DNA from: an uncultured Fretibacterium sp.
GTDB taxonomy: Bacteria; Synergistota; Synergistia; Synergistales; Aminobacteriaceae
NCBI GenBank assembly: GCA_946186205.1
Contig: CAMHMH010000005.1
Location: forward strand, 1 to 64,000
Length of the DNA stretch: 64,000 nucleotides
Direction of reading: 5' to 3'
The notes beneath the pieces were generated by a model that saw nothing but the letters and a program-made list of their open reading frames with translations, did not search any database and was not told the DNA's origin. Position numbers and translations under genes: made by a program. Of this stretch, positions 1 through 64,000 are shown piece after piece; the first letter of the stretch is position 1; each line of letters starts with the position of its first letter.

Positions 1-68
1 CAAGTCAAGTCAAGTCAAGTCAAGTCAAGTCAAGTCAAGTCAAGTCAAGTCAAGTTAAGTCAAGTCAA
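1..68. repeat. Pentanucleotide tandem repeat (CAAGT)n, running off the left window edge, one TAAGT variant
   Basis: caagtcaagtcaagt... from base 1 to about 68. Confidence 0.95.
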
Positions 69-226
69 CCTGTCGTTTGCTTTCTTATCTGACAGGAAAT
101 AACCATCATTCCAGAGAAAAGCATCCCCCTTGAAATTTAACTGTAAAAATCTGAGCGAATAACTGCTGAAGGCTAAATGCTTTCGGTTTGGCTGAACGTG
201 AGAATTTTACAGGAGGAAAGATTCAC

Positions 227-3079
227 ATGAAGAGAATATTTTGTGCGCTTGTAATTTTGTGCGTAATGGTTTCGTGCGCATGTGCCGCGTATTATGATGA
301 GGGTAATGACGGCGACAGCTGGGAGACAGCGTATGTGATTGATTCTGTTGAAGACATTAAGCTGATGAGAGACAGAACTAACAACCGTACAGAAGCAAGG
401 GACAAGTATTACAAGCTGGCTTCTGACATTGACCTTAGCGCAGAAGTGAATTGGGTAGGTATTGGTAACGGTATTGGCAGCGGTGATTCATTTAGCGGGC
501 ATTTTGACGGGCAGAATCATACGGTGTCCTTAAATATTGACAGCTCCGATATTCTTGCCGGGCTGTTCCACACAATAAATACAAAAAGCGGAGATATTGC
601 TGTCAGGAACTTAAACATAAAAGGCACAGTAAAAGGCAGCTGGGCCGGGGGGCTTGCTTGGTGCATAGACTCTGGAGTAATCGAAAACTGCGCATTTGAC
701 GGAGATGTTCATTCATACGGCGATTGGGCAGGCGGTTTTGTGGATCTCATGTGGGGCGGCACTATAAGGAACTGTACATTCAACGGCAAAGTTTCGTCAT
801 CAACGCATTCAGGCGGAGGATTTGTAGCAGAACTTCAAAGCGGCAATATTGAGGACTGCATTGTCGCAGCAGGGAGCGAAATCTCAGGAATTTCATATGC
901 CGGAGGGATTATCGGCCTTATGCACGGCGGCTATGTCAGGAACTGTACAACTTCTGTCGCGCTTAACCAAGCCAAGAGCAAGGGAGGTATAGTCGGCGGA
1001 GCTACCACAGAGGTACAGTCGAATCTTTCCGGCAATAAATGGCCGAATGTATATACTCAAATCGGTCTCGTTGCCAACAATCTTCCTGATGACCCTTCAA
1101 TCATACTTAACAATCCGGTTACAGCTTCCAGCCACAAATATACAGTCTTCAACCTCGCTATGACTTGGGATGAAGCAAAAGCATACTGCGAATCACTCGG
1201 CGGACATCTGGCGACAATCTCAAGCCAAGAGGAGCAGAATCTTGTCGAGGCTATGATACTTTCGGGCGACAAATATTCTTACTGGCTCGGAGGAAGGCAA
1301 AACTCTTCGGGCGCATGGTCATGGGTTGACGGAAGCGCATGGAGTTACACCAACTGGGCGGAAGGAATGCCGGACGACTCCGGGGAAGTCCTGCACATAT
1401 ACGCCGAAACTCCTTACACTGAATACTATACTCTGGGGAAATGGGACGACACAGACTCCTCAGCGCAGAACGCCGGCTATCTTACGCTTGAGCAACACGG
1501 ATTCATATGCGAATGGGAGCCAGTGCAGGCAGAATTTGCCCCGCTTAATTCTGAGTACCTGAAATATATTGCTGACCCTGCGTCTTATCTTGAGAGCGGA
1601 GAATTTTACGGCGAGCTTCCCGACCCTGTAGACTATTCGCACCTTTCAGACAATCCTGCAGAAGCCTCAAGCCTGAGCAATTCACTTTATGCTTCAGACA
1701 CCCTGCCCGCAAAATATGATCCGAGAAGCACAGGGAAAATTTCATCGGTCAAGAATCAAAATCCTTACGGCACATGCTGGTCTTTTGCCTCGCTCGGCGC
1801 AATGGAAACTAACAGCCTTTACCAGAACGCAGGAGTCGCTTATGACTTGTCGGAACTTCATCAGGCATGGTTCGCGTACAAAGACCCGCGGGAAGGATAT
1901 GCTTTCAGTCTGGGTACTCCCGGCTTCGGTGAGCATCCTGTGTTTGATCAAGGCGGATCTCTCACAATGTCATTGGCTTTCTTGTCCCGCGCAGGAACAG
2001 CAGCAGAGAATGAGCTTCCCTACAGCCAGGCCGGAAACATAGAAAGCCTCACGAACGGAAAATACCCTGAAGATTATTCTAATCCGCTGAGGCTTAAAGA
2101 TGTTCATATCGTCGGCAATATTACATCATCAAACAGAGATGAAGTAAAACGCCTGATCATGAAACACGGAGCTTTGCGAATATCGTTCCAGTGGAAAAGC
2201 TCTGGCTTCTCGTCAAACGCAAACACATATTACTCAACAGGGAGCGGCGGCGGACATGCTGTAATAATTGCAGGATGGGACGACAATATGAACACAAACG
2301 GCGGCAAAGGCGCGTGGCTCGTCAAAAATTCTTGGGGTTCAGGCTGGGGCGACGGCGGATTTTGCTGGATGTCCTACAGCCAGAATATATACAACGCGGC
2401 AGTGTTCGTTTCTGACAGCAACACTCAGGGGCTTAGGTGCAGAGGCTATGACCAGCTCGGAACCCCGGACACTCTCAGCTGGAAATGGTCAGCAAATGTT
2501 TTTCAGGCAGAAGGCAACGAAACAATAAAGGAAATTGCATTCCACACACGCGACAATAACGTGAGCTACGAGATATATATAAACAAGCTCGGAAAATCAC
2601 ACCCAGTAAACCCCGGAACACCTTCAAGCCCGGTCGCCTCAGGAAAATTCCCTTATGCGGGCTATCACTCTGTAAGCCTGAACAGCACCATTGACGTTGA
2701 GGACAGAGAATATTTTTCCGTAATCGTAAAGCTGACTGGGAAATCAGGGTACGAATATTACAGCGCAGTAGAAAGTCCCGGAACTTTCAGGGCAGCCGCA
2801 GTTCATGTAGGTGAAAGCTATTTTGCGTCAACAAATGGAAAACCTTCACTTGCAGACTGGAAGGACGGAAAAACTATTCTTAACGGCAGCTCATCGAAAC
2901 CCTGCAACGCATGCATAAAAGTTTTAACGGCAGAAGCAGGAAATACTCCGACTCCGACACCGACTCCAACTCCGACACCGAACAATACCGGCTCAAGTTC
3001 GGGCGGGGGCGGCTGCTCATCATTCACAGCAATATTCAGCGCAATAGCAATCGCATTCATACTCACACGGAAAAAATAA
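227..3079 (+). CDS. Secreted multidomain protein: GLUG-like repeats, C-type lectin-like domain, C1A (papain) peptidase, PT-rich linker, Synergist-CTERM-like C-terminus
   Basis: Start moved from 188 to ATG 227 (SD aggagg at 211; signal peptide MKRIFCALVILCVMVSCACA). Protease motifs GTCWSFA, GGHAVIIAGW, WLVKNSWG; CTLD-like AKAYCESLGGHLATISS...WLGG...GFICEWE; C-term GGGGCSSFTAIFSAIAIAFILTRKK. Confidence 0.88.
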   Translation: MKRIFCALVILCVMVSCACAAYYDEGNDGDSWETAYVIDSVEDIKLMRDRTNNRTEARDKYYKLASDIDLSAEVNWVGIGNGIGSGDSFSGHFDGQNHTVSLNIDSSDILAGLFHTINTKSGDIAVRNLNIKGTVKGSWAGGLAWCIDSGVIENCAFDGDVHSYGDWAGGFVDLMWGGTIRNCTFNGKVSSSTHSGGGFVAELQSGNIEDCIVAAGSEISGISYAGGIIGLMHGGYVRNCTTSVALNQAKSKGGIVGGATTEVQSNLSGNKWPNVYTQIGLVANNLPDDPSIILNNPVTASSHKYTVFNLAMTWDEAKAYCESLGGHLATISSQEEQNLVEAMILSGDKYSYWLGGRQNSSGAWSWVDGSAWSYTNWAEGMPDDSGEVLHIYAETPYTEYYTLGKWDDTDSSAQNAGYLTLEQHGFICEWEPVQAEFAPLNSEYLKYIADPASYLESGEFYGELPDPVDYSHLSDNPAEASSLSNSLYASDTLPAKYDPRSTGKISSVKNQNPYGTCWSFASLGAMETNSLYQNAGVAYDLSELHQAWFAYKDPREGYAFSLGTPGFGEHPVFDQGGSLTMSLAFLSRAGTAAENELPYSQAGNIESLTNGKYPEDYSNPLRLKDVHIVGNITSSNRDEVKRLIMKHGALRISFQWKSSGFSSNANTYYSTGSGGGHAVIIAGWDDNMNTNGGKGAWLVKNSWGSGWGDGGFCWMSYSQNIYNAAVFVSDSNTQGLRCRGYDQLGTPDTLSWKWSANVFQAEGNETIKEIAFHTRDNNVSYEIYINKLGKSHPVNPGTPSSPVASGKFPYAGYHSVSLNSTIDVEDREYFSVIVKLTGKSGYEYYSAVESPGTFRAAAVHVGESYFASTNGKPSLADWKDGKTILNGSSSKPCNACIKVLTAEAGNTPTPTPTPTPTPNNTGSSSGGGGCSSFTAIFSAIAIAFILTRKK

Positions 3080-3179
3080 CGCGCAAAATTTTCAGTCCTC
3101 CGGATCGCACCGGGGGATTTTATTTTGCCCGATGATATAATCACACACATTCCAAAATCAAACGAGGGGGAAAAATTCA

Positions 3180-4403
3180 ATGCCTCTGCACATAATCACA
3201 GAAGCCGAACGCTGTTTGCAGTGCAAAAATCCATTGTGCCAAAAAGGATGCCCGGTTCACACGCCAATCCCGAAAGTTATTCAGCTCTTCAAAGAACACA
3301 AGCTCATTGAGGCCGGAGAAATTTTGTTCCGCAACAATCCTTTGTCGCTCGTCTGCTCTATGGTCTGCAACCACGCAAAGCAGTGCGCGGGGAATTGCAT
3401 TCGGGGACGCAAAGACAGCCCGGTACATTTCTCCAGCATTGAGACGTATATCTCTGACATGTATCTTGACCGTATGCACATCACAGAACCAGCAAAGCGA
3501 ATCGACAAACGAGTCGCCGTAATCGGAGCGGGCCCGGCGGGAATAACTGTAGCTGTGATTCTCGCGCATGAAGGCTGTCACGTAACAATATTCGAGTGGA
3601 AAAGCAAAATCGGCGGCGTTATGCAGTATGGTATTCCTGAGTTCAGATTGCAGAAATCCATTCTTGACCGCTACGAGTCCCGGCTTGAAGAAATGGGAAT
3701 ACAGATAAGACTGAACGCCACAATAGGAAGTATATTGATGATTGATGACTTATTCCGCGACGGCTACGACTCTGTTTTTGTCGGGACTGGTGCAGAGAGG
3801 CCGCGAACTTTAGGGATAAGGGGCGAGAGTCTCGGAAATGTTCACTTTGCTATGAATTACCTTGCGAACCCTAAAGCACATCACCTTGGGAATCATGTCG
3901 CTGTCATCGGAGTCGGCAATGCGGCAATGGACGTAGCACGTACAGCATTACGCAACGGCACAAAGTCAGTAACACTCTACGCGATGGGAAAAGAAATCGC
4001 AGCAAGCTCAAGCGAGGTGGCATACGCAGAACTTGACGGAGCAGAGATTGAGACGGGAATGCAGGTTCAGGAGATCACAGAAAGAGGGCCTGTCTTCTGC
4101 AAAACTATTTACGGCGAGAATGATACGATAATCGGCCATGAAGACGAACGGATTCAAGTTGATGCTGACTCGACGATAATCTCAATCAGCCAGATACCGC
4201 GAGGAAAATTAGTGCGGACAACAAGCGGACTCACTGCTGCCGAAAACGGACTCTTGATTGTTGACGAGAATTATATGACGACACGAGAAGGAGTCTTTGC
4301 GGCTGGCGATGTTGTTACGGGCGCGAAAACTGTAGTACATGCTGTTGAAGGTGCGAAGAAGGCAGCCGAGTCGATGATGAAATACATGAACGGTGAACTT
4401 TGA
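3180..4403 (+). CDS. FAD/NAD(P)-dependent oxidoreductase, glutamate synthase small subunit-like (GltD/NfnL type)
   Basis: N-terminal Cys motif CLQCKNPLCQKGCPVHTPIP; VAVIGAGPAGITVA; VAVIGVGNAAMDVAR; GVFAAGDVVTGAKTVVHA. Confidence 0.88.
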   Translation: MPLHIITEAERCLQCKNPLCQKGCPVHTPIPKVIQLFKEHKLIEAGEILFRNNPLSLVCSMVCNHAKQCAGNCIRGRKDSPVHFSSIETYISDMYLDRMHITEPAKRIDKRVAVIGAGPAGITVAVILAHEGCHVTIFEWKSKIGGVMQYGIPEFRLQKSILDRYESRLEEMGIQIRLNATIGSILMIDDLFRDGYDSVFVGTGAERPRTLGIRGESLGNVHFAMNYLANPKAHHLGNHVAVIGVGNAAMDVARTALRNGTKSVTLYAMGKEIAASSSEVAYAELDGAEIETGMQVQEITERGPVFCKTIYGENDTIIGHEDERIQVDADSTIISISQIPRGKLVRTTSGLTAAENGLLIVDENYMTTREGVFAAGDVVTGAKTVVHAVEGAKKAAESMMKYMNGEL

Positions 4404-4438
4404 GTCATCAAAAACTTTTCACAGGAAGGAACGTTCAC

Positions 4439-6778
4439 ATGACACTTGAAGAATTATCAGAAGGAAAATCAGCCGTCATTGATTCAGTAGGCGGTGAAGG
4501 TCATCTCCGTCAACACCTTCTCGACATGGGCATAATTCCCGGCGCGAGAGTCAAAATGATTCGCCCCGCCCCGATGGGAGACCCGTTAGAGTTTCGGATT
4601 CATGACTACGAATTGACGCTGAGAGCAGAAGACGCTTCACGCATCACAATCACGCCCGCAAATGACACAGAGGCCGCCGCGAAATTCATTGAGGCACTTC
4701 ACAGTATAGATCATCCCGGACTCGGCGAGGAAGGAAAGTATCACGTTGAGGGAGAGTCTCAGCCTTTGCCCGACGGAACGACATTAACATTCGCGCTTGC
4801 GGGCAATCAGAACTCCGGCAAAACGACTCTCTTCAATCAGCTTACGGGAGCTTCACAGAGAGTCGGAAATTTCCCCGGCGTTACTGTCGACCGCAAAGAC
4901 GGAGTCATACGCGGCCATAATGACACACTCATTACTGACCTGCCCGGCATTTACTCAATGTCCCCTTACAGCGGCGAAGAGATAGTCTCAAGAAATTTCA
5001 TCCTCAACGAAAAGCCCAAAGCCGTAATCAATATCGTCGACGCTACGAACATTGAGAGAAATTTATACCTCACTGTGCAGTTATTAGAGATGCAAATTCC
5101 TACTGTCGTCGCGCTTAACATGATGGACGAGCTGAGCGGCAACGGAGGATCAATCGACATAAACAGAATGGAGTCATTGCTGGGCGTTCCTGTTGTGCCA
5201 ATTTCGGCGTTGAAGAATGAAGGCGTTGACGAGCTTGTGAATCACGCAGTACACATCGCAAAGTATCAGGAGAAACCATCGCGCTATGATTTCTGTGATG
5301 AGAACGATCACGGCGGAGCAGTTCACCGGGCAATACACGCGATATGCCACCTCATTAAAGACCACGCAGAACGCGCAAATATCCCCCTGAGATTCGCGGC
5401 AAGCAAAGTTATCGACAACGATGAATTAATCCTCAACAGACTCAACCTCGACACAAACGAACGTGAAGCATTAGAGCATATTATTGTTCAGATGGAAAAA
5501 GAGAGGGGATTAGACCGTAACGCGGCAATGGCTGATATGAGATTCGCATTCATTGAGAAGGTCTGCGCTCAGTCAGTCGTCAAGCCCAAAGAGAGCCGCG
5601 AGCATCTGAGGAGTCAGAAACTTGACGGCATACTTACCGGGAAATATACGGCTATCCCTCTGTTTATTGCTGTCATGGCCGGGATATTCTGGCTTACGTT
5701 TGAGTACATCGGAGCGTTCTTTCAGGAAGTCCTTGAAGAATGGATAGAGTCATTGACGGGACACACAGACTCATTCTTGACGGCGGTGGGAGTCAATGAT
5801 GTTATTCACGGCTTTGTTATTGACGGAGTATTTGCGGGTATCGGGAGCGTTCTTTCATTCCTTCCCATAATAATAACGCTGTTCTTCTTCTTGTCGATTC
5901 TTGAGGATACCGGGTACACGGCAAGAGTTGCTTTCTTCATGGACAAGTTATTGCGCAAGATAGGACTCTCAGGGCGTAGCATTGTGCCTATGCTGATAGG
6001 ATTCGGCTGCACTGTCCCTGCTGTAATGTCAACTCGGACTCTTCCCAGCGAGCGCGACAGAAGGATGACGATATTGCTGACTCCGTTCATGAGCTGCACT
6101 GCTAAACTGCCGATATACGCATTCTTTGTTGACGCATTTTTCGAGGAACACAGCGGACTCATAATGACGGGATTATACGTACTTGGAATCGTTATAGGGA
6201 TTCTTGTCGCATTACTCTACAAAAATACGTTGTTCCGTGGCGAGGCTGTACCGTTTGTGATGGAGCTGCCTAATTACCGTATGCCGGGCGCGAGAAATGT
6301 ATTGATGCTTATGTGGGAGAAAGCAAAGGATTTCATTCAGCGCGCATTCTCTGTGATATTCGTTGCTACTGTTGTGATATGGTTCTTGCAGACTTTCACG
6401 CCTCACTTCAGCTTCACAACGAATCAGGACGAGAGCATTTTAGCGGCAATCTCCGGGCTTCTTGTTCCGGTATTCGCTCCTTTGGGCTTGGGGGACTGGA
6501 GAATATGCACGTCATTGATAAGCGGCTTCCTGGCAAAAGAAAGCGTTGTGTCGACTCTTGAGGTGTTATTCGGGAGCAATGTTAGCGCGGTTATGTCGTC
6601 GGTGTCAGCGGCGGCACTGCTAGTGTTCAGTTTGTTGTACACACCATGCGCGGCGGCTGTTGCGTCAATCCGGCGTGAGATGGGCGGAAAATGGGCATTA
6701 GGCGTTGTGATTTGGCAGTGCGTAATAGCGTGGATTGCGGCCATGATTACGCGGTGGATAATGCTTGCGGTGATGTAG
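4439..6778 (+). CDS. feoB: Ferrous iron transport protein B with N-terminal FeoA domain (FeoA-FeoB fusion)
   Basis: FeoA-like MTLEELSEGKSAVIDSVGGEGHLRQHLLDMGIIPGARV, then GNQNSGKTTLFNQLTG, DLPGIYSMSPYSGEE, NMMD and a C-terminal membrane domain with GFGCTVPA. Confidence 0.95.
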   Translation: MTLEELSEGKSAVIDSVGGEGHLRQHLLDMGIIPGARVKMIRPAPMGDPLEFRIHDYELTLRAEDASRITITPANDTEAAAKFIEALHSIDHPGLGEEGKYHVEGESQPLPDGTTLTFALAGNQNSGKTTLFNQLTGASQRVGNFPGVTVDRKDGVIRGHNDTLITDLPGIYSMSPYSGEEIVSRNFILNEKPKAVINIVDATNIERNLYLTVQLLEMQIPTVVALNMMDELSGNGGSIDINRMESLLGVPVVPISALKNEGVDELVNHAVHIAKYQEKPSRYDFCDENDHGGAVHRAIHAICHLIKDHAERANIPLRFAASKVIDNDELILNRLNLDTNEREALEHIIVQMEKERGLDRNAAMADMRFAFIEKVCAQSVVKPKESREHLRSQKLDGILTGKYTAIPLFIAVMAGIFWLTFEYIGAFFQEVLEEWIESLTGHTDSFLTAVGVNDVIHGFVIDGVFAGIGSVLSFLPIIITLFFFLSILEDTGYTARVAFFMDKLLRKIGLSGRSIVPMLIGFGCTVPAVMSTRTLPSERDRRMTILLTPFMSCTAKLPIYAFFVDAFFEEHSGLIMTGLYVLGIVIGILVALLYKNTLFRGEAVPFVMELPNYRMPGARNVLMLMWEKAKDFIQRAFSVIFVATVVIWFLQTFTPHFSFTTNQDESILAAISGLLVPVFAPLGLGDWRICTSLISGFLAKESVVSTLEVLFGSNVSAVMSSVSAAALLVFSLLYTPCAAAVASIRREMGGKWALGVVIWQCVIAWIAAMITRWIMLAVM

Positions 6779-6790
6779 GCAAAAAAAAAT

Positions 6791-6824
6791 TCCGGGGCTT
6801 AAGGTTCGCACCTGATACCCCGGA
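6791..6824. terminator. Bidirectional intrinsic terminator between convergent feoB and Sel1-repeat gene
   Basis: TCCGGGG...CCCCGGA stem flanked by A- and T-rich tracts. Confidence 0.8.
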
Positions 6825-6840
6825 TTCTTTTCAGGCTTTC

Positions 6841-7539
6841 TTATTTTGACTCCTCAAGATTTTTCATCTCATTAACGGCAAGTTCGTAGCCCTGTTCGGC
6901 GGATTTTCTCATCCATTCATGCGCTAAAGAGTCATCCTGTTTGACTCCCTCGCCCTTTCCGTACATTACTGCAACATTGTATTGTGACTCTGCGTCGCCC
7001 TGTTCGGCTGCCCTGAGAAGCCAGAAGAATGCTTTTTCCTTGTCCTGTTTCACTCCCTCGCCGTTATAGTACATAGCCGCAAGATTGGCCTGTGCCTGCA
7101 TGTAGCCTTCTTCAGCCGCTTCACGGTAAAGCTCGGCTGCTTTCTTCTTGTCCTGCTTGAAGCCTCCCTCGCCGTTATCGTACATTAGTGCCAGGCTGTA
7201 TTGTCCTTCTGGTTCTCCTTTTTCGGCGGCCTTCGTGAAATATTCTGCTGCTTTCTTTGCGTCCTTCTTGACTCCCTTGCCGAAATAATACATGCGTCCG
7301 AGATTCGTCAATGCGGTTGCGTTACCTGCGTCAGCGGCTTTCGTGAAAAGCTCAAGTGCCTTCGCGTAGTCCTGCTTCATTCCGTAATTGCCCTCATAAT
7401 ACATAGCTCCGAGCGCATTCATTGCAGCGGGGTCTCCCTTTTCGGCCTGTGCTACAACCTCATCAACCGTCAAATCTCCGTCAGCAAAAGCCGGAACCGC
7501 CATAATCAGCAGACATAACACAACAAGAAATTTCTTCAT
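6841..7539 (-). CDS. Secreted Sel1-repeat (tetratricopeptide-like) protein
   Basis: Signal peptide MKKFLVVLCLLIMAVPAFA; repeated A..YY.GEGVKQD..KA..W...AAEQG units. Confidence 0.92.
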   Translation of the reverse strand: MKKFLVVLCLLIMAVPAFADGDLTVDEVVAQAEKGDPAAMNALGAMYYEGNYGMKQDYAKALELFTKAADAGNATALTNLGRMYYFGKGVKKDAKKAAEYFTKAAEKGEPEGQYSLALMYDNGEGGFKQDKKKAAELYREAAEEGYMQAQANLAAMYYNGEGVKQDKEKAFFWLLRAAEQGDAESQYNVAVMYGKGEGVKQDDSLAHEWMRKSAEQGYELAVNEMKNLEESK

Positions 7540-7600
7540 GAAACATTGCTCCTTTTGAAAAATTTTCGTGCGTGAAAATTATACTCTGTGAAAACAAAAA

Positions 7601-7625
7601 TCCGGGACGCACTTAATATCCCGGA
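7601..7625 (-). terminator. Intrinsic terminator after the RNHCP gene
   Basis: TCCGGGA...TCCCGGA inverted repeat; minus-strand T-tract (plus aaaacaaaaa). Confidence 0.7.
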
Positions 7626-7635
7626 CTCTTTCTTC

Positions 7636-8034
7636 TTATTTCATCATTTCTTCAATGCGTTCAATCGGGAACGGCGGAAATGCTATCGGCTTCACTGCTA
7701 CTGATATTAGCTTCAAAGGATTGTCATCGGGCGCAATGTGATTCGAGCTGAGATGACCGCAGCGCCTGCACCTGTGAATAATCGCCCATTCTCCGTTGTT
7801 CCTTACCCAAACGCCAATCGCGTCCATTATTCCCCCGCAGTCTGACTCCCTGTCACCCGGCTCATTGTCGAGATGGAGACTCGCCAAGCAATTCGGGCAG
7901 TGATTCCGATAGCGTTCGCCGTAAATCGGGGGATTAACTTTCCAGCCGCAATTTTTGCACGTAAAACCTTCCTCGCAGGGGTGAGTCCTGTAATAATTTT
8001 TGTCGAGACTCCTGCGCTTGTTCTCTCTGTTCAT
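7636..8034 (-). CDS. RNHCP-domain zinc-ribbon protein
   Basis: Start at ATG 8034 (SD aggagg) rather than 8166; CKNCGW...YRNHCPNCLASLHLDNEPGDRESDCGG...CRRCGHLSSN. Confidence 0.85.
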   Translation of the reverse strand: MNRENKRRSLDKNYYRTHPCEEGFTCKNCGWKVNPPIYGERYRNHCPNCLASLHLDNEPGDRESDCGGIMDAIGVWVRNNGEWAIIHRCRRCGHLSSNHIAPDDNPLKLISVAVKPIAFPPFPIERIEEMMK

Positions 8035-8206
8035 ACTGTAAGACCTCCTGAATATTTTTGTGATTCGATTCTTGGAGGCCGGGAAATTTTTTGTTACCTG
8101 CTCCAGACCTCCCAATCTGAAACAGTATCCATTAATATTTTGTTTAACATAAAATTCCTCCGTCAATATTTTTCGTGTATCATTCTACCATTCACAAGGA
8201 GGATTC

Positions 8207-8977
8207 ATGATGAAACAATATCATATAGCACTCGACGAATCACAGTCGGCGAAATACTGCATACTTCCCGGAGACCCTAAACGCTGTGAGAAAATCGCCG
8301 CTCATTTCGACAATCCGCACTTTGTAGCAGACAACCGCGAGTTCGTTACGTGGGCAGGGACTCTCAAAGGCGAGGGTGTACTCGTAACATCAACAGGAAT
8401 CGGCGGGCCTTCAGCGGCTATAGCGATGGAGGAACTGACAGCGATCGGCGTAAAGACATTCATACGTGTAGGCACATGCGGCGGGATAAACATGAAGGTG
8501 AAAAGCTCTGATATTGTCATTGCGACGGGGGCAATACGTTTTGACGGAACCGGGAACGAGTATGCGCCGATAGAGTTTCCTGCTGTCGCTGATTTCGGAG
8601 TCACGTCAGCACTTGTTGAGGCAGCGAAGAGTCTCGGCGAAAGATGGCACACGGGAGTCGTTCAGTCAAAGGACTCATTTTACGGCCAGCACTCACCAAG
8701 AAGAATGCCAATAAGTTATGAGCTTCTCAGCAAGTGGGAGGCATGGAAGAGACTCGGAGTCCTCGCCAGCGAAATGGAGTCGTCGACTCTGTTTGTCGTT
8801 GCGTCTGCGCTTGGCGTGAAATGCGGGAGCGTCCTCAATGTCATATGGAATCAGGAGCGTGAGTCAGCCGGGCTTATTGACCCGGACAATTTCGACACGG
8901 AGCGCGGAATAAGAGTCGCAGTGAAAGCAATCGAATCCCTGATAGAATATGACCATTCACACAAGGAGGATGAATAA
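8207..8977 (+). CDS. udp: Uridine/nucleoside phosphorylase
   Basis: [44 protein letters not shown] motifs. Confidence 0.88.
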
Positions 8978-8979
8978 TT

Positions 8980-9348
8980 TTGCGTATAGCTGTAACGTAT
9001 GAAGACGGCAATATATTTCAGCATTTCGGAAAGACTCAGGACTTCAGGATTTATGACGCTGAGGACGGAGCAGTAACACACGCTCAGACGATCGGCACGG
9101 GCGGAAAAGGGCACGGAATGTTAGCGGGCTTTCTGAAAGATGAAGGCGTTGACGTATTAATATGCGGCGGGATTGGCGCGGGAGCACAGGAAGCACTGAA
9201 CGATGCCGGGATAAAATTCTACGCGGGAGTCTCAGGTGATGCGGACGAGGCTGTGAAATCATTCCTTGCTGGTAATTTGTCCTATGACCCTTCACCAGTC
9301 TGCGAACATCACGAACATCATCACGAAGGAGGCTGCAACAATGGCTAA
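8980..9348 (+). CDS. NifX/NifB-associated dinitrogenase iron-molybdenum cofactor family protein with His-rich tail
   Basis: TTG start after SD aaggagg; IAVTYEDGNIFQHFGKTQDFRIYD; ICGGIGAGAQEAL; tail CEHHEHHHEGGC. Confidence 0.85.
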   Translation: MRIAVTYEDGNIFQHFGKTQDFRIYDAEDGAVTHAQTIGTGGKGHGMLAGFLKDEGVDVLICGGIGAGAQEALNDAGIKFYAGVSGDADEAVKSFLAGNLSYDPSPVCEHHEHHHEGGCNNG

Positions 9349-10147
9349 CTGCAATCATGACTGCGAGCATTGCGGCTCATCATGCGGAGAACGCACAGCG
9401 GAGTCGCTCCTGTTCGCGAACAACCCCGTAAGCAGTATCAAGAACGTAATCGGAGTCGTAAGCGGCAAAGGCGGAGTCGGCAAGTCTCTTGTTACGGGCT
9501 TGCTTGCGTGTGAAATGAACCGCCGGGGATTCAAGACAGCAATACTTGACGCGGATATAACCGGGCCATCAATCCCCAAGATGTTTGGGATTCACGGAGC
9601 TGTATTGTCTGACGGTCATTATATACAGCCGGCAGTCAGCAAGAACGGTACGAAAATTATCTCTATGAATCTTTGCTTGCCTGATGAGACTCAGCCGGTA
9701 GTGTGGCGCGGTCCTGTGTTGGGAGGAGTGCTTCAGCAGTTCTGGGAGGAAGTCGAATGGGGAAAAGTTGATTTCATGTTCGCTGATATGCCTCCTGGTA
9801 CGGGTGATGTACCTTTGACGGTGTACCAGTCATTGCCGCTGAAAGGTATCATCATTGTAACGACTCCGCAGGAACTCGTAAGCATGATCGTGAAGAAGGC
9901 CGTGAACATGGCCGGGATAATGAACATTCCTGTGCTGGGAATCGTGTCGAACATGGCGTATTTTGAGTGTCCCGACTGCGGGAAGAAGCACTATATTTTC
10001 GGGCATAATGAGTCGGGGCTTGATGTTATGTCTGAGATACCCATAATGCCGGGGCTTGCGGAGCTTTGCGACTCAGGGAGGATTGAAGAGTCTGACGCGG
10101 GGAAATATCTTTCGAGTGTCGCTGACTCACTGGAGAAGATTTCATGA
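9341..10147 (+). CDS. mrp: Mrp/NBP35-family P-loop Fe-S carrier ATPase
   Basis: Start at ATG 9341; N-terminal Cys cluster MANCNHDCEHCGSSC; GVVSGKGGVGKS; ADMPPGTGD; CPDCGKKH. Confidence 0.93.
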   Translation: MANCNHDCEHCGSSCGERTAESLLFANNPVSSIKNVIGVVSGKGGVGKSLVTGLLACEMNRRGFKTAILDADITGPSIPKMFGIHGAVLSDGHYIQPAVSKNGTKIISMNLCLPDETQPVVWRGPVLGGVLQQFWEEVEWGKVDFMFADMPPGTGDVPLTVYQSLPLKGIIIVTTPQELVSMIVKKAVNMAGIMNIPVLGIVSNMAYFECPDCGKKHYIFGHNESGLDVMSEIPIMPGLAELCDSGRIEESDAGKYLSSVADSLEKIS

Positions 10148-10247
10148 TATAATCTCTCAAATTCCAATCTCAACAAAAAGTTTCAGCAGTTTTACCAAAA
10201 AATTCAGCAGAAAGGACGTAGACGCAATGCGATTTGGCGGCTATAAT

Positions 10248-10294
10248 CAAGCCACAAGCCACAAGCCACAAGCCACAAGCCACAAGCCACAAGC
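10248..10294. repeat. Heptanucleotide tandem repeat (CAAGCCA)x6 plus partial unit
   Basis: Six identical CAAGCCA copies at 10248-10289 followed by CAAGC. Confidence 0.95.
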
Positions 10295-10410
10295 ATATAA
10301 CTATGCCCTAATAGCTGAAAGAAAGAATACGGAGACCAACGCTCTTATGTTTGGGAGAATTAATCCTGAATGTGAGGGCGATTTTTTATGTCGAGAGGAG
10401 ACGTATATTC

Positions 10411-12393
10411 ATGGTCAAAAAATTTTCAGCGTGTTTATTGTTGGTAGTGTTGTGGTGTTCTTGTGCGTGGGCGGATATGTCTTTCTGGAGCGATCATTAC
10501 TCAATTGCAGGATTGACGGACGGACATTCGGATTATTCCGGCGCGAGATTCTGGCGGCTGAATATTGAGATTACCGACACCAATACGGTGCCTACAGCTG
10601 ACGACGTAAGCATCACGGGTACGCTTACGCTTTCGGGGGGCAGCTATTCATATTGGAGCGGTACGGAAATGAAGAAAGTCTCAGGGACTCAGCAGACATT
10701 CCCGCTGGCATTTGCTCCAGACGGCACGGCAGGAAGCGGATTTATTGATTACGTGCCTGTTGATGACAATGGCAGTTTTTTGCGTTTCATGTCTGAGGCT
10801 GACGGAGGACTCAAAGGTGTATCAGGGAGCGCGGTTTTCCCTGACAAGCCGTCGTACAATGTGAGCGGCAATATTCCTGCGTTCAGGACGACACAAGAAC
10901 AGCTTGCCTCATTCGTGCCATACGTTGAATATATACGTTCAGGCACAAAGGTTACGGGGCTGACGTGGCGCGTTATTAATCCCAGTAATACTTCAGTCCC
11001 TGTAGCTCAGAGTTTCAGAATGCGCTTCAGGGTGCGTGCTGTCTACAAATCCGGCTATGAGAATGCCTACAACGGTTCAAACATTGAGATCGCTGCAAAT
11101 GAGACTCCTCAAGGAACAGTAACATTTGACACGCCGGTTGAAGAGTCAGAAATATGGGGAATAAGAGTCAGGCTCAGGACTTACGAGACAGGAACAAGCA
11201 GCGATTATGACTGGGGATTCTTCAAGCAGTCAGTGCCTCAGCCTTACCTATACGAGAATCACGGCTTCGATGCTTCATTAGTGAACGGCAAAGCAGATTA
11301 CAGCAATGCAAAATTCAGCAATATTTTCTTTGATATTTATGCAGATAATGTAATAGTTGAAGCCCGTCATTTCACGGCAGAAGGAAACGTAACAATTCCC
11401 GGCGGAGGCTACAGTTTGAGAGATGACAACACAGACGAAGAACTCGGCGTAACGATTCCAGAAGGCACGGACAAGACATTCAAGCTGAGAATGAACAGAG
11501 GAGTAAACCCCGGCACTTCATACGTTGAATATCAGCCCATTGACGAAAACGGAGTAAATCTTAATTTCTCTGGAGGAGCGGAAAATCTTGCGGGAAGGAC
11601 TCTGACATGGACATTCCCGGCAGAACTCAATCTCAGCGGAAGCGCAACAATCAGCAGCTTCAAATCAACTTCACAGCAGTTAGCGGAGGGAGTACCGTAT
11701 ATTGAGCTTGTTAGTGCTGACGGGAAATTAACAGCGGTGAACTTCAGGATGGTTACCTCATCAGACACATCAACGGCTATGACGCTCCCATACAGGACAA
11801 ACTTCCAGCTCCGTTTTGACCGCATTACGCCTGATGCAACGGGAGATTATTACTATTCGGATTGGATGTACAACACATCATCAGGAACATGGACGCTTGA
11901 TAACCCGCAACCCTTGAGCAACATGCTATCCATTACAGTGCGCTATCGTACTTGGGAAAATCCTGACAAATCAATACTGTATCAATGGCAATTCTACCCC
12001 GCCGAAGCTCCTTCAACACCCGCAATCACAACAACGTCCCTTCCCGCCGCAACAGTCGGCACATCATACAAAGCAACCCTTGAGTCAAACATTTCCGGCG
12101 CAAGATGGTCTGTGATTTCAGGTTCGCTCCCCGATGGACTCGAACTCGATCCGACAACAGGAGACATTATTGGCACACCTGAAGCAACAGGAAACTACAC
12201 ATTCACCGTAAGAGCCGAGAATGACTCAGAGTCAGCGGACAAACAGTTCACCATCACCGTAAGCAAAAATCAAGGAGGCAGCACAGGGATAACACCCTTA
12301 GGCGGCACAAGCGGCGGATGTGAAGCAGGGCTTTCAGCTTCGGGATTGTTCCTTCTCGCATTGCTTGTGAAAAGACTCAGAGGGAAGAAATAA
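10411..12393 (+). CDS. Secreted protein with two homologous internal repeats, a putative Ig-like domain and a Synergist-CTERM-like C-terminus
   Basis: Signal peptide MVKKFSACLLLVVLWCSCAWA; SD gaggag; repeat blocks start DHYSIAGLTDGHSDYSGARF and NHGFDASLVNGKADYSNAKF; C-term GGTSGGCEAGLSASGLFLLALLVKRLRGKK. Confidence 0.85.
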   Translation: MVKKFSACLLLVVLWCSCAWADMSFWSDHYSIAGLTDGHSDYSGARFWRLNIEITDTNTVPTADDVSITGTLTLSGGSYSYWSGTEMKKVSGTQQTFPLAFAPDGTAGSGFIDYVPVDDNGSFLRFMSEADGGLKGVSGSAVFPDKPSYNVSGNIPAFRTTQEQLASFVPYVEYIRSGTKVTGLTWRVINPSNTSVPVAQSFRMRFRVRAVYKSGYENAYNGSNIEIAANETPQGTVTFDTPVEESEIWGIRVRLRTYETGTSSDYDWGFFKQSVPQPYLYENHGFDASLVNGKADYSNAKFSNIFFDIYADNVIVEARHFTAEGNVTIPGGGYSLRDDNTDEELGVTIPEGTDKTFKLRMNRGVNPGTSYVEYQPIDENGVNLNFSGGAENLAGRTLTWTFPAELNLSGSATISSFKSTSQQLAEGVPYIELVSADGKLTAVNFRMVTSSDTSTAMTLPYRTNFQLRFDRITPDATGDYYYSDWMYNTSSGTWTLDNPQPLSNMLSITVRYRTWENPDKSILYQWQFYPAEAPSTPAITTTSLPAATVGTSYKATLESNISGARWSVISGSLPDGLELDPTTGDIIGTPEATGNYTFTVRAENDSESADKQFTITVSKNQGGSTGITPLGGTSGGCEAGLSASGLFLLALLVKRLRGKK

Positions 12394-12398
12394 CCTGC

Positions 12399-12427
12399 TT
12401 GCGGAAAAATTAATCATGCGCTAAAAT
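12399..12427 (+). promoter_or_regulatory. Sigma70-type promoter for tRNA-Gly
   Basis: TTGCGG - 17 nt - TAAAAT, about 18 nt upstream of the tRNA 5' end. Confidence 0.5.
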
Positions 12428-12444
12428 TTCTCATATTACGTCCT

Positions 12445-12519
12445 GCGGATGTAGTTCAACGGTAGAGCGTCAGCTTCCCAAGCTGAATGTTGCGGGTTCG
12501 AATCCCGTCATCCGCTCCA
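12445..12519 (+). tRNA. tRNA-Gly (anticodon CCC), CCA encoded
   Basis: Acceptor GCGGATG/CATCCGC; anticodon loop TTCCCAA; GGTTCGAATCC T-arm; T plus CCA. Confidence 0.95.
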
Positions 12520-12539
12520 ACATTCACGAAATCAACAAG

Positions 12540-12566
12540 GCTCTGTGTGAAAACGCAGGGTCTTTT
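12540..12566 (+). terminator. Intrinsic terminator after tRNA-Gly
   Basis: GCTCTGTGT-gaaa-ACGCAGGGT followed by cttttttc. Confidence 0.7.
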
Positions 12567-12657
12567 TTCTTGCTCATCGTTTGTATTTTCAGGCTTCATT
12601 GTTATATACTAATCCGCGTTTTAACCCCAGTAAAACAAAATAGGAGGAGTAAATTTC

Positions 12658-12879
12658 ATGCGTACATTATTGGCATTGATTCATATCGTTGTGTCGGTCA
12701 TGATGATTTTCGCGGTACTCATTCAGCAGCGCAAGCAGGGAGGATTCTCAGGCGTATTCGGCGGAGGGACTCAGCCTGACGCAGGGCAGTGGCAGAGGTT
12801 CACCGGGCTTACGAAACTCACAATCATTCTTGCGATCGTCTTCATGATAACTTCATTCCTCATCGTATTCATCAACTAA
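12658..12879 (+). CDS. secG: Preprotein translocase subunit SecG
   Basis: MRTLLALIHIVVSVMMIFAVLIQQRKQGGFSGVFGGGTQ and second TM. Confidence 0.9.
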   Translation: MRTLLALIHIVVSVMMIFAVLIQQRKQGGFSGVFGGGTQPDAGQWQRFTGLTKLTIILAIVFMITSFLIVFIN

Positions 12880-12903
12880 CAATACGCAAAGGAGCAATCA
12901 ACA

Positions 12904-13932
12904 GTGTTAAATTCCCTCAGAGATGTTACAGCCCTGAAGGTTAACCCCGAAAGACTCCGCAGTGCCTCACATGACGAAATCAAATCAGGAGCAACAACAG
13001 ATATATACTTCATAAACACCCGCGATGTATTATCGTCCGTAAGCAAACTTGACACTCAGGTTACGGCAGAAATTTTTGCGAGGACAACGGGAATGTTTGC
13101 GGGACTCGGTGAAGTGTTAGAGCTTCTGAAGGATTCGCCCGTAACAATTGAGGCCATGAAGGAAGGCGAGTACTTTACCCCGAAAGAAGTCGTCATGAGA
13201 ATCACCGGGCCTTACGGGGCATTCGGTTATCATGAGACGAATCTATTAGGACTCCTCGCAAGCTCATCGGCATGGGCTACGGCCGCTCGTGAATGTGTCG
13301 AGGCTGCCGGAGGAAAACCCGTTCTTGTTTTCGGAGCGCGTCATATTCACCCGGCAATAGCTCCCGTTATGGAGTCGGTTGCGGTTCAGTTCGGGGGATG
13401 TTCTGCCGCAAGCTGTATACTCGGCGCGAAACTTGTAGGCCGTGAACCGTCAGGCACAGTACCTCATGCAGCAGTTCTCATCATGGGCGATACTCTGAAA
13501 CTTGCAGAGGCTTACGACAAAGTTATGCCCCCGGAAGTCGGTCGCACGTTTTTGGTTGACACTTTTCACGACGAATGCGAAGAGGCGTTGAGATTGGCTC
13601 ATGCTATGGGAGATAGACTCGGTGCTGTGAGGCTTGATACTCCCGGCGAAAGGGGCGGAGTAACGGCTGATCTTGTCCGGGAAATGAGATTCAGACTCAA
13701 TCATGAAGGCTTCGGGCGAGTCAAAATCGTAGTGTCAGGAGGACTCAATCCCGAACGCATAAAACTTCTGGCTGAAGCAGGAGCTGACATTTTCGGAGTC
13801 GGCAGCTACATTGCTCATGCTGTGCCGATGGATATGACGATGGATTTGAAAGTTGTTGACGGAAAACCGGTAGCAAAAAGAGGAAGACTCCCCGGCATTC
13901 TTGAAAACAAGCGGTTAATTAAGGTAAAATAA
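12904..13932 (+). CDS. Nicotinate phosphoribosyltransferase family protein
   Basis: [69 protein letters not shown]. Confidence 0.88.
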
Positions 13933-13990
13933 ATGTTCATGCGGGCAGCCCCCGTCCGCAAAAAGAAAATCTCAGGAAGGAAAATACATC

Positions 13991-14422
13991 ATGACAGGCA
14001 GCAGTTCATACTTGGCGAAACCCGGCCAGGTAGAAAGAAAATGGTACGTAATTGATGCCGCTGACAGGTCAATAGGACGGCTTGCGGCTGTAATCTCGCG
14101 CATTCTCACGGGCAAGAACAAGCCCACATACACCACCCACGTTGACACAGGCGACTACGTAATCGTAATCAACGCGGCAAAAGTCAAGCTCACAGGGCAC
14201 AAGGCTTCACAGTCAACATGGCACTATCATTCAGGACACCCCGGCGGCTACAAGTCGCGCACATGGGGAGACCTCGTGAAAGCAAAGCCCGCAGAATTAT
14301 TCCGCCACGTCGTAAAAGGAATGCTTCCCCGCAACAGGCTGAAGTATGACAGCAAGCTCAAAGTTTACGCAGGCTCGGAGCATCCTCATTCGGCGCAGAA
14401 TCCCGTAACGTTAGAGATTTAA
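13991..14422 (+). CDS. rplM: 50S ribosomal protein L13
   Basis: [53 protein letters not shown]. Confidence 0.98.
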
Positions 14423-14438
14423 GGAGGAATAATCGATT

Positions 14439-14834
14439 ATGGCAGAAGACAAATACATATGGGGAACAGGCAGAAGAAAGAACGCATTAGCCCGCGTGAG
14501 AATCTGCACAGGAACGGGCGAAGTGAAAATCAACGGTCGCGAGGTTGAAGAGTATTTCCCGCGCTTGGTGTGGCAGACGCAGGTATATCAGGCACTCAAA
14601 ACAGCAGGCGTTGAAGGCCGCGTAGATGTTTTCGTGAATGCTTCAGGCGGAGGACTCACGGGCCAGGCAGGAGCGGTGAAGCTGGGAATAGCGAGGGCGT
14701 TAATCAAACTCAATCCCGATTTCAGATCCGCTCTCAAGAAAGAAGGACTCCTCACGAGAGATCCGAGAATGGTTGAGCGCAAGAAGTTCGGCCAGAAGGG
14801 CGCAAGAGGAAAGAGACAGTACTCGAAGCGTTAA
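14439..14834 (+). CDS. rpsI: 30S ribosomal protein S9
   Basis: GTGRRKNALARVRI; DPRMVERKKFGQKGARGKRQYSKR. Confidence 0.98.
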   Translation: MAEDKYIWGTGRRKNALARVRICTGTGEVKINGREVEEYFPRLVWQTQVYQALKTAGVEGRVDVFVNASGGGLTGQAGAVKLGIARALIKLNPDFRSALKKEGLLTRDPRMVERKKFGQKGARGKRQYSKR

Positions 14835-14853
14835 GAGAGAAGGAAGAAAGATT

Positions 14854-14884
14854 ATCCCCTGTCATTACGGCGGGGGATTTTTTG
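14854..14884 (+). terminator. Intrinsic terminator after rpsI
   Basis: ATCCCC...GGGGAT stem followed by tttttt. Confidence 0.7.
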
Positions 14885-14886
14885 TA

Positions 14887-15042
14887 CCCAATGTGCAGAC
14901 TCAGAAAATGCTTCAGGGATTCGGGCGTTCGGTATGCCTTGATGTTTACGCGGAAAACAGCAAAGGAGTCCGCTGTGATATCGAAATCCAGAATGCAAAT
15001 GACAGTGAAGGCCTAAGCAGAAAATATTTCACGCAGGAATGA
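14887..15042 (+). pseudogene. Fragment of Rpn-like PD-(D/E)XK nuclease family putative transposase
   Basis: TQKMLQGFGRSVCLDVYAENSKGVRCDIEIQNANDSEGLSRKYFTQE*: LDVYAxDxxGxxxDIEIQ catalytic-region signature with no N- or C-terminal remainder. Confidence 0.7.
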
Positions 15043-15043
15043 C

Positions 15044-15535
15044 GGACTTCACACGATATATATCAACTGTTCTGCGAAAAATGACGGCTCGGAAATCCGG
15101 AAGCTGATAACGTGAGCAGCTGCCCTGTTCTTGATACCGTTAATACTTTTCTTAACTGCAGTAGCAATGACCTTGATGAGCTTGACGCGAGCAGATGCAA
15201 CAATATGGAGAAGATTCACTGCGAATAGAATCACATAGCAAGCCTTGACGCTGTCGGCCTGACTTCTTTAACTGAACTTTACTGTCATGAAAATGAGATC
15301 GTATATTTTGATGTAAGCTGCTGTACTGCACTGAGTACGTTTTAATGCAATGACAATCTTGGGTTTTCATATTCATTCGCAAATCAAACTAGAAGTGATC
15401 TCAATACGAAGTCAATTTGAAAGAGTATGTCTCTCACCTATAGAACGCTCATGATTTGACATTGACGGACTTATCATCGGGGGAATTAAAGAGGACTGCT
15501 GTACAGATGAACAAACGCTGACCGGGAACGCAATA
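15044..15535 (+). pseudogene. Decayed leucine-rich-repeat (BspA-like) surface protein remnant
   Basis: One frame from 15151 reads LNCSSNDLDELDASRCNNMEKIHCE*NHIASLDAVGLTSLTELYCHENEIVYFDVSCCTALSTF*CNDN with stops at 15226 and 15343; upstream LRR-like INCSAKNDGSEIRKL in another frame. Confidence 0.72.
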
Positions 15536-15554
15536 TACAACCTGAACTGAGTAC

Positions 15555-16046
15555 TTGAAATCAGGACTCGCGGCGGACGGAAATTCACGGCTGATTCTCC
15601 GGGGTCAAACACACAAGCCCGGCACTGTGTCATTCAGCGGCTATAACGACATCGGAGCAAAGCTCGAATCACTTTCACGCAAAGAACTTTCAGCATCAGT
15701 GAACTACCCCTCCTTGCGGTTGTGGGGGCTTCCTTCTTCATCAACGTTAGCGTTCACATTGTCGGGGCTGTTAGGACTGTATTACGTCCGCAATAAATTG
15801 GGACGGCCTTTGAAGATTATCACGTGGGATCTTGCGGGTGATTATCTTGTTGCGCTTGCGGTGATAGACATTGCGGTGATGGTGTATAGATTCGTCTGGC
15901 CGTATGATGTTTCGTCGGGGATAATGATTCGTTCGCTGTGGGTTCTGGGAGTGATTGCTTTGTGCGCGGGAGTGTATGCGGGAGTAACATTGCTGAAGAA
16001 ATTTGAGGAGTGGCAGCTGCTTCGTCAGGCATTCAGGAAGAAGTAA
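15555..16046 (+). CDS. Hypothetical membrane protein; N-terminal part may be fused pseudogene sequence
   Basis: Open frame with at least 3 hydrophobic segments in its C-terminal half; start uncertain. Confidence 0.5.
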   Translation: MKSGLAADGNSRLILRGQTHKPGTVSFSGYNDIGAKLESLSRKELSASVNYPSLRLWGLPSSSTLAFTLSGLLGLYYVRNKLGRPLKIITWDLAGDYLVALAVIDIAVMVYRFVWPYDVSSGIMIRSLWVLGVIALCAGVYAGVTLLKKFEEWQLLRQAFRKK

Positions 16047-16058
16047 CGGGCAAAAAGA

Positions 16059-16087
16059 AGAGTCCCCGTTATAGGCGTGGGGACTCT
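16059..16087. terminator. Intrinsic terminator between converging ORFs
   Basis: AGAGTCCCC...GGGGACTCT perfect inverted repeat. Confidence 0.75.
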
Positions 16088-16130
16088 AAAATGTATTGTG
16101 TTGTTTGGTTATAGGTTTGTCGATTATCGT

Positions 16131-16694
16131 TTAGCGGACTCTCAGATAAATTGAAGTGCCGTCCGCTGTGTAAATATTCGGTGTAGGTTCTGTACCCTCA
16201 GCAGCTCCTTCAGCTACTGGTAGTTCGTCTAAATCCTCAGGCGTTTTTCTGAAGCCTTCCTGAACCGCTTTGTTCGCAAGAATGTTTGACAGTTTTGTGT
16301 TGGCGGCATCAAGCGTATAGCAAAGCCACCACTGATTACCGCTTACCGAGATAGCGTATTTACCCGCCTTTGCTGTACCCTCAGCAGCTACAACTTCAAG
16401 AAGGCTTGTTTCTTTCATGTATGCTGCGAGTCCGTTCATTATTGTTGTGGGAAGTTTGGCAGCCGAATAATCACCATCTGTTACGCCTGCACCCTTCGCA
16501 ATCGCAACGTTGTTATCTGCGTAGTACATTTCCATTGCTGCACCGATGATGTGAAAATTCTCGACTATCTTCTGAGCCTCGGCGATGTTGTTTGCTTCTT
16601 TGCCTGACACCAAACCCATTGAACCGAGCAATGCTATTATCGCGATGACGATTAACAACTCCACGAGCGTGAATCCTTTGCGTGCTTTCTTCAT
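16131..16694 (-). CDS. Type IV pilin-like protein (prepilin N-terminal cleavage/methylation motif)
   Basis: MKKARKGFTLVELLIVIAIIALLGSMGL; SD aggagg. Confidence 0.93.
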   Translation of the reverse strand: MKKARKGFTLVELLIVIAIIALLGSMGLVSGKEANNIAEAQKIVENFHIIGAAMEMYYADNNVAIAKGAGVTDGDYSAAKLPTTIMNGLAAYMKETSLLEVVAAEGTAKAGKYAISVSGNQWWLCYTLDAANTKLSNILANKAVQEGFRKTPEDLDELPVAEGAAEGTEPTPNIYTADGTSIYLRVR

Positions 16695-16988
16695 GTGAAT
16701 CTTTCCTCCTAATTATTTTTCCTTGTCTCACCTGCCGCCTATTACAGATGAGTCCTTCTTGCAGAATGGTTACTGCAAACCCTGAACGCTTGTTGCTTGT
16801 TACTTTGTGAAACGGGAAAAAAATTTTTGCACACAACTATTAACGCTATACCCTGCCATGTGTTATAATTACCTCAGATAAGGTAATAGATTATGGAAAA
16901 GTATACTCTCATAATCATGTGCATATTTTTTAGACCAAGAGTATTATAGCACAAAGCCTTATCTTTTTTTGTGCCTTCTCATAAATTT

Positions 16989-17576
16989 TTATTGTGATTG
17001 TCCGGCAAGATATTCATCAATCCAAAGCCGCATACTTACAGGCGAATCATAATCAAGCAACACAGGCTGATATAAATTTCTCCTGAAAACGAATCTCTCG
17101 TAGTAACTCACTCTGTGCCCGTAACAGTCAAGCGTCAGAAAAACTACTCCGCTGTAATCCCTCACAGCCTGCGCAACATATACAGCAAACTGAAGAGCGT
17201 AATACCCCGTTCCCATTCCCCTTTTTGTGATGTCAACCGCAAGCCTCGCAACCTTCATCGCCGGGATCGTCGCATAAGGCAGAGACATATTATCGCGCTC
17301 CTCAAATTCAAGACGTATAGCATCATTGCACAGAGACAAATACGCCAAGAGTTTACCGTCTTCATCAACAAACAAATATGTACGGCTCAATCCTTTTTCC
17401 TGCTAGTCAAACGCTTCACTGTGAAGAAAGTTATCCATGTCCTTTGAATGTCTGCGTATTCTCCTGCGTTCTTTCGAGGTGTATTCAGTGAGCATTGAGT
17501 CAGTCTCAACACACGTAAAGCCCCCGGTCAAATATTTGTTTTCTTCCGAGAGCCTGAGAATCTCATAGTCTGTCAT
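16989..17576 (-). pseudogene. GNAT-family acetyltransferase interrupted by an in-frame TAG
   Basis: 57 codons from ATG 17576 (MTDYEILRLSEENKYLTGGFTCVETDSMLTEYTSKERRRIRRHSKDMDNFLHSEAFD), TAG at 17403-17405, then QEKGLSRTYLFVDEDGKLLAYLSLCNDAIRLEFEERD in the same frame to 16989. Confidence 0.82.
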
Positions 17577-17716
17577 TTCAATTTTCCGCTGAATTTAGCC
17601 TTTAATATCTCAGCACCTTTTTTTGATTCCGCGCCAAATTTTTTGTTAGCCTCCTTGTATATTCTCACCGCTTCTTTGCCTCGTATAATCGGAGTGGCTG
17701 CAATCTGAGTCGCCAT
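17573..17716 (-). CDS. 47-aa basic small protein, possible partner (antitoxin-like) of the GNAT gene
   Basis: MATQIAATPIIRGKEAVRIYKEANKKFGAESKKGAEILKAKFSGKLK; SD-like aaggaggc; stop overlaps GNAT start (ATGA). Not in supplied ORF track. Confidence 0.65.
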   Translation of the reverse strand: MATQIAATPIIRGKEAVRIYKEANKKFGAESKKGAEILKAKFSGKLK

Positions 17717-17781
17717 GTTCAAAGCCTCCTTGTGTGATTTCAGTTATAATAGCAGAAATTTTCACAGAAAGGTTTAATTCA

Positions 17782-19461
17782 ATGGCATTCACAGTTTGCG
17801 TATTAACAGCAGCAGCAAAACGCGACACATACATAGCCAGCTACATAGCAGGAGAAGCACCAGTAACAGGCCATGACGTTATGGAAGAAATGATCACTAA
17901 GCACGACATGCCCCAGCGCAGAGTCATAGCATGGTTCGTGAACAATTACACGCGCCCGTTAGACTGGGTTGTCGATGAAGATGCTACTGTCGAATTTATC
18001 ACATCAACTTCACCGACAGGACAGCGAATCTACAAGCGCACATTAGGCTTCGTATTGATTATCGCATGTGCGAGAGTCTTAAAGCGAAAAGCTATACTCC
18101 GTCATTCAATCGCTGACTCTCATTACTGGGAGTTTGAAGACGGCCCCGTGACTCAGTCTGACGTTGACAGAATCAAAGCAGAGATGAGCGACATTATTCG
18201 ACGCGACTCAGCAATCACACGCGAGATACTCACAATCGACAAAGCACGCAGAGTCTTTCAGCGCCAGGGAGAACCCGAAATCGCAGAGTTATTCGTGAGG
18301 GCGAATCTTGACCCCGTTGAAGTGTACAGATGCGGCGAGAGATACGGTTACTTCTGCGGAGGTCCGTTAGCATCTTCAACAGGTGCATTGCGTATGTTTG
18401 ACGTTGTACTTTATGAGCATGGAATGTTATTGCGGTTCCCACGTCCTGACGCGCCAGACAAAATGCCGGAGCTTAAATTAGAGCCGTCAATGGGAAAAGT
18501 TTTCTTTGATTATGCGCACTGGCTTCAAGTTTTGGATCTAAATTATCTCAACAAACTTCATCACCGTGTTACAGAAGGACGCATTCAGGAATTAATCTTA
18601 ATCGCAGAGGCTTTCCATTCTCAGAGTCTCGGCAACATAGCAGAAGACATAGCAGCAAAGCCCGTGAAAGTTGTAACAATCGCAGGCCCTTCAGGTTCAG
18701 GCAAGACTACATTCTCAGAACGACTCAAAGTTCAGCTCATGGTCTGCGGAAAAACTCCCGTAACATTGCCGCTCGATAATTACTTCAAGGAGCGCGAAGA
18801 CTCACCCAAAGACGAAACCGGCGAATATGATTACGAACGACTCGACGCATTAGACCTCGAACTGTTAGGGGACAACCTTACGAGGATATTAGCGGGAGAA
18901 GAAGTTGTTACGCCTGTCTACAATTTCATAACAGGCAAGAAAGAGCCGGGCAAAGTCATCAAGCTGAAGCCTTCAGACGTGTTAATCATGGAGGGCATAC
19001 ACGGACTCAATGACCAGATTTTAGCGATGATACCTGAGAACGGGCGTTACGGCGTGTTTGTCTCGCCTCTCACGGGGATATGCATTGACCCTCACAACAG
19101 GACAAGCACGAGCGATAACAGATTGTTGCGGAGGATAATACGCGATTACAGGACGCGGGGGAAGTCGGCGCAAGTTACGCTTGAAGTTTACCCGAAAGTT
19201 ATACGGGGGGCAAAGCAATATATATTCCCGTACAGGAGCCGGGCTAATGCTATCTTCAACTCTTCATTGCCGTATGAGCTTGGAGTCCTGAAGCCGTATG
19301 TTGAGCCGTTATTGCACACTGTTGACGAAAATTCGAGCGTGTTCAGTGAGGCGTTAAGGCTGCTGAATATACTGCGGTTCGTTCCTGCCCTGAACAATGA
19401 CGGGATTCCGAACAACTCGGTTATACGTGAGTTTATCGGCGGGAGCTGCCTTGATGTATGA
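17782..19461 (+). CDS. Nucleoside (uridine) kinase with threonyl-tRNA-synthetase-like N-terminal domain
   Basis: Start at ATG 17782; TIAGPSGSGKTTFSERLKVQL; PLDNYFKERED; IMEGIHGLND; N-terminal half has ThrRS accessory-domain-like character. Confidence 0.85.
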   Translation: MAFTVCVLTAAAKRDTYIASYIAGEAPVTGHDVMEEMITKHDMPQRRVIAWFVNNYTRPLDWVVDEDATVEFITSTSPTGQRIYKRTLGFVLIIACARVLKRKAILRHSIADSHYWEFEDGPVTQSDVDRIKAEMSDIIRRDSAITREILTIDKARRVFQRQGEPEIAELFVRANLDPVEVYRCGERYGYFCGGPLASSTGALRMFDVVLYEHGMLLRFPRPDAPDKMPELKLEPSMGKVFFDYAHWLQVLDLNYLNKLHHRVTEGRIQELILIAEAFHSQSLGNIAEDIAAKPVKVVTIAGPSGSGKTTFSERLKVQLMVCGKTPVTLPLDNYFKEREDSPKDETGEYDYERLDALDLELLGDNLTRILAGEEVVTPVYNFITGKKEPGKVIKLKPSDVLIMEGIHGLNDQILAMIPENGRYGVFVSPLTGICIDPHNRTSTSDNRLLRRIIRDYRTRGKSAQVTLEVYPKVIRGAKQYIFPYRSRANAIFNSSLPYELGVLKPYVEPLLHTVDENSSVFSEALRLLNILRFVPALNNDGIPNNSVIREFIGGSCLDV

Positions 19462-20387
19462 GCCAGTTCACGCTGGGACTCTCAGACCTTCCCGAATACA
19501 CGTATCAATGCGCTGATGCTTTAGAGTTTTCACGGACTCTCCCGGCTGAGTCTGTGAAGCTCGTAATCACTTCACCGCCGTATAACATCGGAAAATCCTA
19601 CGAGACTCGCAGAAACATTGAGGAATATATATCGGGCTTTGAGGCGTTAATCTCTGAGCTTGTGAGAATGCTTGCTGATGATGGCAGTATTTGCTGGCAG
19701 GTCGGGAATTTTGTTGATGACGGTGAAATTTTCCCGCTCGATATATATTTTTATCCCATGTTCAAATCACACGGGCTAAAACTCCGCAACAGAATCATAT
19801 GGCATTTCGGGCACGGCCTGCACTGCTCAAAGAGATTCAGCGGGCGTTACGAGACAATATTATGGTTCACGAAATCTGACAGTTACACTTTCAATCTTGA
19901 TGATGTCCGAATACCGTCAAAATATCCCGGCAAAAAATACTTCAAGGGCGCGAAAAAAGGAACTCTCAGCGGAAATCCTAAAGGCAAGAATCCCGAAGAC
20001 CTTTGGGAGATGACAATAGAAAGACTGATTGATGACTGGGACGCGCAAATCTGGGACATTCCGAACGTCAAGAACAATCACCCGGAGAAACTCAATCACC
20101 CCTGCCAATATCCTGTTGAACTCGCTGAACGGTGCATACTCGCATTAACCGACAAGGGCGACTGTGTATATGATCCTTTTGCGGGGGTCGGTTCGACTCT
20201 TATTGCGGCATTGAAGAATGACAGAAGGGCATTAGGCAGCGAGCATGTGAAAGAATATGTTGACATAGGGAATGAGAGAATAGAGAGGCTCAAAGAAGGT
20301 ACATTAATTACGAGGCCGATATACAAAACAATTTATGAGCCTTCACCCGATGACAAAATAGCGCAGAGGCCGGACGAATGGAAGTAA
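19458..20387 (+). CDS. Site-specific DNA methyltransferase (beta-class motif order)
   Basis: TSPPYNIGKSYE (motif IV) precedes YDPFAGVGSTLIAALKNDRRALGSE (motif I). Confidence 0.92.
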   Translation: MSQFTLGLSDLPEYTYQCADALEFSRTLPAESVKLVITSPPYNIGKSYETRRNIEEYISGFEALISELVRMLADDGSICWQVGNFVDDGEIFPLDIYFYPMFKSHGLKLRNRIIWHFGHGLHCSKRFSGRYETILWFTKSDSYTFNLDDVRIPSKYPGKKYFKGAKKGTLSGNPKGKNPEDLWEMTIERLIDDWDAQIWDIPNVKNNHPEKLNHPCQYPVELAERCILALTDKGDCVYDPFAGVGSTLIAALKNDRRALGSEHVKEYVDIGNERIERLKEGTLITRPIYKTIYEPSPDDKIAQRPDEWK

Positions 20388-20592
20388 CAAATTATTTCAG
20401 GAACAATTCAATTCTTACGGGTGGCATGAAGTCAGACATGATTACTTTGTGAACGAGGACTTGAATACTACACGCGCAATCGTTCACCTTCAGGACAAGG
20501 ACGAACAGAGGCGAATAATTCAGGAGCGGGGATTCACAGCTTACAGGACAACGGTCAAATCCTTCTGTACCAGTTATATTAATTGGCACTGA
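20378..20592 (+). pseudogene. Frameshifted/deleted remnant of ORF coupled to the methyltransferase; candidate restriction endonuclease remnant
   Basis: ATG 20378 overlaps MTase end and reads MEVTNYFRNNSILTGGMKSDMITL*; another frame 20386-20592 without start reads NKLFQEQFNSYGWHEVRHDYFVNEDLNTTRAIVHLQDKDEQRRIIQERGFTAYRTTVKSFCTSYINWH*. Confidence 0.5.
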
Positions 20593-20648
20593 GCCTTCAC
20601 ACGTAATATAATCTCCCAAAATCCATTCACACAAGGAGTGCATAACTC

Positions 20649-21389
20649 ATGAAGAAAGCAGCTTTGTTAGCAGTTCTCTTTGCAGTAATATTCGCGTCCT
20701 CAGCCTTTGCTATTCCTTCCGCGCCGTCAAAAGGCCAGTGGGCTTATCCCCTCGAAGGCCGTATGAATCTTCACAGGAGAGCCGACGGAGATTCACGCAG
20801 CGAGGAAATCAGAATGCCGCGAAAATGGATCAGCGTCCCCAGCGCAGTAAGAGATGATGACAATTATTTGTGGTACAAAGTCAGCGTAAACGGCAAAACA
20901 GGCTGGCTCCCTCAGAACGGAGTCCTTCTCAAGATGGGAGGCAAAAGCAAATTAGCCACGAAAATCGCAAGGAATTACGCAAGAGCACGCCGCAAAGTTA
21001 TGGACAGGCCGCGCAGCTGGTCATCAAGAGATGAAGACGGCGTAACAGTCTATGAGACTCAGGGCAGGAACGGCGACGCAACATTCAAAGTTGTTGAAGG
21101 CAGGCGCGGAGTCAAAGATGTATTCTTCAGCACAAGCGACTACGAAATATGCCGCGAATTTCTCGGCGTTGACCTTATCGGATGGGATCAACCCGAAGTG
21201 CGCTCAAAGCTCGGTACTCCCACATTCCGCGAGACCCCGTATGACAATCCCGAATACAGCTTCTTGTACTATGAGCTTGAGGACAGGGATATGACTCTCT
21301 CAGTCCTCGAACGACGAGAAGGAAACGACAGAGAAGGAACCGTATACCGCGTTGAACTTTTCGAGGGCAGCAGGACGGACATGGATTAG
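20649..21389 (+). CDS. Secreted SH3-like-domain protein
   Basis: Signal peptide MKKAALLAVLFAVIFASSAFA; GRMNLHRRADGDSRSEEI...WYKVSVNGKTGWLPQNGV. Confidence 0.75.
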   Translation: MKKAALLAVLFAVIFASSAFAIPSAPSKGQWAYPLEGRMNLHRRADGDSRSEEIRMPRKWISVPSAVRDDDNYLWYKVSVNGKTGWLPQNGVLLKMGGKSKLATKIARNYARARRKVMDRPRSWSSRDEDGVTVYETQGRNGDATFKVVEGRRGVKDVFFSTSDYEICREFLGVDLIGWDQPEVRSKLGTPTFRETPYDNPEYSFLYYELEDRDMTLSVLERREGNDREGTVYRVELFEGSRTDMD

Positions 21390-21392
21390 CCC

Positions 21393-22337
21393 GTGAAGTT
21401 TGCGATAGTTTTAACACTTGCGGTAATTCTTGATGAGATACTCGGAGACCCGCGAAATTTCCCTCACCCCGTAAGGCTCATAGGACTCGCGATAAATTTC
21501 TGGCACAAAATTTTCTTCAGGCATGACTCGTTTATACATGGCCTCGCTGTTGTCATTATGACTCTCTTAACGGCGGGGCTTTTTGTTTATGCGGTTCTTC
21601 ATGTTACGGAATGCAGCATCATTCTTCAGGTCTATCTGCTTTACTCGGCTGTTGCGTGGCGCGATCTCAAGGACGAAACTTTGCCCGTGCTCTTGTCGCT
21701 GATGACTCATAATATCGATGAGGCGCGAAAATCTTTGTCGTTCGTCGTCAGTCGTGATACTCAGACTCTTAACGAGGCGGAAATCTCACGCGCTGTCATT
21801 GAGACTGTAGCGGAAAATTCTGTTGACGGCGTTATGTCGGTGATATTCTTTGCGGCACTCGGACATTTCGTGAATGATCGTTGCGGTATGTGCCTGGCTG
21901 TATGGCTGTTCAAGTCAGCAAGCACCCTCGACTCTATGCTCGGCTATGAATCATTCGGCAGGTTCGGGACTCCGTCAGCAAGACTCGATGACATTCTCAA
22001 TTTCATTCCCGCAAGAATCGCAGGAGTCATTATCATCATGGCCGGAGCTTTTACGGGCGGAAATGTCCGGGAGGCTTTAAGAGTATTTCTTTCTGACAGG
22101 CTGAAGCACAAGAGTCCCAACAGCGCACACGGTGAAAGCGCGTTTGCAGGTGTGTTAGGCGTGAGACTCGGAGGCGGTGCATTTTACGGAGGAGAATTTG
22201 AGCCGGGAGAAACTCTCAACGGGGGCGGGAATGTCCCGGGCGTTTGCGACATCGTAAGGGCGTGGCGTGTTCTTGATGTCTCGTGCTGGCTTGCTGTGAT
22301 TGTCTCTGTGGTGATTGCATTGATGATTGAAGCGTGA
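21393..22337 (+). CDS. cbiB: Adenosylcobinamide-phosphate synthase
   Basis: LDEILGDPRNFPHPVRLIG; TVAENSVDGVMSVIFFAALGH; FKSASTLDSMLGY; ARLDDILNFIPARI. Confidence 0.95.
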   Translation: MKFAIVLTLAVILDEILGDPRNFPHPVRLIGLAINFWHKIFFRHDSFIHGLAVVIMTLLTAGLFVYAVLHVTECSIILQVYLLYSAVAWRDLKDETLPVLLSLMTHNIDEARKSLSFVVSRDTQTLNEAEISRAVIETVAENSVDGVMSVIFFAALGHFVNDRCGMCLAVWLFKSASTLDSMLGYESFGRFGTPSARLDDILNFIPARIAGVIIIMAGAFTGGNVREALRVFLSDRLKHKSPNSAHGESAFAGVLGVRLGGGAFYGGEFEPGETLNGGGNVPGVCDIVRAWRVLDVSCWLAVIVSVVIALMIEA

Positions 22338-22342
22338 AATTT

Positions 22343-22366
22343 GCCCCCAACATTAACGCGGGGGCT
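22343..22366. terminator. Intrinsic terminator between convergent cbiB and DUF4230-like gene
   Basis: GCCCCC-aacattaacgc-GGGGGC. Confidence 0.6.
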
Positions 22367-22372
22367 TGTGAT

Positions 22373-23017
22373 TTACTGCGCTAATGACTCAAGCTGGAGC
22401 ACTGATTCATTGCCGGGAAGCTGCGAGCGTTCGTTGTCCGTGAAAATTATCTCCGCTTCCATTCCCGTTGACGCTACGACTGACGTTAATATTTTCCTCA
22501 CGTTGTCGTCTGAATGCGCAAGTATTCCCTTCTCAAGCTCATGCACTTTCACTTTCTCAAGGTCCGAATTTACTTCCCTGTTCTGGTCCTCAAGTTTCAC
22601 GCTCGTAAATATCCCCGCGCTCTGATCGTACACTTCAAAGCTGTGAACGTCCGCGTAAATGTCAAGTATCTCGCTGTGAGGAAGAGTGATTCTGACTCTG
22701 TTCACGTCAAACCTTTCTGACACTTTCGCTTTCGACAGGTCGCACCCGCATACTATTGTTCCGTAATACTTCAGCATGAACTTGCGGGTTGTTCCGGGAA
22801 AATAAATATTCAGGCCGGGAATCTTCATGCCCTCCGAGAAGGATATTATTGACTGAAAACGCTCACGGATCGTAGCAAGCTCGCTGACATTCTCAATGCC
22901 CGATAATATCGCCGTCCTCACTGAGCGGTTCTGATTCGCTTTCTTCCGCAGAACCATCATTACATTTATTGTGATTGATACCGTGAGAGCTAACACTAAT
23001 GCTATTGCTGCCGTCAA
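22373..23017 (-). CDS. DUF4230-like membrane-anchored protein
   Basis: TTG start at 23017 with SD aggagg; N-terminal TM; DUF4230-like ATIRERFQSIISF...YYGTIVCGCDLSKAKV. Confidence 0.72.
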   Translation of the reverse strand: MTAAIALVLALTVSITINVMMVLRKKANQNRSVRTAILSGIENVSELATIRERFQSIISFSEGMKIPGLNIYFPGTTRKFMLKYYGTIVCGCDLSKAKVSERFDVNRVRITLPHSEILDIYADVHSFEVYDQSAGIFTSVKLEDQNREVNSDLEKVKVHELEKGILAHSDDNVRKILTSVVASTGMEAEIIFTDNERSQLPGNESVLQLESLAQ

Positions 23018-23105
23018 AATTTTTACCTCCTGAAAATATATAATAGAATAATGACATGACCGCAAATTTTTGGCAATCCGCGAAACACGAAAGGAGGAAG
23101 CCGCA

Positions 23106-24014
23106 ATAGACAGCCGCGAAATCATATCAAGCCTCCGTGTATTAGGGCTTGAGCCGGGAGCAACAGCTGATGACATTCATTCGGCGTTCAGGAAATTGGC
23201 GCGTGAGCTTCACCCCGATGTTGCAGGAGAGAAGAGCAGCGTAAAGTTTCAGCAGGTTACGGGAGCATACACGGCACTGAAGAACATCACGCCGGAAGAA
23301 TTAGAGTCCCTCGCCGAGAGTCTTCCCGAACACGAGAAGGCACGCATTCAGAAAGCAGAGAAGAAACGACGCGAGGAAGCCGCGAGACTCGAACGTTCAG
23401 CAAAAATTGACAGCATAATAGCGAAATATGAGTCAGACTTCAGAGACTATTACGCGAAAAGGAAATCAGGCGATGACTCAGACATGAAAGCAATAATCCT
23501 CAGAATGAAATCACGTAAGCCGAGAGTCATCAACGCAGCTCTGAAACATTCCGCGCCATTCGCCAACCGTGTGGAGTTCCGCAAGGCTCTGACAGAAATT
23601 CTCAAACGCCCCGAAATAGACTCAACAACAGCAGACATTGCCGGGTCTCTTCCTTTTGACGAAAGCACGCGGAAATCAATCGCACTCGACACTTCAAGCA
23701 ATGCCGCGAATTTTCCCGCCGGATTAATCATAAGCCTCATAGGGAATGACTCTGACTCAATGGAGAGCATGTTGCTTCACGCTTCGCCCGAAAATGTTTC
23801 AGTGATATTGCGCCGGTGGCCAGCCGGGAAAGTTATGACCGACTCAGTTTTGCGGACTCTCTTAGCGTCGGATGACATGAGGATACTTGTTCCCTTGTTG
23901 GGTGCGATGAGGATAAATTTTGCGCGTTCATCATCAAACCACAGGAAGAGGCTTCACGAGCTCGAAAATCACCCCGCCGCGGCTGTTCGTGCTTGGGCGA
24001 GGAAATTATTGTGA
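23106..24014 (+). CDS. J-domain (DnaJ-like) protein with long C-terminal extension
   Basis: SSLRVLGLEPGATADDIHSAFRKLARELHPDVAGEKSSVKFQQVTGAYTAL; ORF open from TTG 23070 but SD aaggagg (23091-23097) points to 23106 (ATA codon). Confidence 0.82.
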   Translation: MDSREIISSLRVLGLEPGATADDIHSAFRKLARELHPDVAGEKSSVKFQQVTGAYTALKNITPEELESLAESLPEHEKARIQKAEKKRREEAARLERSAKIDSIIAKYESDFRDYYAKRKSGDDSDMKAIILRMKSRKPRVINAALKHSAPFANRVEFRKALTEILKRPEIDSTTADIAGSLPFDESTRKSIALDTSSNAANFPAGLIISLIGNDSDSMESMLLHASPENVSVILRRWPAGKVMTDSVLRTLLASDDMRILVPLLGAMRINFARSSSNHRKRLHELENHPAAAVRAWARKLL

Positions 24015-24026
24015 GGAGGAATTATC

Positions 24027-24698
24027 ATGAAAAAATTTTTGTGCGTCATGGCCGTGTTAATGCTCTGCGGGATTTCTTTTGCTGACGTAATGCCGCCTTA
24101 TGTCGTAATCTCGAACGCTGAAAAGATTTCGGGCGGAAATGATTTCGTTTATGTCAGCGATAATGCAGGACAGAATCTTGACGGGCTTCCTGTTCCTGAC
24201 ATAACGATAACGGGGCAATTGCGTTCGACTCTTCCTGTTCAGCGAGGCAATGTCCCATCACGTGAAAACAGTCTGCTTAATCCCGGCGAGCCTATAGAGA
24301 TCACAGCGCGGGGAAATTCCGTAACAATTTCTGACTGGGGCGGGGATGATGTTTACTCGGTGAGACTGTTTGACTCAAATGGTGAGCTCGTTGAAGTAAA
24401 TTCTGATGAGGACAGCAGGAAATATCCCGTAACTGTGAGTCTTTCACCGTCGCCAAAAGATTACTACCTCGAAATCATGCAGAAAGATACAAAGTATGAC
24501 ACAGACTCGGAGCCTGAGTTCTGTTACGTCTTGTTGAGAATGAAATCCGGCCATGACTCCGCAATATCTTCACCGAATGAACGAACGCAAAACGCGAGCA
24601 ATGACAGAGCAGTCAAATCACGAACGGGGAATCCTCTTGAGGCAATCGGAGAAATCTACAGGCGTTACAGGAAGGAAGCAGAAGAGAATCCGTATTAA
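24027..24698 (+). CDS. Secreted hypothetical protein
   Basis: SD gaggagg; signal peptide MKKFLCVMAVLMLCGISFA. Confidence 0.75.
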   Translation: MKKFLCVMAVLMLCGISFADVMPPYVVISNAEKISGGNDFVYVSDNAGQNLDGLPVPDITITGQLRSTLPVQRGNVPSRENSLLNPGEPIEITARGNSVTISDWGGDDVYSVRLFDSNGELVEVNSDEDSRKYPVTVSLSPSPKDYYLEIMQKDTKYDTDSEPEFCYVLLRMKSGHDSAISSPNERTQNASNDRAVKSRTGNPLEAIGEIYRRYRKEAEENPY

Positions 24699-24707
24699 CA
24701 TGAAAAC

Positions 24708-24743
24708 GCAGGGCAGGAGTCAAAATGATTCCCGCCCTTTATT
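24708..24743. terminator. Bidirectional intrinsic terminator
   Basis: AGGGCAGGAGTC-aaaat-GATTCCCGCCCT, one mismatch, followed by ttatttttg. Confidence 0.7.
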
Positions 24744-24750
24744 TTTGTCG

Positions 24751-25638
24751 TCATGCTTGAAACTCTGAATTTTCACGGTAAATTTTTTGCAGCAATTCTA
24801 CGAAATCTTTCACGCTCTCACGCTTATCACCTGAATGAGTGCACAACACGCAGCAGATTTTCTCCGGGCAGTCAAAAAGAGTCCAAGCAAATTCCCCGTT
24901 ATGATCGTTCAGGAATCCCGGAGCAAGGCAAACTCCCCTGTGAGCTTTTATGTTCGTTAGTGTAGTCTCGCGGTCATTGCTATTGAAGTACTCAATGTGA
25001 ATCGATTCTATGATTCTCTGCTGAACCGCTTTAAGCTCAGGAGGTGAACCGCCGCCGACCATTAGCACACGCCCGCGCAAATCCTCAGCGTGAACAATAT
25101 CCCTTCCGGCTAATTCGTCATCTTTTAGCGTAATCAAATATATTCTGCTGTCGAAAAGAAAATGAAGCCTTATACCCGGAATGTGCTTAACGTCATTGCG
25201 TCTTGCGAACAAAATATCTTCCTCGCCTTTCAGGAATGAAGCTGAGTCGTAAAGCGCAAGGAAATGCGGAGTAACTGAGACTCCCCCGTGTGATTTCGTG
25301 AAGGACTCTATAGCTTCAGGAAGGAAATATATTGCTGACCTCATCGGGAGTCCGATTGTGATATTCGCCCGGTAACGTGTGCCGTAATTCTGCCCCTGTT
25401 CAACCGCCCGTTTCAGTTCGTCGCGAATGTTCCTGAGAGTCACGCAGAACTGTTCACCCGCAGGAGTCAAGACCGCTCCTTTTGGCGAGCGTTCAAAGAG
25501 TGAGAACCGTATTTCCTCCTCAACCTGCTTAATCTGATATGTGAGAGCCGGCTGTGAAATGAAAAGTTTCTCAGCGGCCCTGTTGAAATTTTTTGTCCTC
25601 GCAAGCTCCAGAATGTAATCAATCTGTTTCGTGTCCAT
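24751..25638 (-). CDS. LysR-family transcriptional regulator
   Basis: Start at ATG 25638; MDTKQIDYILELARTKNFNRAAEKLFISQPALTYQIKQVEEEI HTH. Confidence 0.93.
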   Translation of the reverse strand: MDTKQIDYILELARTKNFNRAAEKLFISQPALTYQIKQVEEEIRFSLFERSPKGAVLTPAGEQFCVTLRNIRDELKRAVEQGQNYGTRYRANITIGLPMRSAIYFLPEAIESFTKSHGGVSVTPHFLALYDSASFLKGEEDILFARRNDVKHIPGIRLHFLFDSRIYLITLKDDELAGRDIVHAEDLRGRVLMVGGGSPPELKAVQQRIIESIHIEYFNSNDRETTLTNIKAHRGVCLAPGFLNDHNGEFAWTLFDCPEKICCVLCTHSGDKRESVKDFVELLQKIYRENSEFQA

Positions 25639-25740
25639 AAAAATTTTCCGGCCATGATAAAAATTTGTGATTTGAATATTATATCGTCTTTGATTTTGGA
25701 TTAGCCCATCCAAAAAATTTTAGTGCAGGAGGTTTCGAGA

Positions 25741-26802
25741 GTGAGGAAGATATTTCTTTGTCTCGCGCTTGTTCTTTGTCCTTTTGCGGTGAATGCCTCA
25801 GAGCCGATTGTGATTCAGGATCAGGGGAGCTTCACGGCAGGAGGGAAGACTCTCAAAAACGGCGGGGAATTTGTTTTCTCTGACTTGTGGAATCAATCGG
25901 GGCAGACCGCTTACGGCGATAATGCTTTTGTCCGTTATCAGATTCCCGTGAACGCAAAGAAGTTGCCGCTTGTCTTTCTTCACGGGGGCGGGCAGTCAAT
26001 GAAAACGTGGGAGACAACCCCAGACGGCCGGGAAGGTTTCGCGAATATATTTTTGCGCAGGGGCTTCAGCGTTTATCTTGTGAATCAGCCGAGAAGGGGC
26101 GACGCTGGCTTCACGCTCTCTTCAGGCGACGCAATCACACCGATGTATTACGACCGCACAATGTTCACGCTGTTCAGGCTCGGACGATGGCCGAAATATT
26201 ACGATGACACTCAGTTCCCGAAAGACCCCGCGAGCCTCGAAAATTTTTACAGGCAGGGGACTCCCAACACAGGCCCGCTTGATTTCGGCGTAATCTCTGA
26301 CGCAATGTCCGCTGTCTTGTCGAAAACAGGCCCGGCGATTCTTGTGACTCATTCGCAGGGAGGCGGCGCAGGTTGGTACACGGCTCTGAAGTCTGAGAAT
26401 ATCCGCGCAATCGTGGCATATGAACCCGGAGGAAGTCCGCGCTTGTTCCCTGAAGGTGATGTGCCTGACGCAATACCGACATCATTCGGACTCATTGAGG
26501 GCACAGCGATTCCCCTTGAGGATTTCAGGAAGTTCACGCGATTCCCAATCGTCATATTTTACGGAGATCACATAGCCGACAAACCTACGGACAATTACGG
26601 CGCGGATCAGTGGCGCGGAGAGCTTGCTATGGGTCGTGCTTTTGCTGAACTCGTCAACAAATACGGCGGGGACTGCAAAGTGATTCACCTTCCCGAAATC
26701 GGCATAAAGGGCAACACTCACTTCATGTTCTCCGATCTGAATAACATCGAGATTGCTGACCTGTTATCGAAATGGCTCAAAGAGAAAGGACTTGACGAAT
26801 GA
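25741..26802 (+). CDS. Secreted alpha/beta hydrolase
   Basis: GTG start after SD caggagg; signal peptide; LPLVFLHGGGQSMKTWE; ILVTHSQGGGAGWY. Confidence 0.85.
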   Translation: MRKIFLCLALVLCPFAVNASEPIVIQDQGSFTAGGKTLKNGGEFVFSDLWNQSGQTAYGDNAFVRYQIPVNAKKLPLVFLHGGGQSMKTWETTPDGREGFANIFLRRGFSVYLVNQPRRGDAGFTLSSGDAITPMYYDRTMFTLFRLGRWPKYYDDTQFPKDPASLENFYRQGTPNTGPLDFGVISDAMSAVLSKTGPAILVTHSQGGGAGWYTALKSENIRAIVAYEPGGSPRLFPEGDVPDAIPTSFGLIEGTAIPLEDFRKFTRFPIVIFYGDHIADKPTDNYGADQWRGELAMGRAFAELVNKYGGDCKVIHLPEIGIKGNTHFMFSDLNNIEIADLLSKWLKEKGLDE

Positions 26803-27882
26803 GAGTCAGAGTCATTCTTTTTGTGATTGCGGCTGTGATTCTGTCTTCAGGGTGCGGGGGGTCATCATCTTCAAGCGTTTCAATCCCGCAAAATTCGCCC
26901 GACATCACAGCACCGACTCCCGAAAATGAATCACCGACTCAATCCCGCGACATCACAGAGCCGACTCCGAGTCCCGAAAATGAGTCGCAGGATACGAATC
27001 CGATTCCCGAAATTGTAACGCCGAGTCAAGACATCACGATACAGACTCAGAGCTTTGATTTTGACACTGGCACTGTAACACTGAACAGCGGAGTCATAAT
27101 GCCCATACTAGGAATCGGCACATACTCTCTCACGTCATCACAGGCTGAAAACTCTGTGTACTGGGTGCTGAAGGCTGGCTTCCGTCTCATAGACACAGCG
27201 CGGATTTACGGCAATGAAGACGGAGTCGGACGCGGGATTAAGCGCGCTATTGATGAAGGCATAGTAACACGCGGAGAAATTTTTGTTACGACAAAGATGT
27301 GGACTTCCGATTACTCAAACGGAGAGTCAGCAATTGACTCATCACTGCAAAGGCTTGGGCTTGATTACGTTGACTTGATGATACTGCACCATTCACAGCC
27401 GGCTAATGATGTCGCTGCGTATAAGTCAATGGAGGAAGCATTGAGCGCGGGAAAACTCCGGGCTGTCGGTCTGTCGAACTATTTACACGCCGGAAGATTT
27501 TGACCGTCTCGCAAATGCCGTAACGATTCCCCCGGCAGTCTTGCAGAATGAGACTCACCCGTACCATCAAAGCGGAACAATGAAGTCTCACATATCGCAG
27601 TACGGGACAATATTAGAGTCTTGGTATCCTCTCGGCGGGCGCGGACATACTCAGGAGCTTTTCACTGACCCGGTAATCTCATCGATAGCAGAATCTCACG
27701 GAAAAACATCGGCGCAAGTCATCCTGCGTTGGCATCTTCAGGCCGGGAACATCGCAATACCCGGAAGCAGCAACGAGCAGCACATAATCGAGGACTTCAG
27801 CATTTGGGATTTCAGTCTGACTGATGACGAAATGAATCAGATAGCCGGCCTCAACCAAGACAGAAGGAACTCAACGTATTAA
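26799..27882 (+). pseudogene. Lipoprotein aldo/keto reductase, frameshifted
   Basis: Lipobox LSSGC; LGIGTYSLTSSQAENSVYWVLKAGFRLIDTARIYGNEDGVGRGI...KLRAVGLSNY; frame moves by +1 at 27483-27486 and continues FTPEDFDRLANAV...LQNETHPYHQ...VILRWHLQAGNIAIPGSSNEQHI to 27882. Confidence 0.85.
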
Positions 27883-27894
27883 GGAGGCATTAAC

Positions 27895-29661
27895 ATGAAA
27901 GAAATCATAACGGCAGCACTAATCATCATGGCATTCACGGCGGTGTCATTCGCGCAGGAAGTGAAGTATATTGACGCTCCGAAATTCGCGGGAGAAATAT
28001 ATCTTTACGGCCAGCCCTCAAAGGAAGATATAGAGTTCGAGCAATGGTACGAGATTCCCGGGCGCGGCCAGTTCGTCCGCAATGTGAAAGTACCGACACT
28101 GATTCCGTATCTCCCTTCCCCGGAAAACTCTAACGGTGCCGCAATAATCATCGCGCCGGGCGGAGCGTTCCTTCATCATACATTCGGCAGCGGAGGCTAT
28201 GAGGCGGCGGAGTGGTTCAAGTCTCAGGGGTTCGCGACATTCATACTCAAGTACAGAGTCGAGATTACACCGAGAGAGGAGTCAGAGTACCAAGCGTACG
28301 TTGCGAAAATGATGGAGGGTTACAGGGCGGGAGGCAGAAGCGGAAATTACGCCCCTGTGACTCCTGATTATGCTTACGAGGACATTAACGCGGCTGTGAA
28401 ATTGATTCGTGAAAGGGCGAATGAGTTTCACGTGAGGCCGGACAAAATCGGGATTGTAGGATTCTCGGCGGGGGCGTTGATGGCGGTCTACAATGCAGAG
28501 TGCGCGCCGTCAGAGTCAAAAGCTGACTTCATCGCGTCAATTTACGGCCAGTTAGTCCTGCGTGAGATGAGCGGGAAACTTCCTCCGATGTTTGCGGCCA
28601 TGTCATCAGATGATGAATTGTCCGGGCAAAGCGGCTTCGAGGTCATTCAGGCGTGGCAGAAGCGCGGAATCGTTGAGCTTCATTTGTACGGTCAGGGCGG
28701 TCATAATTTCGGAATGGGTCATAAGCCTTTCACTAATTATCTTTGGCCGGAAGAGTTTTTAGCGTGGCTCCGAATGCTGAAGATCATCAATGAGCCGGCA
28801 TCATCCGCAAAAATCAGACTCAACAACGGACTCGATATTCCGCAGTTCGGGATTGGCACATTCCGTTCAGACGTTCAGCAGGCACATGACGCAGTTGTTA
28901 CGGCGTTGCGGGCGGGCTATCGTCATATTGACACGGCTCACGCATACCAGAACGAGCGCGGAGTCGGTTCGGGCGTGAAAGACTCAGGAATCCCCCGCGG
29001 CGAAATATGGATAACGAGCAAATTATGGCCAACTGATTACAACTCGGGCAACGTAGAAGAGTCCATCAACAAAATGTTACAGAGACTCGGCACGGATTAT
29101 ATTGACCTCGTATATCTTCATCAGCCTGTAGGTGATTACATGGCCGGGTGGCGTGGTCTTGAAGCAGCTGTGAAGGCGGGAAAAGTCCGGGCTATAGGGC
29201 TGTCGAATTTTGACCTCAGCGAGAAATTGTTTGATGACGTTCTCGAAAAGGCCGAAATAAAGCCGGCGATCGTTCAGATTGAGCTTCACCCTTACGCGCA
29301 GAGAAAAGCATTCCGCAAGAAGTGCGCCGAAAATAATATAGCGGTTGAAGGCTGGTATCCTCTCGGAGGGACTCACGGCGGGAATAACGTACTCTTTGCT
29401 GACCCTGTGATTAATGAGATTGCCGGGCGTTACGGGAAGACTCCTGCTGAGATAATTTTGCGCTGGCACGTTCAGGAAGGCTTCAGCACGATTCCCGGTT
29501 CACGAAACGAGAATCACATACGGCAGAACATAACGGTGCTTGACTTTGAGCTGTCAGAAGATGACATGAACAAGATACGAGCTCTTGACGGTGAGAAGAG
29601 ATTCTACACAGGAACATTTGAGTCATCACAGAGATTCTTAGACTGGACTCCAGAAGACTAA
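27895..29661 (+). CDS. Secreted bifunctional protein: alpha/beta hydrolase (esterase-like) fused to aldo/keto reductase
   Basis: Signal peptide MKEIITAALIIMAFTAVSFA; IIAPGGAFLHH, IGIVGFSAGALMAVY, GGHNFGMG; then FGIGTFRSDVQQAHDAVVTALRAGYRHIDTAHAYQNE...ILRWHVQEGFSTIPGSRNENHI. Confidence 0.9.
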   Translation: MKEIITAALIIMAFTAVSFAQEVKYIDAPKFAGEIYLYGQPSKEDIEFEQWYEIPGRGQFVRNVKVPTLIPYLPSPENSNGAAIIIAPGGAFLHHTFGSGGYEAAEWFKSQGFATFILKYRVEITPREESEYQAYVAKMMEGYRAGGRSGNYAPVTPDYAYEDINAAVKLIRERANEFHVRPDKIGIVGFSAGALMAVYNAECAPSESKADFIASIYGQLVLREMSGKLPPMFAAMSSDDELSGQSGFEVIQAWQKRGIVELHLYGQGGHNFGMGHKPFTNYLWPEEFLAWLRMLKIINEPASSAKIRLNNGLDIPQFGIGTFRSDVQQAHDAVVTALRAGYRHIDTAHAYQNERGVGSGVKDSGIPRGEIWITSKLWPTDYNSGNVEESINKMLQRLGTDYIDLVYLHQPVGDYMAGWRGLEAAVKAGKVRAIGLSNFDLSEKLFDDVLEKAEIKPAIVQIELHPYAQRKAFRKKCAENNIAVEGWYPLGGTHGGNNVLFADPVINEIAGRYGKTPAEIILRWHVQEGFSTIPGSRNENHIRQNITVLDFELSEDDMNKIRALDGEKRFYTGTFESSQRFLDWTPED

Positions 29662-29667
29662 TATTTA

Positions 29668-29704
29668 TTCCCCCTTTATGTGAAAGCGTGAGGGGGATTT
29701 ATTT
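29668..29704 (+). terminator. Intrinsic terminator
   Basis: TTCCCCC...GGGGGATTTATTTTG. Confidence 0.65.
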
Positions 29705-29795
29705 TGCTGATTGTTCATTAAAGACTTCAATTTGAGAAATTAATCTTGTCCCGTTATCATTAATTCCATTCCACAAAGCAAAGGAGATCGAATCA

Positions 29796-30791
29796 ATGAA
29801 GTATGTGAAACTCGGCAACAGCGGTGTAGATGTGTCGCGCATATGTCTCGGCATGATGAGCTTCGGCAAGCCCGGAACAGAGAACGGCGTTTTTCCGTGG
29901 GCAATGGAGTTTGACGACGCAAAGCCAATCTTCCGCAAGGCAATCGAGTCGGGCATAAACTTTTTCGACACAGCAAACGTATACCAGCTCGGAAGCAGTG
30001 AGACAATCACCGGGAAATTGATTCGCGAGTTCGGACTCAGCCGTGATGAGATTGTTGTTGCGACAAAAGTAAACTTTGAGATGAGAGCAGGAAGACCCAA
30101 CGGCGGAGGATCTTCACGCAAAAATATCATGGCCGAGATAGATCACAGCCTCGAAAGACTCGGACTCGATTACGTAGACTTGTACCAGATTCACAGGCTT
30201 GACGCATTCACGCCGATGGAGGAAATATTAGAGGCACTTCACGATGTCGTCAAAAGCGGCAAGGCTCGTTACATTGGAGCTTGCACGATGGACGCGTGGC
30301 AGTTCGAGAGAATGCAGAATCTTGCGGAGCGTCATGGCTGGACGAAATTCATCACGATGCAGAATCAGTACAACCTCATTTACAGGGAAGAAGAACACGA
30401 AATGATGCCTTTGTGCCTTGACCGCAAAGTAGGTGTAAACCCTTGGAGTCCTCTTGCGGGGGGAAGGTGCGCTCATCCTTGGGGGACTGTAACAGCACGC
30501 ACGAAAATTGACGCAGTATCCCCGGCGGTTTGGACGGAGAAGACAGCAGCTCAGGACAAAGCAGTAGTCGACAACCTCGAACGTGTAGCGCGTGAACATG
30601 GCCGGACTATGGCGCAGGAGTCTTTAGCGTGGATGTTGAGCAAGCCTTTCATCTGCTCGCCCGTCGTGGGTACTACAAGCGTGAAGCACGTTGAAGAAGC
30701 CGTTTCAGCAGTTGACATTGAGATTACGCCGGAAGAAGTCGCAGCCCTCGAAGCACCGTACACAGCTCACACAAAGCAGCACGCATTTTAG
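29796..30791 (+). CDS. Cytoplasmic aldo/keto reductase
   Basis: VSRICLGMMSFGKPG; INFFDTANVYQLGSSE; LDYVDLYQIHRLD; SPVVGTTSVKHVEEAV. Confidence 0.93.
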   Translation: MKYVKLGNSGVDVSRICLGMMSFGKPGTENGVFPWAMEFDDAKPIFRKAIESGINFFDTANVYQLGSSETITGKLIREFGLSRDEIVVATKVNFEMRAGRPNGGGSSRKNIMAEIDHSLERLGLDYVDLYQIHRLDAFTPMEEILEALHDVVKSGKARYIGACTMDAWQFERMQNLAERHGWTKFITMQNQYNLIYREEEHEMMPLCLDRKVGVNPWSPLAGGRCAHPWGTVTARTKIDAVSPAVWTEKTAAQDKAVVDNLERVAREHGRTMAQESLAWMLSKPFICSPVVGTTSVKHVEEAVSAVDIEITPEEVAALEAPYTAHTKQHAF

Positions 30792-30794
30792 GCC

Positions 30795-31346
30795 ATGAAT
30801 GTTTTTGACGACCTGCGGAACGGAATCCCTTACGACATTAGAGACCCGGAATATTTGCGAGTCGCTCACGGAGAAATGAGCCGCTGCCGTAATCTTTGCT
30901 GGCGGATAAACAGCACGAACCCTGACGACAGAGACTCAATCCTCACACTTGAGCGGGAATTGTTCGGCGGACTCCCTGAAGGCACATTCATTACACCGCC
31001 TTTTCAGGTTGATATAGCCTGCTGCTTTCATCTCGGCAAAAACGTTTTCGCGAATCACGGATTAACCGCAATGTCTATAGGAACAATCACGATTGAAGAC
31101 GGCGTAATGTTAGGGCCTGAAGTAGGATTGTTCACAGTCAACCATGAGCCTCACAATATCCGCGTGATAATGACGAAAGAGATTCGCATAAAGAAAAATG
31201 CGTGGATAGGCGCGAGGGTCAATATACTTCCGGGCGTTACGATCGGCGAAAATGCTATCATCGGAACAGGGTCAACAGTAACTCATAACATCCCGGACAA
31301 CTGCGCTGCTGTTGGAGTCCCTGCAAGAATCATAAAGGAAGTGTGA
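30795..31346 (+). CDS. Sugar O-acetyltransferase (left-handed beta-helix, maltose/galactoside acetyltransferase-like)
   Basis: FITPPFQVDIACCFHLGKNVFANHGLT; GARVNILPGVTIGENAIIGTGSTVTHNIP. Confidence 0.9.
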   Translation: MNVFDDLRNGIPYDIRDPEYLRVAHGEMSRCRNLCWRINSTNPDDRDSILTLERELFGGLPEGTFITPPFQVDIACCFHLGKNVFANHGLTAMSIGTITIEDGVMLGPEVGLFTVNHEPHNIRVIMTKEIRIKKNAWIGARVNILPGVTIGENAIIGTGSTVTHNIPDNCAAVGVPARIIKEV

Positions 31347-31349
31347 GAA

Positions 31350-32186
31350 ATGGCAAAAGAAGTATGCGTGCTTCTGGGTACAGGCTCAATAGGCCAGGCG
31401 ATAATACGCAGAACAGGCGCGGGAAAACATTTAGTGCTTGCTGATTTGAGGATTGAGAACGCAGAGAAGGCCGCAAAGATTCTTGATGACGCAGGATTTG
31501 AGACAAGTACAATCTCCGTAAATCTCGGCTCTCGTGATGACATTCTGAGACTCATTGAGCATTCGCAGAAGTTCGGAGCTGTGAAGTATCTTGTGAATGC
31601 CGCGGGAGTCTCACCGTCCCAAGCGTCAGTGAAAGATATATTGCGCGTTGACCTTTACGGCACTGCGGTATTGCTTGAGGAGTTCGGGAAGATTATTGCT
31701 GACGGGGGATCGGGAGTCGTAATTTCCTCGCAGTCAGGACACAGATTAGGCGCATTGACTGAGGAGCAGAATACACAGCTCGCGACATCACCAGCTGAAG
31801 AATTATTGACGCTCCCATTCATTACGGAGATAACAGATACCCTCAAAGCATACCAGTACTCCAAACGCTGCAATGTATTAAGGGTTATGTACGAGGCGAC
31901 TCGATGGGGCAGACGCGGCGCGACAATAAACTCAATCAGCCCGGGAATAATCATCACTCCTCTTGCGAATGACGAGCTTCACGGGCCGAGGGGCGAGGGC
32001 TACCGAAAGATGCTGAGTCTTTGTCCTGCGAAAAGAGCCGGGACTCCTGATGAAGTTGGCGACATGGCCGCGTTCCTGATGGGCGACAAAGGCCGATGGA
32101 TTTCGGGAAGCGATTTCCTGATTGACGGAGGCACTACAGCTTCATACTGGTACGGTGATCTTCAGTACCTCAAAGCCTCGCACTAA
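31350..32186 (+). CDS. SDR-family oxidoreductase
   Basis: LLGTGSIGQAI; LVNAAGVS; TINSISPGIIITPLA; WISGSDFLIDGGTT. Confidence 0.92.
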   Translation: MAKEVCVLLGTGSIGQAIIRRTGAGKHLVLADLRIENAEKAAKILDDAGFETSTISVNLGSRDDILRLIEHSQKFGAVKYLVNAAGVSPSQASVKDILRVDLYGTAVLLEEFGKIIADGGSGVVISSQSGHRLGALTEEQNTQLATSPAEELLTLPFITEITDTLKAYQYSKRCNVLRVMYEATRWGRRGATINSISPGIIITPLANDELHGPRGEGYRKMLSLCPAKRAGTPDEVGDMAAFLMGDKGRWISGSDFLIDGGTTASYWYGDLQYLKASH

Positions 32187-33727
32187 ATATCAAACACGGG
32201 GGCAGGGGCTTTCTTCTTTCTGCCCTCTTCGTTTACCTTTATGTGAATGTCCGTTGATGTCCCGTCAGTAAACTCTGTGTAGAGACTCACAAAGTCAACA
32301 TCATCTTTCACAACGTCAACAACATAGCTTCCGTCGCCTGTATACCCTTCGTCAAAATCAGGCACATAAACTTTATCGGGACTCGCTGTATTAATCCCAT
32401 AATGAACCGCTTTAACTGTGTCATTCATGAACGAGTTTATGACGATGCTTCCTCTTTGGGGCATGAGCCATAAAATATCGGGGTGATTCTTCACGGCGTT
32501 CTTCCCTGATTTGAATCTCTCCTCCGCAACATCAAACACGAATTTATACGGCCCTCGCTCTTTGTCTTCTTTGTCCGTGTACTTGATCTCAATCGTAACT
32601 TTGTCGCCTTTGATTTCAGGAGTGAGCCGGAAATTGATATAGCCTGTCTCAGCGTTGCCGGTTGATTTGAACTCCCCAGAATCTGAACGGTAAAACAATT
32701 CTTTGATGTCTGCTTCGTTGTCAGCGTCAACAAAAAACACAATCGGGTAATGCCTCAGTCCCATATATTCACCCCTTGAGGCTGTAACCTTCAGTCCGGG
32801 TTCAGGCGTTGTGAGATTCATTACAGTGCCGCCCGGAGTGTATATCCCGTTGTCCATCGTGAGATTGACTCCCCAGAAGAGCGCAAGCAATGTACACACC
32901 GCGCCGATGTCAGCAAAAATTTCTGTGTGCAGTGAACGCTTACGGAGCATTAACGCGCAAATGACAAGAAGCAATGCTGAAGCCGCCGCAAAGATTGGTA
33001 TTAACGCAGTCCATCTTCTAGCAAGCCCGAACGTTACAGCAAACATGAACGCGAAAATGAGATCCGCTTTCACGCTGAAGAGTTTTGAGCCGATGATGTG
33101 TATTACGTCTTTCCAGCTTGCCGGGGGAATGTCAGGTAAACTTGCGGGCTTTGAGTCTTCCGTGTCATTCTGAAAATTGCTGATGATGTTTCCTGATGAG
33201 TTATGATTTTCGTATTCGGCAGACTGCTTCAGGTACTCCCACAAGCGCATGACTTCTCCGAAATCGACAGCCCCGGCGCGTTTGATTCGCTCAAGATACT
33301 GATGCTCCCGGTAGTCCATGATGAGGTCAAAGATTTCACGGTCATAAATGTATATCGTGTTATTGTTTGCTGACTTTGACTCGTGCCTCAATGCTGCTAG
33401 GCGTGAATACCATCCTTCAGAGCGTTCGAGGTTAGCGAGGAGTCTTGATGTTGATGACTGGTCGCGGCCAATGAGAATCGCAATGTCCTTCACGTGAAAG
33501 CGCACAATGTCCCCGGCCATGACAGCAAGATAATTTTCCTGCGGTGCTTTTGGCCTGTATGTAGTTTCGAGGTATTCGGAGCGTTCTTCTTTTGTGCCGT
33601 GAAAATTTTTGTAGTCTGCTATATAGCTGTCGACATTTTTTGCGATTAGGCTGCGGATTTTGCGGTAACGTTTGAATCGTTCGGATATTCGTCGGACATA
33701 TTCATTTGGGAGATTGAAAGACGGCAT
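32183..33727 (-). CDS. Hypothetical membrane protein with N-terminal HTH-like cytoplasmic region and predicted extracytoplasmic C-terminal region
   Basis: RFHVKDIAILIGRDQSSTSRLLANLERSEGW; hydrophobic block LIFAFMFAVTFGLARRWTALIPIFAAASALLLVICALML...; long beta-rich tail. Confidence 0.65.
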   Translation of the reverse strand: MPSFNLPNEYVRRISERFKRYRKIRSLIAKNVDSYIADYKNFHGTKEERSEYLETTYRPKAPQENYLAVMAGDIVRFHVKDIAILIGRDQSSTSRLLANLERSEGWYSRLAALRHESKSANNNTIYIYDREIFDLIMDYREHQYLERIKRAGAVDFGEVMRLWEYLKQSAEYENHNSSGNIISNFQNDTEDSKPASLPDIPPASWKDVIHIIGSKLFSVKADLIFAFMFAVTFGLARRWTALIPIFAAASALLLVICALMLRKRSLHTEIFADIGAVCTLLALFWGVNLTMDNGIYTPGGTVMNLTTPEPGLKVTASRGEYMGLRHYPIVFFVDADNEADIKELFYRSDSGEFKSTGNAETGYINFRLTPEIKGDKVTIEIKYTDKEDKERGPYKFVFDVAEERFKSGKNAVKNHPDILWLMPQRGSIVINSFMNDTVKAVHYGINTASPDKVYVPDFDEGYTGDGSYVVDVVKDDVDFVSLYTEFTDGTSTDIHIKVNEEGRKKKAPAPVFDI

Positions 33728-33822
33728 AATAATTCCTCCTGAGAGTCAGTTGCATTCGATTTTATGAGATTACCTATGTAACATGTGAAAGAAATTCTAA
33801 CACACGGAAGGAGTGAAAGAAC

Positions 33823-33957
33823 ATGAGCATGAAATGTGAGAGCTGCGGAAAAGAAGTTCGGAAGTGCTCGAAGTGCGGAAGAGTCTACTGCCCTAAGTGC
33901 GACGGTTCATCGTGCCCGGACTGCGGCTGCAGGACATACAGCTATCCTTCATGGTAG
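33823..33957 (+). CDS. Small zinc-ribbon protein, 44 aa
   Basis: MSMKCESCGKEVRKCSKCGRVYCPKCDGSSCPDCGCRTYSYPSW; SD aaggagt. Below ORF-track size limit. Confidence 0.75.
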   Translation: MSMKCESCGKEVRKCSKCGRVYCPKCDGSSCPDCGCRTYSYPSW

Positions 33958-33975
33958 TAACCAGATAAAAATTTT

Positions 33976-34011
33976 CCCCCTTCACGCTTTTGAATGAGGG
34001 GGGATTTTTTG
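33976..34011. terminator. Intrinsic terminator
   Basis: CCCCCTTC...GAGGGGGGATTTTTTG. Confidence 0.7.
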
Positions 34012-34015
34012 TGCG

Positions 34016-34309
34016 TTAATATTCTATTTCCTGGTCAGGACTCCTAAGCAGTATGACTCTCTCGCCCGGGCCGATCAAGTTATACTGTTCACGCGCAAGG
34101 TGTTCGACTCCTTCCTGCGTTTTGTAGAACTCTACTTTCTCTTTGTACTCCCGGACTCGTTCGCGCTTCTCTTTCAGCACGGCCTCGCTTTTTGCTATCT
34201 GCCCGCGTATTTCGGCTATCCTGTCAAGCTCGAACCTGTAATAGCTCAGTGCAATGGCAAGACCAAGAAGACCAAGCGCAATGAATACTATCTGCTTCAG
34301 AGAGGGCAT
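34016..34309 (-). CDS. Septum formation initiator family protein (FtsB/DivIC-like)
   Basis: Single N-terminal TM, coiled coil, EGVEHLAREQYNLIGPGERVILL. Confidence 0.85.
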   Translation of the reverse strand: MPSLKQIVFIALGLLGLAIALSYYRFELDRIAEIRGQIAKSEAVLKEKRERVREYKEKVEFYKTQEGVEHLAREQYNLIGPGERVILLRSPDQEIEY

Positions 34310-34310
34310 C

Positions 34311-35987
34311 TCACATTCTCTCAGGGGCATTTACCCCCAAAAGCCCCAAGCATGACGCGATAACAATTTTTGCTGCTCTCACAAGATTTATTCTCCCTTC
34401 CCTTATGCCTGAGTCCTGCTCGTCAATGATCCTGTTTGTGTTGTAGAAGGAGTGAAAGATTCCCGCGAGGTTCAGCACATAGCCCGTGAGTATCTGCGGT
34501 GCTAAATCATTCGAGGCTTCACGTACCGCATCAGGCCACCGCGATAATGAGTCGGCGAGTTCTTTTGCGTCCTTGCTGTCAAAAATTTCTGCGGGTATTC
34601 TTTCTGCTGAAATTGAGTCGAGACTTCCGCCCCTGTTCACATACTCGCGGATTATCCCGGAGATTCTCGCGTGCGCGTACTGAACGTAATACACCGGATT
34701 TTCATTGCCCTGTTTCTTTGCGAGGTCTAAATCAAAATCAAGCTGTGAGTCGCTCCTTCTCATGAGGAAGAAGAATCTTGCCGCGTCGACTCCGGCTTCG
34801 TCAAGAACTTCACGCAGGGTGATAAATTCTCCGGCTCTTGTCGACATGGTAACAATCTTTCCTTCACGCAATAAATTCACAAGCTGTATCAGCAACACGA
34901 TAAAGTCATCAGGATTTTTGCCCATCGCTTTTATTGCCGCCTTCATTCGTGCAATGTAGCCGTGATGATCCGCGCCCCATACATCAATGACACGCTCAAA
35001 GTTACGGGTTATGAATTTGTCCCGGTGATATGCGATGTCGGAAGCGTAGTAAGTCGGAATGCCGTTAGCCCGGATTAACACTCTGTCTTTGTCGTCGCCG
35101 ATTGTTGACTCTGTCCTGAACCATAACGCGCCGTCCTGCTCGTAAGCATAGCCGTTAGCTTTTAGCTCATTCATTGCTGACTGAACAAGCCCGTTTTTGT
35201 GCAAGTAACCTTCCGGGAAAAAGTTATCGAAGCTCACGCGGAATAATTCTAAGTCATCACGAATCCCGGCCATGATCTTGTCTGCCGCGTATTTCTTGAA
35301 GTACTCCAAGCTGTCCTCTAATGGAGCGTCAAGAAATTTACTGCCCTCAAGGTTTATGATCTCCCGCGCAATGTCATAAATGTACGCACCCTTGTATCCG
35401 TTTTCGGGGAATGGCACATCATTTCTTCCGAGAATCTCAAAGTACCGCGCCTGAGTCGATTTGCCCAAGTTTGTTATTTGGAGTCCTGAGTCATTCACGT
35501 AGTACTCTCTCTGAACGTCCCAGCCCGTGAACTTGAGAATCCTCGCAACTGAATCACCTACAGCAGCTCCCCGGCCATGTCCTATATGAAGAGGGCCTGT
35601 AGGATTCGCGCTGACAAATTCAACCTGAACACGCCGGTTTTTTCCGATGTTGACTCCTCCATAGACGGCTCCCTGCCTGAGAATGTCCGCGACTGCCTGC
35701 GCGTAAAATTTTCCTGAGAGAAACACATTCAGGAAGCCCGGCCCGGCAATCTCTGTTTTCTCCACAACGTCAGACTTCAGAGCCTCCGCGATTCTCTGTG
35801 CTATGTCGCGGGGGTTAGCCTTCAGAGTTTTTGCGAGCCTCATTGCAACGCTTGCTGCCCTGTCTCCATGTCCCTCGTGTTTCGGCCTCTCAAATTCCGC
35901 TGTAACATCATCAACTCCGAGAGACTTCACTGCGTCATTAAGTGCCTCGTTTAGTTTCAAGACTGCTGAATTTTCACCTGTCATCAT
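34311..35987 (-). CDS. argS: Arginyl-tRNA synthetase
   Basis: VSANPTGPLHIGHGRGAAVGDSVARIL; VDVWGADHHGYIARM; VTMSTRAGEFITL. Confidence 0.98.
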   Translation of the reverse strand: MMTGENSAVLKLNEALNDAVKSLGVDDVTAEFERPKHEGHGDRAASVAMRLAKTLKANPRDIAQRIAEALKSDVVEKTEIAGPGFLNVFLSGKFYAQAVADILRQGAVYGGVNIGKNRRVQVEFVSANPTGPLHIGHGRGAAVGDSVARILKFTGWDVQREYYVNDSGLQITNLGKSTQARYFEILGRNDVPFPENGYKGAYIYDIAREIINLEGSKFLDAPLEDSLEYFKKYAADKIMAGIRDDLELFRVSFDNFFPEGYLHKNGLVQSAMNELKANGYAYEQDGALWFRTESTIGDDKDRVLIRANGIPTYYASDIAYHRDKFITRNFERVIDVWGADHHGYIARMKAAIKAMGKNPDDFIVLLIQLVNLLREGKIVTMSTRAGEFITLREVLDEAGVDAARFFFLMRRSDSQLDFDLDLAKKQGNENPVYYVQYAHARISGIIREYVNRGGSLDSISAERIPAEIFDSKDAKELADSLSRWPDAVREASNDLAPQILTGYVLNLAGIFHSFYNTNRIIDEQDSGIREGRINLVRAAKIVIASCLGLLGVNAPERM

Positions 35988-37849
35988 TTTCCCTCTATCC
36001 TAATTGGTATATGTCTCGACGCGAACACCCGCCAGTTTTCCAGACAACGCCGGAGCAATGACATATTCCCCGCTGTTACGCTCGTCATGTTAAGCTCAAA
36101 GCGAGACTCGGCCTCTAACCTGTGCCGCCTGTTCTGGTACTTGTCGCTGTAATTTATCTTGTCGGGATTCTTTCCTGTCTTCCCTGATACAAGAGCTTCT
36201 GTTGCGTTCTTGGGAAATAAAAGCGTTACGGTATTGTCAATTATAAACGGGAATTTTATTTCTACGGGAGGTTCAAACGTTCCGAGCATCCTCACAAAAA
36301 CAGGCTCAAAAAATGGAAGTATCGCCAAGACTCCCCGGCCTGTTCCGCCTATGCCCGGCTTATTCTCAAGCGTGAATGAAATCTCAGGGACTCCCTTCGC
36401 GACTCTGTACTTCACATCTTTGTAGTTAGTCAGATTCGGAAAGAGTGAAAGCACTGCTCCTCTTGCGACTCCTTCTGAAGGATTGCTGCCGACAAGAAAA
36501 TCTGCCCATGCTCCGCGCAATATCAGCCTTATATTACCGCTCATGAGTCCGTGCTCGGTGATATTCAGATTCATCACTGCGCTTAGTCTGTTGTCCGCTG
36601 ACTTTGACGACGGTATACGGCGCGGGGTCAATGTCCCTTTGTCATTCATGCTGTAAATTTTTGTGCCTCCGATTAGTGCGGGGCTGTTCATGTCGTGGAA
36701 CGTTACGCCGCGAATCTCCTGAACGTCAAGAATTGGACTCTCAAACATGGCCGGGCACATCGGGGTTCTCTCGTCGAGGTCAAAAGGCATCTTCCACGTT
36801 AGCGAGGCATTAACTTTCTGCGAGGCAAGCCACGACCTAGCAAGCAATAATTTTTCGCGCTTAGTCCATTCTCCTGAAGACGGAATTTTCCGGGGCGTTC
36901 CTTCCGATAATGTTACTTCCGGCTGAGTCATTAACCATTCTATGAGCCTCTGAGTCCCCGTGTCATTCGAGCGATTGAAGCCTGACATAGCGTCTGAAGG
37001 TGCTGAAATGTTCCCGGCGGACTCGATGTCTTTCATCATGGCCTGAAGGTTAGCGTTGCCCTGCTTTGTGCTGAATGCGACTCCCGCCCGCTGTAATCTC
37101 GCCATATTCGCGGCATCATTATACGGGTCAATGTTCAGCCGCCGCCAAGTGTATATTACTTCATTGCCAAGATCATCAACCTGCGGACTCAAAGGCGCGG
37201 GGAATGTCCTGTGAATTAATTTTTGCGGTGAATGAATCTCAACGATCGACTCCCAGACCCGCAAGTCCTCCTGAAACCATGTCAGCCCCTCGAAACTTAG
37301 CATATCGGGAAGAGTCTCACGCCACGAAATAGAGAATATGAATGTGTCAGGAAGCCCCACGAAACGAACCTGCTTTATTCCGGCTGTAATATCTTCCTCG
37401 CTTGTTACGCTGCTGATTCTCGCAAGACTCCTGAAATCGTAGACTCCCGCGTTGAGAATCTCAGTGCTTCCTTTTGCGGGTTTCTGAATGTTCCACGTAA
37501 GCCACTTTGACGAGAGACCGCGCCGGCCGAGTATCACATAAAGCCGTGTGATGTCGATTCCGCCGGATTTTGAGCGTTCGTAAGTAACTTTTTTGTGCCA
37601 TATTATTCCGCTTGCTTCCGGGTATGTCGTAAAGTCCGGGTTCATTTCCTTCATTCGTGTCAGATTGAAGCCGGGTGTTTCGACCTCAATGAATGTTCCT
37701 GTTCCCGTGTAATTCGGAAGGACTTTGTCGCCCATGCTCATATCGTTTACGCTCGGCACATTAACTTTTGAGCGGTCAATGAGATTCGCGGCATATGACG
37801 CTGAAGCCGTAACGAGAACCGCAAGTATCAGCAAAAATTTTCTCGCCAC
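35984..37849 (-). CDS. Large secreted hypothetical protein
   Basis: Signal peptide MARKFLLILAVLVTASASYA; no family recognised. Confidence 0.7.
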   Translation of the reverse strand: MARKFLLILAVLVTASASYAANLIDRSKVNVPSVNDMSMGDKVLPNYTGTGTFIEVETPGFNLTRMKEMNPDFTTYPEASGIIWHKKVTYERSKSGGIDITRLYVILGRRGLSSKWLTWNIQKPAKGSTEILNAGVYDFRSLARISSVTSEEDITAGIKQVRFVGLPDTFIFSISWRETLPDMLSFEGLTWFQEDLRVWESIVEIHSPQKLIHRTFPAPLSPQVDDLGNEVIYTWRRLNIDPYNDAANMARLQRAGVAFSTKQGNANLQAMMKDIESAGNISAPSDAMSGFNRSNDTGTQRLIEWLMTQPEVTLSEGTPRKIPSSGEWTKREKLLLARSWLASQKVNASLTWKMPFDLDERTPMCPAMFESPILDVQEIRGVTFHDMNSPALIGGTKIYSMNDKGTLTPRRIPSSKSADNRLSAVMNLNITEHGLMSGNIRLILRGAWADFLVGSNPSEGVARGAVLSLFPNLTNYKDVKYRVAKGVPEISFTLENKPGIGGTGRGVLAILPFFEPVFVRMLGTFEPPVEIKFPFIIDNTVTLLFPKNATEALVSGKTGKNPDKINYSDKYQNRRHRLEAESRFELNMTSVTAGNMSLLRRCLENWRVFASRHIPIRIEGK

Positions 37850-37852
37850 GAA

Positions 37853-40513
37853 TTACAGCCCCCTTCCATGACAATACTTGTACTTTTTGCCAGATCCGCA
37901 GGGGCATGGGTCATTGCGTCCGACCTTTGCGGCTTTCTTTATAGGCTCGCGGGGTGAATCTGTTGCGCCTCCTCCTGACATCTGAAACTCTTTCTTCTCA
38001 AGATTCATTTTGCGCTCTCTTCTTGCTGACTCGCTCATGATTCGAATCCTGAATATCTGACTCGTGAATGTGTCTTTTACCCTGTCCATCATCTCGGTGA
38101 AAAGATTGTACGACTCGAACTGGTACTCAATGAGCGGATCTTTCTGTCCTATTGCGCGGAGTCCTATTCCCCTGCGTAATTCGTCCATTCCCGTAAGGTG
38201 TTCGCGCCACGCTGAGTCGAGAGTCTCAAGGAGTATATAGCGTATGATTGAGCCTGCAATATTCGCGGCTTCCTGGTTCGCGTTAAGCTCGGCGATTTTT
38301 GAGTCGTAACGTGATTTAACGCCCTCTAAAATTTCGTCCCTCATTCCCTCCATGTCGAGACGTGTATCAACCTCAGCGATTTTCCCCTCTGCGCCCTCGC
38401 CGAACAAAGAACGCAATCTTGCAGCTGCTCTTGACGGGTCCGGCTCTGTTTCGTGTCCTTCAGGGAAATATTTGTCGAGAATGTCATTGACGACTCCGCG
38501 TATTACTTCCCAGCCGTATTCGGGCATTTCGTCATCAGGAGTTGAGAGAATTTCCCCGCGCTCCGTGTAAATTGCTTCCCTCTGCTGATTCATTACGTTG
38601 TCGTAAGCAAGCAGTTGTTTTCTTATGTCAAAGTGAAGCTCCTCAACTTTTTTCTGCGAGTTCTCGATTATCCGGCTCAACATTGACGACTCTATAGCCT
38701 CGCCGTCTTTGAGTCCTAATTTGCCCATGAGAGGCTGAATCTTTTCTGACCCGAACAAACGCAGCAAGTTATCTTCAAGCGACAAATAGAATCGTGAAGT
38801 GCCCGGATCACCCTGACGGCCTGAACGCCCCCGGAGCTGGTTATCGATTCGCCGGGACTCGTGCCGTTCCGTTCCGATTATGGCGAGTCCTCCTGCCTTT
38901 ACGACTCGTTCATGTTCCGCACTGCATGAGGCTGTGAACTCTTTGAGGAGCCGTGAATATTCGTCGGGGTTATCGCGTGCTTTGTCCTTTGCGAGAAATT
39001 CGGGATTGCCTCCTAACATAATATCCGTACCGCGTCCGGCCATGTTCGTTGCGACTGTTACAGCACCTTCCCGGCCTGCCTGCGCGACAATGTACGCTTC
39101 CTTTTCGTGATACTTTGCGTTGAGTACCTGATGAGGAATCTTGCGGGCTTTGAGTAGCTTGCTGACTCGTTCTGAGTTTTCGATTGACGTTGTGCCGACT
39201 AAAACGGGCTGTCCTTCCTTGTGCCTTTCTGCAACCTCATCAGCAACCGCGCTGAATTTCTCATGCTCTGTCGCGTAAATCACATCGGGGTTATCGACTC
39301 TGATCATCGGCCTGTGTGTCGGAATGCTCACTACCTGAAGGCCGTAAATCTCTCTGAACTCTTCAGCCTCAGTTGCCGCCGTACCTGTCATGCCCGCGAG
39401 TTTGTGATACATTCTGAAGTAATTCTGAAGGGTAATTGTTGCGAGCGTCTGAGACTCCCTGCCAACTTTTACGCGCTCTTTTGCCTCGATTGCCTGATGG
39501 AGTCCGTCTGAATATCTCCGTCCTATCATGAGTCGCCCGGTGAACTCGTCAACAATAATCACTTCTCCGTCCTTCACAACATAATCTGTGTCGCGCTTGT
39601 AGAGCTTGTGAGCTTTGAGAGCCTGAACGATTCTGTGTGCTAAGTCCGAGTGTGCCGCGTCAGAGAAAAGCCCGGGCATTTTGAGGAAGTCTTCACACTT
39701 CTGAATCCCTGCTTCTGTCATTGATATGCTGCGTTCCTTTTCGTCTTTCTCGTAGTCGGGGCCTTCAGTGAGAGTCCGAGCTGCTGAGTCGGCTTTGACG
39801 TATAAACCTGCGTCATCATCTGACGGGCCGGAAATGATTAACGGCGTTCGTGCCTCGTCAATGAGAATTGAGTCAACCTCGTCAACAATACAGAAGTTAT
39901 GACCCCTCTGCACCATCTCTGAAGGACTCATTGCCATGTTGTCGCGAAGGTAATCGAACCCGAACTCCGCGTTTGTCCCGTAAGTAATATCTGCTTTGTA
40001 GGCTGATATTCTTTCGTCGCCGGGCATATAGGGATAAATCACGCCAGCTGTGAGTCCCAAGAAGTTATAGACCGGGGACATCCATTCGGCATCGCGTTTT
40101 GCGAGATAATCATTCACCGTAACAAGATGGACTCCCTGACCGTTCATAGCGTTCAGCACAACAGCAAGAGGCGCAACGAGTGTCTTACCTTCTCCCGTTT
40201 TCATCTCAGCGATTCGGCCATCGTGAAGCGACATTCCCCCGATCAACTGAACGTCATAATGCCTGAGTCCTATTGTGCGTTCGCTGACCTCGCGGACTAT
40301 CGCAAAGACTTCAGGGAGTACGTCATCAAAATCAGATCCGTTGTCCTGAATCTGAGTCCTCAGCTCGTGGAAGCGTGATTTGATTTCGGAGTCTGACTTT
40401 GCGCGGATGTCATCTGAGTATGAGTTTACAATATCAACAAGGCCGGAATATTTTTTCAATGCCCGGTCGTTAGGGTCAAGCCCAAGAATTTTTTTAATGC
40501 TATCGAGAAACAT
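37853..40513 (-). CDS. secA: Protein translocase ATPase SecA
   Basis: Start at ATG 40513; MKTGEGKTLVAPLAVVLNA; NMAGRGTDIMLGGNP; C-terminal NDPCPCGSGKKYKYCHGRGL. Confidence 0.98.
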   Translation of the reverse strand: MFLDSIKKILGLDPNDRALKKYSGLVDIVNSYSDDIRAKSDSEIKSRFHELRTQIQDNGSDFDDVLPEVFAIVREVSERTIGLRHYDVQLIGGMSLHDGRIAEMKTGEGKTLVAPLAVVLNAMNGQGVHLVTVNDYLAKRDAEWMSPVYNFLGLTAGVIYPYMPGDERISAYKADITYGTNAEFGFDYLRDNMAMSPSEMVQRGHNFCIVDEVDSILIDEARTPLIISGPSDDDAGLYVKADSAARTLTEGPDYEKDEKERSISMTEAGIQKCEDFLKMPGLFSDAAHSDLAHRIVQALKAHKLYKRDTDYVVKDGEVIIVDEFTGRLMIGRRYSDGLHQAIEAKERVKVGRESQTLATITLQNYFRMYHKLAGMTGTAATEAEEFREIYGLQVVSIPTHRPMIRVDNPDVIYATEHEKFSAVADEVAERHKEGQPVLVGTTSIENSERVSKLLKARKIPHQVLNAKYHEKEAYIVAQAGREGAVTVATNMAGRGTDIMLGGNPEFLAKDKARDNPDEYSRLLKEFTASCSAEHERVVKAGGLAIIGTERHESRRIDNQLRGRSGRQGDPGTSRFYLSLEDNLLRLFGSEKIQPLMGKLGLKDGEAIESSMLSRIIENSQKKVEELHFDIRKQLLAYDNVMNQQREAIYTERGEILSTPDDEMPEYGWEVIRGVVNDILDKYFPEGHETEPDPSRAAARLRSLFGEGAEGKIAEVDTRLDMEGMRDEILEGVKSRYDSKIAELNANQEAANIAGSIIRYILLETLDSAWREHLTGMDELRRGIGLRAIGQKDPLIEYQFESYNLFTEMMDRVKDTFTSQIFRIRIMSESARRERKMNLEKKEFQMSGGGATDSPREPIKKAAKVGRNDPCPCGSGKKYKYCHGRGL

Positions 40514-40624
40514 GTTTGCTCCTTTGTATATGAGATGTGAAAAGATTATCACGAATCGAATCTTGCCACAACACATTAAATACTGCACAGCCTGATTGAT
40601 TCTTGCGTGTCAGAAAAAAATAAA

Positions 40625-40648
40625 GCCTCCCCCTTTTTCGGAGAAGGC
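40625..40648 (-). terminator. Intrinsic terminator after leftward ABC operon
   Basis: Minus strand GCCTTCTCCgaaaaaGGGGGAGGC followed by TTTATTTTTTT. Confidence 0.7.
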
Positions 40649-40659
40649 CGGAAATTTCA

Positions 40660-41613
40660 TCAGCGTCTCTTCTTCACGCGGAAATATTTATACGTCATGA
40701 ATCCTAACAGCAAGAGTCCGTAAAGTGCCTGCCTGTAGTAATTGTTGATCCACGATATTGTGTTAAGGTACGCGGAAATGACTTGCAGAACGATAACAGC
40801 AACAGCGACTCCGGGTATCTCACCCGATCCGCCGTCAGGGTCGCACCCTCCGAGTACAGCAATTAGTATCGTCATCATAACGTAGCTGCTTCCGAAATCC
40901 GCCTTGACCGAAGCGACTCGAGACAAGCTGATGAGTCCCGCAACCGCCGCCAAGAGTCCAGAGATCATATACGCCGCTGTTATGACTCGTACGTTATTGA
41001 TTCCTGAGAACGCCGCCGCCTTTGAGTTCACTCCGACAAGATGAAGCCTTCTTCCGAATGGAGTCATACCGATGATGACCGATAAAATTATCGCAGCCAC
41101 GACAAATATCACAAACGGAAGAGGAACGACTCCGAATACCATCGTCGACGCAAATTTTTTGAACGCTGAAATTGATGTGATTGATTTACCGTTCGACAAT
41201 ACGATCGTGATACCGTAGAAAAGCTCATACGTTCCGAGAGTCGCAAGCATCGGAGGAACTTTCACGACTGACACGAGGAAACCGTTCAGCCCCCCGCAAA
41301 CGAGTCCAATCACAAGAGCTACGACGCACGCAATCAATATCCCCGAAATTTCACCGTGAGGAGCTATCGACTTCATTATGAGAGCCGCTGAAGCACCGCA
41401 CAAGTTAGCGATGTATACAGTCGATAAGTCAATGCCTCCCGTTATCATTGCGAGGGAGAGTCCCATTGCCATAAGCCCGTACTCTGTGAGCTGCTTGCCA
41501 ATCGTCTGGAAGTTAAGCACGCTCATGAACGCAGAACCGCGAGTAATCCCGGCGAAAATCAGAAGCACAGCCAGTATCATCAGCATACGGATAAAATCAT
41601 TGTTCCTCCTCAT
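40660..41613 (-). CDS. Sugar ABC transporter permease (RbsC-like)
   Basis: LTEYGLMAMGLSLAMITGGIDLSTVYIANLCGA. Confidence 0.9.
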   Translation of the reverse strand: MRRNNDFIRMLMILAVLLIFAGITRGSAFMSVLNFQTIGKQLTEYGLMAMGLSLAMITGGIDLSTVYIANLCGASAALIMKSIAPHGEISGILIACVVALVIGLVCGGLNGFLVSVVKVPPMLATLGTYELFYGITIVLSNGKSITSISAFKKFASTMVFGVVPLPFVIFVVAAIILSVIIGMTPFGRRLHLVGVNSKAAAFSGINNVRVITAAYMISGLLAAVAGLISLSRVASVKADFGSSYVMMTILIAVLGGCDPDGGSGEIPGVAVAVIVLQVISAYLNTISWINNYYRQALYGLLLLGFMTYKYFRVKKRR

Positions 41614-42617
41614 GAGTTAGCCGCCTCCTTGTCTGAAGCTGATACAGTTTTCATTGACCTTGCAGCCTGTATAGCCGCTATTGACGCTCCAAGAATGATT
41701 ATGATTCCGAGAAAGACATTCTGATAGTACACCGAGACTCCTATCATCGTAAGAGAGTTCGAGACCATCCCAAGAAGGAACGTTCCCAAGAAGCAGCCGA
41801 GAAGAGTCCCATGGCCGCCCGTGAGTCTGACTCCTCCTAACACAATCGCCGCAATGACAATCATCTCGCCTCCGTAATATTCCATCGGTGAGCAGTTGCG
41901 GCACATGCAGGCGTAACAGAGTCCCCCAATCGCCGACGCAATACCATTCGCAACGAACACAGAGAATCGAATCGCGTCAACCTTGAACCCTGCCCGGCGT
42001 GCTGAAACCTCATCGCCTCCGATCGCGTAAATCGCACGGCCTATCATCGTATGATTCAGGACTATATATGCGCAAAGATACATCAATAGCATCACGACAA
42101 ACGCGCCATGAAGTGAAGCTCCGAGTCCTGTCTGTTCACTCGTAACCTTGAGAATGTTCCAGTTTGCGAACGGCATGAAAGGATCAGGGACATTAATACG
42201 GACTCCCTTCAGCGCACCGAAAGCGATCCCGTAACAAATTGATGACGTTGACAATGTAACAATCAGCGAGTTGAAATGAAACTTTACGATGAAGAATCCG
42301 TTCACGCATCCGCATAACGCCCCTATAACAAGCGCGATAATCACGAGGACAAAAGCAGGGAGTCCAGTCTCAACACCGAGCTTGAAGACGATATACGTGC
42401 TCATTCCGGCGATCATTGGGAACGAGACATCAGCCCCCGTGCTTACGAACGCGAACATAGCGCAGAGGGCGTAAATTGCGTTGACTGTTATAGCCCTGAA
42501 GAGGTCTACTATGTTGTTGACTGCGAAGAATAATCCCGATTTCGCCTGAATGAATGCCGCAAGCAGCACGATGATTAACGCAACGTAAAATTCATTTCTC
42601 CCAAAAAGTTTTTTCAC
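41610..42617 (-). CDS. Sugar ABC transporter permease (RbsC-like)
   Basis: Hydrophobic; AIYAIGGDEVSARRAGFKVDAIRFSVFVANGIASAIGGL. Confidence 0.9.
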   Translation of the reverse strand: MKKLFGRNEFYVALIIVLLAAFIQAKSGLFFAVNNIVDLFRAITVNAIYALCAMFAFVSTGADVSFPMIAGMSTYIVFKLGVETGLPAFVLVIIALVIGALCGCVNGFFIVKFHFNSLIVTLSTSSICYGIAFGALKGVRINVPDPFMPFANWNILKVTSEQTGLGASLHGAFVVMLLMYLCAYIVLNHTMIGRAIYAIGGDEVSARRAGFKVDAIRFSVFVANGIASAIGGLCYACMCRNCSPMEYYGGEMIVIAAIVLGGVRLTGGHGTLLGCFLGTFLLGMVSNSLTMIGVSVYYQNVFLGIIIILGASIAAIQAARSMKTVSASDKEAANS

Positions 42618-42632
42618 GTTAAGGCCTCCTTT

Positions 42633-44141
42633 CTACATTATTGCTTTCGTGAGATTCTCCGCTGTAAGCTCCTCGCCGGGAATTTCACTTGACATTACGC
42701 CGCTGCGCATTACTATTGAGCGGTCGCACAATCTCACAACCTCGGCTAAGTCATCAGACGCGACAATCACGGCCATTCCTGAAGATGCCAAGTCCCTCAA
42801 ATGCTGGTAGATGTCATATTTCGCTCCTATGTCAACTCCTACTGTCGGGCCGTTGAGGATTAATACTTTTGGTTTTGTTGACAGCCACTTGGCGAGGACA
42901 ACTTTTTGCTGATTTCCTCCTGACAGCGTTTGAACGGGCAATAAATGATCATCCGTCTTCACGTGAATCTCTTTGACCCATTCGGAAGAGTTTGACTCCT
43001 GCGCTGACTGGCTCAATATTCCGCTGTGTGTGAAGTCCTTGTAGTTTACGAGGGTAATATTCTCCATGATTGAGACGGGCAAAAATAACCCTTCTGTGAG
43101 TCTGTCTTCAGGTACGAGGGCTATACCGTTCTGTATTGCGTCATTAACGGAGTGAATACTGGTCTCTTTTCCGTCGCGTGAAATTTTCCCGCCTTCCGAC
43201 TTTGTGATTCCGAAAAGAGTATTGCACAGCTCGCTTCTTCCTGAGCCTAACTGCCCCGTAATCCCTAGAATTTCGCCGGGCTGAACCGAGAATGACACAT
43301 GACGGAATCCCGGCCCCGACAAATCACTCACTTCAAGCGCGGGCGGAACGTCTTTGCGGATTCGTCCTTCCGGGTTCTTGTTCGTGTCAAATGCTATATC
43401 ATGGCCGGTCATGTACCGCGTGAAATCATCCTCGCTCAATGTCTTCATTTCTCCTGTGTAGACTGCCTCGCCTGATCGCATTATCGTTATGCTGTCGGAA
43501 ATCTCGTACATCTCATCGAGTTTGTGTGAGACGAAAAGAACGGTCATTCCTTTCTCCTTGAGACCCCGTATAAGTTCAAAGAGTCGATCTACTTCCTTGC
43601 GCGTTAATGCGGTTGTAGGCTCGTCAAGTATGAGGAAATTAGCCTTTGCGTATAAAGCTCGTGCGATTGCGATTAACTGTTTCGACGCTACGGGCAATTG
43701 CTCGACTCTCACATCAAGGTCTAAATTCAGGTTAAGAGTCTCCATTACCTTTTTTGCGATTTCTCTTTGCTGACGGTGATTGTAGATTTTTGTCTTGTGA
43801 GATAGCACGGTGTTAATCGCTAAATTTTCCTGCACCGTTAAATTAGGGAAGACCGATAAATCCTGATAGATGACCTGAATCCCTAAGTCGATAGAAAGAA
43901 CGGGTGATAATGATTTGTACGTTACGCCGTTGAACTCAATCGTGCCGGAGTCTTGCGGCTGGAATCCTGAGATGGCTTTGATGATTGTCGATTTCCCGCA
44001 GCCGTTTTCACCCGCGAGGCAGTGAACTTCACCGCGCTGGACTCGCAAGTCAACATTTCTCAGCGCATGGACTCCGCCGAATGATTTGCAGATTCCCTTG
44101 CAGTTCAAAATATAGTCAGGCACAAAAATTCCTCCTTCCAT
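42633..44141 (-). CDS. Sugar ABC transporter ATP-binding protein (duplicated ATPase)
   Basis: LAGENGCGKSTIIKAISG; FLILDEPTTALT; LSGGNQQKVVLAKWL. Confidence 0.95.
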   Translation of the reverse strand: MEGGIFVPDYILNCKGICKSFGGVHALRNVDLRVQRGEVHCLAGENGCGKSTIIKAISGFQPQDSGTIEFNGVTYKSLSPVLSIDLGIQVIYQDLSVFPNLTVQENLAINTVLSHKTKIYNHRQQREIAKKVMETLNLNLDLDVRVEQLPVASKQLIAIARALYAKANFLILDEPTTALTRKEVDRLFELIRGLKEKGMTVLFVSHKLDEMYEISDSITIMRSGEAVYTGEMKTLSEDDFTRYMTGHDIAFDTNKNPEGRIRKDVPPALEVSDLSGPGFRHVSFSVQPGEILGITGQLGSGRSELCNTLFGITKSEGGKISRDGKETSIHSVNDAIQNGIALVPEDRLTEGLFLPVSIMENITLVNYKDFTHSGILSQSAQESNSSEWVKEIHVKTDDHLLPVQTLSGGNQQKVVLAKWLSTKPKVLILNGPTVGVDIGAKYDIYQHLRDLASSGMAVIVASDDLAEVVRLCDRSIVMRSGVMSSEIPGEELTAENLTKAIM

Positions 44142-44217
44142 AAAAAGAAATGCCGCCCGGACAATTCACTTTTGCTCGGACGGTCATTCACTCAAATTTT
44201 CACTCTCTGAATTTCGC

Positions 44218-45282
44218 CTAGAATAAGCTGTCTACGTTCTCAGCTGTACCGATGCAGGGAGCATTTCCGATCAAGCAATTGTTATCGCCTACAATGAGGT
44301 TGACTGACTCATATCCCGGTGCTGCTCCTTTTGCTGACAAGTCCGAACCCTGGCCGACAGGAACGCCCGTAAGAATGTTGTACGCTGTGAGGCATGCGAC
44401 ATATCCCGAAAGCGCAGGATCCCACGTTGTAACGCTGTAGATTGCTCCGTCTTTCAGCTCACGCGCATATGATGACGGCACACCGGCGGCAACAATCTTC
44501 ACCTTTCCTTTGAGTCCCATTTCTTCAGCGGCCTGAGCGATTCCGCCTCCGTCTGTTGAGCAGTGGCAGATGAATCCCGCTAAGTTAGGGTTGCTCTTGA
44601 GTATCTGCTTTGCCTGCTCGTAAGCTGTTGTTGTTGATTCCTGAGACTCGCACGTAGGCACTTCGTCATTGAGGAGCTTTAATTCCGGGTATTTCTTCTT
44701 GATGTATTCAGCCTCAAATTTCGCGTACTCCATGTGAGTTATCGATGTCGTGTAGCCAACCATGAGCGCGTATGTTCCTTTTGCGCCTGTAGCTTTTGCG
44801 AGAGCGTCCGCCATTGCCTCGCCGTATTGCGACGTGTTGAAAGCCTCAGTATCATACAGACAGTTGACGAGGTTCGATGCTTCATGGCCGATGACTACGA
44901 TTTTGTGAGCTAATGCAGTTCCGAGTGATTCCTCTAACGCGCTTGAGTCATTCGGCACAACGATTATTGCGTCATAATTCTGTGTGAGAAGTGAGTCGAT
45001 AATCTCAAGCTGTGATGCCGCGTCTGTTGTTGCGGGGAACTGGACTTTTGCGTCAACGCCGAAATCTTTCGCGAATTTGGTTACGCCGACTTCAAGACGT
45101 GAGAACCAGTCCGCGACTCCCTTGACGATTACGGCCATGCGGAACTCTGAAGGGTTTTTCTTTGAGACGAAATCCGCAGGGTTATAGCCGTTCTTGACCT
45201 GATAGCCTTTCGGTAATTCCGCCGCGAATGACACGGAACACAACACTGCAACGATAAGCAACGCCGATAATACTTTTTTCAT
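44218..45282 (-). CDS. Sugar ABC transporter substrate-binding protein
   Basis: Signal peptide MKKVLSALLIVAVLCSVSFA; periplasmic-binding fold motifs. Confidence 0.88.
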   Translation of the reverse strand: MKKVLSALLIVAVLCSVSFAAELPKGYQVKNGYNPADFVSKKNPSEFRMAVIVKGVADWFSRLEVGVTKFAKDFGVDAKVQFPATTDAASQLEIIDSLLTQNYDAIIVVPNDSSALEESLGTALAHKIVVIGHEASNLVNCLYDTEAFNTSQYGEAMADALAKATGAKGTYALMVGYTTSITHMEYAKFEAEYIKKKYPELKLLNDEVPTCESQESTTTAYEQAKQILKSNPNLAGFICHCSTDGGGIAQAAEEMGLKGKVKIVAAGVPSSYARELKDGAIYSVTTWDPALSGYVACLTAYNILTGVPVGQGSDLSAKGAAPGYESVNLIVGDNNCLIGNAPCIGTAENVDSLF

Positions 45283-45330
45283 GCTTATACCTCCGATAAA
45301 ATATTTTTGCTTCACGGGAAAATTTATCCC

Positions 45331-46206
45331 TTACAGCCCGAAAACATGACGCACAAACTTCACTGCGCCTTCTGCATCGCGGTCTAAAATTTCTTCCGTC
45401 GCATTCGGAACTAAATCACGCCACACGCGAATCTCTTTTCCGATTGTCCCGCCCGAAAGCACGAACGGTTCCATCACTGCCGCGCCCTGATAATTTATGT
45501 CGCGTAATGCCTGACCCAATGCAGCCCAGTCAATAGTACCTTTTCCGGGGACTCTGCGATTCTGTTCACCCAAATGAAGATGGCACAAATCCGCGCCAGC
45601 ATAACGAACAGCGGCGGCCATGTTGTCTTCCTCAATATTCATGTGGAAAGTGTCGAGCATGATTTTCACGCGGGGGCTTCCTACTGCGTCAATATACTTC
45701 TTGCATTCCTCGCACGTGTTAATCATGTAGCCTTCAAAGCGGTTAAGGACTTCCATCCCTAATGTAACCTCGCAATCCTCTGCGACTTTCGCAAGCTCCT
45801 TCATGTTACGGATTGAGACATCAAGATCGCGTTCCTTGTCCATCGGGAGACTCATATCGAGCGGCCAATAGGAATAGAGTCCGCCTCCGAGAATGTGAAT
45901 GTTCATGACCTTGAGCTTGGGAAGTAACTCCCGGAAGAAAGCCATAGCCCTTTTGACGATTTCGGGATCTGTTGAGCAAATATTCTGCTGCTGCGTAGGG
46001 CCGTAACCTGACGTGAGAATGACTCCGTTGTCCTCGGCGCATTTGCGTAAGTCAAGCATTGCCGACTCTGTCGTGTACTTCTCCATGAACGCGGCGCAGG
46101 AAATTTCGAGGATGTCAAAGCCGAGCCGCTTCACTTTCGGGATGTAGTACTCGTAATCGGATGTCCATTCGTGAGTCCAATACGGCGCATAGATTCCATA
46201 CTTCAT
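45331..46206 (-). CDS. Sugar 3-epimerase of the D-psicose/D-tagatose 3-epimerase family
   Basis: Start at ATG 46206; MKYGIYAPYWTHEW, GFDILEI, LGMEVLNRFEGYMINT, VKIMLDTFHMNIEEDNM, LCHLHLGEQNRRVPGKGTIDW, VMEPFVLSGGTIGKEIRVWRD. Confidence 0.9.
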   Translation of the reverse strand: MKYGIYAPYWTHEWTSDYEYYIPKVKRLGFDILEISCAAFMEKYTTESAMLDLRKCAEDNGVILTSGYGPTQQQNICSTDPEIVKRAMAFFRELLPKLKVMNIHILGGGLYSYWPLDMSLPMDKERDLDVSIRNMKELAKVAEDCEVTLGMEVLNRFEGYMINTCEECKKYIDAVGSPRVKIMLDTFHMNIEEDNMAAAVRYAGADLCHLHLGEQNRRVPGKGTIDWAALGQALRDINYQGAAVMEPFVLSGGTIGKEIRVWRDLVPNATEEILDRDAEGAVKFVRHVFGL

Positions 46207-46354
46207 GGAACAACTTACCCCCTTATGAAATTTTTGTGTTTGGGAAATGAATAATATTGACAAAATTTTTCTGCTAAATTATATTACAGAAACCCAAATA
46301 ATTAAAATATTTCCTCATTGACACGTCATCAAAAACAGAAGGAGGAGTCAAATT

Positions 46355-47875
46355 GTGGAGCCTTTGATTCGTATGGTCGGCATCACTAAAACTTTTCCCG
46401 GCGTAAAAGCTCTTGACGGAATCAGCTTCGACATTATGCCCGGTGAAGTTCATGTGCTTGTCGGCGAAAATGGCGCGGGCAAATCTACCCTCATGAAAAT
46501 CCTTTCGGGAGTCTATCAGCCTACTTCAGGAAAAATTATCTGCAACGGCCATGAATACACACAGCTTTCAACAAAAACATCTGTTGAGGAAGGCATAGCG
46601 ATTGTGTATCAGGAACTCAGCGTGATAAATGAGCTTTCGATTCTTGAGAATCTTTTTGTCGGAAAGCTCCCGGAGAAAAAATTTCTCGGCATTCCCATTG
46701 TTGACTTCAAAGCGATGGAAGACCGCGCAAGATCCGTCCTTGAACAAGTAGGTATACGCCACAGCCCCGCGACTCTCGTCGGAGATCTCGCAGTCCCGGA
46801 AAAACAGCTCTGTGAAATCGCAAAGGCTCTCGTCTCGGGCGCAAGGGTTATCGTTCTCGATGAGCCTACTACATCATTAACAACGTCTGAGGTTGAAAGA
46901 CTGCACGGACTAATCCGCGAGCTTAAAGCAAAAGGCTGCGGAATAGTTTACATTTCCCACAAGATGAAAGAGCTTAAAGCAATAGGAGACCGAATAACAG
47001 TTCTCAAAGACGGGACATATGTCGGCACTTACCCGGCGGACTCTCTCTCTCTTGATGACATCATAAAACTGATGGTAGGACGTGAAATCAAAGGCACATA
47101 TTTTGCGGACAAAACAGCAGACGAGCTTGTGAAGAATCCCGTTATCTTTGAGGCGAGGAACATAACGCGCTCCGATGGGACATGCAGAAATGTATCGTTT
47201 GAGCTTCACGAGGGGGAAATTCTCGGATTCGCCGGGCTTGTGGGAGCAGGACGCACTGAGACAATGGAGGCCGTTTTCGGTGCAGTCCCAAAAAGCGCGG
47301 GTCAAGTTTTCCTCAGAGGCAAGGAGCTTGACATTCACGAGCCTTACGCAGCAATCAAGCAGGGACTCGGAATGCTCACGGAAGACAGGCGCAAACTTGG
47401 CTTCGCAAAAAATTTCACCTGCAAAGAAAATATTGCTGTTGAGCCGTACATAAAAGAGTCAACAGCAGGAGGACTCGGCGGACTCCTCAATGAGTCAAAA
47501 GAAAACAAATGGGCCTCTGAACAGATTACTGCCCTCAATGTGAAATGCACAGGCCCGGAGCAAATGACAGTAGACCTTTCCGGCGGCAACCAGCAGAAAG
47601 TCATTCTAGGAAAATGGTTAGCGGCTGACAGTGAGATACTCATCTTTGACGAACCCACAAAAGGAATCGACATCGGCAGCAAAAGCGAGATATACATATT
47701 GATGAGACGACTCGCAGAACATGGCCGGGGAGTCCTCATGATTTCGTCAGAGCAGACAGAGTTATTATCAGTTTGCGACCGTATAGCAGTCTTTCACGGC
47801 GGGGAACTCAAAGCGATTCTTGACGGACGGACAGCAACAGAAGAAGAAATTGTGCGAATATCAACGAGCGAATAA
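46355..47875 (+). CDS. Sugar ABC transporter ATP-binding protein (AlsA/RbsA-like)
   Basis: VGENGAGKSTLMKILSGVYQPTSG; VLDEPTTSLT; LSGGNQQKVILGKWL. Confidence 0.95.
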   Translation: MEPLIRMVGITKTFPGVKALDGISFDIMPGEVHVLVGENGAGKSTLMKILSGVYQPTSGKIICNGHEYTQLSTKTSVEEGIAIVYQELSVINELSILENLFVGKLPEKKFLGIPIVDFKAMEDRARSVLEQVGIRHSPATLVGDLAVPEKQLCEIAKALVSGARVIVLDEPTTSLTTSEVERLHGLIRELKAKGCGIVYISHKMKELKAIGDRITVLKDGTYVGTYPADSLSLDDIIKLMVGREIKGTYFADKTADELVKNPVIFEARNITRSDGTCRNVSFELHEGEILGFAGLVGAGRTETMEAVFGAVPKSAGQVFLRGKELDIHEPYAAIKQGLGMLTEDRRKLGFAKNFTCKENIAVEPYIKESTAGGLGGLLNESKENKWASEQITALNVKCTGPEQMTVDLSGGNQQKVILGKWLAADSEILIFDEPTKGIDIGSKSEIYILMRRLAEHGRGVLMISSEQTELLSVCDRIAVFHGGELKAILDGRTATEEEIVRISTSE

Positions 47876-47893
47876 CAGGGAGGATACAAAACA

Positions 47894-48856
47894 ATGAGTG
47901 AGAAAAAAGCGTTTAACTTTGCGGCGTTCTGGCAGAGATTCGGAACAATAAGCATACTTCTATTGCTGCTTGTCATTCTTGCGGTAACAAAACCGACAGC
48001 GGTATTCACATCAACATCAATCCCGCAGATATTACGACAGTCAGCCGTGAATATCCTTCTTGCGCTCGGTGAATTTTTCGCGATATTGCTCGGATATATT
48101 GACCTCTCAATCTCTGCTGCTTGCGGTCTTACTGGTATGTGCTCGGCTCTCCTCATGCGTGCCGGGACTCCTTGGGTCATCGCGTGCATTGCCGGAGTTC
48201 TTTGCGGGACTCTCATCGGCGCGCTTAACGGCTTCATGATCAACAAGACCGGGCTTCATCCCTTCATTATTACGCTTGGTATGCAGACGGTTTACTTTGG
48301 GCTGATGCTCGTTGTGTCAAATTCGTCAAGCGTTTACGGATTCCCGGCGGGCTTCTCGAAATTCATGAACGCTACACTGTGGAATGTCCTTCCTGTCGGT
48401 GCGATAATCGCATTGATTGCGGCGGGGATTCTCTGGTTCGTTACGGCAAAAACGAAAGTCGGCAGGAATCTTTACGCACTCGGAGGCAACCGCGAGGCAG
48501 CTTGGTACTCAGGCATTAACGTTCACCGTCATCAAATGATCGTCTACATGATTTCGGGGACATGCGCGGGACTCGCTGGCATCGTCTTAACAGGAAGACT
48601 CAACGCGGCGGCACCTACAGCAGGAACGGGCTATGAGACATTCGCGATTGCTGCAACGATTATCGGAGGCACGAGCTTCTTCGGCGGAGTCGGGAAAATT
48701 CCGGGAGTTGTCGCAGGAGGACTCATAATCGGAATCATCAACTACGGAATGACCGTGCTTATGATTGACGCTTCAATGCAGAAAGTTGTAATGGGCGCGT
48801 TAATCATCGTGGCAGTAACATTAGATCACCTTGTGTCAGCCTCATCAAGAAAATAG
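47894..48856 (+). CDS. Sugar ABC transporter permease (AlsC/RbsC-like)
   Basis: LLALGEFFAILLGYIDLSISAACGLTGM; RNLYALGGNREAAWYSGINVHRHQ. Confidence 0.93.
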   Translation: MSEKKAFNFAAFWQRFGTISILLLLLVILAVTKPTAVFTSTSIPQILRQSAVNILLALGEFFAILLGYIDLSISAACGLTGMCSALLMRAGTPWVIACIAGVLCGTLIGALNGFMINKTGLHPFIITLGMQTVYFGLMLVVSNSSSVYGFPAGFSKFMNATLWNVLPVGAIIALIAAGILWFVTAKTKVGRNLYALGGNREAAWYSGINVHRHQMIVYMISGTCAGLAGIVLTGRLNAAAPTAGTGYETFAIAATIIGGTSFFGGVGKIPGVVAGGLIIGIINYGMTVLMIDASMQKVVMGALIIVAVTLDHLVSASSRK

Positions 48857-48913
48857 TAAACCCGAATCGCAATGAGTGATTCAGGCAAATAAATTGTGAA
48901 AGGACTTGTTACA

Positions 48914-49849
48914 ATGAAAAAGTTTCTTGTTGCACTATTAACCCTCTGCCTTGTTGTTTCGTTCGCATCAAACGCAGTCGCCGCGAAGAAATACGCCGTA
49001 ATCCTCAAGACAACAAACTCTGACTTCTGGCGCACAATGCACGACGGAACAGCAAAGTACGCAAAGGACAACGGGCTTGAAGTCGACATGTTCGCGGCAC
49101 AGAGCGATATTGATTACGAGGGACAGCTCGCGATTCTTGAGAACTGCATCAACTCCGGGACTTACGCGGGAATAGCTATAGCACCCTGCAACGGAGTCAA
49201 CCTCATCGCAGGAGTCAAGAAAGCAAACGAGGCCGGAATAACAATCTGGAACATTGACGAGAGATTCGACGAGGGCGAAATGAAACGTCAGGGAGCTGTC
49301 TGCGTAGGGTTCGACTCATCGGACAACATTCAGATCGGGCACATGGGCGGCGAATATCTCGCATCACTCCTCGCGAAGGGCGCGCATGTAGCAGTGATTG
49401 AGGGACTTGCAGGCAACCAGTCATCAGAAGACCGCGCGAAAGGTGCTAAGGCTGCCTTCAATGAAGCAGGTATGAATATTGTTGCGGCTAAGTCGTGCGA
49501 CTGGGACAGGCAGATAGCAATGGACACCGCTATGACGTGGATACAGCAGTTCCCGGATCTCAAAGCTATTTACTGCTGCAATGACGGCATGGCGATGGGA
49601 GCGATTCAGGCTGTTATAGTCGCGGGGAAGCTCGGAGAAATTTACGTTTGCGGGACTGACGGAGACTCTGACGCTATACAGTCGGTGAAGGACGGAAATC
49701 TCACGGGAACAGTTGCGCAGGACTCCGCGAATATCGGCGTTACTGCACTGAAGGGACTCGTCGCGGCTGTTGAGAATCCTTCACAATATCCGGCAAGCTC
49801 ATTCCCTGAGAAGACTCCCGTAAGCGCAATTCTCGTTAAGTCAAAGTAA
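48914..49849 (+). CDS. Sugar-binding protein, D-allose-binding (AlsB)-like
   Basis: KYAVILKTTNSDFWRTMHDG, GIAIAPCNGVNLI, VAVIEGLAGNQSSEDRAKGA, DWDRQIAMDTAMTWIQQFPDLKAIYCCNDGMAMG, ICGTDGDSDAI-like region. Confidence 0.88.
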   Translation: MKKFLVALLTLCLVVSFASNAVAAKKYAVILKTTNSDFWRTMHDGTAKYAKDNGLEVDMFAAQSDIDYEGQLAILENCINSGTYAGIAIAPCNGVNLIAGVKKANEAGITIWNIDERFDEGEMKRQGAVCVGFDSSDNIQIGHMGGEYLASLLAKGAHVAVIEGLAGNQSSEDRAKGAKAAFNEAGMNIVAAKSCDWDRQIAMDTAMTWIQQFPDLKAIYCCNDGMAMGAIQAVIVAGKLGEIYVCGTDGDSDAIQSVKDGNLTGTVAQDSANIGVTALKGLVAAVENPSQYPASSFPEKTPVSAILVKSK

Positions 49850-49867
49850 ACTGTCAGCACAAAAATA

Positions 49868-49900
49868 TAATCGCTGTCCTTTTTACGGGGCGGCGGTTTT
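49868..49900 (+). terminator. Intrinsic terminator
   Basis: CGCTGTCC...GGGGCGGCGGTTTTTTTT. Confidence 0.6.
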
Positions 49901-49920
49901 TTTTAGGGAGGATATGAATC

Positions 49921-51873
49921 ATGCACTTCATGGAACATATTGCTGTTCAAATAGCACTGCCGGTTATTACGGCCTTTATTTTTGGGTGCCTGATAATGTA
50001 CATGTCAAAGCACCCGCAGAAAGATACAAAGTTCCTGAAACGTCTGTTTATCGGAATGTTCGCTTGCGGAGTCGCCATATACTGCTACTGGCACTGCCAA
50101 AGTCTTGTGCTGGCTTTCAAAGGTGAATTAGAGAACAAGTATCTGGAGAAGACTCTGGAGTGGGTGAAGGATGATTCCGCATGGCTGTATTATGTTCCGT
50201 ACGTAGTCATGAAAGCAGTAATCGATGTAGGAATGATGTTCTACGGGCACGGCAACAGCACTTTGTTTTACAGTCTGCCGATCTCTAAAAATCCTGCATG
50301 GGTTTTCTTCTTCAGCCTTCTTCACCTGGCCGCTTTCGGCATAACAGCAAGCGCGCTCCTGATATATTTCGGAAATGAGCTGCGGAAATGGGCCAGCATA
50401 GTGAAAAACAAAATCTCTAATTTTTCCGATGCGGATCTGATTTTCGGGGTCAATGCAAATTCGCTCGCGCTTGGAAGGAAGCTCTCTGAAATAAAAGGCA
50501 ATATGCTTGTGTACGTCGACAGCATGAGCAAGGACGATTACGAGTCATCAATAAGTAGACTCGGAGGAATCGTATATTCCGACACAGATGCATTGAAGGC
50601 TTCTGAGTCATTCCTGAAACGAATCAGCATTAAGGGGCGCAAAAGAAAACTGAGGCTATTTGCCCTCTCAGATGATTACGACAATAACATTCAGTACGCG
50701 CAGAAGATGCTGAAGAGTCTTGAGGGTCTTCACATACCGTCCGAACAAACAGAGCTGATACTTCTGGGAACGAATGAAAGCAAAGGAATGATCTTTCAGG
50801 CGAGCGGAGAAAGATACGGTTACGGAAATGTCATCGCGTTCGACGAGTACGAAATGACAGCCCGTCTTCTGCTTTGCAAGTACCCTCTTTGCAGCTTCAT
50901 AAATTTTGACGAAAACGGGAAGGCCACAGAAGATGTAGAAGTGCTTATAGGCGGTTTCGGTCGCATCGGTCATGAAGTATTGCGTAAAATTTTTGCTAAC
51001 GGCCGCTTTGAGGGAAGCAAATTGACAATCAAGATATTCGATCCGAAATACGGAGACAAATCAGGGTTCGTAGGATCTCAGTACTATAAAATGTTTGCTA
51101 CTCCCGACGCTGATATAGGCTTTGAACATTACGACATAAGGAGCGGGGATTGCTTCAAGTTCCTTCAGGAGCACGCACAAAAGTTAAAGTACATAGTCAT
51201 ATGCCTTGAGGACAGAGAGACAGCGAGGAATATAGCCCTGCGGATGGTCGACAGGCTTCAGGCTATGGGATGCCCGCAGAATGTTTATACCTGTGACTCA
51301 AAAAGCATAAGGTGCTACTCACATGACTCGGAAAATTGCGAGCCTCTCTCGATATATGACTCGGATTTGCTTTACTCTGAGGAGTTCGACAGGTACGCAA
51401 AAGAACTTCACCATTACTACAGCAAGGGCAATAGCTTGGCTGAAGACTGGACGCAGTGCGGATATTTCCACAGGATGAGCAGCCGAGCAAGCGTCGATTA
51501 CCTGATACCGCTTCTGCAAAAAATCACAGCGGGCACAAACTCATTAACGCCCGAACAAAGAGAGAATCTCGCAAAGTGTGAGCATCTGAGATGGTGCGCG
51601 TTTCACTATACATTCGGGTATGAGCCAATGGAGATTGAAGAATTTGTTGACCGTCTCAAAAAGAAGCAAGCCGGAACGCTCGAACCCGGTGAAACTCCCA
51701 GACAGGACACGAAAGCAAAGAAGCATGTGTGCCTCGTAAGCTGGGATAATCTCGACGATGTTTCACAGGCTGAAAACTCAATCACGCACGGCAATAAAGA
51801 CTACAAACAGAATGACAGGGACAATATTGACGTTATCATGGGACTCATAAAGCCTGCAAATCATAGCTGCTGA
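49921..51873 (+). CDS. Multi-pass membrane protein with TrkA-N-like Rossmann region(s) and C-terminal RyR-like domain
   Basis: N-terminal TMs; DVEVLIGGFGRIGHEVLRKIF (GxGxxG); C-term LAKCEHLRWCAFHYTFGYEP...KKHVCLVSWDNLDD...NDRDNIDVI, as in prokaryotic RyR domains. Confidence 0.75.
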   Translation: MHFMEHIAVQIALPVITAFIFGCLIMYMSKHPQKDTKFLKRLFIGMFACGVAIYCYWHCQSLVLAFKGELENKYLEKTLEWVKDDSAWLYYVPYVVMKAVIDVGMMFYGHGNSTLFYSLPISKNPAWVFFFSLLHLAAFGITASALLIYFGNELRKWASIVKNKISNFSDADLIFGVNANSLALGRKLSEIKGNMLVYVDSMSKDDYESSISRLGGIVYSDTDALKASESFLKRISIKGRKRKLRLFALSDDYDNNIQYAQKMLKSLEGLHIPSEQTELILLGTNESKGMIFQASGERYGYGNVIAFDEYEMTARLLLCKYPLCSFINFDENGKATEDVEVLIGGFGRIGHEVLRKIFANGRFEGSKLTIKIFDPKYGDKSGFVGSQYYKMFATPDADIGFEHYDIRSGDCFKFLQEHAQKLKYIVICLEDRETARNIALRMVDRLQAMGCPQNVYTCDSKSIRCYSHDSENCEPLSIYDSDLLYSEEFDRYAKELHHYYSKGNSLAEDWTQCGYFHRMSSRASVDYLIPLLQKITAGTNSLTPEQRENLAKCEHLRWCAFHYTFGYEPMEIEEFVDRLKKKQAGTLEPGETPRQDTKAKKHVCLVSWDNLDDVSQAENSITHGNKDYKQNDRDNIDVIMGLIKPANHSC

Positions 51874-51930
51874 TTCAGACATAAGCGCACAAAATGCCGC
51901 CGTCCTTCTTGAATCTCAGCAAAAAAAAAA

Positions 51931-51966
51931 TTCCCCCTGCCTGAAAATGACAGAGGGATTTTATTT
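51931..51966. terminator. Intrinsic terminator
   Basis: TCCCCCTG...CAGAGGGA with ttttatttt on one side and aaaaaaaaa on the other. Confidence 0.7.
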
Positions 51967-51977
51967 TCACCGTTCAA

Positions 51978-53201
51978 TCATGCTAATACGTTCTCTAGTT
52001 TCGCCTCACTGATTCCGTGCTTCTCTGCATATCCCGTAAGTATAAGCGTCAAAGCTCCGTCGCCCGTAACGTTGCAGGCAGTCCCGAATGAATCCTGAAG
52101 CGCGAAAATCGTCAGCATTAACGCAGTCCCGGTTGCGTCAAAACCAAGTACACCCGTAATCAGTCCGAGCGATGCCATGACAGTGCCTCCGGGGACTCCT
52201 GGCGCGCCAATCGCAAAAACTCCCAGCAGCAAGCAGAAGAGAATCATATTGCCGACAGAAGGATATACCCCGTAAAGTATCTTTGACACGGCCATGACGA
52301 AAAATGTCTCAGTCATGACGGAGCCGCAAAGATGAATATTCGCGAACAACGGAATGCCGAAATTCACCATGTCATCACGCAGAGTCGGTTCTGACTTCTT
52401 CGCGCACTCAAGAGCAACAGAGAGAGTCGCCGCGCTCGACATTGTGCCGACTGCTGTCATGTATGCGGGGCCGTAATGCTTCAGAATGCTGAACGGGTTG
52501 CGACCAGAATATGCCCCGGCGATCCCGTAAAGCAATGCGAGCCAGATATAATGCCCGGCCATGACCATCAATATTATCATGACAAACACGGGGAACTGCT
52601 CAGTGATTGAGCCTTCATACGCAAGTCCGCAGAATGTCGTGCCGATGAGCCAGGGCAGAACGGGAATCAACAGCCTTGTTACGATGCTGAGTACTATCTG
52701 CTGGAACTCCTCAAGAAGAGCGATGACCGTTTTGCTTTTGTTCCACGCCGCCGCAAGACCTACAGTGATTGACACGAACAAGGCAGAAATCACCGGCATA
52801 ATCGGGTTAATGTTGAGCTTGAATACGACATCAGGAAGAGCCTTCAGCCCCTCGACTTCTGAAGCAATATTCATGAACGGGAGAATCGTATAGCCTGAGA
52901 ATGTCGCGAAGAACGCCGCGCCTATTGATGAGACGTAAGCAAGAATCAGCGCAAGGATTAACATTCTTGAAGCGTTGCTGCCCATTCGAGTTATTGACGG
53001 TGCTACGAAGCCGATCACGATCAGCGGGACGCAGAAATTTATGAACTGCCCCGTTATGTAGCGCACTGTTACTACGATGTTCATTACCGCGTTGACAAAT
53101 GAACCTTCCGATGAAGCGAGCGCGAGTCCTGCTGCTGTGCCAAGCGCAAGAGCTACTATCAGCTTGAACGGAAGCGAGCTTGTGAAACCTTTGCTGCTCA
53201 T
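51978..53201 (-). CDS. Dicarboxylate/amino acid:cation symporter (DAACS)
   Basis: ALALGTAAGLALASSEGSF; GTMSSAATLSVALECAKK; GAPGVPGGTVMASLGLITGVLG. Confidence 0.9.
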   Translation of the reverse strand: MSSKGFTSSLPFKLIVALALGTAAGLALASSEGSFVNAVMNIVVTVRYITGQFINFCVPLIVIGFVAPSITRMGSNASRMLILALILAYVSSIGAAFFATFSGYTILPFMNIASEVEGLKALPDVVFKLNINPIMPVISALFVSITVGLAAAWNKSKTVIALLEEFQQIVLSIVTRLLIPVLPWLIGTTFCGLAYEGSITEQFPVFVMIILMVMAGHYIWLALLYGIAGAYSGRNPFSILKHYGPAYMTAVGTMSSAATLSVALECAKKSEPTLRDDMVNFGIPLFANIHLCGSVMTETFFVMAVSKILYGVYPSVGNMILFCLLLGVFAIGAPGVPGGTVMASLGLITGVLGFDATGTALMLTIFALQDSFGTACNVTGDGALTLILTGYAEKHGISEAKLENVLA

Positions 53202-53279
53202 GTTGAAACCTCCTGTGAAAATTTTTGTGTGATGAATGAGATTATACGCTAAGTGAAGAATGACGGGTATAAAGAAAAA

Positions 53280-53307
53280 TCCCTCCTGCCATTTAGCGAC
53301 AAGAGGG
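53280..53307 (-). terminator. Intrinsic terminator after grdB
   Basis: TCCCTC...GAGGGA; minus-strand T-rich continuation. Confidence 0.6.
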
Positions 53308-53334
53308 AAAAATTTTTGTTGCTCGTAAAGAATC

Positions 53335-54639
53335 TTACTCAGTGAAAACAGTCTGTTCTGTGATTTCCGTCTGCAATGCCTTCAAAGCACGCTCAACGAG
53401 TCCGCGCCGCAATGCTTTCTCCTCTTCAGGAGTCCTTGACGGGTCGCCTAACGGGTGAGGTATTGCGATTGTCGGAACGATTCTGTTTGCGCCGACAGTC
53501 TGCGAGATCGGGACTATCGTGCACATGTGGACGACAGGAAGTTTGCGCTCAATTTCTTTTACCATCGTTGCCCCGCAACGTGTGCAGGTTCCTCAGGTTG
53601 ACGTGAGAATGACCGCAGTGACTCCGTCAGCAACAAGACGGTTTGCGATTTCCGCGCCGAATTTCTTTGCGTTTGCTACTGCCGTGCCGTTCCCTACTGT
53701 CGTATAGAACTTGTTGTGAAGTTTGCCGATTGCCCCCTCGCGTTCAAGGTCTCTCATAACGTCAACGGGAAGTACTCTGTCTGCGTCCTGGTCAGCATAT
53801 GTAGCGTCATACCCTCCGTGAGCCGTGCAATATTTCTCGCTCGTGAGGTCATTTACTCCGGTGATGTCATATTCTCCGAACTTGCTCGCGCTTGAAGCCT
53901 CTATGTGGTCGGGGTTGCCTTTGGGGCAGATTCCGCCTGACGTAACGAGGGCGATTACTGCGTGCTTGATGTCCTTCACTGCGGGCTGAGGGTCTACGCG
54001 GTCAAAGACGGGCATAACGTATTCAGTCTCGAAAGGCTCGCCCTTGATTTTTGCCGTGAACATGTCAACGCAACGTTCAGCCGCTAACTTTTCGTAGAAC
54101 ATATTTTTGCGGATTCCGCGCTCAATGTAGCCTTCCTCTGACGGTTTGCCGACTGACTCGCCTTTGAGGAGTTTCAGCGCAAGTTTTGCCATTGCGGGAA
54201 CAGCTTTTCTCATACCTGCTGCTGAGTCAGGGGTCTCGATGATCCACGCGGATTTACGGTACATTTCGACTCCGGGGTTCTCCGGGTACATTCCTGAGAT
54301 GACCGGGATTCCGAATGCTTTTGACACAGCGTCGCACATAGCCCCGCACGCTGTCCCGTAACGCCCGGCATTGAACGCAGGCCCGGCTATGAATGCGTCA
54401 GGCTTGTATTCTTTCATCATGCCAAGAATTTTTGCTGATGCCTCGTCCATGTTGCTGGCGAAATACGAGTCCCCGCAAATCACGGTTGCTACGATTTCCG
54501 CCTCGCCTTTGAACGCCGCTTTGAGTGCCATGCCCGGACCGACGACTCCCTCGCGTATTTCGGGCTGATAGTCTGCTTTCTCTTCTCCGCCTATGCCCGC
54601 GTAAAACTGGTTGATGTAGTGTACTATTCTGTATGCCAT
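53335..54639 (-). CDS. grdB: Glycine/betaine/sarcosine reductase component B gamma subunit, selenoprotein (UGA = Sec at 53593-53595)
   Basis: ORF track splits it at TGA; reading through gives AVILTST-U-GTCTRCGATMVKEIERKLPVVHMCTIVPISQTVGANRIVPTIAIPHPLGDPSRTPEEEKALRRGLVERAL. Confidence 0.93.
53566..53580 (-). promoter_or_regulatory. SECIS-like hairpin downstream of the Sec UGA
   Basis: Minus strand CGTTGC-GGG-GCAACG, 12 nt after TGA. Confidence 0.7.
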
Positions 54640-54652
54640 TTCTTTCACCCCC

Positions 54653-55945
54653 TTATAGTGTGTAAGCTCCGAGTTTCGTATAGCCAAGCTCACTTGTTGC
54701 GCCTGTGATGGCCTGAAGCTCTACGGTGATTGAGCCGTCCTCAGCAAGTGAACCCTGCCAGCCTCCCGCGATAACGTTAGCTTCCTCAGCATATCCGATG
54801 ACTTTCGACATGGCCGGAAGGTGTATTACCTCATTCGCGTTTCCTGCCGTAACACATGCGTTGCCTTCGGGACATGAGTCGGCCAAAGACTGACTCGCGC
54901 CGTCCTGCCCGGCGTATTCGTCCGTGAGTAACGCTGTCTTGATTCCGAGCTGCTCACATTTCCGGCAGTTCATGATTAAATCCGCGTCAGGATTCCCGAA
55001 TCCCTCCTCCGTAATCACAACACCGTCAAGCCCTAACATAGCGGCCAGTTTCGCGGCGTATGATGAGCTTCTGCGTTTGTCGGCAAGTGTTACGTTCTCG
55101 TTTGTTACGATGACCGCCACAAAGTTGAAATCCTTGCCATGACGTTTGAGCATGTCAGCTATTACGGGGTTGTTCAGGTGTGAATACGTGCTGTTCTTGT
55201 CGCAGGCTGATACGCAGTTCCCCGAAACTATTGCGCCGTCCATTACCTCAAGCGGTGAAACAAGTGTGGGCAGTATGCGCTTGACATCAACGCCGTAAAG
55301 ATACGTGTCATGAAGCAAGCCCTGTGTCTGAAGCATGTAGATATATCCGACTTTCGGGAGTCCGGGAAATTCGTTCATTGCCTCGCGGATTGTGGGACGC
55401 TCGTAGACTTCCACCGAGTCAGCAGCACACCCGGCGCAGGATTTTGCGAGATACGCGGCTGTTTTGAGTCCTGCGAGCCTGCAAGCCTTCTCGTAGTCGT
55501 GCTTGTCCATATTCGGGTCTGAAGGCTCAAGAACAAGTACAACGTTGCAAGTTTTTGAGTACGGCGTGTAATCCGCTCCCGGCCCGGACATGTCTATTAT
55601 TCCTTCCTGAAAGCGTACGAGCTTCCCCGTTGTGAGAACAGCGCACCCGGATAACACTAACGTTTGCCCCTCGCCGACCGTCTCAACATCGCTGATCATT
55701 CCGGGGAACACCTGGCCTTTTCCCGAAATTTTCCAGCGGGGTTCGATTACGTCCTTCACGGGCATTATTCTTGTTGACTCGCCGGGCATCGCAATATCGA
55801 CATCAATATTTTTCCCTAAAAGCGGGTCTTCCGATATGAGCGCGAGAATTTCGGCCTTGTTCACGGTTAATATTCCATTCTCAAAGCCGGTTTTCTCTCC
55901 TAACTTCAGGCCGTTGACTTTCAGCCTGTGCAGCTCAAGTTTCAT
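54653..55945 (-). CDS. grdE: Glycine/sarcosine/betaine reductase component B alpha/beta proprotein
   Basis: ISGNCVSACDKNSTYSHLNNP with Asn-Cys pyruvoyl-type processing site (Cys codon 55214-55216). Confidence 0.93.
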   Translation of the reverse strand: MKLELHRLKVNGLKLGEKTGFENGILTVNKAEILALISEDPLLGKNIDVDIAMPGESTRIMPVKDVIEPRWKISGKGQVFPGMISDVETVGEGQTLVLSGCAVLTTGKLVRFQEGIIDMSGPGADYTPYSKTCNVVLVLEPSDPNMDKHDYEKACRLAGLKTAAYLAKSCAGCAADSVEVYERPTIREAMNEFPGLPKVGYIYMLQTQGLLHDTYLYGVDVKRILPTLVSPLEVMDGAIVSGNCVSACDKNSTYSHLNNPVIADMLKRHGKDFNFVAVIVTNENVTLADKRRSSSYAAKLAAMLGLDGVVITEEGFGNPDADLIMNCRKCEQLGIKTALLTDEYAGQDGASQSLADSCPEGNACVTAGNANEVIHLPAMSKVIGYAEEANVIAGGWQGSLAEDGSITVELQAITGATSELGYTKLGAYTL

Positions 55946-55948
55946 GAT

Positions 55949-56365
55949 TTATACCTCCTTCACTCTTAATGACGGAGCGTCGCAGAGTCTCTCATCTCTG
56001 ATTAACCCGTAACGCCCAAGACTCTCCCTCATCAGTTCCGCGTCAATATATGCGTAATCAGCCCGCGTTAATGCGTCTAAATCTTTCGGAGCGATAATTT
56101 CTGCTGACTGGTAAACGTTTACTGCTGACTCGATTGCTGAAAGGGAGTCCAAATCCACATAGCCCGGTTTAACATCAACGATTATGGATCTGAACGGCTG
56201 ATGATTGGGCCTGAGATTACCGCAAAGGGGATGGGTTAAGATTATGCTTCCTGAATGCACAAGCCCGCGAACACAAATCAGAACATCAAGCGATGATCCG
56301 TCAACGTATTCTGATGATTTCGCGCTGTCGTGAAGTCCTGCATTGTTTGTGATAAGTCTTAACAT
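55949..56365 (-). CDS. grdX: GrdX-family protein
   Basis: Directly upstream of grdE; MLRLITNNAGLHD...DVLICVRGLVHSGSIILTHPLCGNLRPNHQPFRSIIVD. Confidence 0.85.
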   Translation of the reverse strand: MLRLITNNAGLHDSAKSSEYVDGSSLDVLICVRGLVHSGSIILTHPLCGNLRPNHQPFRSIIVDVKPGYVDLDSLSAIESAVNVYQSAEIIAPKDLDALTRADYAYIDAELMRESLGRYGLIRDERLCDAPSLRVKEV

Positions 56366-56419
56366 CATTAACCCTCCTCGAACTTTCTGCATCTGTTGCC
56401 ATAAGCAAGCGGCTTCAGA

Positions 56420-56512
56420 AGTCCTGTCAGAATACAGTCTTTTTGCCTGAGAGTTTCACTGTTACGTTTGCACCTTCGGCGGCCTTTTACGACTCTCTCG
56501 TGTATCCTTCAT
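56420..56512 (-). ncRNA. Glycine riboswitch (single recognisable aptamer)
   Basis: Minus strand GAGAGAGTCGTAAAAGGCCGCCGAAGGTGCAAACG...GTGAAACTCTCAGGCAAAAAGACTG, matching the gcvT/glycine consensus (GCCGAAGGNGCAA, AACUCUCAGGCAAAA). Confidence 0.92.
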
Positions 56513-56528
56513 TCAGGGTTACAAGGGA

Positions 56529-56557
56529 ATTATACCCTAAGTAACGTATAACTGTAA
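56529..56557 (-). promoter_or_regulatory. Promoter of glycine-riboswitch/grd operon
   Basis: Minus strand TTACAG - 17 nt - TATAAT just upstream of the aptamer. Confidence 0.5.
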
Positions 56558-56625
56558 TGTGAAATATACCGCTTGTTGTTACAAAAAGTGCTGCCCCGTA
56601 AAATTCTGAGACAGCACAAAATCTT

Positions 56626-58038
56626 CTAGCCTTTCAGAAATTCCTGCTGACTGTACTTTTTGCCCTCGTTGTATTCGCGGAGGAGTCTCGCTACCTTGTT
56701 GCTTAGGAATAATATTGCGATAAGGTTCGGGATAACCATTATTCCGTTGAAGAAGTCTGAAAGCTCCCAAACGAGATCGATTTTCAGGACGCTTCCCACG
56801 AATATGAACGCCATCACAAGAAGCTGATACGGCAATAACGCTTTAGCCCCGAAAAGATAGCGTATATTCGTCTCGCCGAAATAGTACCAGCCTATGACAG
56901 TCGAGAACGCGAAGAACAGCAAGCACACCGCAATGAATGAATATCCCCATGAGCCGAGGAAGTGTTCAGAGAATGCCGCCTGCACTAATGATATTCCCCG
57001 GAGATTCGCGCCGCCTTCAACAAAATTCTTGTCGAGGACTCCCGAACTCATTACCGCAAACACTGTGATGTTCAGGACGACAAACGTATCAATGAATACC
57101 GCGATGATTCCGAGCACGCCCTGTTCAACGGGATGTGAGACATTAGCGACTGCGTGGGCGTGAGGAGTTGAACCCATTCCGGCCTCGTTCGAGAAGAGTC
57201 CCCGCGCGATTCCGTAACGTGCTGCCTGTGAGACTGCTACACCGGCCATGCCTCCCCATACAGCTTTGGGAGCGAACGCGCACGAGAATATTTCACCGAA
57301 TACAGCCGGGAGATGATGAATATTCATGACGATCAACGCGAGTCCTACAGCAACATACAGTATGGCCATTATCGGCACAAGTTTTTCTGTTACTGAGGCT
57401 ATGCGCTTGACTCCTCCGATGAATATCAATCCCGCAACGACAGCGAGGACTCCCCCGATAATCTTTGTGTCAATACCGAATGCGCCATTGAAAGCATCAC
57501 TTATTGAGTTAGCCTGCACCATATTGCCCATAAAGCCGAGTGCTAATATTATAGAGACGGCGAAAAAGCCCGCGAGAAATTTCGCAAAGGAATTATTCCC
57601 CAATCCCCGCGAGATGTAATACGCAGGCCCGCCGACAATTTGTCCTGTCTCGTCTCTTTCCCTGTACAACTGAGCGAGGCAGGCTTCCGCAAAATTCGTA
57701 GCCATTCCGAAAAAAGCAGCAACCCACATCCAGAAGATCGCGCCCGGTCCGCCAGACACAAGAGCAGTCATAGCACCAGCAAGATTCCCCGTTCCTACCT
57801 GCGCCGCGATTGCTGTTGCGAGTGCCTGAAACGAACTCATGCCATGCGCCCCGGCAGCTTCACCGAACAATGAGAAGTTCCCGAACAATTTCCGGCAGGC
57901 TGTCCCGAATTTTGTTATCTGAACAAAGCCAAGCCGAATCGTGAAGTACAATCCTGTTCCGCACAACAACGGAATGAGGAAACTTGTACCCCAAAGAAAG
58001 CCGTTAGCGTCTGATACGATTCTTAACAGCTCATCCAT
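56626..58038 (-). CDS. Alanine/glycine:cation symporter (AGCS)
   Basis: SSFQALATAIAAQVGTGNLAGAMTALVSGGPGAIFWMW; ARGLFSNEAGMGSTPHAHA. Confidence 0.95.
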   Translation of the reverse strand: MDELLRIVSDANGFLWGTSFLIPLLCGTGLYFTIRLGFVQITKFGTACRKLFGNFSLFGEAAGAHGMSSFQALATAIAAQVGTGNLAGAMTALVSGGPGAIFWMWVAAFFGMATNFAEACLAQLYRERDETGQIVGGPAYYISRGLGNNSFAKFLAGFFAVSIILALGFMGNMVQANSISDAFNGAFGIDTKIIGGVLAVVAGLIFIGGVKRIASVTEKLVPIMAILYVAVGLALIVMNIHHLPAVFGEIFSCAFAPKAVWGGMAGVAVSQAARYGIARGLFSNEAGMGSTPHAHAVANVSHPVEQGVLGIIAVFIDTFVVLNITVFAVMSSGVLDKNFVEGGANLRGISLVQAAFSEHFLGSWGYSFIAVCLLFFAFSTVIGWYYFGETNIRYLFGAKALLPYQLLVMAFIFVGSVLKIDLVWELSDFFNGIMVIPNLIAILFLSNKVARLLREYNEGKKYSQQEFLKG

Positions 58039-58097
58039 GATGAATATAACCTCCTGTAAATATATTTTTGTTTGTGAAAAGATTTAGACAATAAAAA

Positions 58098-58132
58098 CAG
58101 GCTCAGGAAAATTTTTGTTCTCCCAAGCCTGT
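58098..58132 (-). terminator. Intrinsic terminator
   Basis: Minus strand ACAGGCT...AGCCTGTTTTTATT. Confidence 0.6.
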
Positions 58133-58227
58133 ATCGCTCACAATATTTTCTGCGTTATGACATTTAACCCCTGACCGGGATTTTCTTCCGCGTCATATTC
58201 GCTTCAACGTCATGAATTTTATTGTCA

Positions 58228-58542
58228 TCATGCGAAAATTATAGCACGTTCGCGGCGTTTTACTGCTTCTGCTTCAAAGAGTCTGTGCTGGTTCTCGCGG
58301 CGTTCTATCACTTGCTGCTCAATTTCTTTCTTGCGCTGAGTCTTCCTTCTGAGTTCGGCGGCTTCCCTCATCGATTCATTGTGCGCGTCAATCGTCTTCA
58401 TTAGCGCGTCATGCCTGCTTGCCTCTGCTGCCTCGTAAAAGTCTTTAAGCTCCTCTTGCGACTCTGGTATACGGCCTTCATATCTCGGCGGCAAATTGTC
58501 CCACATGCTGTTGTATCGCGTATCAATTTTCATGGCTCTCAT
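58228..58542 (-). CDS. Hypothetical charged coiled-coil protein
   Basis: Open frame; Glu/Arg/Lys-rich EAAELRRKTQRKKEIEQQVIERRENQ. Confidence 0.55.
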   Translation of the reverse strand: MRAMKIDTRYNSMWDNLPPRYEGRIPESQEELKDFYEAAEASRHDALMKTIDAHNESMREAAELRRKTQRKKEIEQQVIERRENQHRLFEAEAVKRRERAIIFA

Positions 58543-58797
58543 TCCCCCGCTGCGATTCAAATTTTGCACTGATGATTAATTTCTGATGGCGTGAAAAAAT
58601 TATAGCAAACTCATTCTGAAGTTTACGGTGTCTTTCTGGCGTGTGAAAATTGACGGAGCAATAACGCCCTTAACACATCGGGATAATATTTGCGCTGAGA
58701 TTTTGAGAATGTGAAACTGTCCGGCCATGTCAGAGTCCCGGCATGACTCATTACGCGGGGTGCTTATGCTTTAAGCTGTGAATGAAACGGCGGGTAT

Positions 58798-59730
58798 TTA
58801 TTCTCCCTTGAACTTTATCTTTTCGCGGACGCTGATAGTCATCTCGCACATTCCGATAACGATCAGCCAGGGCCAGAAGAACGGCACCGATAATACGCAG
58901 CAGATGAGGAACTTTATGCCCTTCCTGAGTCTGAAGCCGTCCATGATCCAGAACGCTAACGACAACCCCTGAATGAACATCAAAACGTTTGCGGCAATCT
59001 GAAGGTTCATGATGAAAATTGCGCCCTCGAACCACGTATCAATGTCGACGAACCAGCCGAGAATGAATCCTCCCAATGACACGAAGAATAACGACGCGGG
59101 AAATTTCCACGACTTGAAGGCAGGAAGCTCAGGGGGAAAATTTTTATACGCTGGGAAAAATTTGCGCATTACGGAACAGCACAGCGAGTAATTCAGGTAA
59201 GTCTCAATCCCCGAATAAATGACAAGCAATGAAGGCAGCATATGAGGAAGTATCGTCAAGACCTGCTGCAATGTAGCTGTGAGTTCTGGCTGATCTCCGT
59301 ACATCTGAAGCATAACATCTCTCATCTGCGCGGCATCGGGGAACAAAATATTTTTGCCAGTGAAGAAAAAGAATGCTGCAATAAGAAGAGTCTTGAATAT
59401 GATTGAAGCTCCCGTGCAAATGATGAGGCTTTCGCCGCCTGTGAGTTTCTTTGCGTCCTTGAAGCCTTCCTGAGAGACCGCGAAAAGAATTGCTGACAAA
59501 GGAGCGCACCCAAGAAGGAAATACGCGGCCATTGACGGAGAAACAGCAAGAAACAATGTCGCCTCTATCATAAGCTCGGCAACGCTCATACGTTTGCGCC
59601 CCTCAAGACAGCCTAACACCGCCAAAGGAAGAGGGCATAACATGAGTCCCAAGAAGCCGAAAAGGGGCAAAAAACTCCCTGCGAGCATCATAAAAAGTGT
59701 TATGACTACGCAGGGAATTATACGCTTCAT
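58798..59730 (-). CDS. YybS/DUF2232-like membrane protein
   Basis: Multiple TMs; upstream of it are rpsF-ssb-rpsR, the usual context. Confidence 0.75.
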   Translation of the reverse strand: MKRIIPCVVITLFMMLAGSFLPLFGFLGLMLCPLPLAVLGCLEGRKRMSVAELMIEATLFLAVSPSMAAYFLLGCAPLSAILFAVSQEGFKDAKKLTGGESLIICTGASIIFKTLLIAAFFFFTGKNILFPDAAQMRDVMLQMYGDQPELTATLQQVLTILPHMLPSLLVIYSGIETYLNYSLCCSVMRKFFPAYKNFPPELPAFKSWKFPASLFFVSLGGFILGWFVDIDTWFEGAIFIMNLQIAANVLMFIQGLSLAFWIMDGFRLRKGIKFLICCVLSVPFFWPWLIVIGMCEMTISVREKIKFKGE

Positions 59731-59735
59731 AGTTA

Positions 59736-60035
59736 TTAGTCGAGTGAGTAAGGCAGCAAGGCCATGTATCTTGCGCGCTTGATTGCCTCAGTGAGAAGAC
59801 GCTGATGCTTTGCGCAGTTCCCGGTTACGCGCCTAGGAATGATTTTGCCTCTCTCGCTGATGTATTTGCGGAGTTTCTCAACGTCTTTATAGTCTACGTG
59901 CTCTTGCTTCTCCACGCAGTAATAGCAGAATTTCGGCCTGCGTCTTGATGCGCCTCTGCGTATTCCGCTTCCGTTGCGGGGGGCTGATGATTTGCCCTCG
60001 CGTTCTGTGTTCTCGCGCTCATTCATTCTGTGCAA
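59736..60035 (-). CDS. rpsR: 30S ribosomal protein S18
   Basis: [49 protein letters not shown]. Confidence 0.97.
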
Positions 60036-60059
60036 ATTCCTCCTTCTTTGTGTGATCTC

Positions 60060-60581
60060 CTAAAACGGTATGCCGCTGTCCGGTGTTGTGTCTGACATTC
60101 CGTTATCGTTGTCAGCGAATCCCCCGGAAAATCCTTCACCGCCGAATCCGCTGTCGCCTATGTTTTTGCCGAAACTGTCATCACCGGCAACACTGTAATC
60201 AACTCCGATTACTGATGATGACTGCTGATAGCCTGAACCGCCTTGTTCACGCGAACCTAACATTATCAGATTGTCAACGTAAATATCTGTTGTGTACCTT
60301 TTGCCGGAACCGTCTTTTGCGTCATAACTTCCTGTGCGTATACGGCCTTCAACAAGTACGGGGCTTCCCTTCTTGAGATATTTTCCCGCATTTTCGGCTA
60401 TATTTCCCCAAGCTACGACACTGATATAGTCGGTACTTTCTTGCATTTCACCGTTAGCATTTCTCCAGCGGTTACCCACAGCAACAGTAAATCTTGCGTA
60501 GGCTTTCTTGTTGACTGTATATCTGACATCGGGGTCTCTTGCAAGATTTCCGGCAATAATAGCGCGGTTAAATCCTCTCAT
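60060..60581 (-). CDS. ssb: Single-stranded DNA-binding protein
   Basis: MRGFNRAIIAGNLARDPDVRYT; C-terminal tip PDSGIPF. Confidence 0.97.
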   Translation of the reverse strand: MRGFNRAIIAGNLARDPDVRYTVNKKAYARFTVAVGNRWRNANGEMQESTDYISVVAWGNIAENAGKYLKKGSPVLVEGRIRTGSYDAKDGSGKRYTTDIYVDNLIMLGSREQGGSGYQQSSSVIGVDYSVAGDDSFGKNIGDSGFGGEGFSGGFADNDNGMSDTTPDSGIPF

Positions 60582-60596
60582 CGCTCAAAGCCTCCC

Positions 60597-60878
60597 TTAC
60601 TCACCGACAACTGTCATAAGCTGGCGGTATACATTCGCTCTCAAGCCCAATATACGCCTAAGCTCAAACGTCTGCGAAGGCTCAAGCTCAAAGCTGAACA
60701 GTACATAATATCCTTCTGTCTTTTTCCTGATGGGATAAGCAAGAGTTCTTTTTCCCCAAGCATCTGACTTTGACACAGTGCCGCCCAGATTCTTTATTAC
60801 TTCCTCGATTTTCGCAATCTCTTCGCTCTGGTTCTCTGTCCCTGCGTCAAGAATGGCAAGCATCTCATAACTGCGCAC
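60597..60878 (-). CDS. rpsF: 30S ribosomal protein S6
   Basis: MRSYEMLAILDAGTENQ...DAWGKRTLAYPIRKKTEGYYVLF. Confidence 0.97.
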   Translation of the reverse strand: MRSYEMLAILDAGTENQSEEIAKIEEVIKNLGGTVSKSDAWGKRTLAYPIRKKTEGYYVLFSFELEPSQTFELRRILGLRANVYRQLMTVVGE

Positions 60879-61083
60879 TCTTCTGCACCTCCTCCCTATG
60901 GTCTTATGGCCTTCCGCTTTGTGCGTCCTCTCACGAAAGGCAGGGCGTGAAAGATTATAGCATACACTAAGCTAATATCACTCAATGTGCAGAGGCTTTC
61001 ACAAAAAATTTTCACGCTGAAGGTTTGAAGAAAGAATCTCATGACAAAAATTTACGGCGCATGTTCACGAAAAATTTCACGCA

Positions 61084-61121
61084 CAAAAAATGAGACCCTC
61101 ACAATTCATGCAAGAGTCTCA
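61084..61121 (-). terminator. Intrinsic terminator after tRNA-Pro
   Basis: Minus strand TGAGAC...GTCTCATTTTTTG. Confidence 0.75.
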
Positions 61122-61139
61122 CTGTTGATTTCTGGTTTA

Positions 61140-61218
61140 TGGTCGGGACGAGAGGATTCGAACCTCCGACCCCCTGCACCCCATGCAGATGCGCTAAGCC
61201 AGACTGCGCTACGTCCCG
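61140..61218 (-). tRNA. tRNA-Pro (anticodon GGG), CCA encoded
   Basis: Minus strand CGGGACG...CATGGGGTGC...GGTTCGAATCC...CGTCCCGACCA. Confidence 0.93.
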
Positions 61219-61262
61219 TAACAGGAAGTTATTTTAGCGCAAATTCCCTATACGTCAAGCAT

Positions 61263-61541
61263 CTACTCAACAGGGCGTTTCATCACAGCAAAAAATACAT
61301 TGGGGTCAAAGGTCGTGCGCACCGCAAAAATTTCGGCGATCTCCCATCCGTCAGAGCCTTTCTCATTCAGTAGCCCTTCAACTTCTGCTGTCTTCTGTGA
61401 AGCTCCCTTGCTCTTCTGCAATGAAGTCAGCGAACCGAGAGGGACTATTTTGTATTCATACTTCACCCGCTCGGCACATGCGCAGCCAGCAAAGCACAAC
61501 GTCATCAACAGTGCTGCAATAAATTTCTTCACGGCATTCAT
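61263..61541 (-). CDS. Secreted DUF4177-like small protein
   Basis: Signal peptide; YEYKIVPLGSL...EGLLNEKGSDGWEIAEIF. Confidence 0.7.
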   Translation of the reverse strand: MNAVKKFIAALLMTLCFAGCACAERVKYEYKIVPLGSLTSLQKSKGASQKTAEVEGLLNEKGSDGWEIAEIFAVRTTFDPNVFFAVMKRPVE

Positions 61542-61548
61542 TCCCCCT

Positions 61549-63885
61549 TTACTTTCTGATTGCATTCACGACAACGCCAGCTGCAACACCGATCTTGTAG
61601 ATGGTATCAACAGCATCCTTGAAGCCCTCTATGCCTTCCCTGTCAGTGTATTTCAGCGGGACGATTATGGTATCGCCGGGCTCAATCGCAGCAGAGAAAC
61701 CGCGGGGGGCAGTCCATTGTTTGCTCGAAAGCATAGCCGTGCTTCTCGTCAGCCTCATCGTAGTTCCGTCAGACTTCACGACATACACCATGCGCTTGTG
61801 AGAGTTCCTTAATGCTCCACCTGCCGCACTAATGTATCCGTTTATGCCCATGTCGGGACGGTATATCTGAGTCGTTGATGTGTATACAGCTCCGAGAACG
61901 TTCACTGTCAAAGGCGTTTGCGGAATGTAAAGATTGTCGCCCTGCTGAAGCTCATAGTCCCAAGCTGTGTTACGGATATTTGCGGGCGTGTCAATTTTTG
62001 TTACTACCCTGCCCATGATAGGCATATTCCGCAGGTTGTTGATGAGATCTCTTCTGCGCTGATACTCCTGATTGAGTCCCTGCGCTGCCCCTGATGAGCT
62101 GGCTGTCCGTGATGTATTCTGAGAGGACTCAAGAAGGTCGCGTTCCATTCTGTCAGCCATTTCGTTTAATGATCTGCGCTGTTCCACTGCAACGCTGAGT
62201 CTCGTAAATATTGCTCCCCTGAGAAATGCTCTCGGCGTGAATCCTCCGGCGCGTTCTATGAGGTCTGAAAGTTTTTCGCCGACAAACATCGAGTAATTTC
62301 CGGGCCGTTTGACTTCTCCGGTTATATTAACCCGTATTTGCCTCTTCCAGTCCGGGATTATCATTACTGTAATCTGATCCATATTCTCAAGCACAATGTC
62401 ATGCGTTGGGTCTCCCTGCATTGCCTGTGATATGTTCACTGTGAAACGCTCATTTACAGGGCCGTTAAGTGAAGGAGTAACGCGGGTAATCTCTGCAATG
62501 TCAGAAGCTGTAGCTGTGAGTCCTCCTGCACGGTTTATGATGTCAGACAGCCTCGTTTTTCCCGGAGTGATAGCGAAACTTCCGGGCCTTATAAGCGGAC
62601 CTGTTATGACGACAGTAGAAGCAAGGTTGTAGACAGGGTAGAGCCTTATTATGTCGCCGTCGTGAAGCTCGTTGTTCTCAATTTCTGAAAGTGTTCCTTC
62701 AAATGCGCTCGCGTAAGTGCTGTTGTATATCCTGTAATACTGAACGCGCCCCGTGAATGTCCTGGCGTTGAGTCCCCCTGCAATGTAAAGAAGATCCTGA
62801 ACTCTTGTCGCGCCGTTAAGCTCATAGATACCCGGCATGTGAACTTCACCAGCGAGTCCAACGAGAGGCCCTACAGGAGGGATAAATATTACGTCCCCGG
62901 CCTGAAGCCTTACGTCCTGAGTCTTGTCGCCCTGCATTAACATTGCGTACATGTCGAAAACTGCTACTGTATTTCCTCCGCGCTTAAGCTCAATATTTCT
63001 CAGTGTTCCGTTCAGTGAAGGCCCGCCCGATGCTATAAGAGCGTTGACGAGAGTCGAGAATGAAGAAATTGTATATGCTCCGGGACGCACAGCATTTCCC
63101 GTTACGTATACCATGATTGAGCTTAGCTGACCCATTGAGAGATTCATCTGGAAGCCCGTATAGTATTGGCTGAGCCGTGCGCTGATTATCCTTTCGGCCT
63201 CCGTGAGAGTATATCCTGCAAGCCGCACCATTCCGATGTGAGGGATCGAGGCCATTCCGTCGCGGTTGACACTGAATCTGAAGTTGCCTTCCTCAGGGAT
63301 TCCCCAGACCGTAAGAGTCATCTCATCTCCGACTCCGATTCTGTAGCCCTGTGTTACTGGTGCTGTGTTCATAGGAGCATATGTTGAAGGCGGCCTCCTG
63401 AAGAATGACATTCCGTAGCGCGGAAGCCTCCTGAACAAAACGCTCATAGAACTGCCCTCATTAGCTGATGAAAGTATCGCGTCAAAGTATTCGTTTACTT
63501 CTTCTTCTGTAAGCTGTGCTGTTTCCTCCTGCTGTGTGCCGGGGGCGTTGGCATTGGCATTCGCGGCATCTGAGTCATTCTGTTGCTGCTGTGAATTGCC
63601 CTGCGTGAGGTCTATATTCTCAGTGCGGTTTGAAGGCTGAGTCGAATCGAGTCCAGACAAATCCATTCCCCTCGCCGGGACATTCGGCACTGTAGGCGAT
63701 GACGGCAAAGAAGGATTTGCACCCGTGCCCAAAGAAGGAGTCGTACCCGTTCCCGGTCCTGAAGGCATTGTGAGCGGTGAAGGTGCTGCGAGTACTGCCG
63801 GGCCTCCTGCGTCAACTGCAAAAGAACACGGCGCAAAGGCAAATACTATTAATCCTGCCAGCAAAAATTTTACTGATTTCAACAT
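61549..63885 (-). CDS. Polysaccharide biosynthesis/export protein with multiple SLBB domains (Wza-like)
   Basis: YRIGVGDEMTLTVWGIPEEGNFRFSVNRDGMASIPHIGMVRLAG; repeated GPLIRPGSF/GEVKRPGNY..L.DLI.RAGG units; signal peptide. Confidence 0.9.
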   Translation of the reverse strand: MLKSVKFLLAGLIVFAFAPCSFAVDAGGPAVLAAPSPLTMPSGPGTGTTPSLGTGANPSLPSSPTVPNVPARGMDLSGLDSTQPSNRTENIDLTQGNSQQQQNDSDAANANANAPGTQQEETAQLTEEEVNEYFDAILSSANEGSSMSVLFRRLPRYGMSFFRRPPSTYAPMNTAPVTQGYRIGVGDEMTLTVWGIPEEGNFRFSVNRDGMASIPHIGMVRLAGYTLTEAERIISARLSQYYTGFQMNLSMGQLSSIMVYVTGNAVRPGAYTISSFSTLVNALIASGGPSLNGTLRNIELKRGGNTVAVFDMYAMLMQGDKTQDVRLQAGDVIFIPPVGPLVGLAGEVHMPGIYELNGATRVQDLLYIAGGLNARTFTGRVQYYRIYNSTYASAFEGTLSEIENNELHDGDIIRLYPVYNLASTVVITGPLIRPGSFAITPGKTRLSDIINRAGGLTATASDIAEITRVTPSLNGPVNERFTVNISQAMQGDPTHDIVLENMDQITVMIIPDWKRQIRVNITGEVKRPGNYSMFVGEKLSDLIERAGGFTPRAFLRGAIFTRLSVAVEQRRSLNEMADRMERDLLESSQNTSRTASSSGAAQGLNQEYQRRRDLINNLRNMPIMGRVVTKIDTPANIRNTAWDYELQQGDNLYIPQTPLTVNVLGAVYTSTTQIYRPDMGINGYISAAGGALRNSHKRMVYVVKSDGTTMRLTRSTAMLSSKQWTAPRGFSAAIEPGDTIIVPLKYTDREGIEGFKDAVDTIYKIGVAAGVVVNAIRK

Positions 63886-64000
63886 TATCACCTCAAAAAA
63901 TTTTTTATGAATCGTTTTATGCCTAATGGAAAATATATTCTAGTATGCTGCTTACCTCTTTATCACCTTCCGTGTCTTTGTCATCGTATGTGCAGTATTC

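Follow-up and report, generated by a model that had tools for sequence, protein, structure and literature searches.

A gene found in the DNA of an uncultured Fretibacterium sp. encodes a 650-residue membrane protein, in which a membrane part homologous to that of K+ channels is followed by two Rossmann lobes of the RCK type and by a C-terminal ryanodine receptor (RyR) domain of the R12 type. Relatives of the gene lie mostly beside a gene encoding a TIR protein, and for this reason the protein probably receives the signal in an alarm against viruses that is based on NAD. The copy residing in the window, as the whole stretch of 64,000 nucleotides that was analysed is called here, is an orphan, and its own function is therefore less certain than that of its relatives. 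We give an even chance to the reading that the protein is a membrane-bound RyR-domain receptor, derived from an RCK-type ligand-gated K+ channel, which serves as receiver/effector of a TIR-based, Thoeris-like signalling.

The gene and the anatomy of its product

The gene (Table 1) is an intact ORF which starts with ATG and includes all the motifs named in the original prediction. The C-terminal block EHLRWCAF...KKHVCLVSWDNLDD...NDRDNIDVI is real and almost invariant across relatives, and its occurrence in homologues from 14 other genomes of the genus and in loci from other phyla places it beyond chance. The gene had been described as a single-gene unit flanked by terminator-like hairpins. The hairpins exist. 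The window copy stands alone, which most members of the family do not. Because the hairpin scan detected 4 sites, versus 2.2 +/- 1.6 in shuffled sequences, and the right-hand hairpin (51958-51932) belongs to the strand of the converging symporter gene, the term monocistronic rests mainly on gene order. The gene sits between two blocks which do not adjoin each other in the relatives examined. Most genomes of the genus have the converging symporter-like gene (window 51978-53201), with other neighbours elsewhere.

Table 1. Location of the RyR-domain gene, of its parts and of flanking signals in the window
Feature	Position	Strand	Basis
RyR-domain, channel-like membrane protein of 650 aa	49921..51873, stop included	+	intact ORF, homologues, AlphaFold model
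Putative ribosome-binding site AGGGAGGA	49905..49912	+	8 nt 5' of the ATG (49921); read directly
Terminator-like hairpin of the upstream sugar ABC operon	49869..49898	+	hairpin scan
Terminator-like hairpin between the RyR-domain gene and the converging symporter gene	51932..51958	-	hairpin scan
N-terminal helix pair (residues 2-30, 36-66): additional TM helix and outer helix of the pore domain	49924..50118	+	model
Pore-helix/filter-like segment, residues 85-123	50173..50289	+	model, column counts, hhalign
Long helix corresponding to the inner helix, residues 125-165, continued by the first Rossmann lobe	50293..50415	+	model
First Rossmann/RCK-like lobe, residues 171-320	50431..50880	+	model; Foldseek matches GsuK, Slo1
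Second Rossmann/RCK-like lobe, residues 339-466	50935..51318	+	model; weak Pfam Rossmann matches
RyR (R12-like) domain, residues 481-643	51361..51849	+	model, Foldseek, profile
EHLRW motif (H555 and W558, putatively matching H75 and W78 of RyDEP)	51580..51594	+	invariant, 41/41
H602 codon (KKHVCLV), proposed equivalent of RyDEP H100	51724..51726	+	aligned to KKHPCLVPYDEL of the RyR1 chimera
D632 codon (NDRDN), proposed equivalent of RyDEP D117	51814..51816	+	motif order only

Single-sequence scans of the 650-aa protein against Pfam, NCBIfam and PADLOC gave nothing significant. Weak matches to adenovirus GP19K and to GAPDH were discarded as chance or Rossmann-motif matches. Since the protein alone falls below every family cut-off, the RyR and TrkA-N calls needed the relatives. 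A Pfam RyR scan of the genome hosting the window and of 14 controls found no match in any of them alike, and the comparison is uninformative.

The structure predicted by AlphaFold from 41 aligned sequences (whole chain, mean pLDDT 90.2, pTM 0.81) comprises four helices, the third of which spans residues 85-107, two Rossmann lobes and a helical C-terminal domain, within the limits given in Table 1. The N-terminal membrane part is borne out by the model helices and by hydropathy peaks at residues 16 and 47. The segments regarded beforehand as a possible second Rossmann half, NANSLALGRKL (residues 178-188), and as a Rossmann motif, GGFGRIG (residues 344-350, 50950-50970), are placed by the model in two separate lobes, the first and the second, respectively. 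In a Foldseek search of the PDB the whole chain best matched GsuK (entries with bound ADP and NAD) and Slo1, at E about 5e-4. The layout of RCK-gated K+ channels, with tandem Rossmann/RCK lobes after a pore domain, is thus found in the protein. These nearest solved folds uphold the predicted TrkA-N (RCK)-type regulatory part; the Pfam family PF02254 (TrkA-N) matches 2 of 17 members, weakly (E >= 0.05). GsuK is an RCK K+ channel which is activated and opened by ADP and NAD+ (PMC3510474).

Modelled alone, the RyR domain reached a pLDDT of 94 and a pTM of 0.87. Its five best PDB matches in Foldseek are all RyR structures (best match, prob 1.00, though with E no better than 0.05 and TM about 0.5), and include a Bacteroides/human R12 chimera, a Bacteroides RyR protein and human RyR3 Repeat12, the matched entries of which hold adenine nucleotides and dantrolene or another ligand. 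Phage RyR-domain proteins top the Foldseek matches in the BFVD viral library (prob 1.00). The family profile of the C-terminal domain matches the RyR1 chimera at E 4.5e-5, and RyRs make up 8 of the 10 matches of this search, including all 4 best. The window C-terminus, taken by itself, scored 12.6 bits against PF02026 (E 0.16), under a cut-off exceeded by a divergent Arcobacter homologue (L025) and by the K+-channel paralogues. Profile and fold hence support the RyR domain. Of the two outcomes named beforehand as refuting the prediction, a lack of any RyR or TrkA-N match by profile or structure and a consistent tie to an ordinary K+ transport operon, neither was observed.

The putative ligand site is strongly conserved. 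Among 41 sequences E554, H555, R557 and W558 are found in all, H602 and D632 in 40 each. H555 and W558 have the same spacing as H75 and W78 of the phage protein RyDEP, and the H602 motif KKHVCLV aligns to KKHPCLV of the RyR1 chimera. In RyDEP, H75, W78, H100 and D117 contact a ligand derived from 3'cADPR, H75 and D117 being catalytic (PMC13232231). The same study reported that phage RyR domains bind 2'/3'cADPR, two of them with measured nM affinity, and that most RyDEP homologues tested bind the signals without cleaving them (PMC13232231). We propose, from the order of motifs, that H555, W558, H602 and D632 correspond to the four ligand residues of RyDEP, and are retained. The Arcobacter RyR protein, when used as query, matched phages other than that of the DyoEdafos RyDEP.

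Relatives and channel ancestry

Homologues 49-63% identical, most of them full length, are present in 14 other genomes of the genus. The distribution is patchy, as 15 of 43 genomes are positive, counting that of the window. A 27% homologue was found by genome search in another family of the same order, and a Butyrivibrio plasmid carries a homologue (38%). A split version, in which TrkA_N and RyR are encoded by adjoining genes followed by a DUF4062 gene, resides on an Arcobacter plasmid. This is the divergent homologue L025, which scores 54 bits against the family profile and exceeds the Pfam RyR cut-off (4e-10); the preceding gene exceeds the TrkA_N cut-off (5e-9). A profile-guided scan of named genomes, with the alignment as query, yielded 75 loci. 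The same contigs gave no match when scanned with a single sequence. The loci span Synergistaceae from ruminants and other guts, Lachnospiraceae, Oscillospiraceae, other Clostridia, Solobacterium, Coriobacteriales and Treponema and, more distantly, Bifidobacterium and Chloroflexi. Many are metagenome-assembled contigs, in which ORFs were called by the longest-ORF rule, and G+C-rich loci feature spurious ORFs on the opposite strand. Searches of phages and of IMG/VR retrieved no close relatives.

In about 35 clostridial loci the family gene is directly adjoined by a second gene, encoding about 515 amino acids. Each of the 4 sister proteins scanned has an ion-channel and an RyR domain according to Pfam, and 30 of 31 sequences have the VGYGD filter. 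The profile of the sister gene retrieves solved K+ channels at 5e-21 and RyRs at 1e-17. When aligned by hhalign to this sister, the window family matches over residues 109-616 (P 99.9, E 5e-33). The match begins at G109, just past the filter, and pairs residues 125-165 with the inner helix of the sister. In the window protein the place of TVGYGD is occupied by V103-x-x-M106-F107-x-G109, and according to column counts the whole window family features VxxMFxG instead of the K+ filter T-V-G-Y/F-G. VxxMFxG is no known ion-selective filter sequence. For this reason the window protein has not been filed as a K+ channel; its homology to an unmistakable TVGYGD K+ channel indicates that the family is channel-derived, with an altered filter. 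The gating at the membrane that had been suggested earlier can accordingly be made specific, because the membrane part is homologous to that of a K+ channel. In Clostridia the family protein may form mixed channels with the K+ subunit. No sister K+-channel gene was found in the Synergistaceae loci that were read.

The sister genes, exemplified by L070:9835-11394 and about 35 similar ones, encode bacterial K+ channels with the TVGYGD filter and a fused RyR domain, and are found beside the window-type family. Genes of 880 codons located near some clostridial copies resemble surface proteins, and do not look like components of the system.

TIR neighbours and the orphan copy

In 10 of the 13 loci readable in the genus, a gene encoding a TIR (9 loci) or a TIR-like DUF4062 protein (1 locus) is found directly downstream, and overlaps the RyR gene or lies within about 40 bp. 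The window is one of three exceptions, the others being G019, where part of the RyR domain has been lost, and G040, where the frame is broken. A TIR gene is located within two genes of the module in 26 of 55 other loci; TIRs account for 26 of 196 near genes, versus 2 of 220 at four or more genes away (p 1.7e-7). TIR genes also co-occur with the family in the genus, being found in 14 of 15 genomes with the gene and in 6 of 28 without (Fisher p about 1e-5). TIR_2 is the commonest Pfam family (28) among 82 nearest same-strand neighbours. The counts per locus (10 of 13, 26 of 55) were obtained with a local profile; the identification of partners and the tally of the 82 neighbours, with Pfam. Against the pairing, in about half of the wider loci no TIR was seen at a distance of up to two genes, and some members seem to stand alone beside housekeeping genes such as uvrA.

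Partners match TIR_2 (PF13676), often also ThsB_TIR (PF08937), and have tails of the Sel1, NB-ARC/TPR, WD-like or LRR type. A glutamate, which we take to be the catalytic residue known from TIR NADases, is found at the corresponding column in 46 of 53 aligned TIR segments. PADLOC gave only weak TIR and ThsB-like matches on partners, and left RyR proteins unmatched. A DUF4062 gene adjoins the Arcobacter copy and the L041 and L121 copies. A SIR2-like protein, possibly an alternative NAD-consuming partner, is encoded beside a distant homologue in a Chloroflexi MAG (L120:2091-4625). With SIR2-like and DUF4062 neighbours besides TIR, the partner is repeatedly NAD-linked or TIR-like. The statement that no partner gene is visible is hence correct for the window, and does not apply to the family, which has TIR, DUF4062 and, once, SIR2-like partners. 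The suspected link to nucleotide-centred conflict signalling is supported by the TIR neighbours. An ordinary K+ transport operon was considered and rejected, as neither TrkH/Ktr-type nor other K+ transporters are present among the 25 commonest neighbour families listed, which are led by TIR_2.

Some loci have a peculiar organization. The TIR protein encoded at L042:9185-10897 (G030, contig C23) contains, in this order, a TIR, a 72-residue remnant of the inner-helix region of the RyR protein and another TIR; it seems to be a fusion that arose by deletion where TIR and RyR genes stood in tandem. L043, on contig C24, mirrors it, being the same stretch in opposite orientation. At L026:1850-14389 (G023, contig C281) four TIR-like ORFs surround one RyR gene, whose direct partner is a TIR-NB-ARC-TPR protein, similar to a small NLR of plant type. 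In two genomes (L032:1668-8247 and L039:11-2305) the RyR gene adjoins, by eye, HsdM-like/type I restriction genes, which suggests a defence-island setting. A gene at L113:331-4239, directly before a Treponema family member, encodes a protein of 1303 aa which begins like a membrane protein and matches nothing in Pfam.

No TIR gene is found beside the RyR-domain gene of the window. TIR-TM-Sel1 proteins, 58-71% identical to partner TIRs, are encoded on contigs C1 and C2 of the same genome, and a partnership in trans is therefore possible. Up to 49900-49904, DNA of close relatives is 86-93% identical to that of the sugar-ABC operon lying upstream in the window; from there on the sequences diverge, and in G010 a different gene follows this breakpoint. 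The G040 copy is about 66% identical to the window gene at the DNA level, versus 90% for the flank. The synteny breakpoint and the divergence of the G040 copy next to a similar flank denote an accessory, exchanged element. The window copy either answers to a resident TIR in trans or is a recently orphaned remnant. Elsewhere in the genome of the window, a short ORF region (G000:C9:589-1635, L044) has two TIR_2 matches and is located beside a transposase-like ORF.

Possible roles and known systems

In the reading that we prefer, the TIR protein would sense infection and turn NAD+ into a signal such as an isomer of cyclic ADP-ribose or a similar nucleotide. This signal would be bound by the R12-type RyR domain in the H555/W558/H602/D632 pocket; through the tandem Rossmann/RCK lobes the resulting change would reach the transmembrane pore part, and would lead to the opening or some other impairment of the membrane. 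In many Clostridia the protein would act jointly with the TVGYGD K+-channel subunit, which bears an RyR domain of its own. The narrower proposal that a TIR-made cyclic ADP-ribose isomer opens a small RCK/RyR-domain channel, working as an immune effector in gut bacteria and, in many Clostridia, resulting from the hetero-assembly of K+-filter and filter-less subunits, is advanced tentatively. Such a channel would be a bacterial counterpart of the disputed control exerted by cADPR over animal RyRs.

Other readings, which partly overlap with each other and with the preferred one, are conceivable. The RyR pocket could hydrolyse the signal instead of sensing it. As an enzyme or a sponge removing the TIR-made signal in the manner of RyDEP, the domain would make the protein a membrane-anchored, antitoxin-like safety valve for the neighbouring TIR. 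The proposed equivalents of all four RyDEP residues which bind or cleave 2'/3'cADPR, the catalytic H and D included, are conserved, and the solo window copy would fit as a harmless orphan. However, the fusion to a tandem RCK gating part and to a channel-derived membrane part would be hard to explain, and binding without cleavage is the rule among the RyDEP homologues tested (PMC13232231), so that such a function seems improbable. A nucleotide-responsive ion channel of ordinary physiology, serving redox or NAD sensing in the manner of GsuK and flanked by TIR genes in certain lineages only, would be in keeping with GsuK and Slo1 as nearest solved folds, with the response of GsuK to ADP and NAD+, and with the existence of solo members. 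It is made unlikely by the patchy presence in the genus, the strong co-occurrence and adjacency of TIR genes, a list of the 25 commonest neighbour families that includes none for K+ transport, and the synteny breakpoint at the window copy.

A further reading concerns the window copy only, which might be the non-functional leftover of a TIR and RyR system after loss of the TIR gene. Besides the lack of an adjoining TIR, the state of the two other partnerless copies points this way, as G040 is split over several frames and G019 misses the stretch leading to the second half of the RyR site. Yet the window ORF is intact, keeps every family-invariant site and is preceded by a good ribosome-binding site, and two partner-type TIR genes persist in the genome; we consider a relic rather unlikely.

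The preferred reading, a receptor derived from a channel and coupled to TIR signalling, has its closest parallel in Thoeris (ThsB and ThsA; types I, II and later ones), since in the family, too, a TIR enzyme gene often adjoins the gene of an effector predicted to bind nucleotides. In Thoeris of type II, ThsA likewise sits in the membrane (TM and Macro). Unlike in Thoeris, the proposed effector of the family has no SIR2, SLOG or Macro, and its predicted sensor is an RyR/R12 domain set on a channel-derived RCK protein. Neither ThsA nor its sensors (SLOG, Macro) were matched in Pfam or PADLOC by the window protein or the family members scanned. Lacking a known ThsA sensor domain, and a TIR in the window, the system has not been filed as Thoeris, though Thoeris-like. 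GsuK and Slo1 similarly feature a pore domain followed by tandem RCK lobes; the window family adds an RyR domain and an extra N-terminal helix, and is devoid of the TVGYG filter. With repeat R12 of the animal ryanodine receptor the protein shares the R12 fold, a KKHxCLVxxDEL-like motif and the belonging to an ion-channel-derived protein. It is far smaller, RCK lobes replace the cytosolic shell, and the likeness observed is that of the R12 domain rather than of the Ca2+ pore. The same combination of domains occurs in the prokaryotic RyR and TrkA-N proteins of predicted nucleotide-centred conflict systems, which were reportedly described by Burroughs et al. 2015 (NAR). A literature search, whose scope did not take in this work, retrieved no account of the channel homology, of the K+-channel sister or of the TIR pairing. 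Phage RyDEP/PF02026 proteins have the same domain and, by the proposed equivalence, the same four ligand residues, and their homologues bind 2'/3'cADPR (PMC13232231). They are anti-defence enzymes or sponges, whereas the family carries the RyR domain on a membrane-bound RCK protein, next to the TIR which would produce the signal.

R12 domains which bind or cleave TIR-made cADPR isomers were first reported in 2026, in phages (PMC13232231). TIR signalling is common to bacterial, plant and animal immunity. If the preferred reading is true, the family would place an RyR sensor on the host side, and would extend the effectors of Thoeris-like systems by one of the ion-channel type. It would likewise provide a small model in which the much-debated connection of cADPR with ryanodine receptors could be tested.
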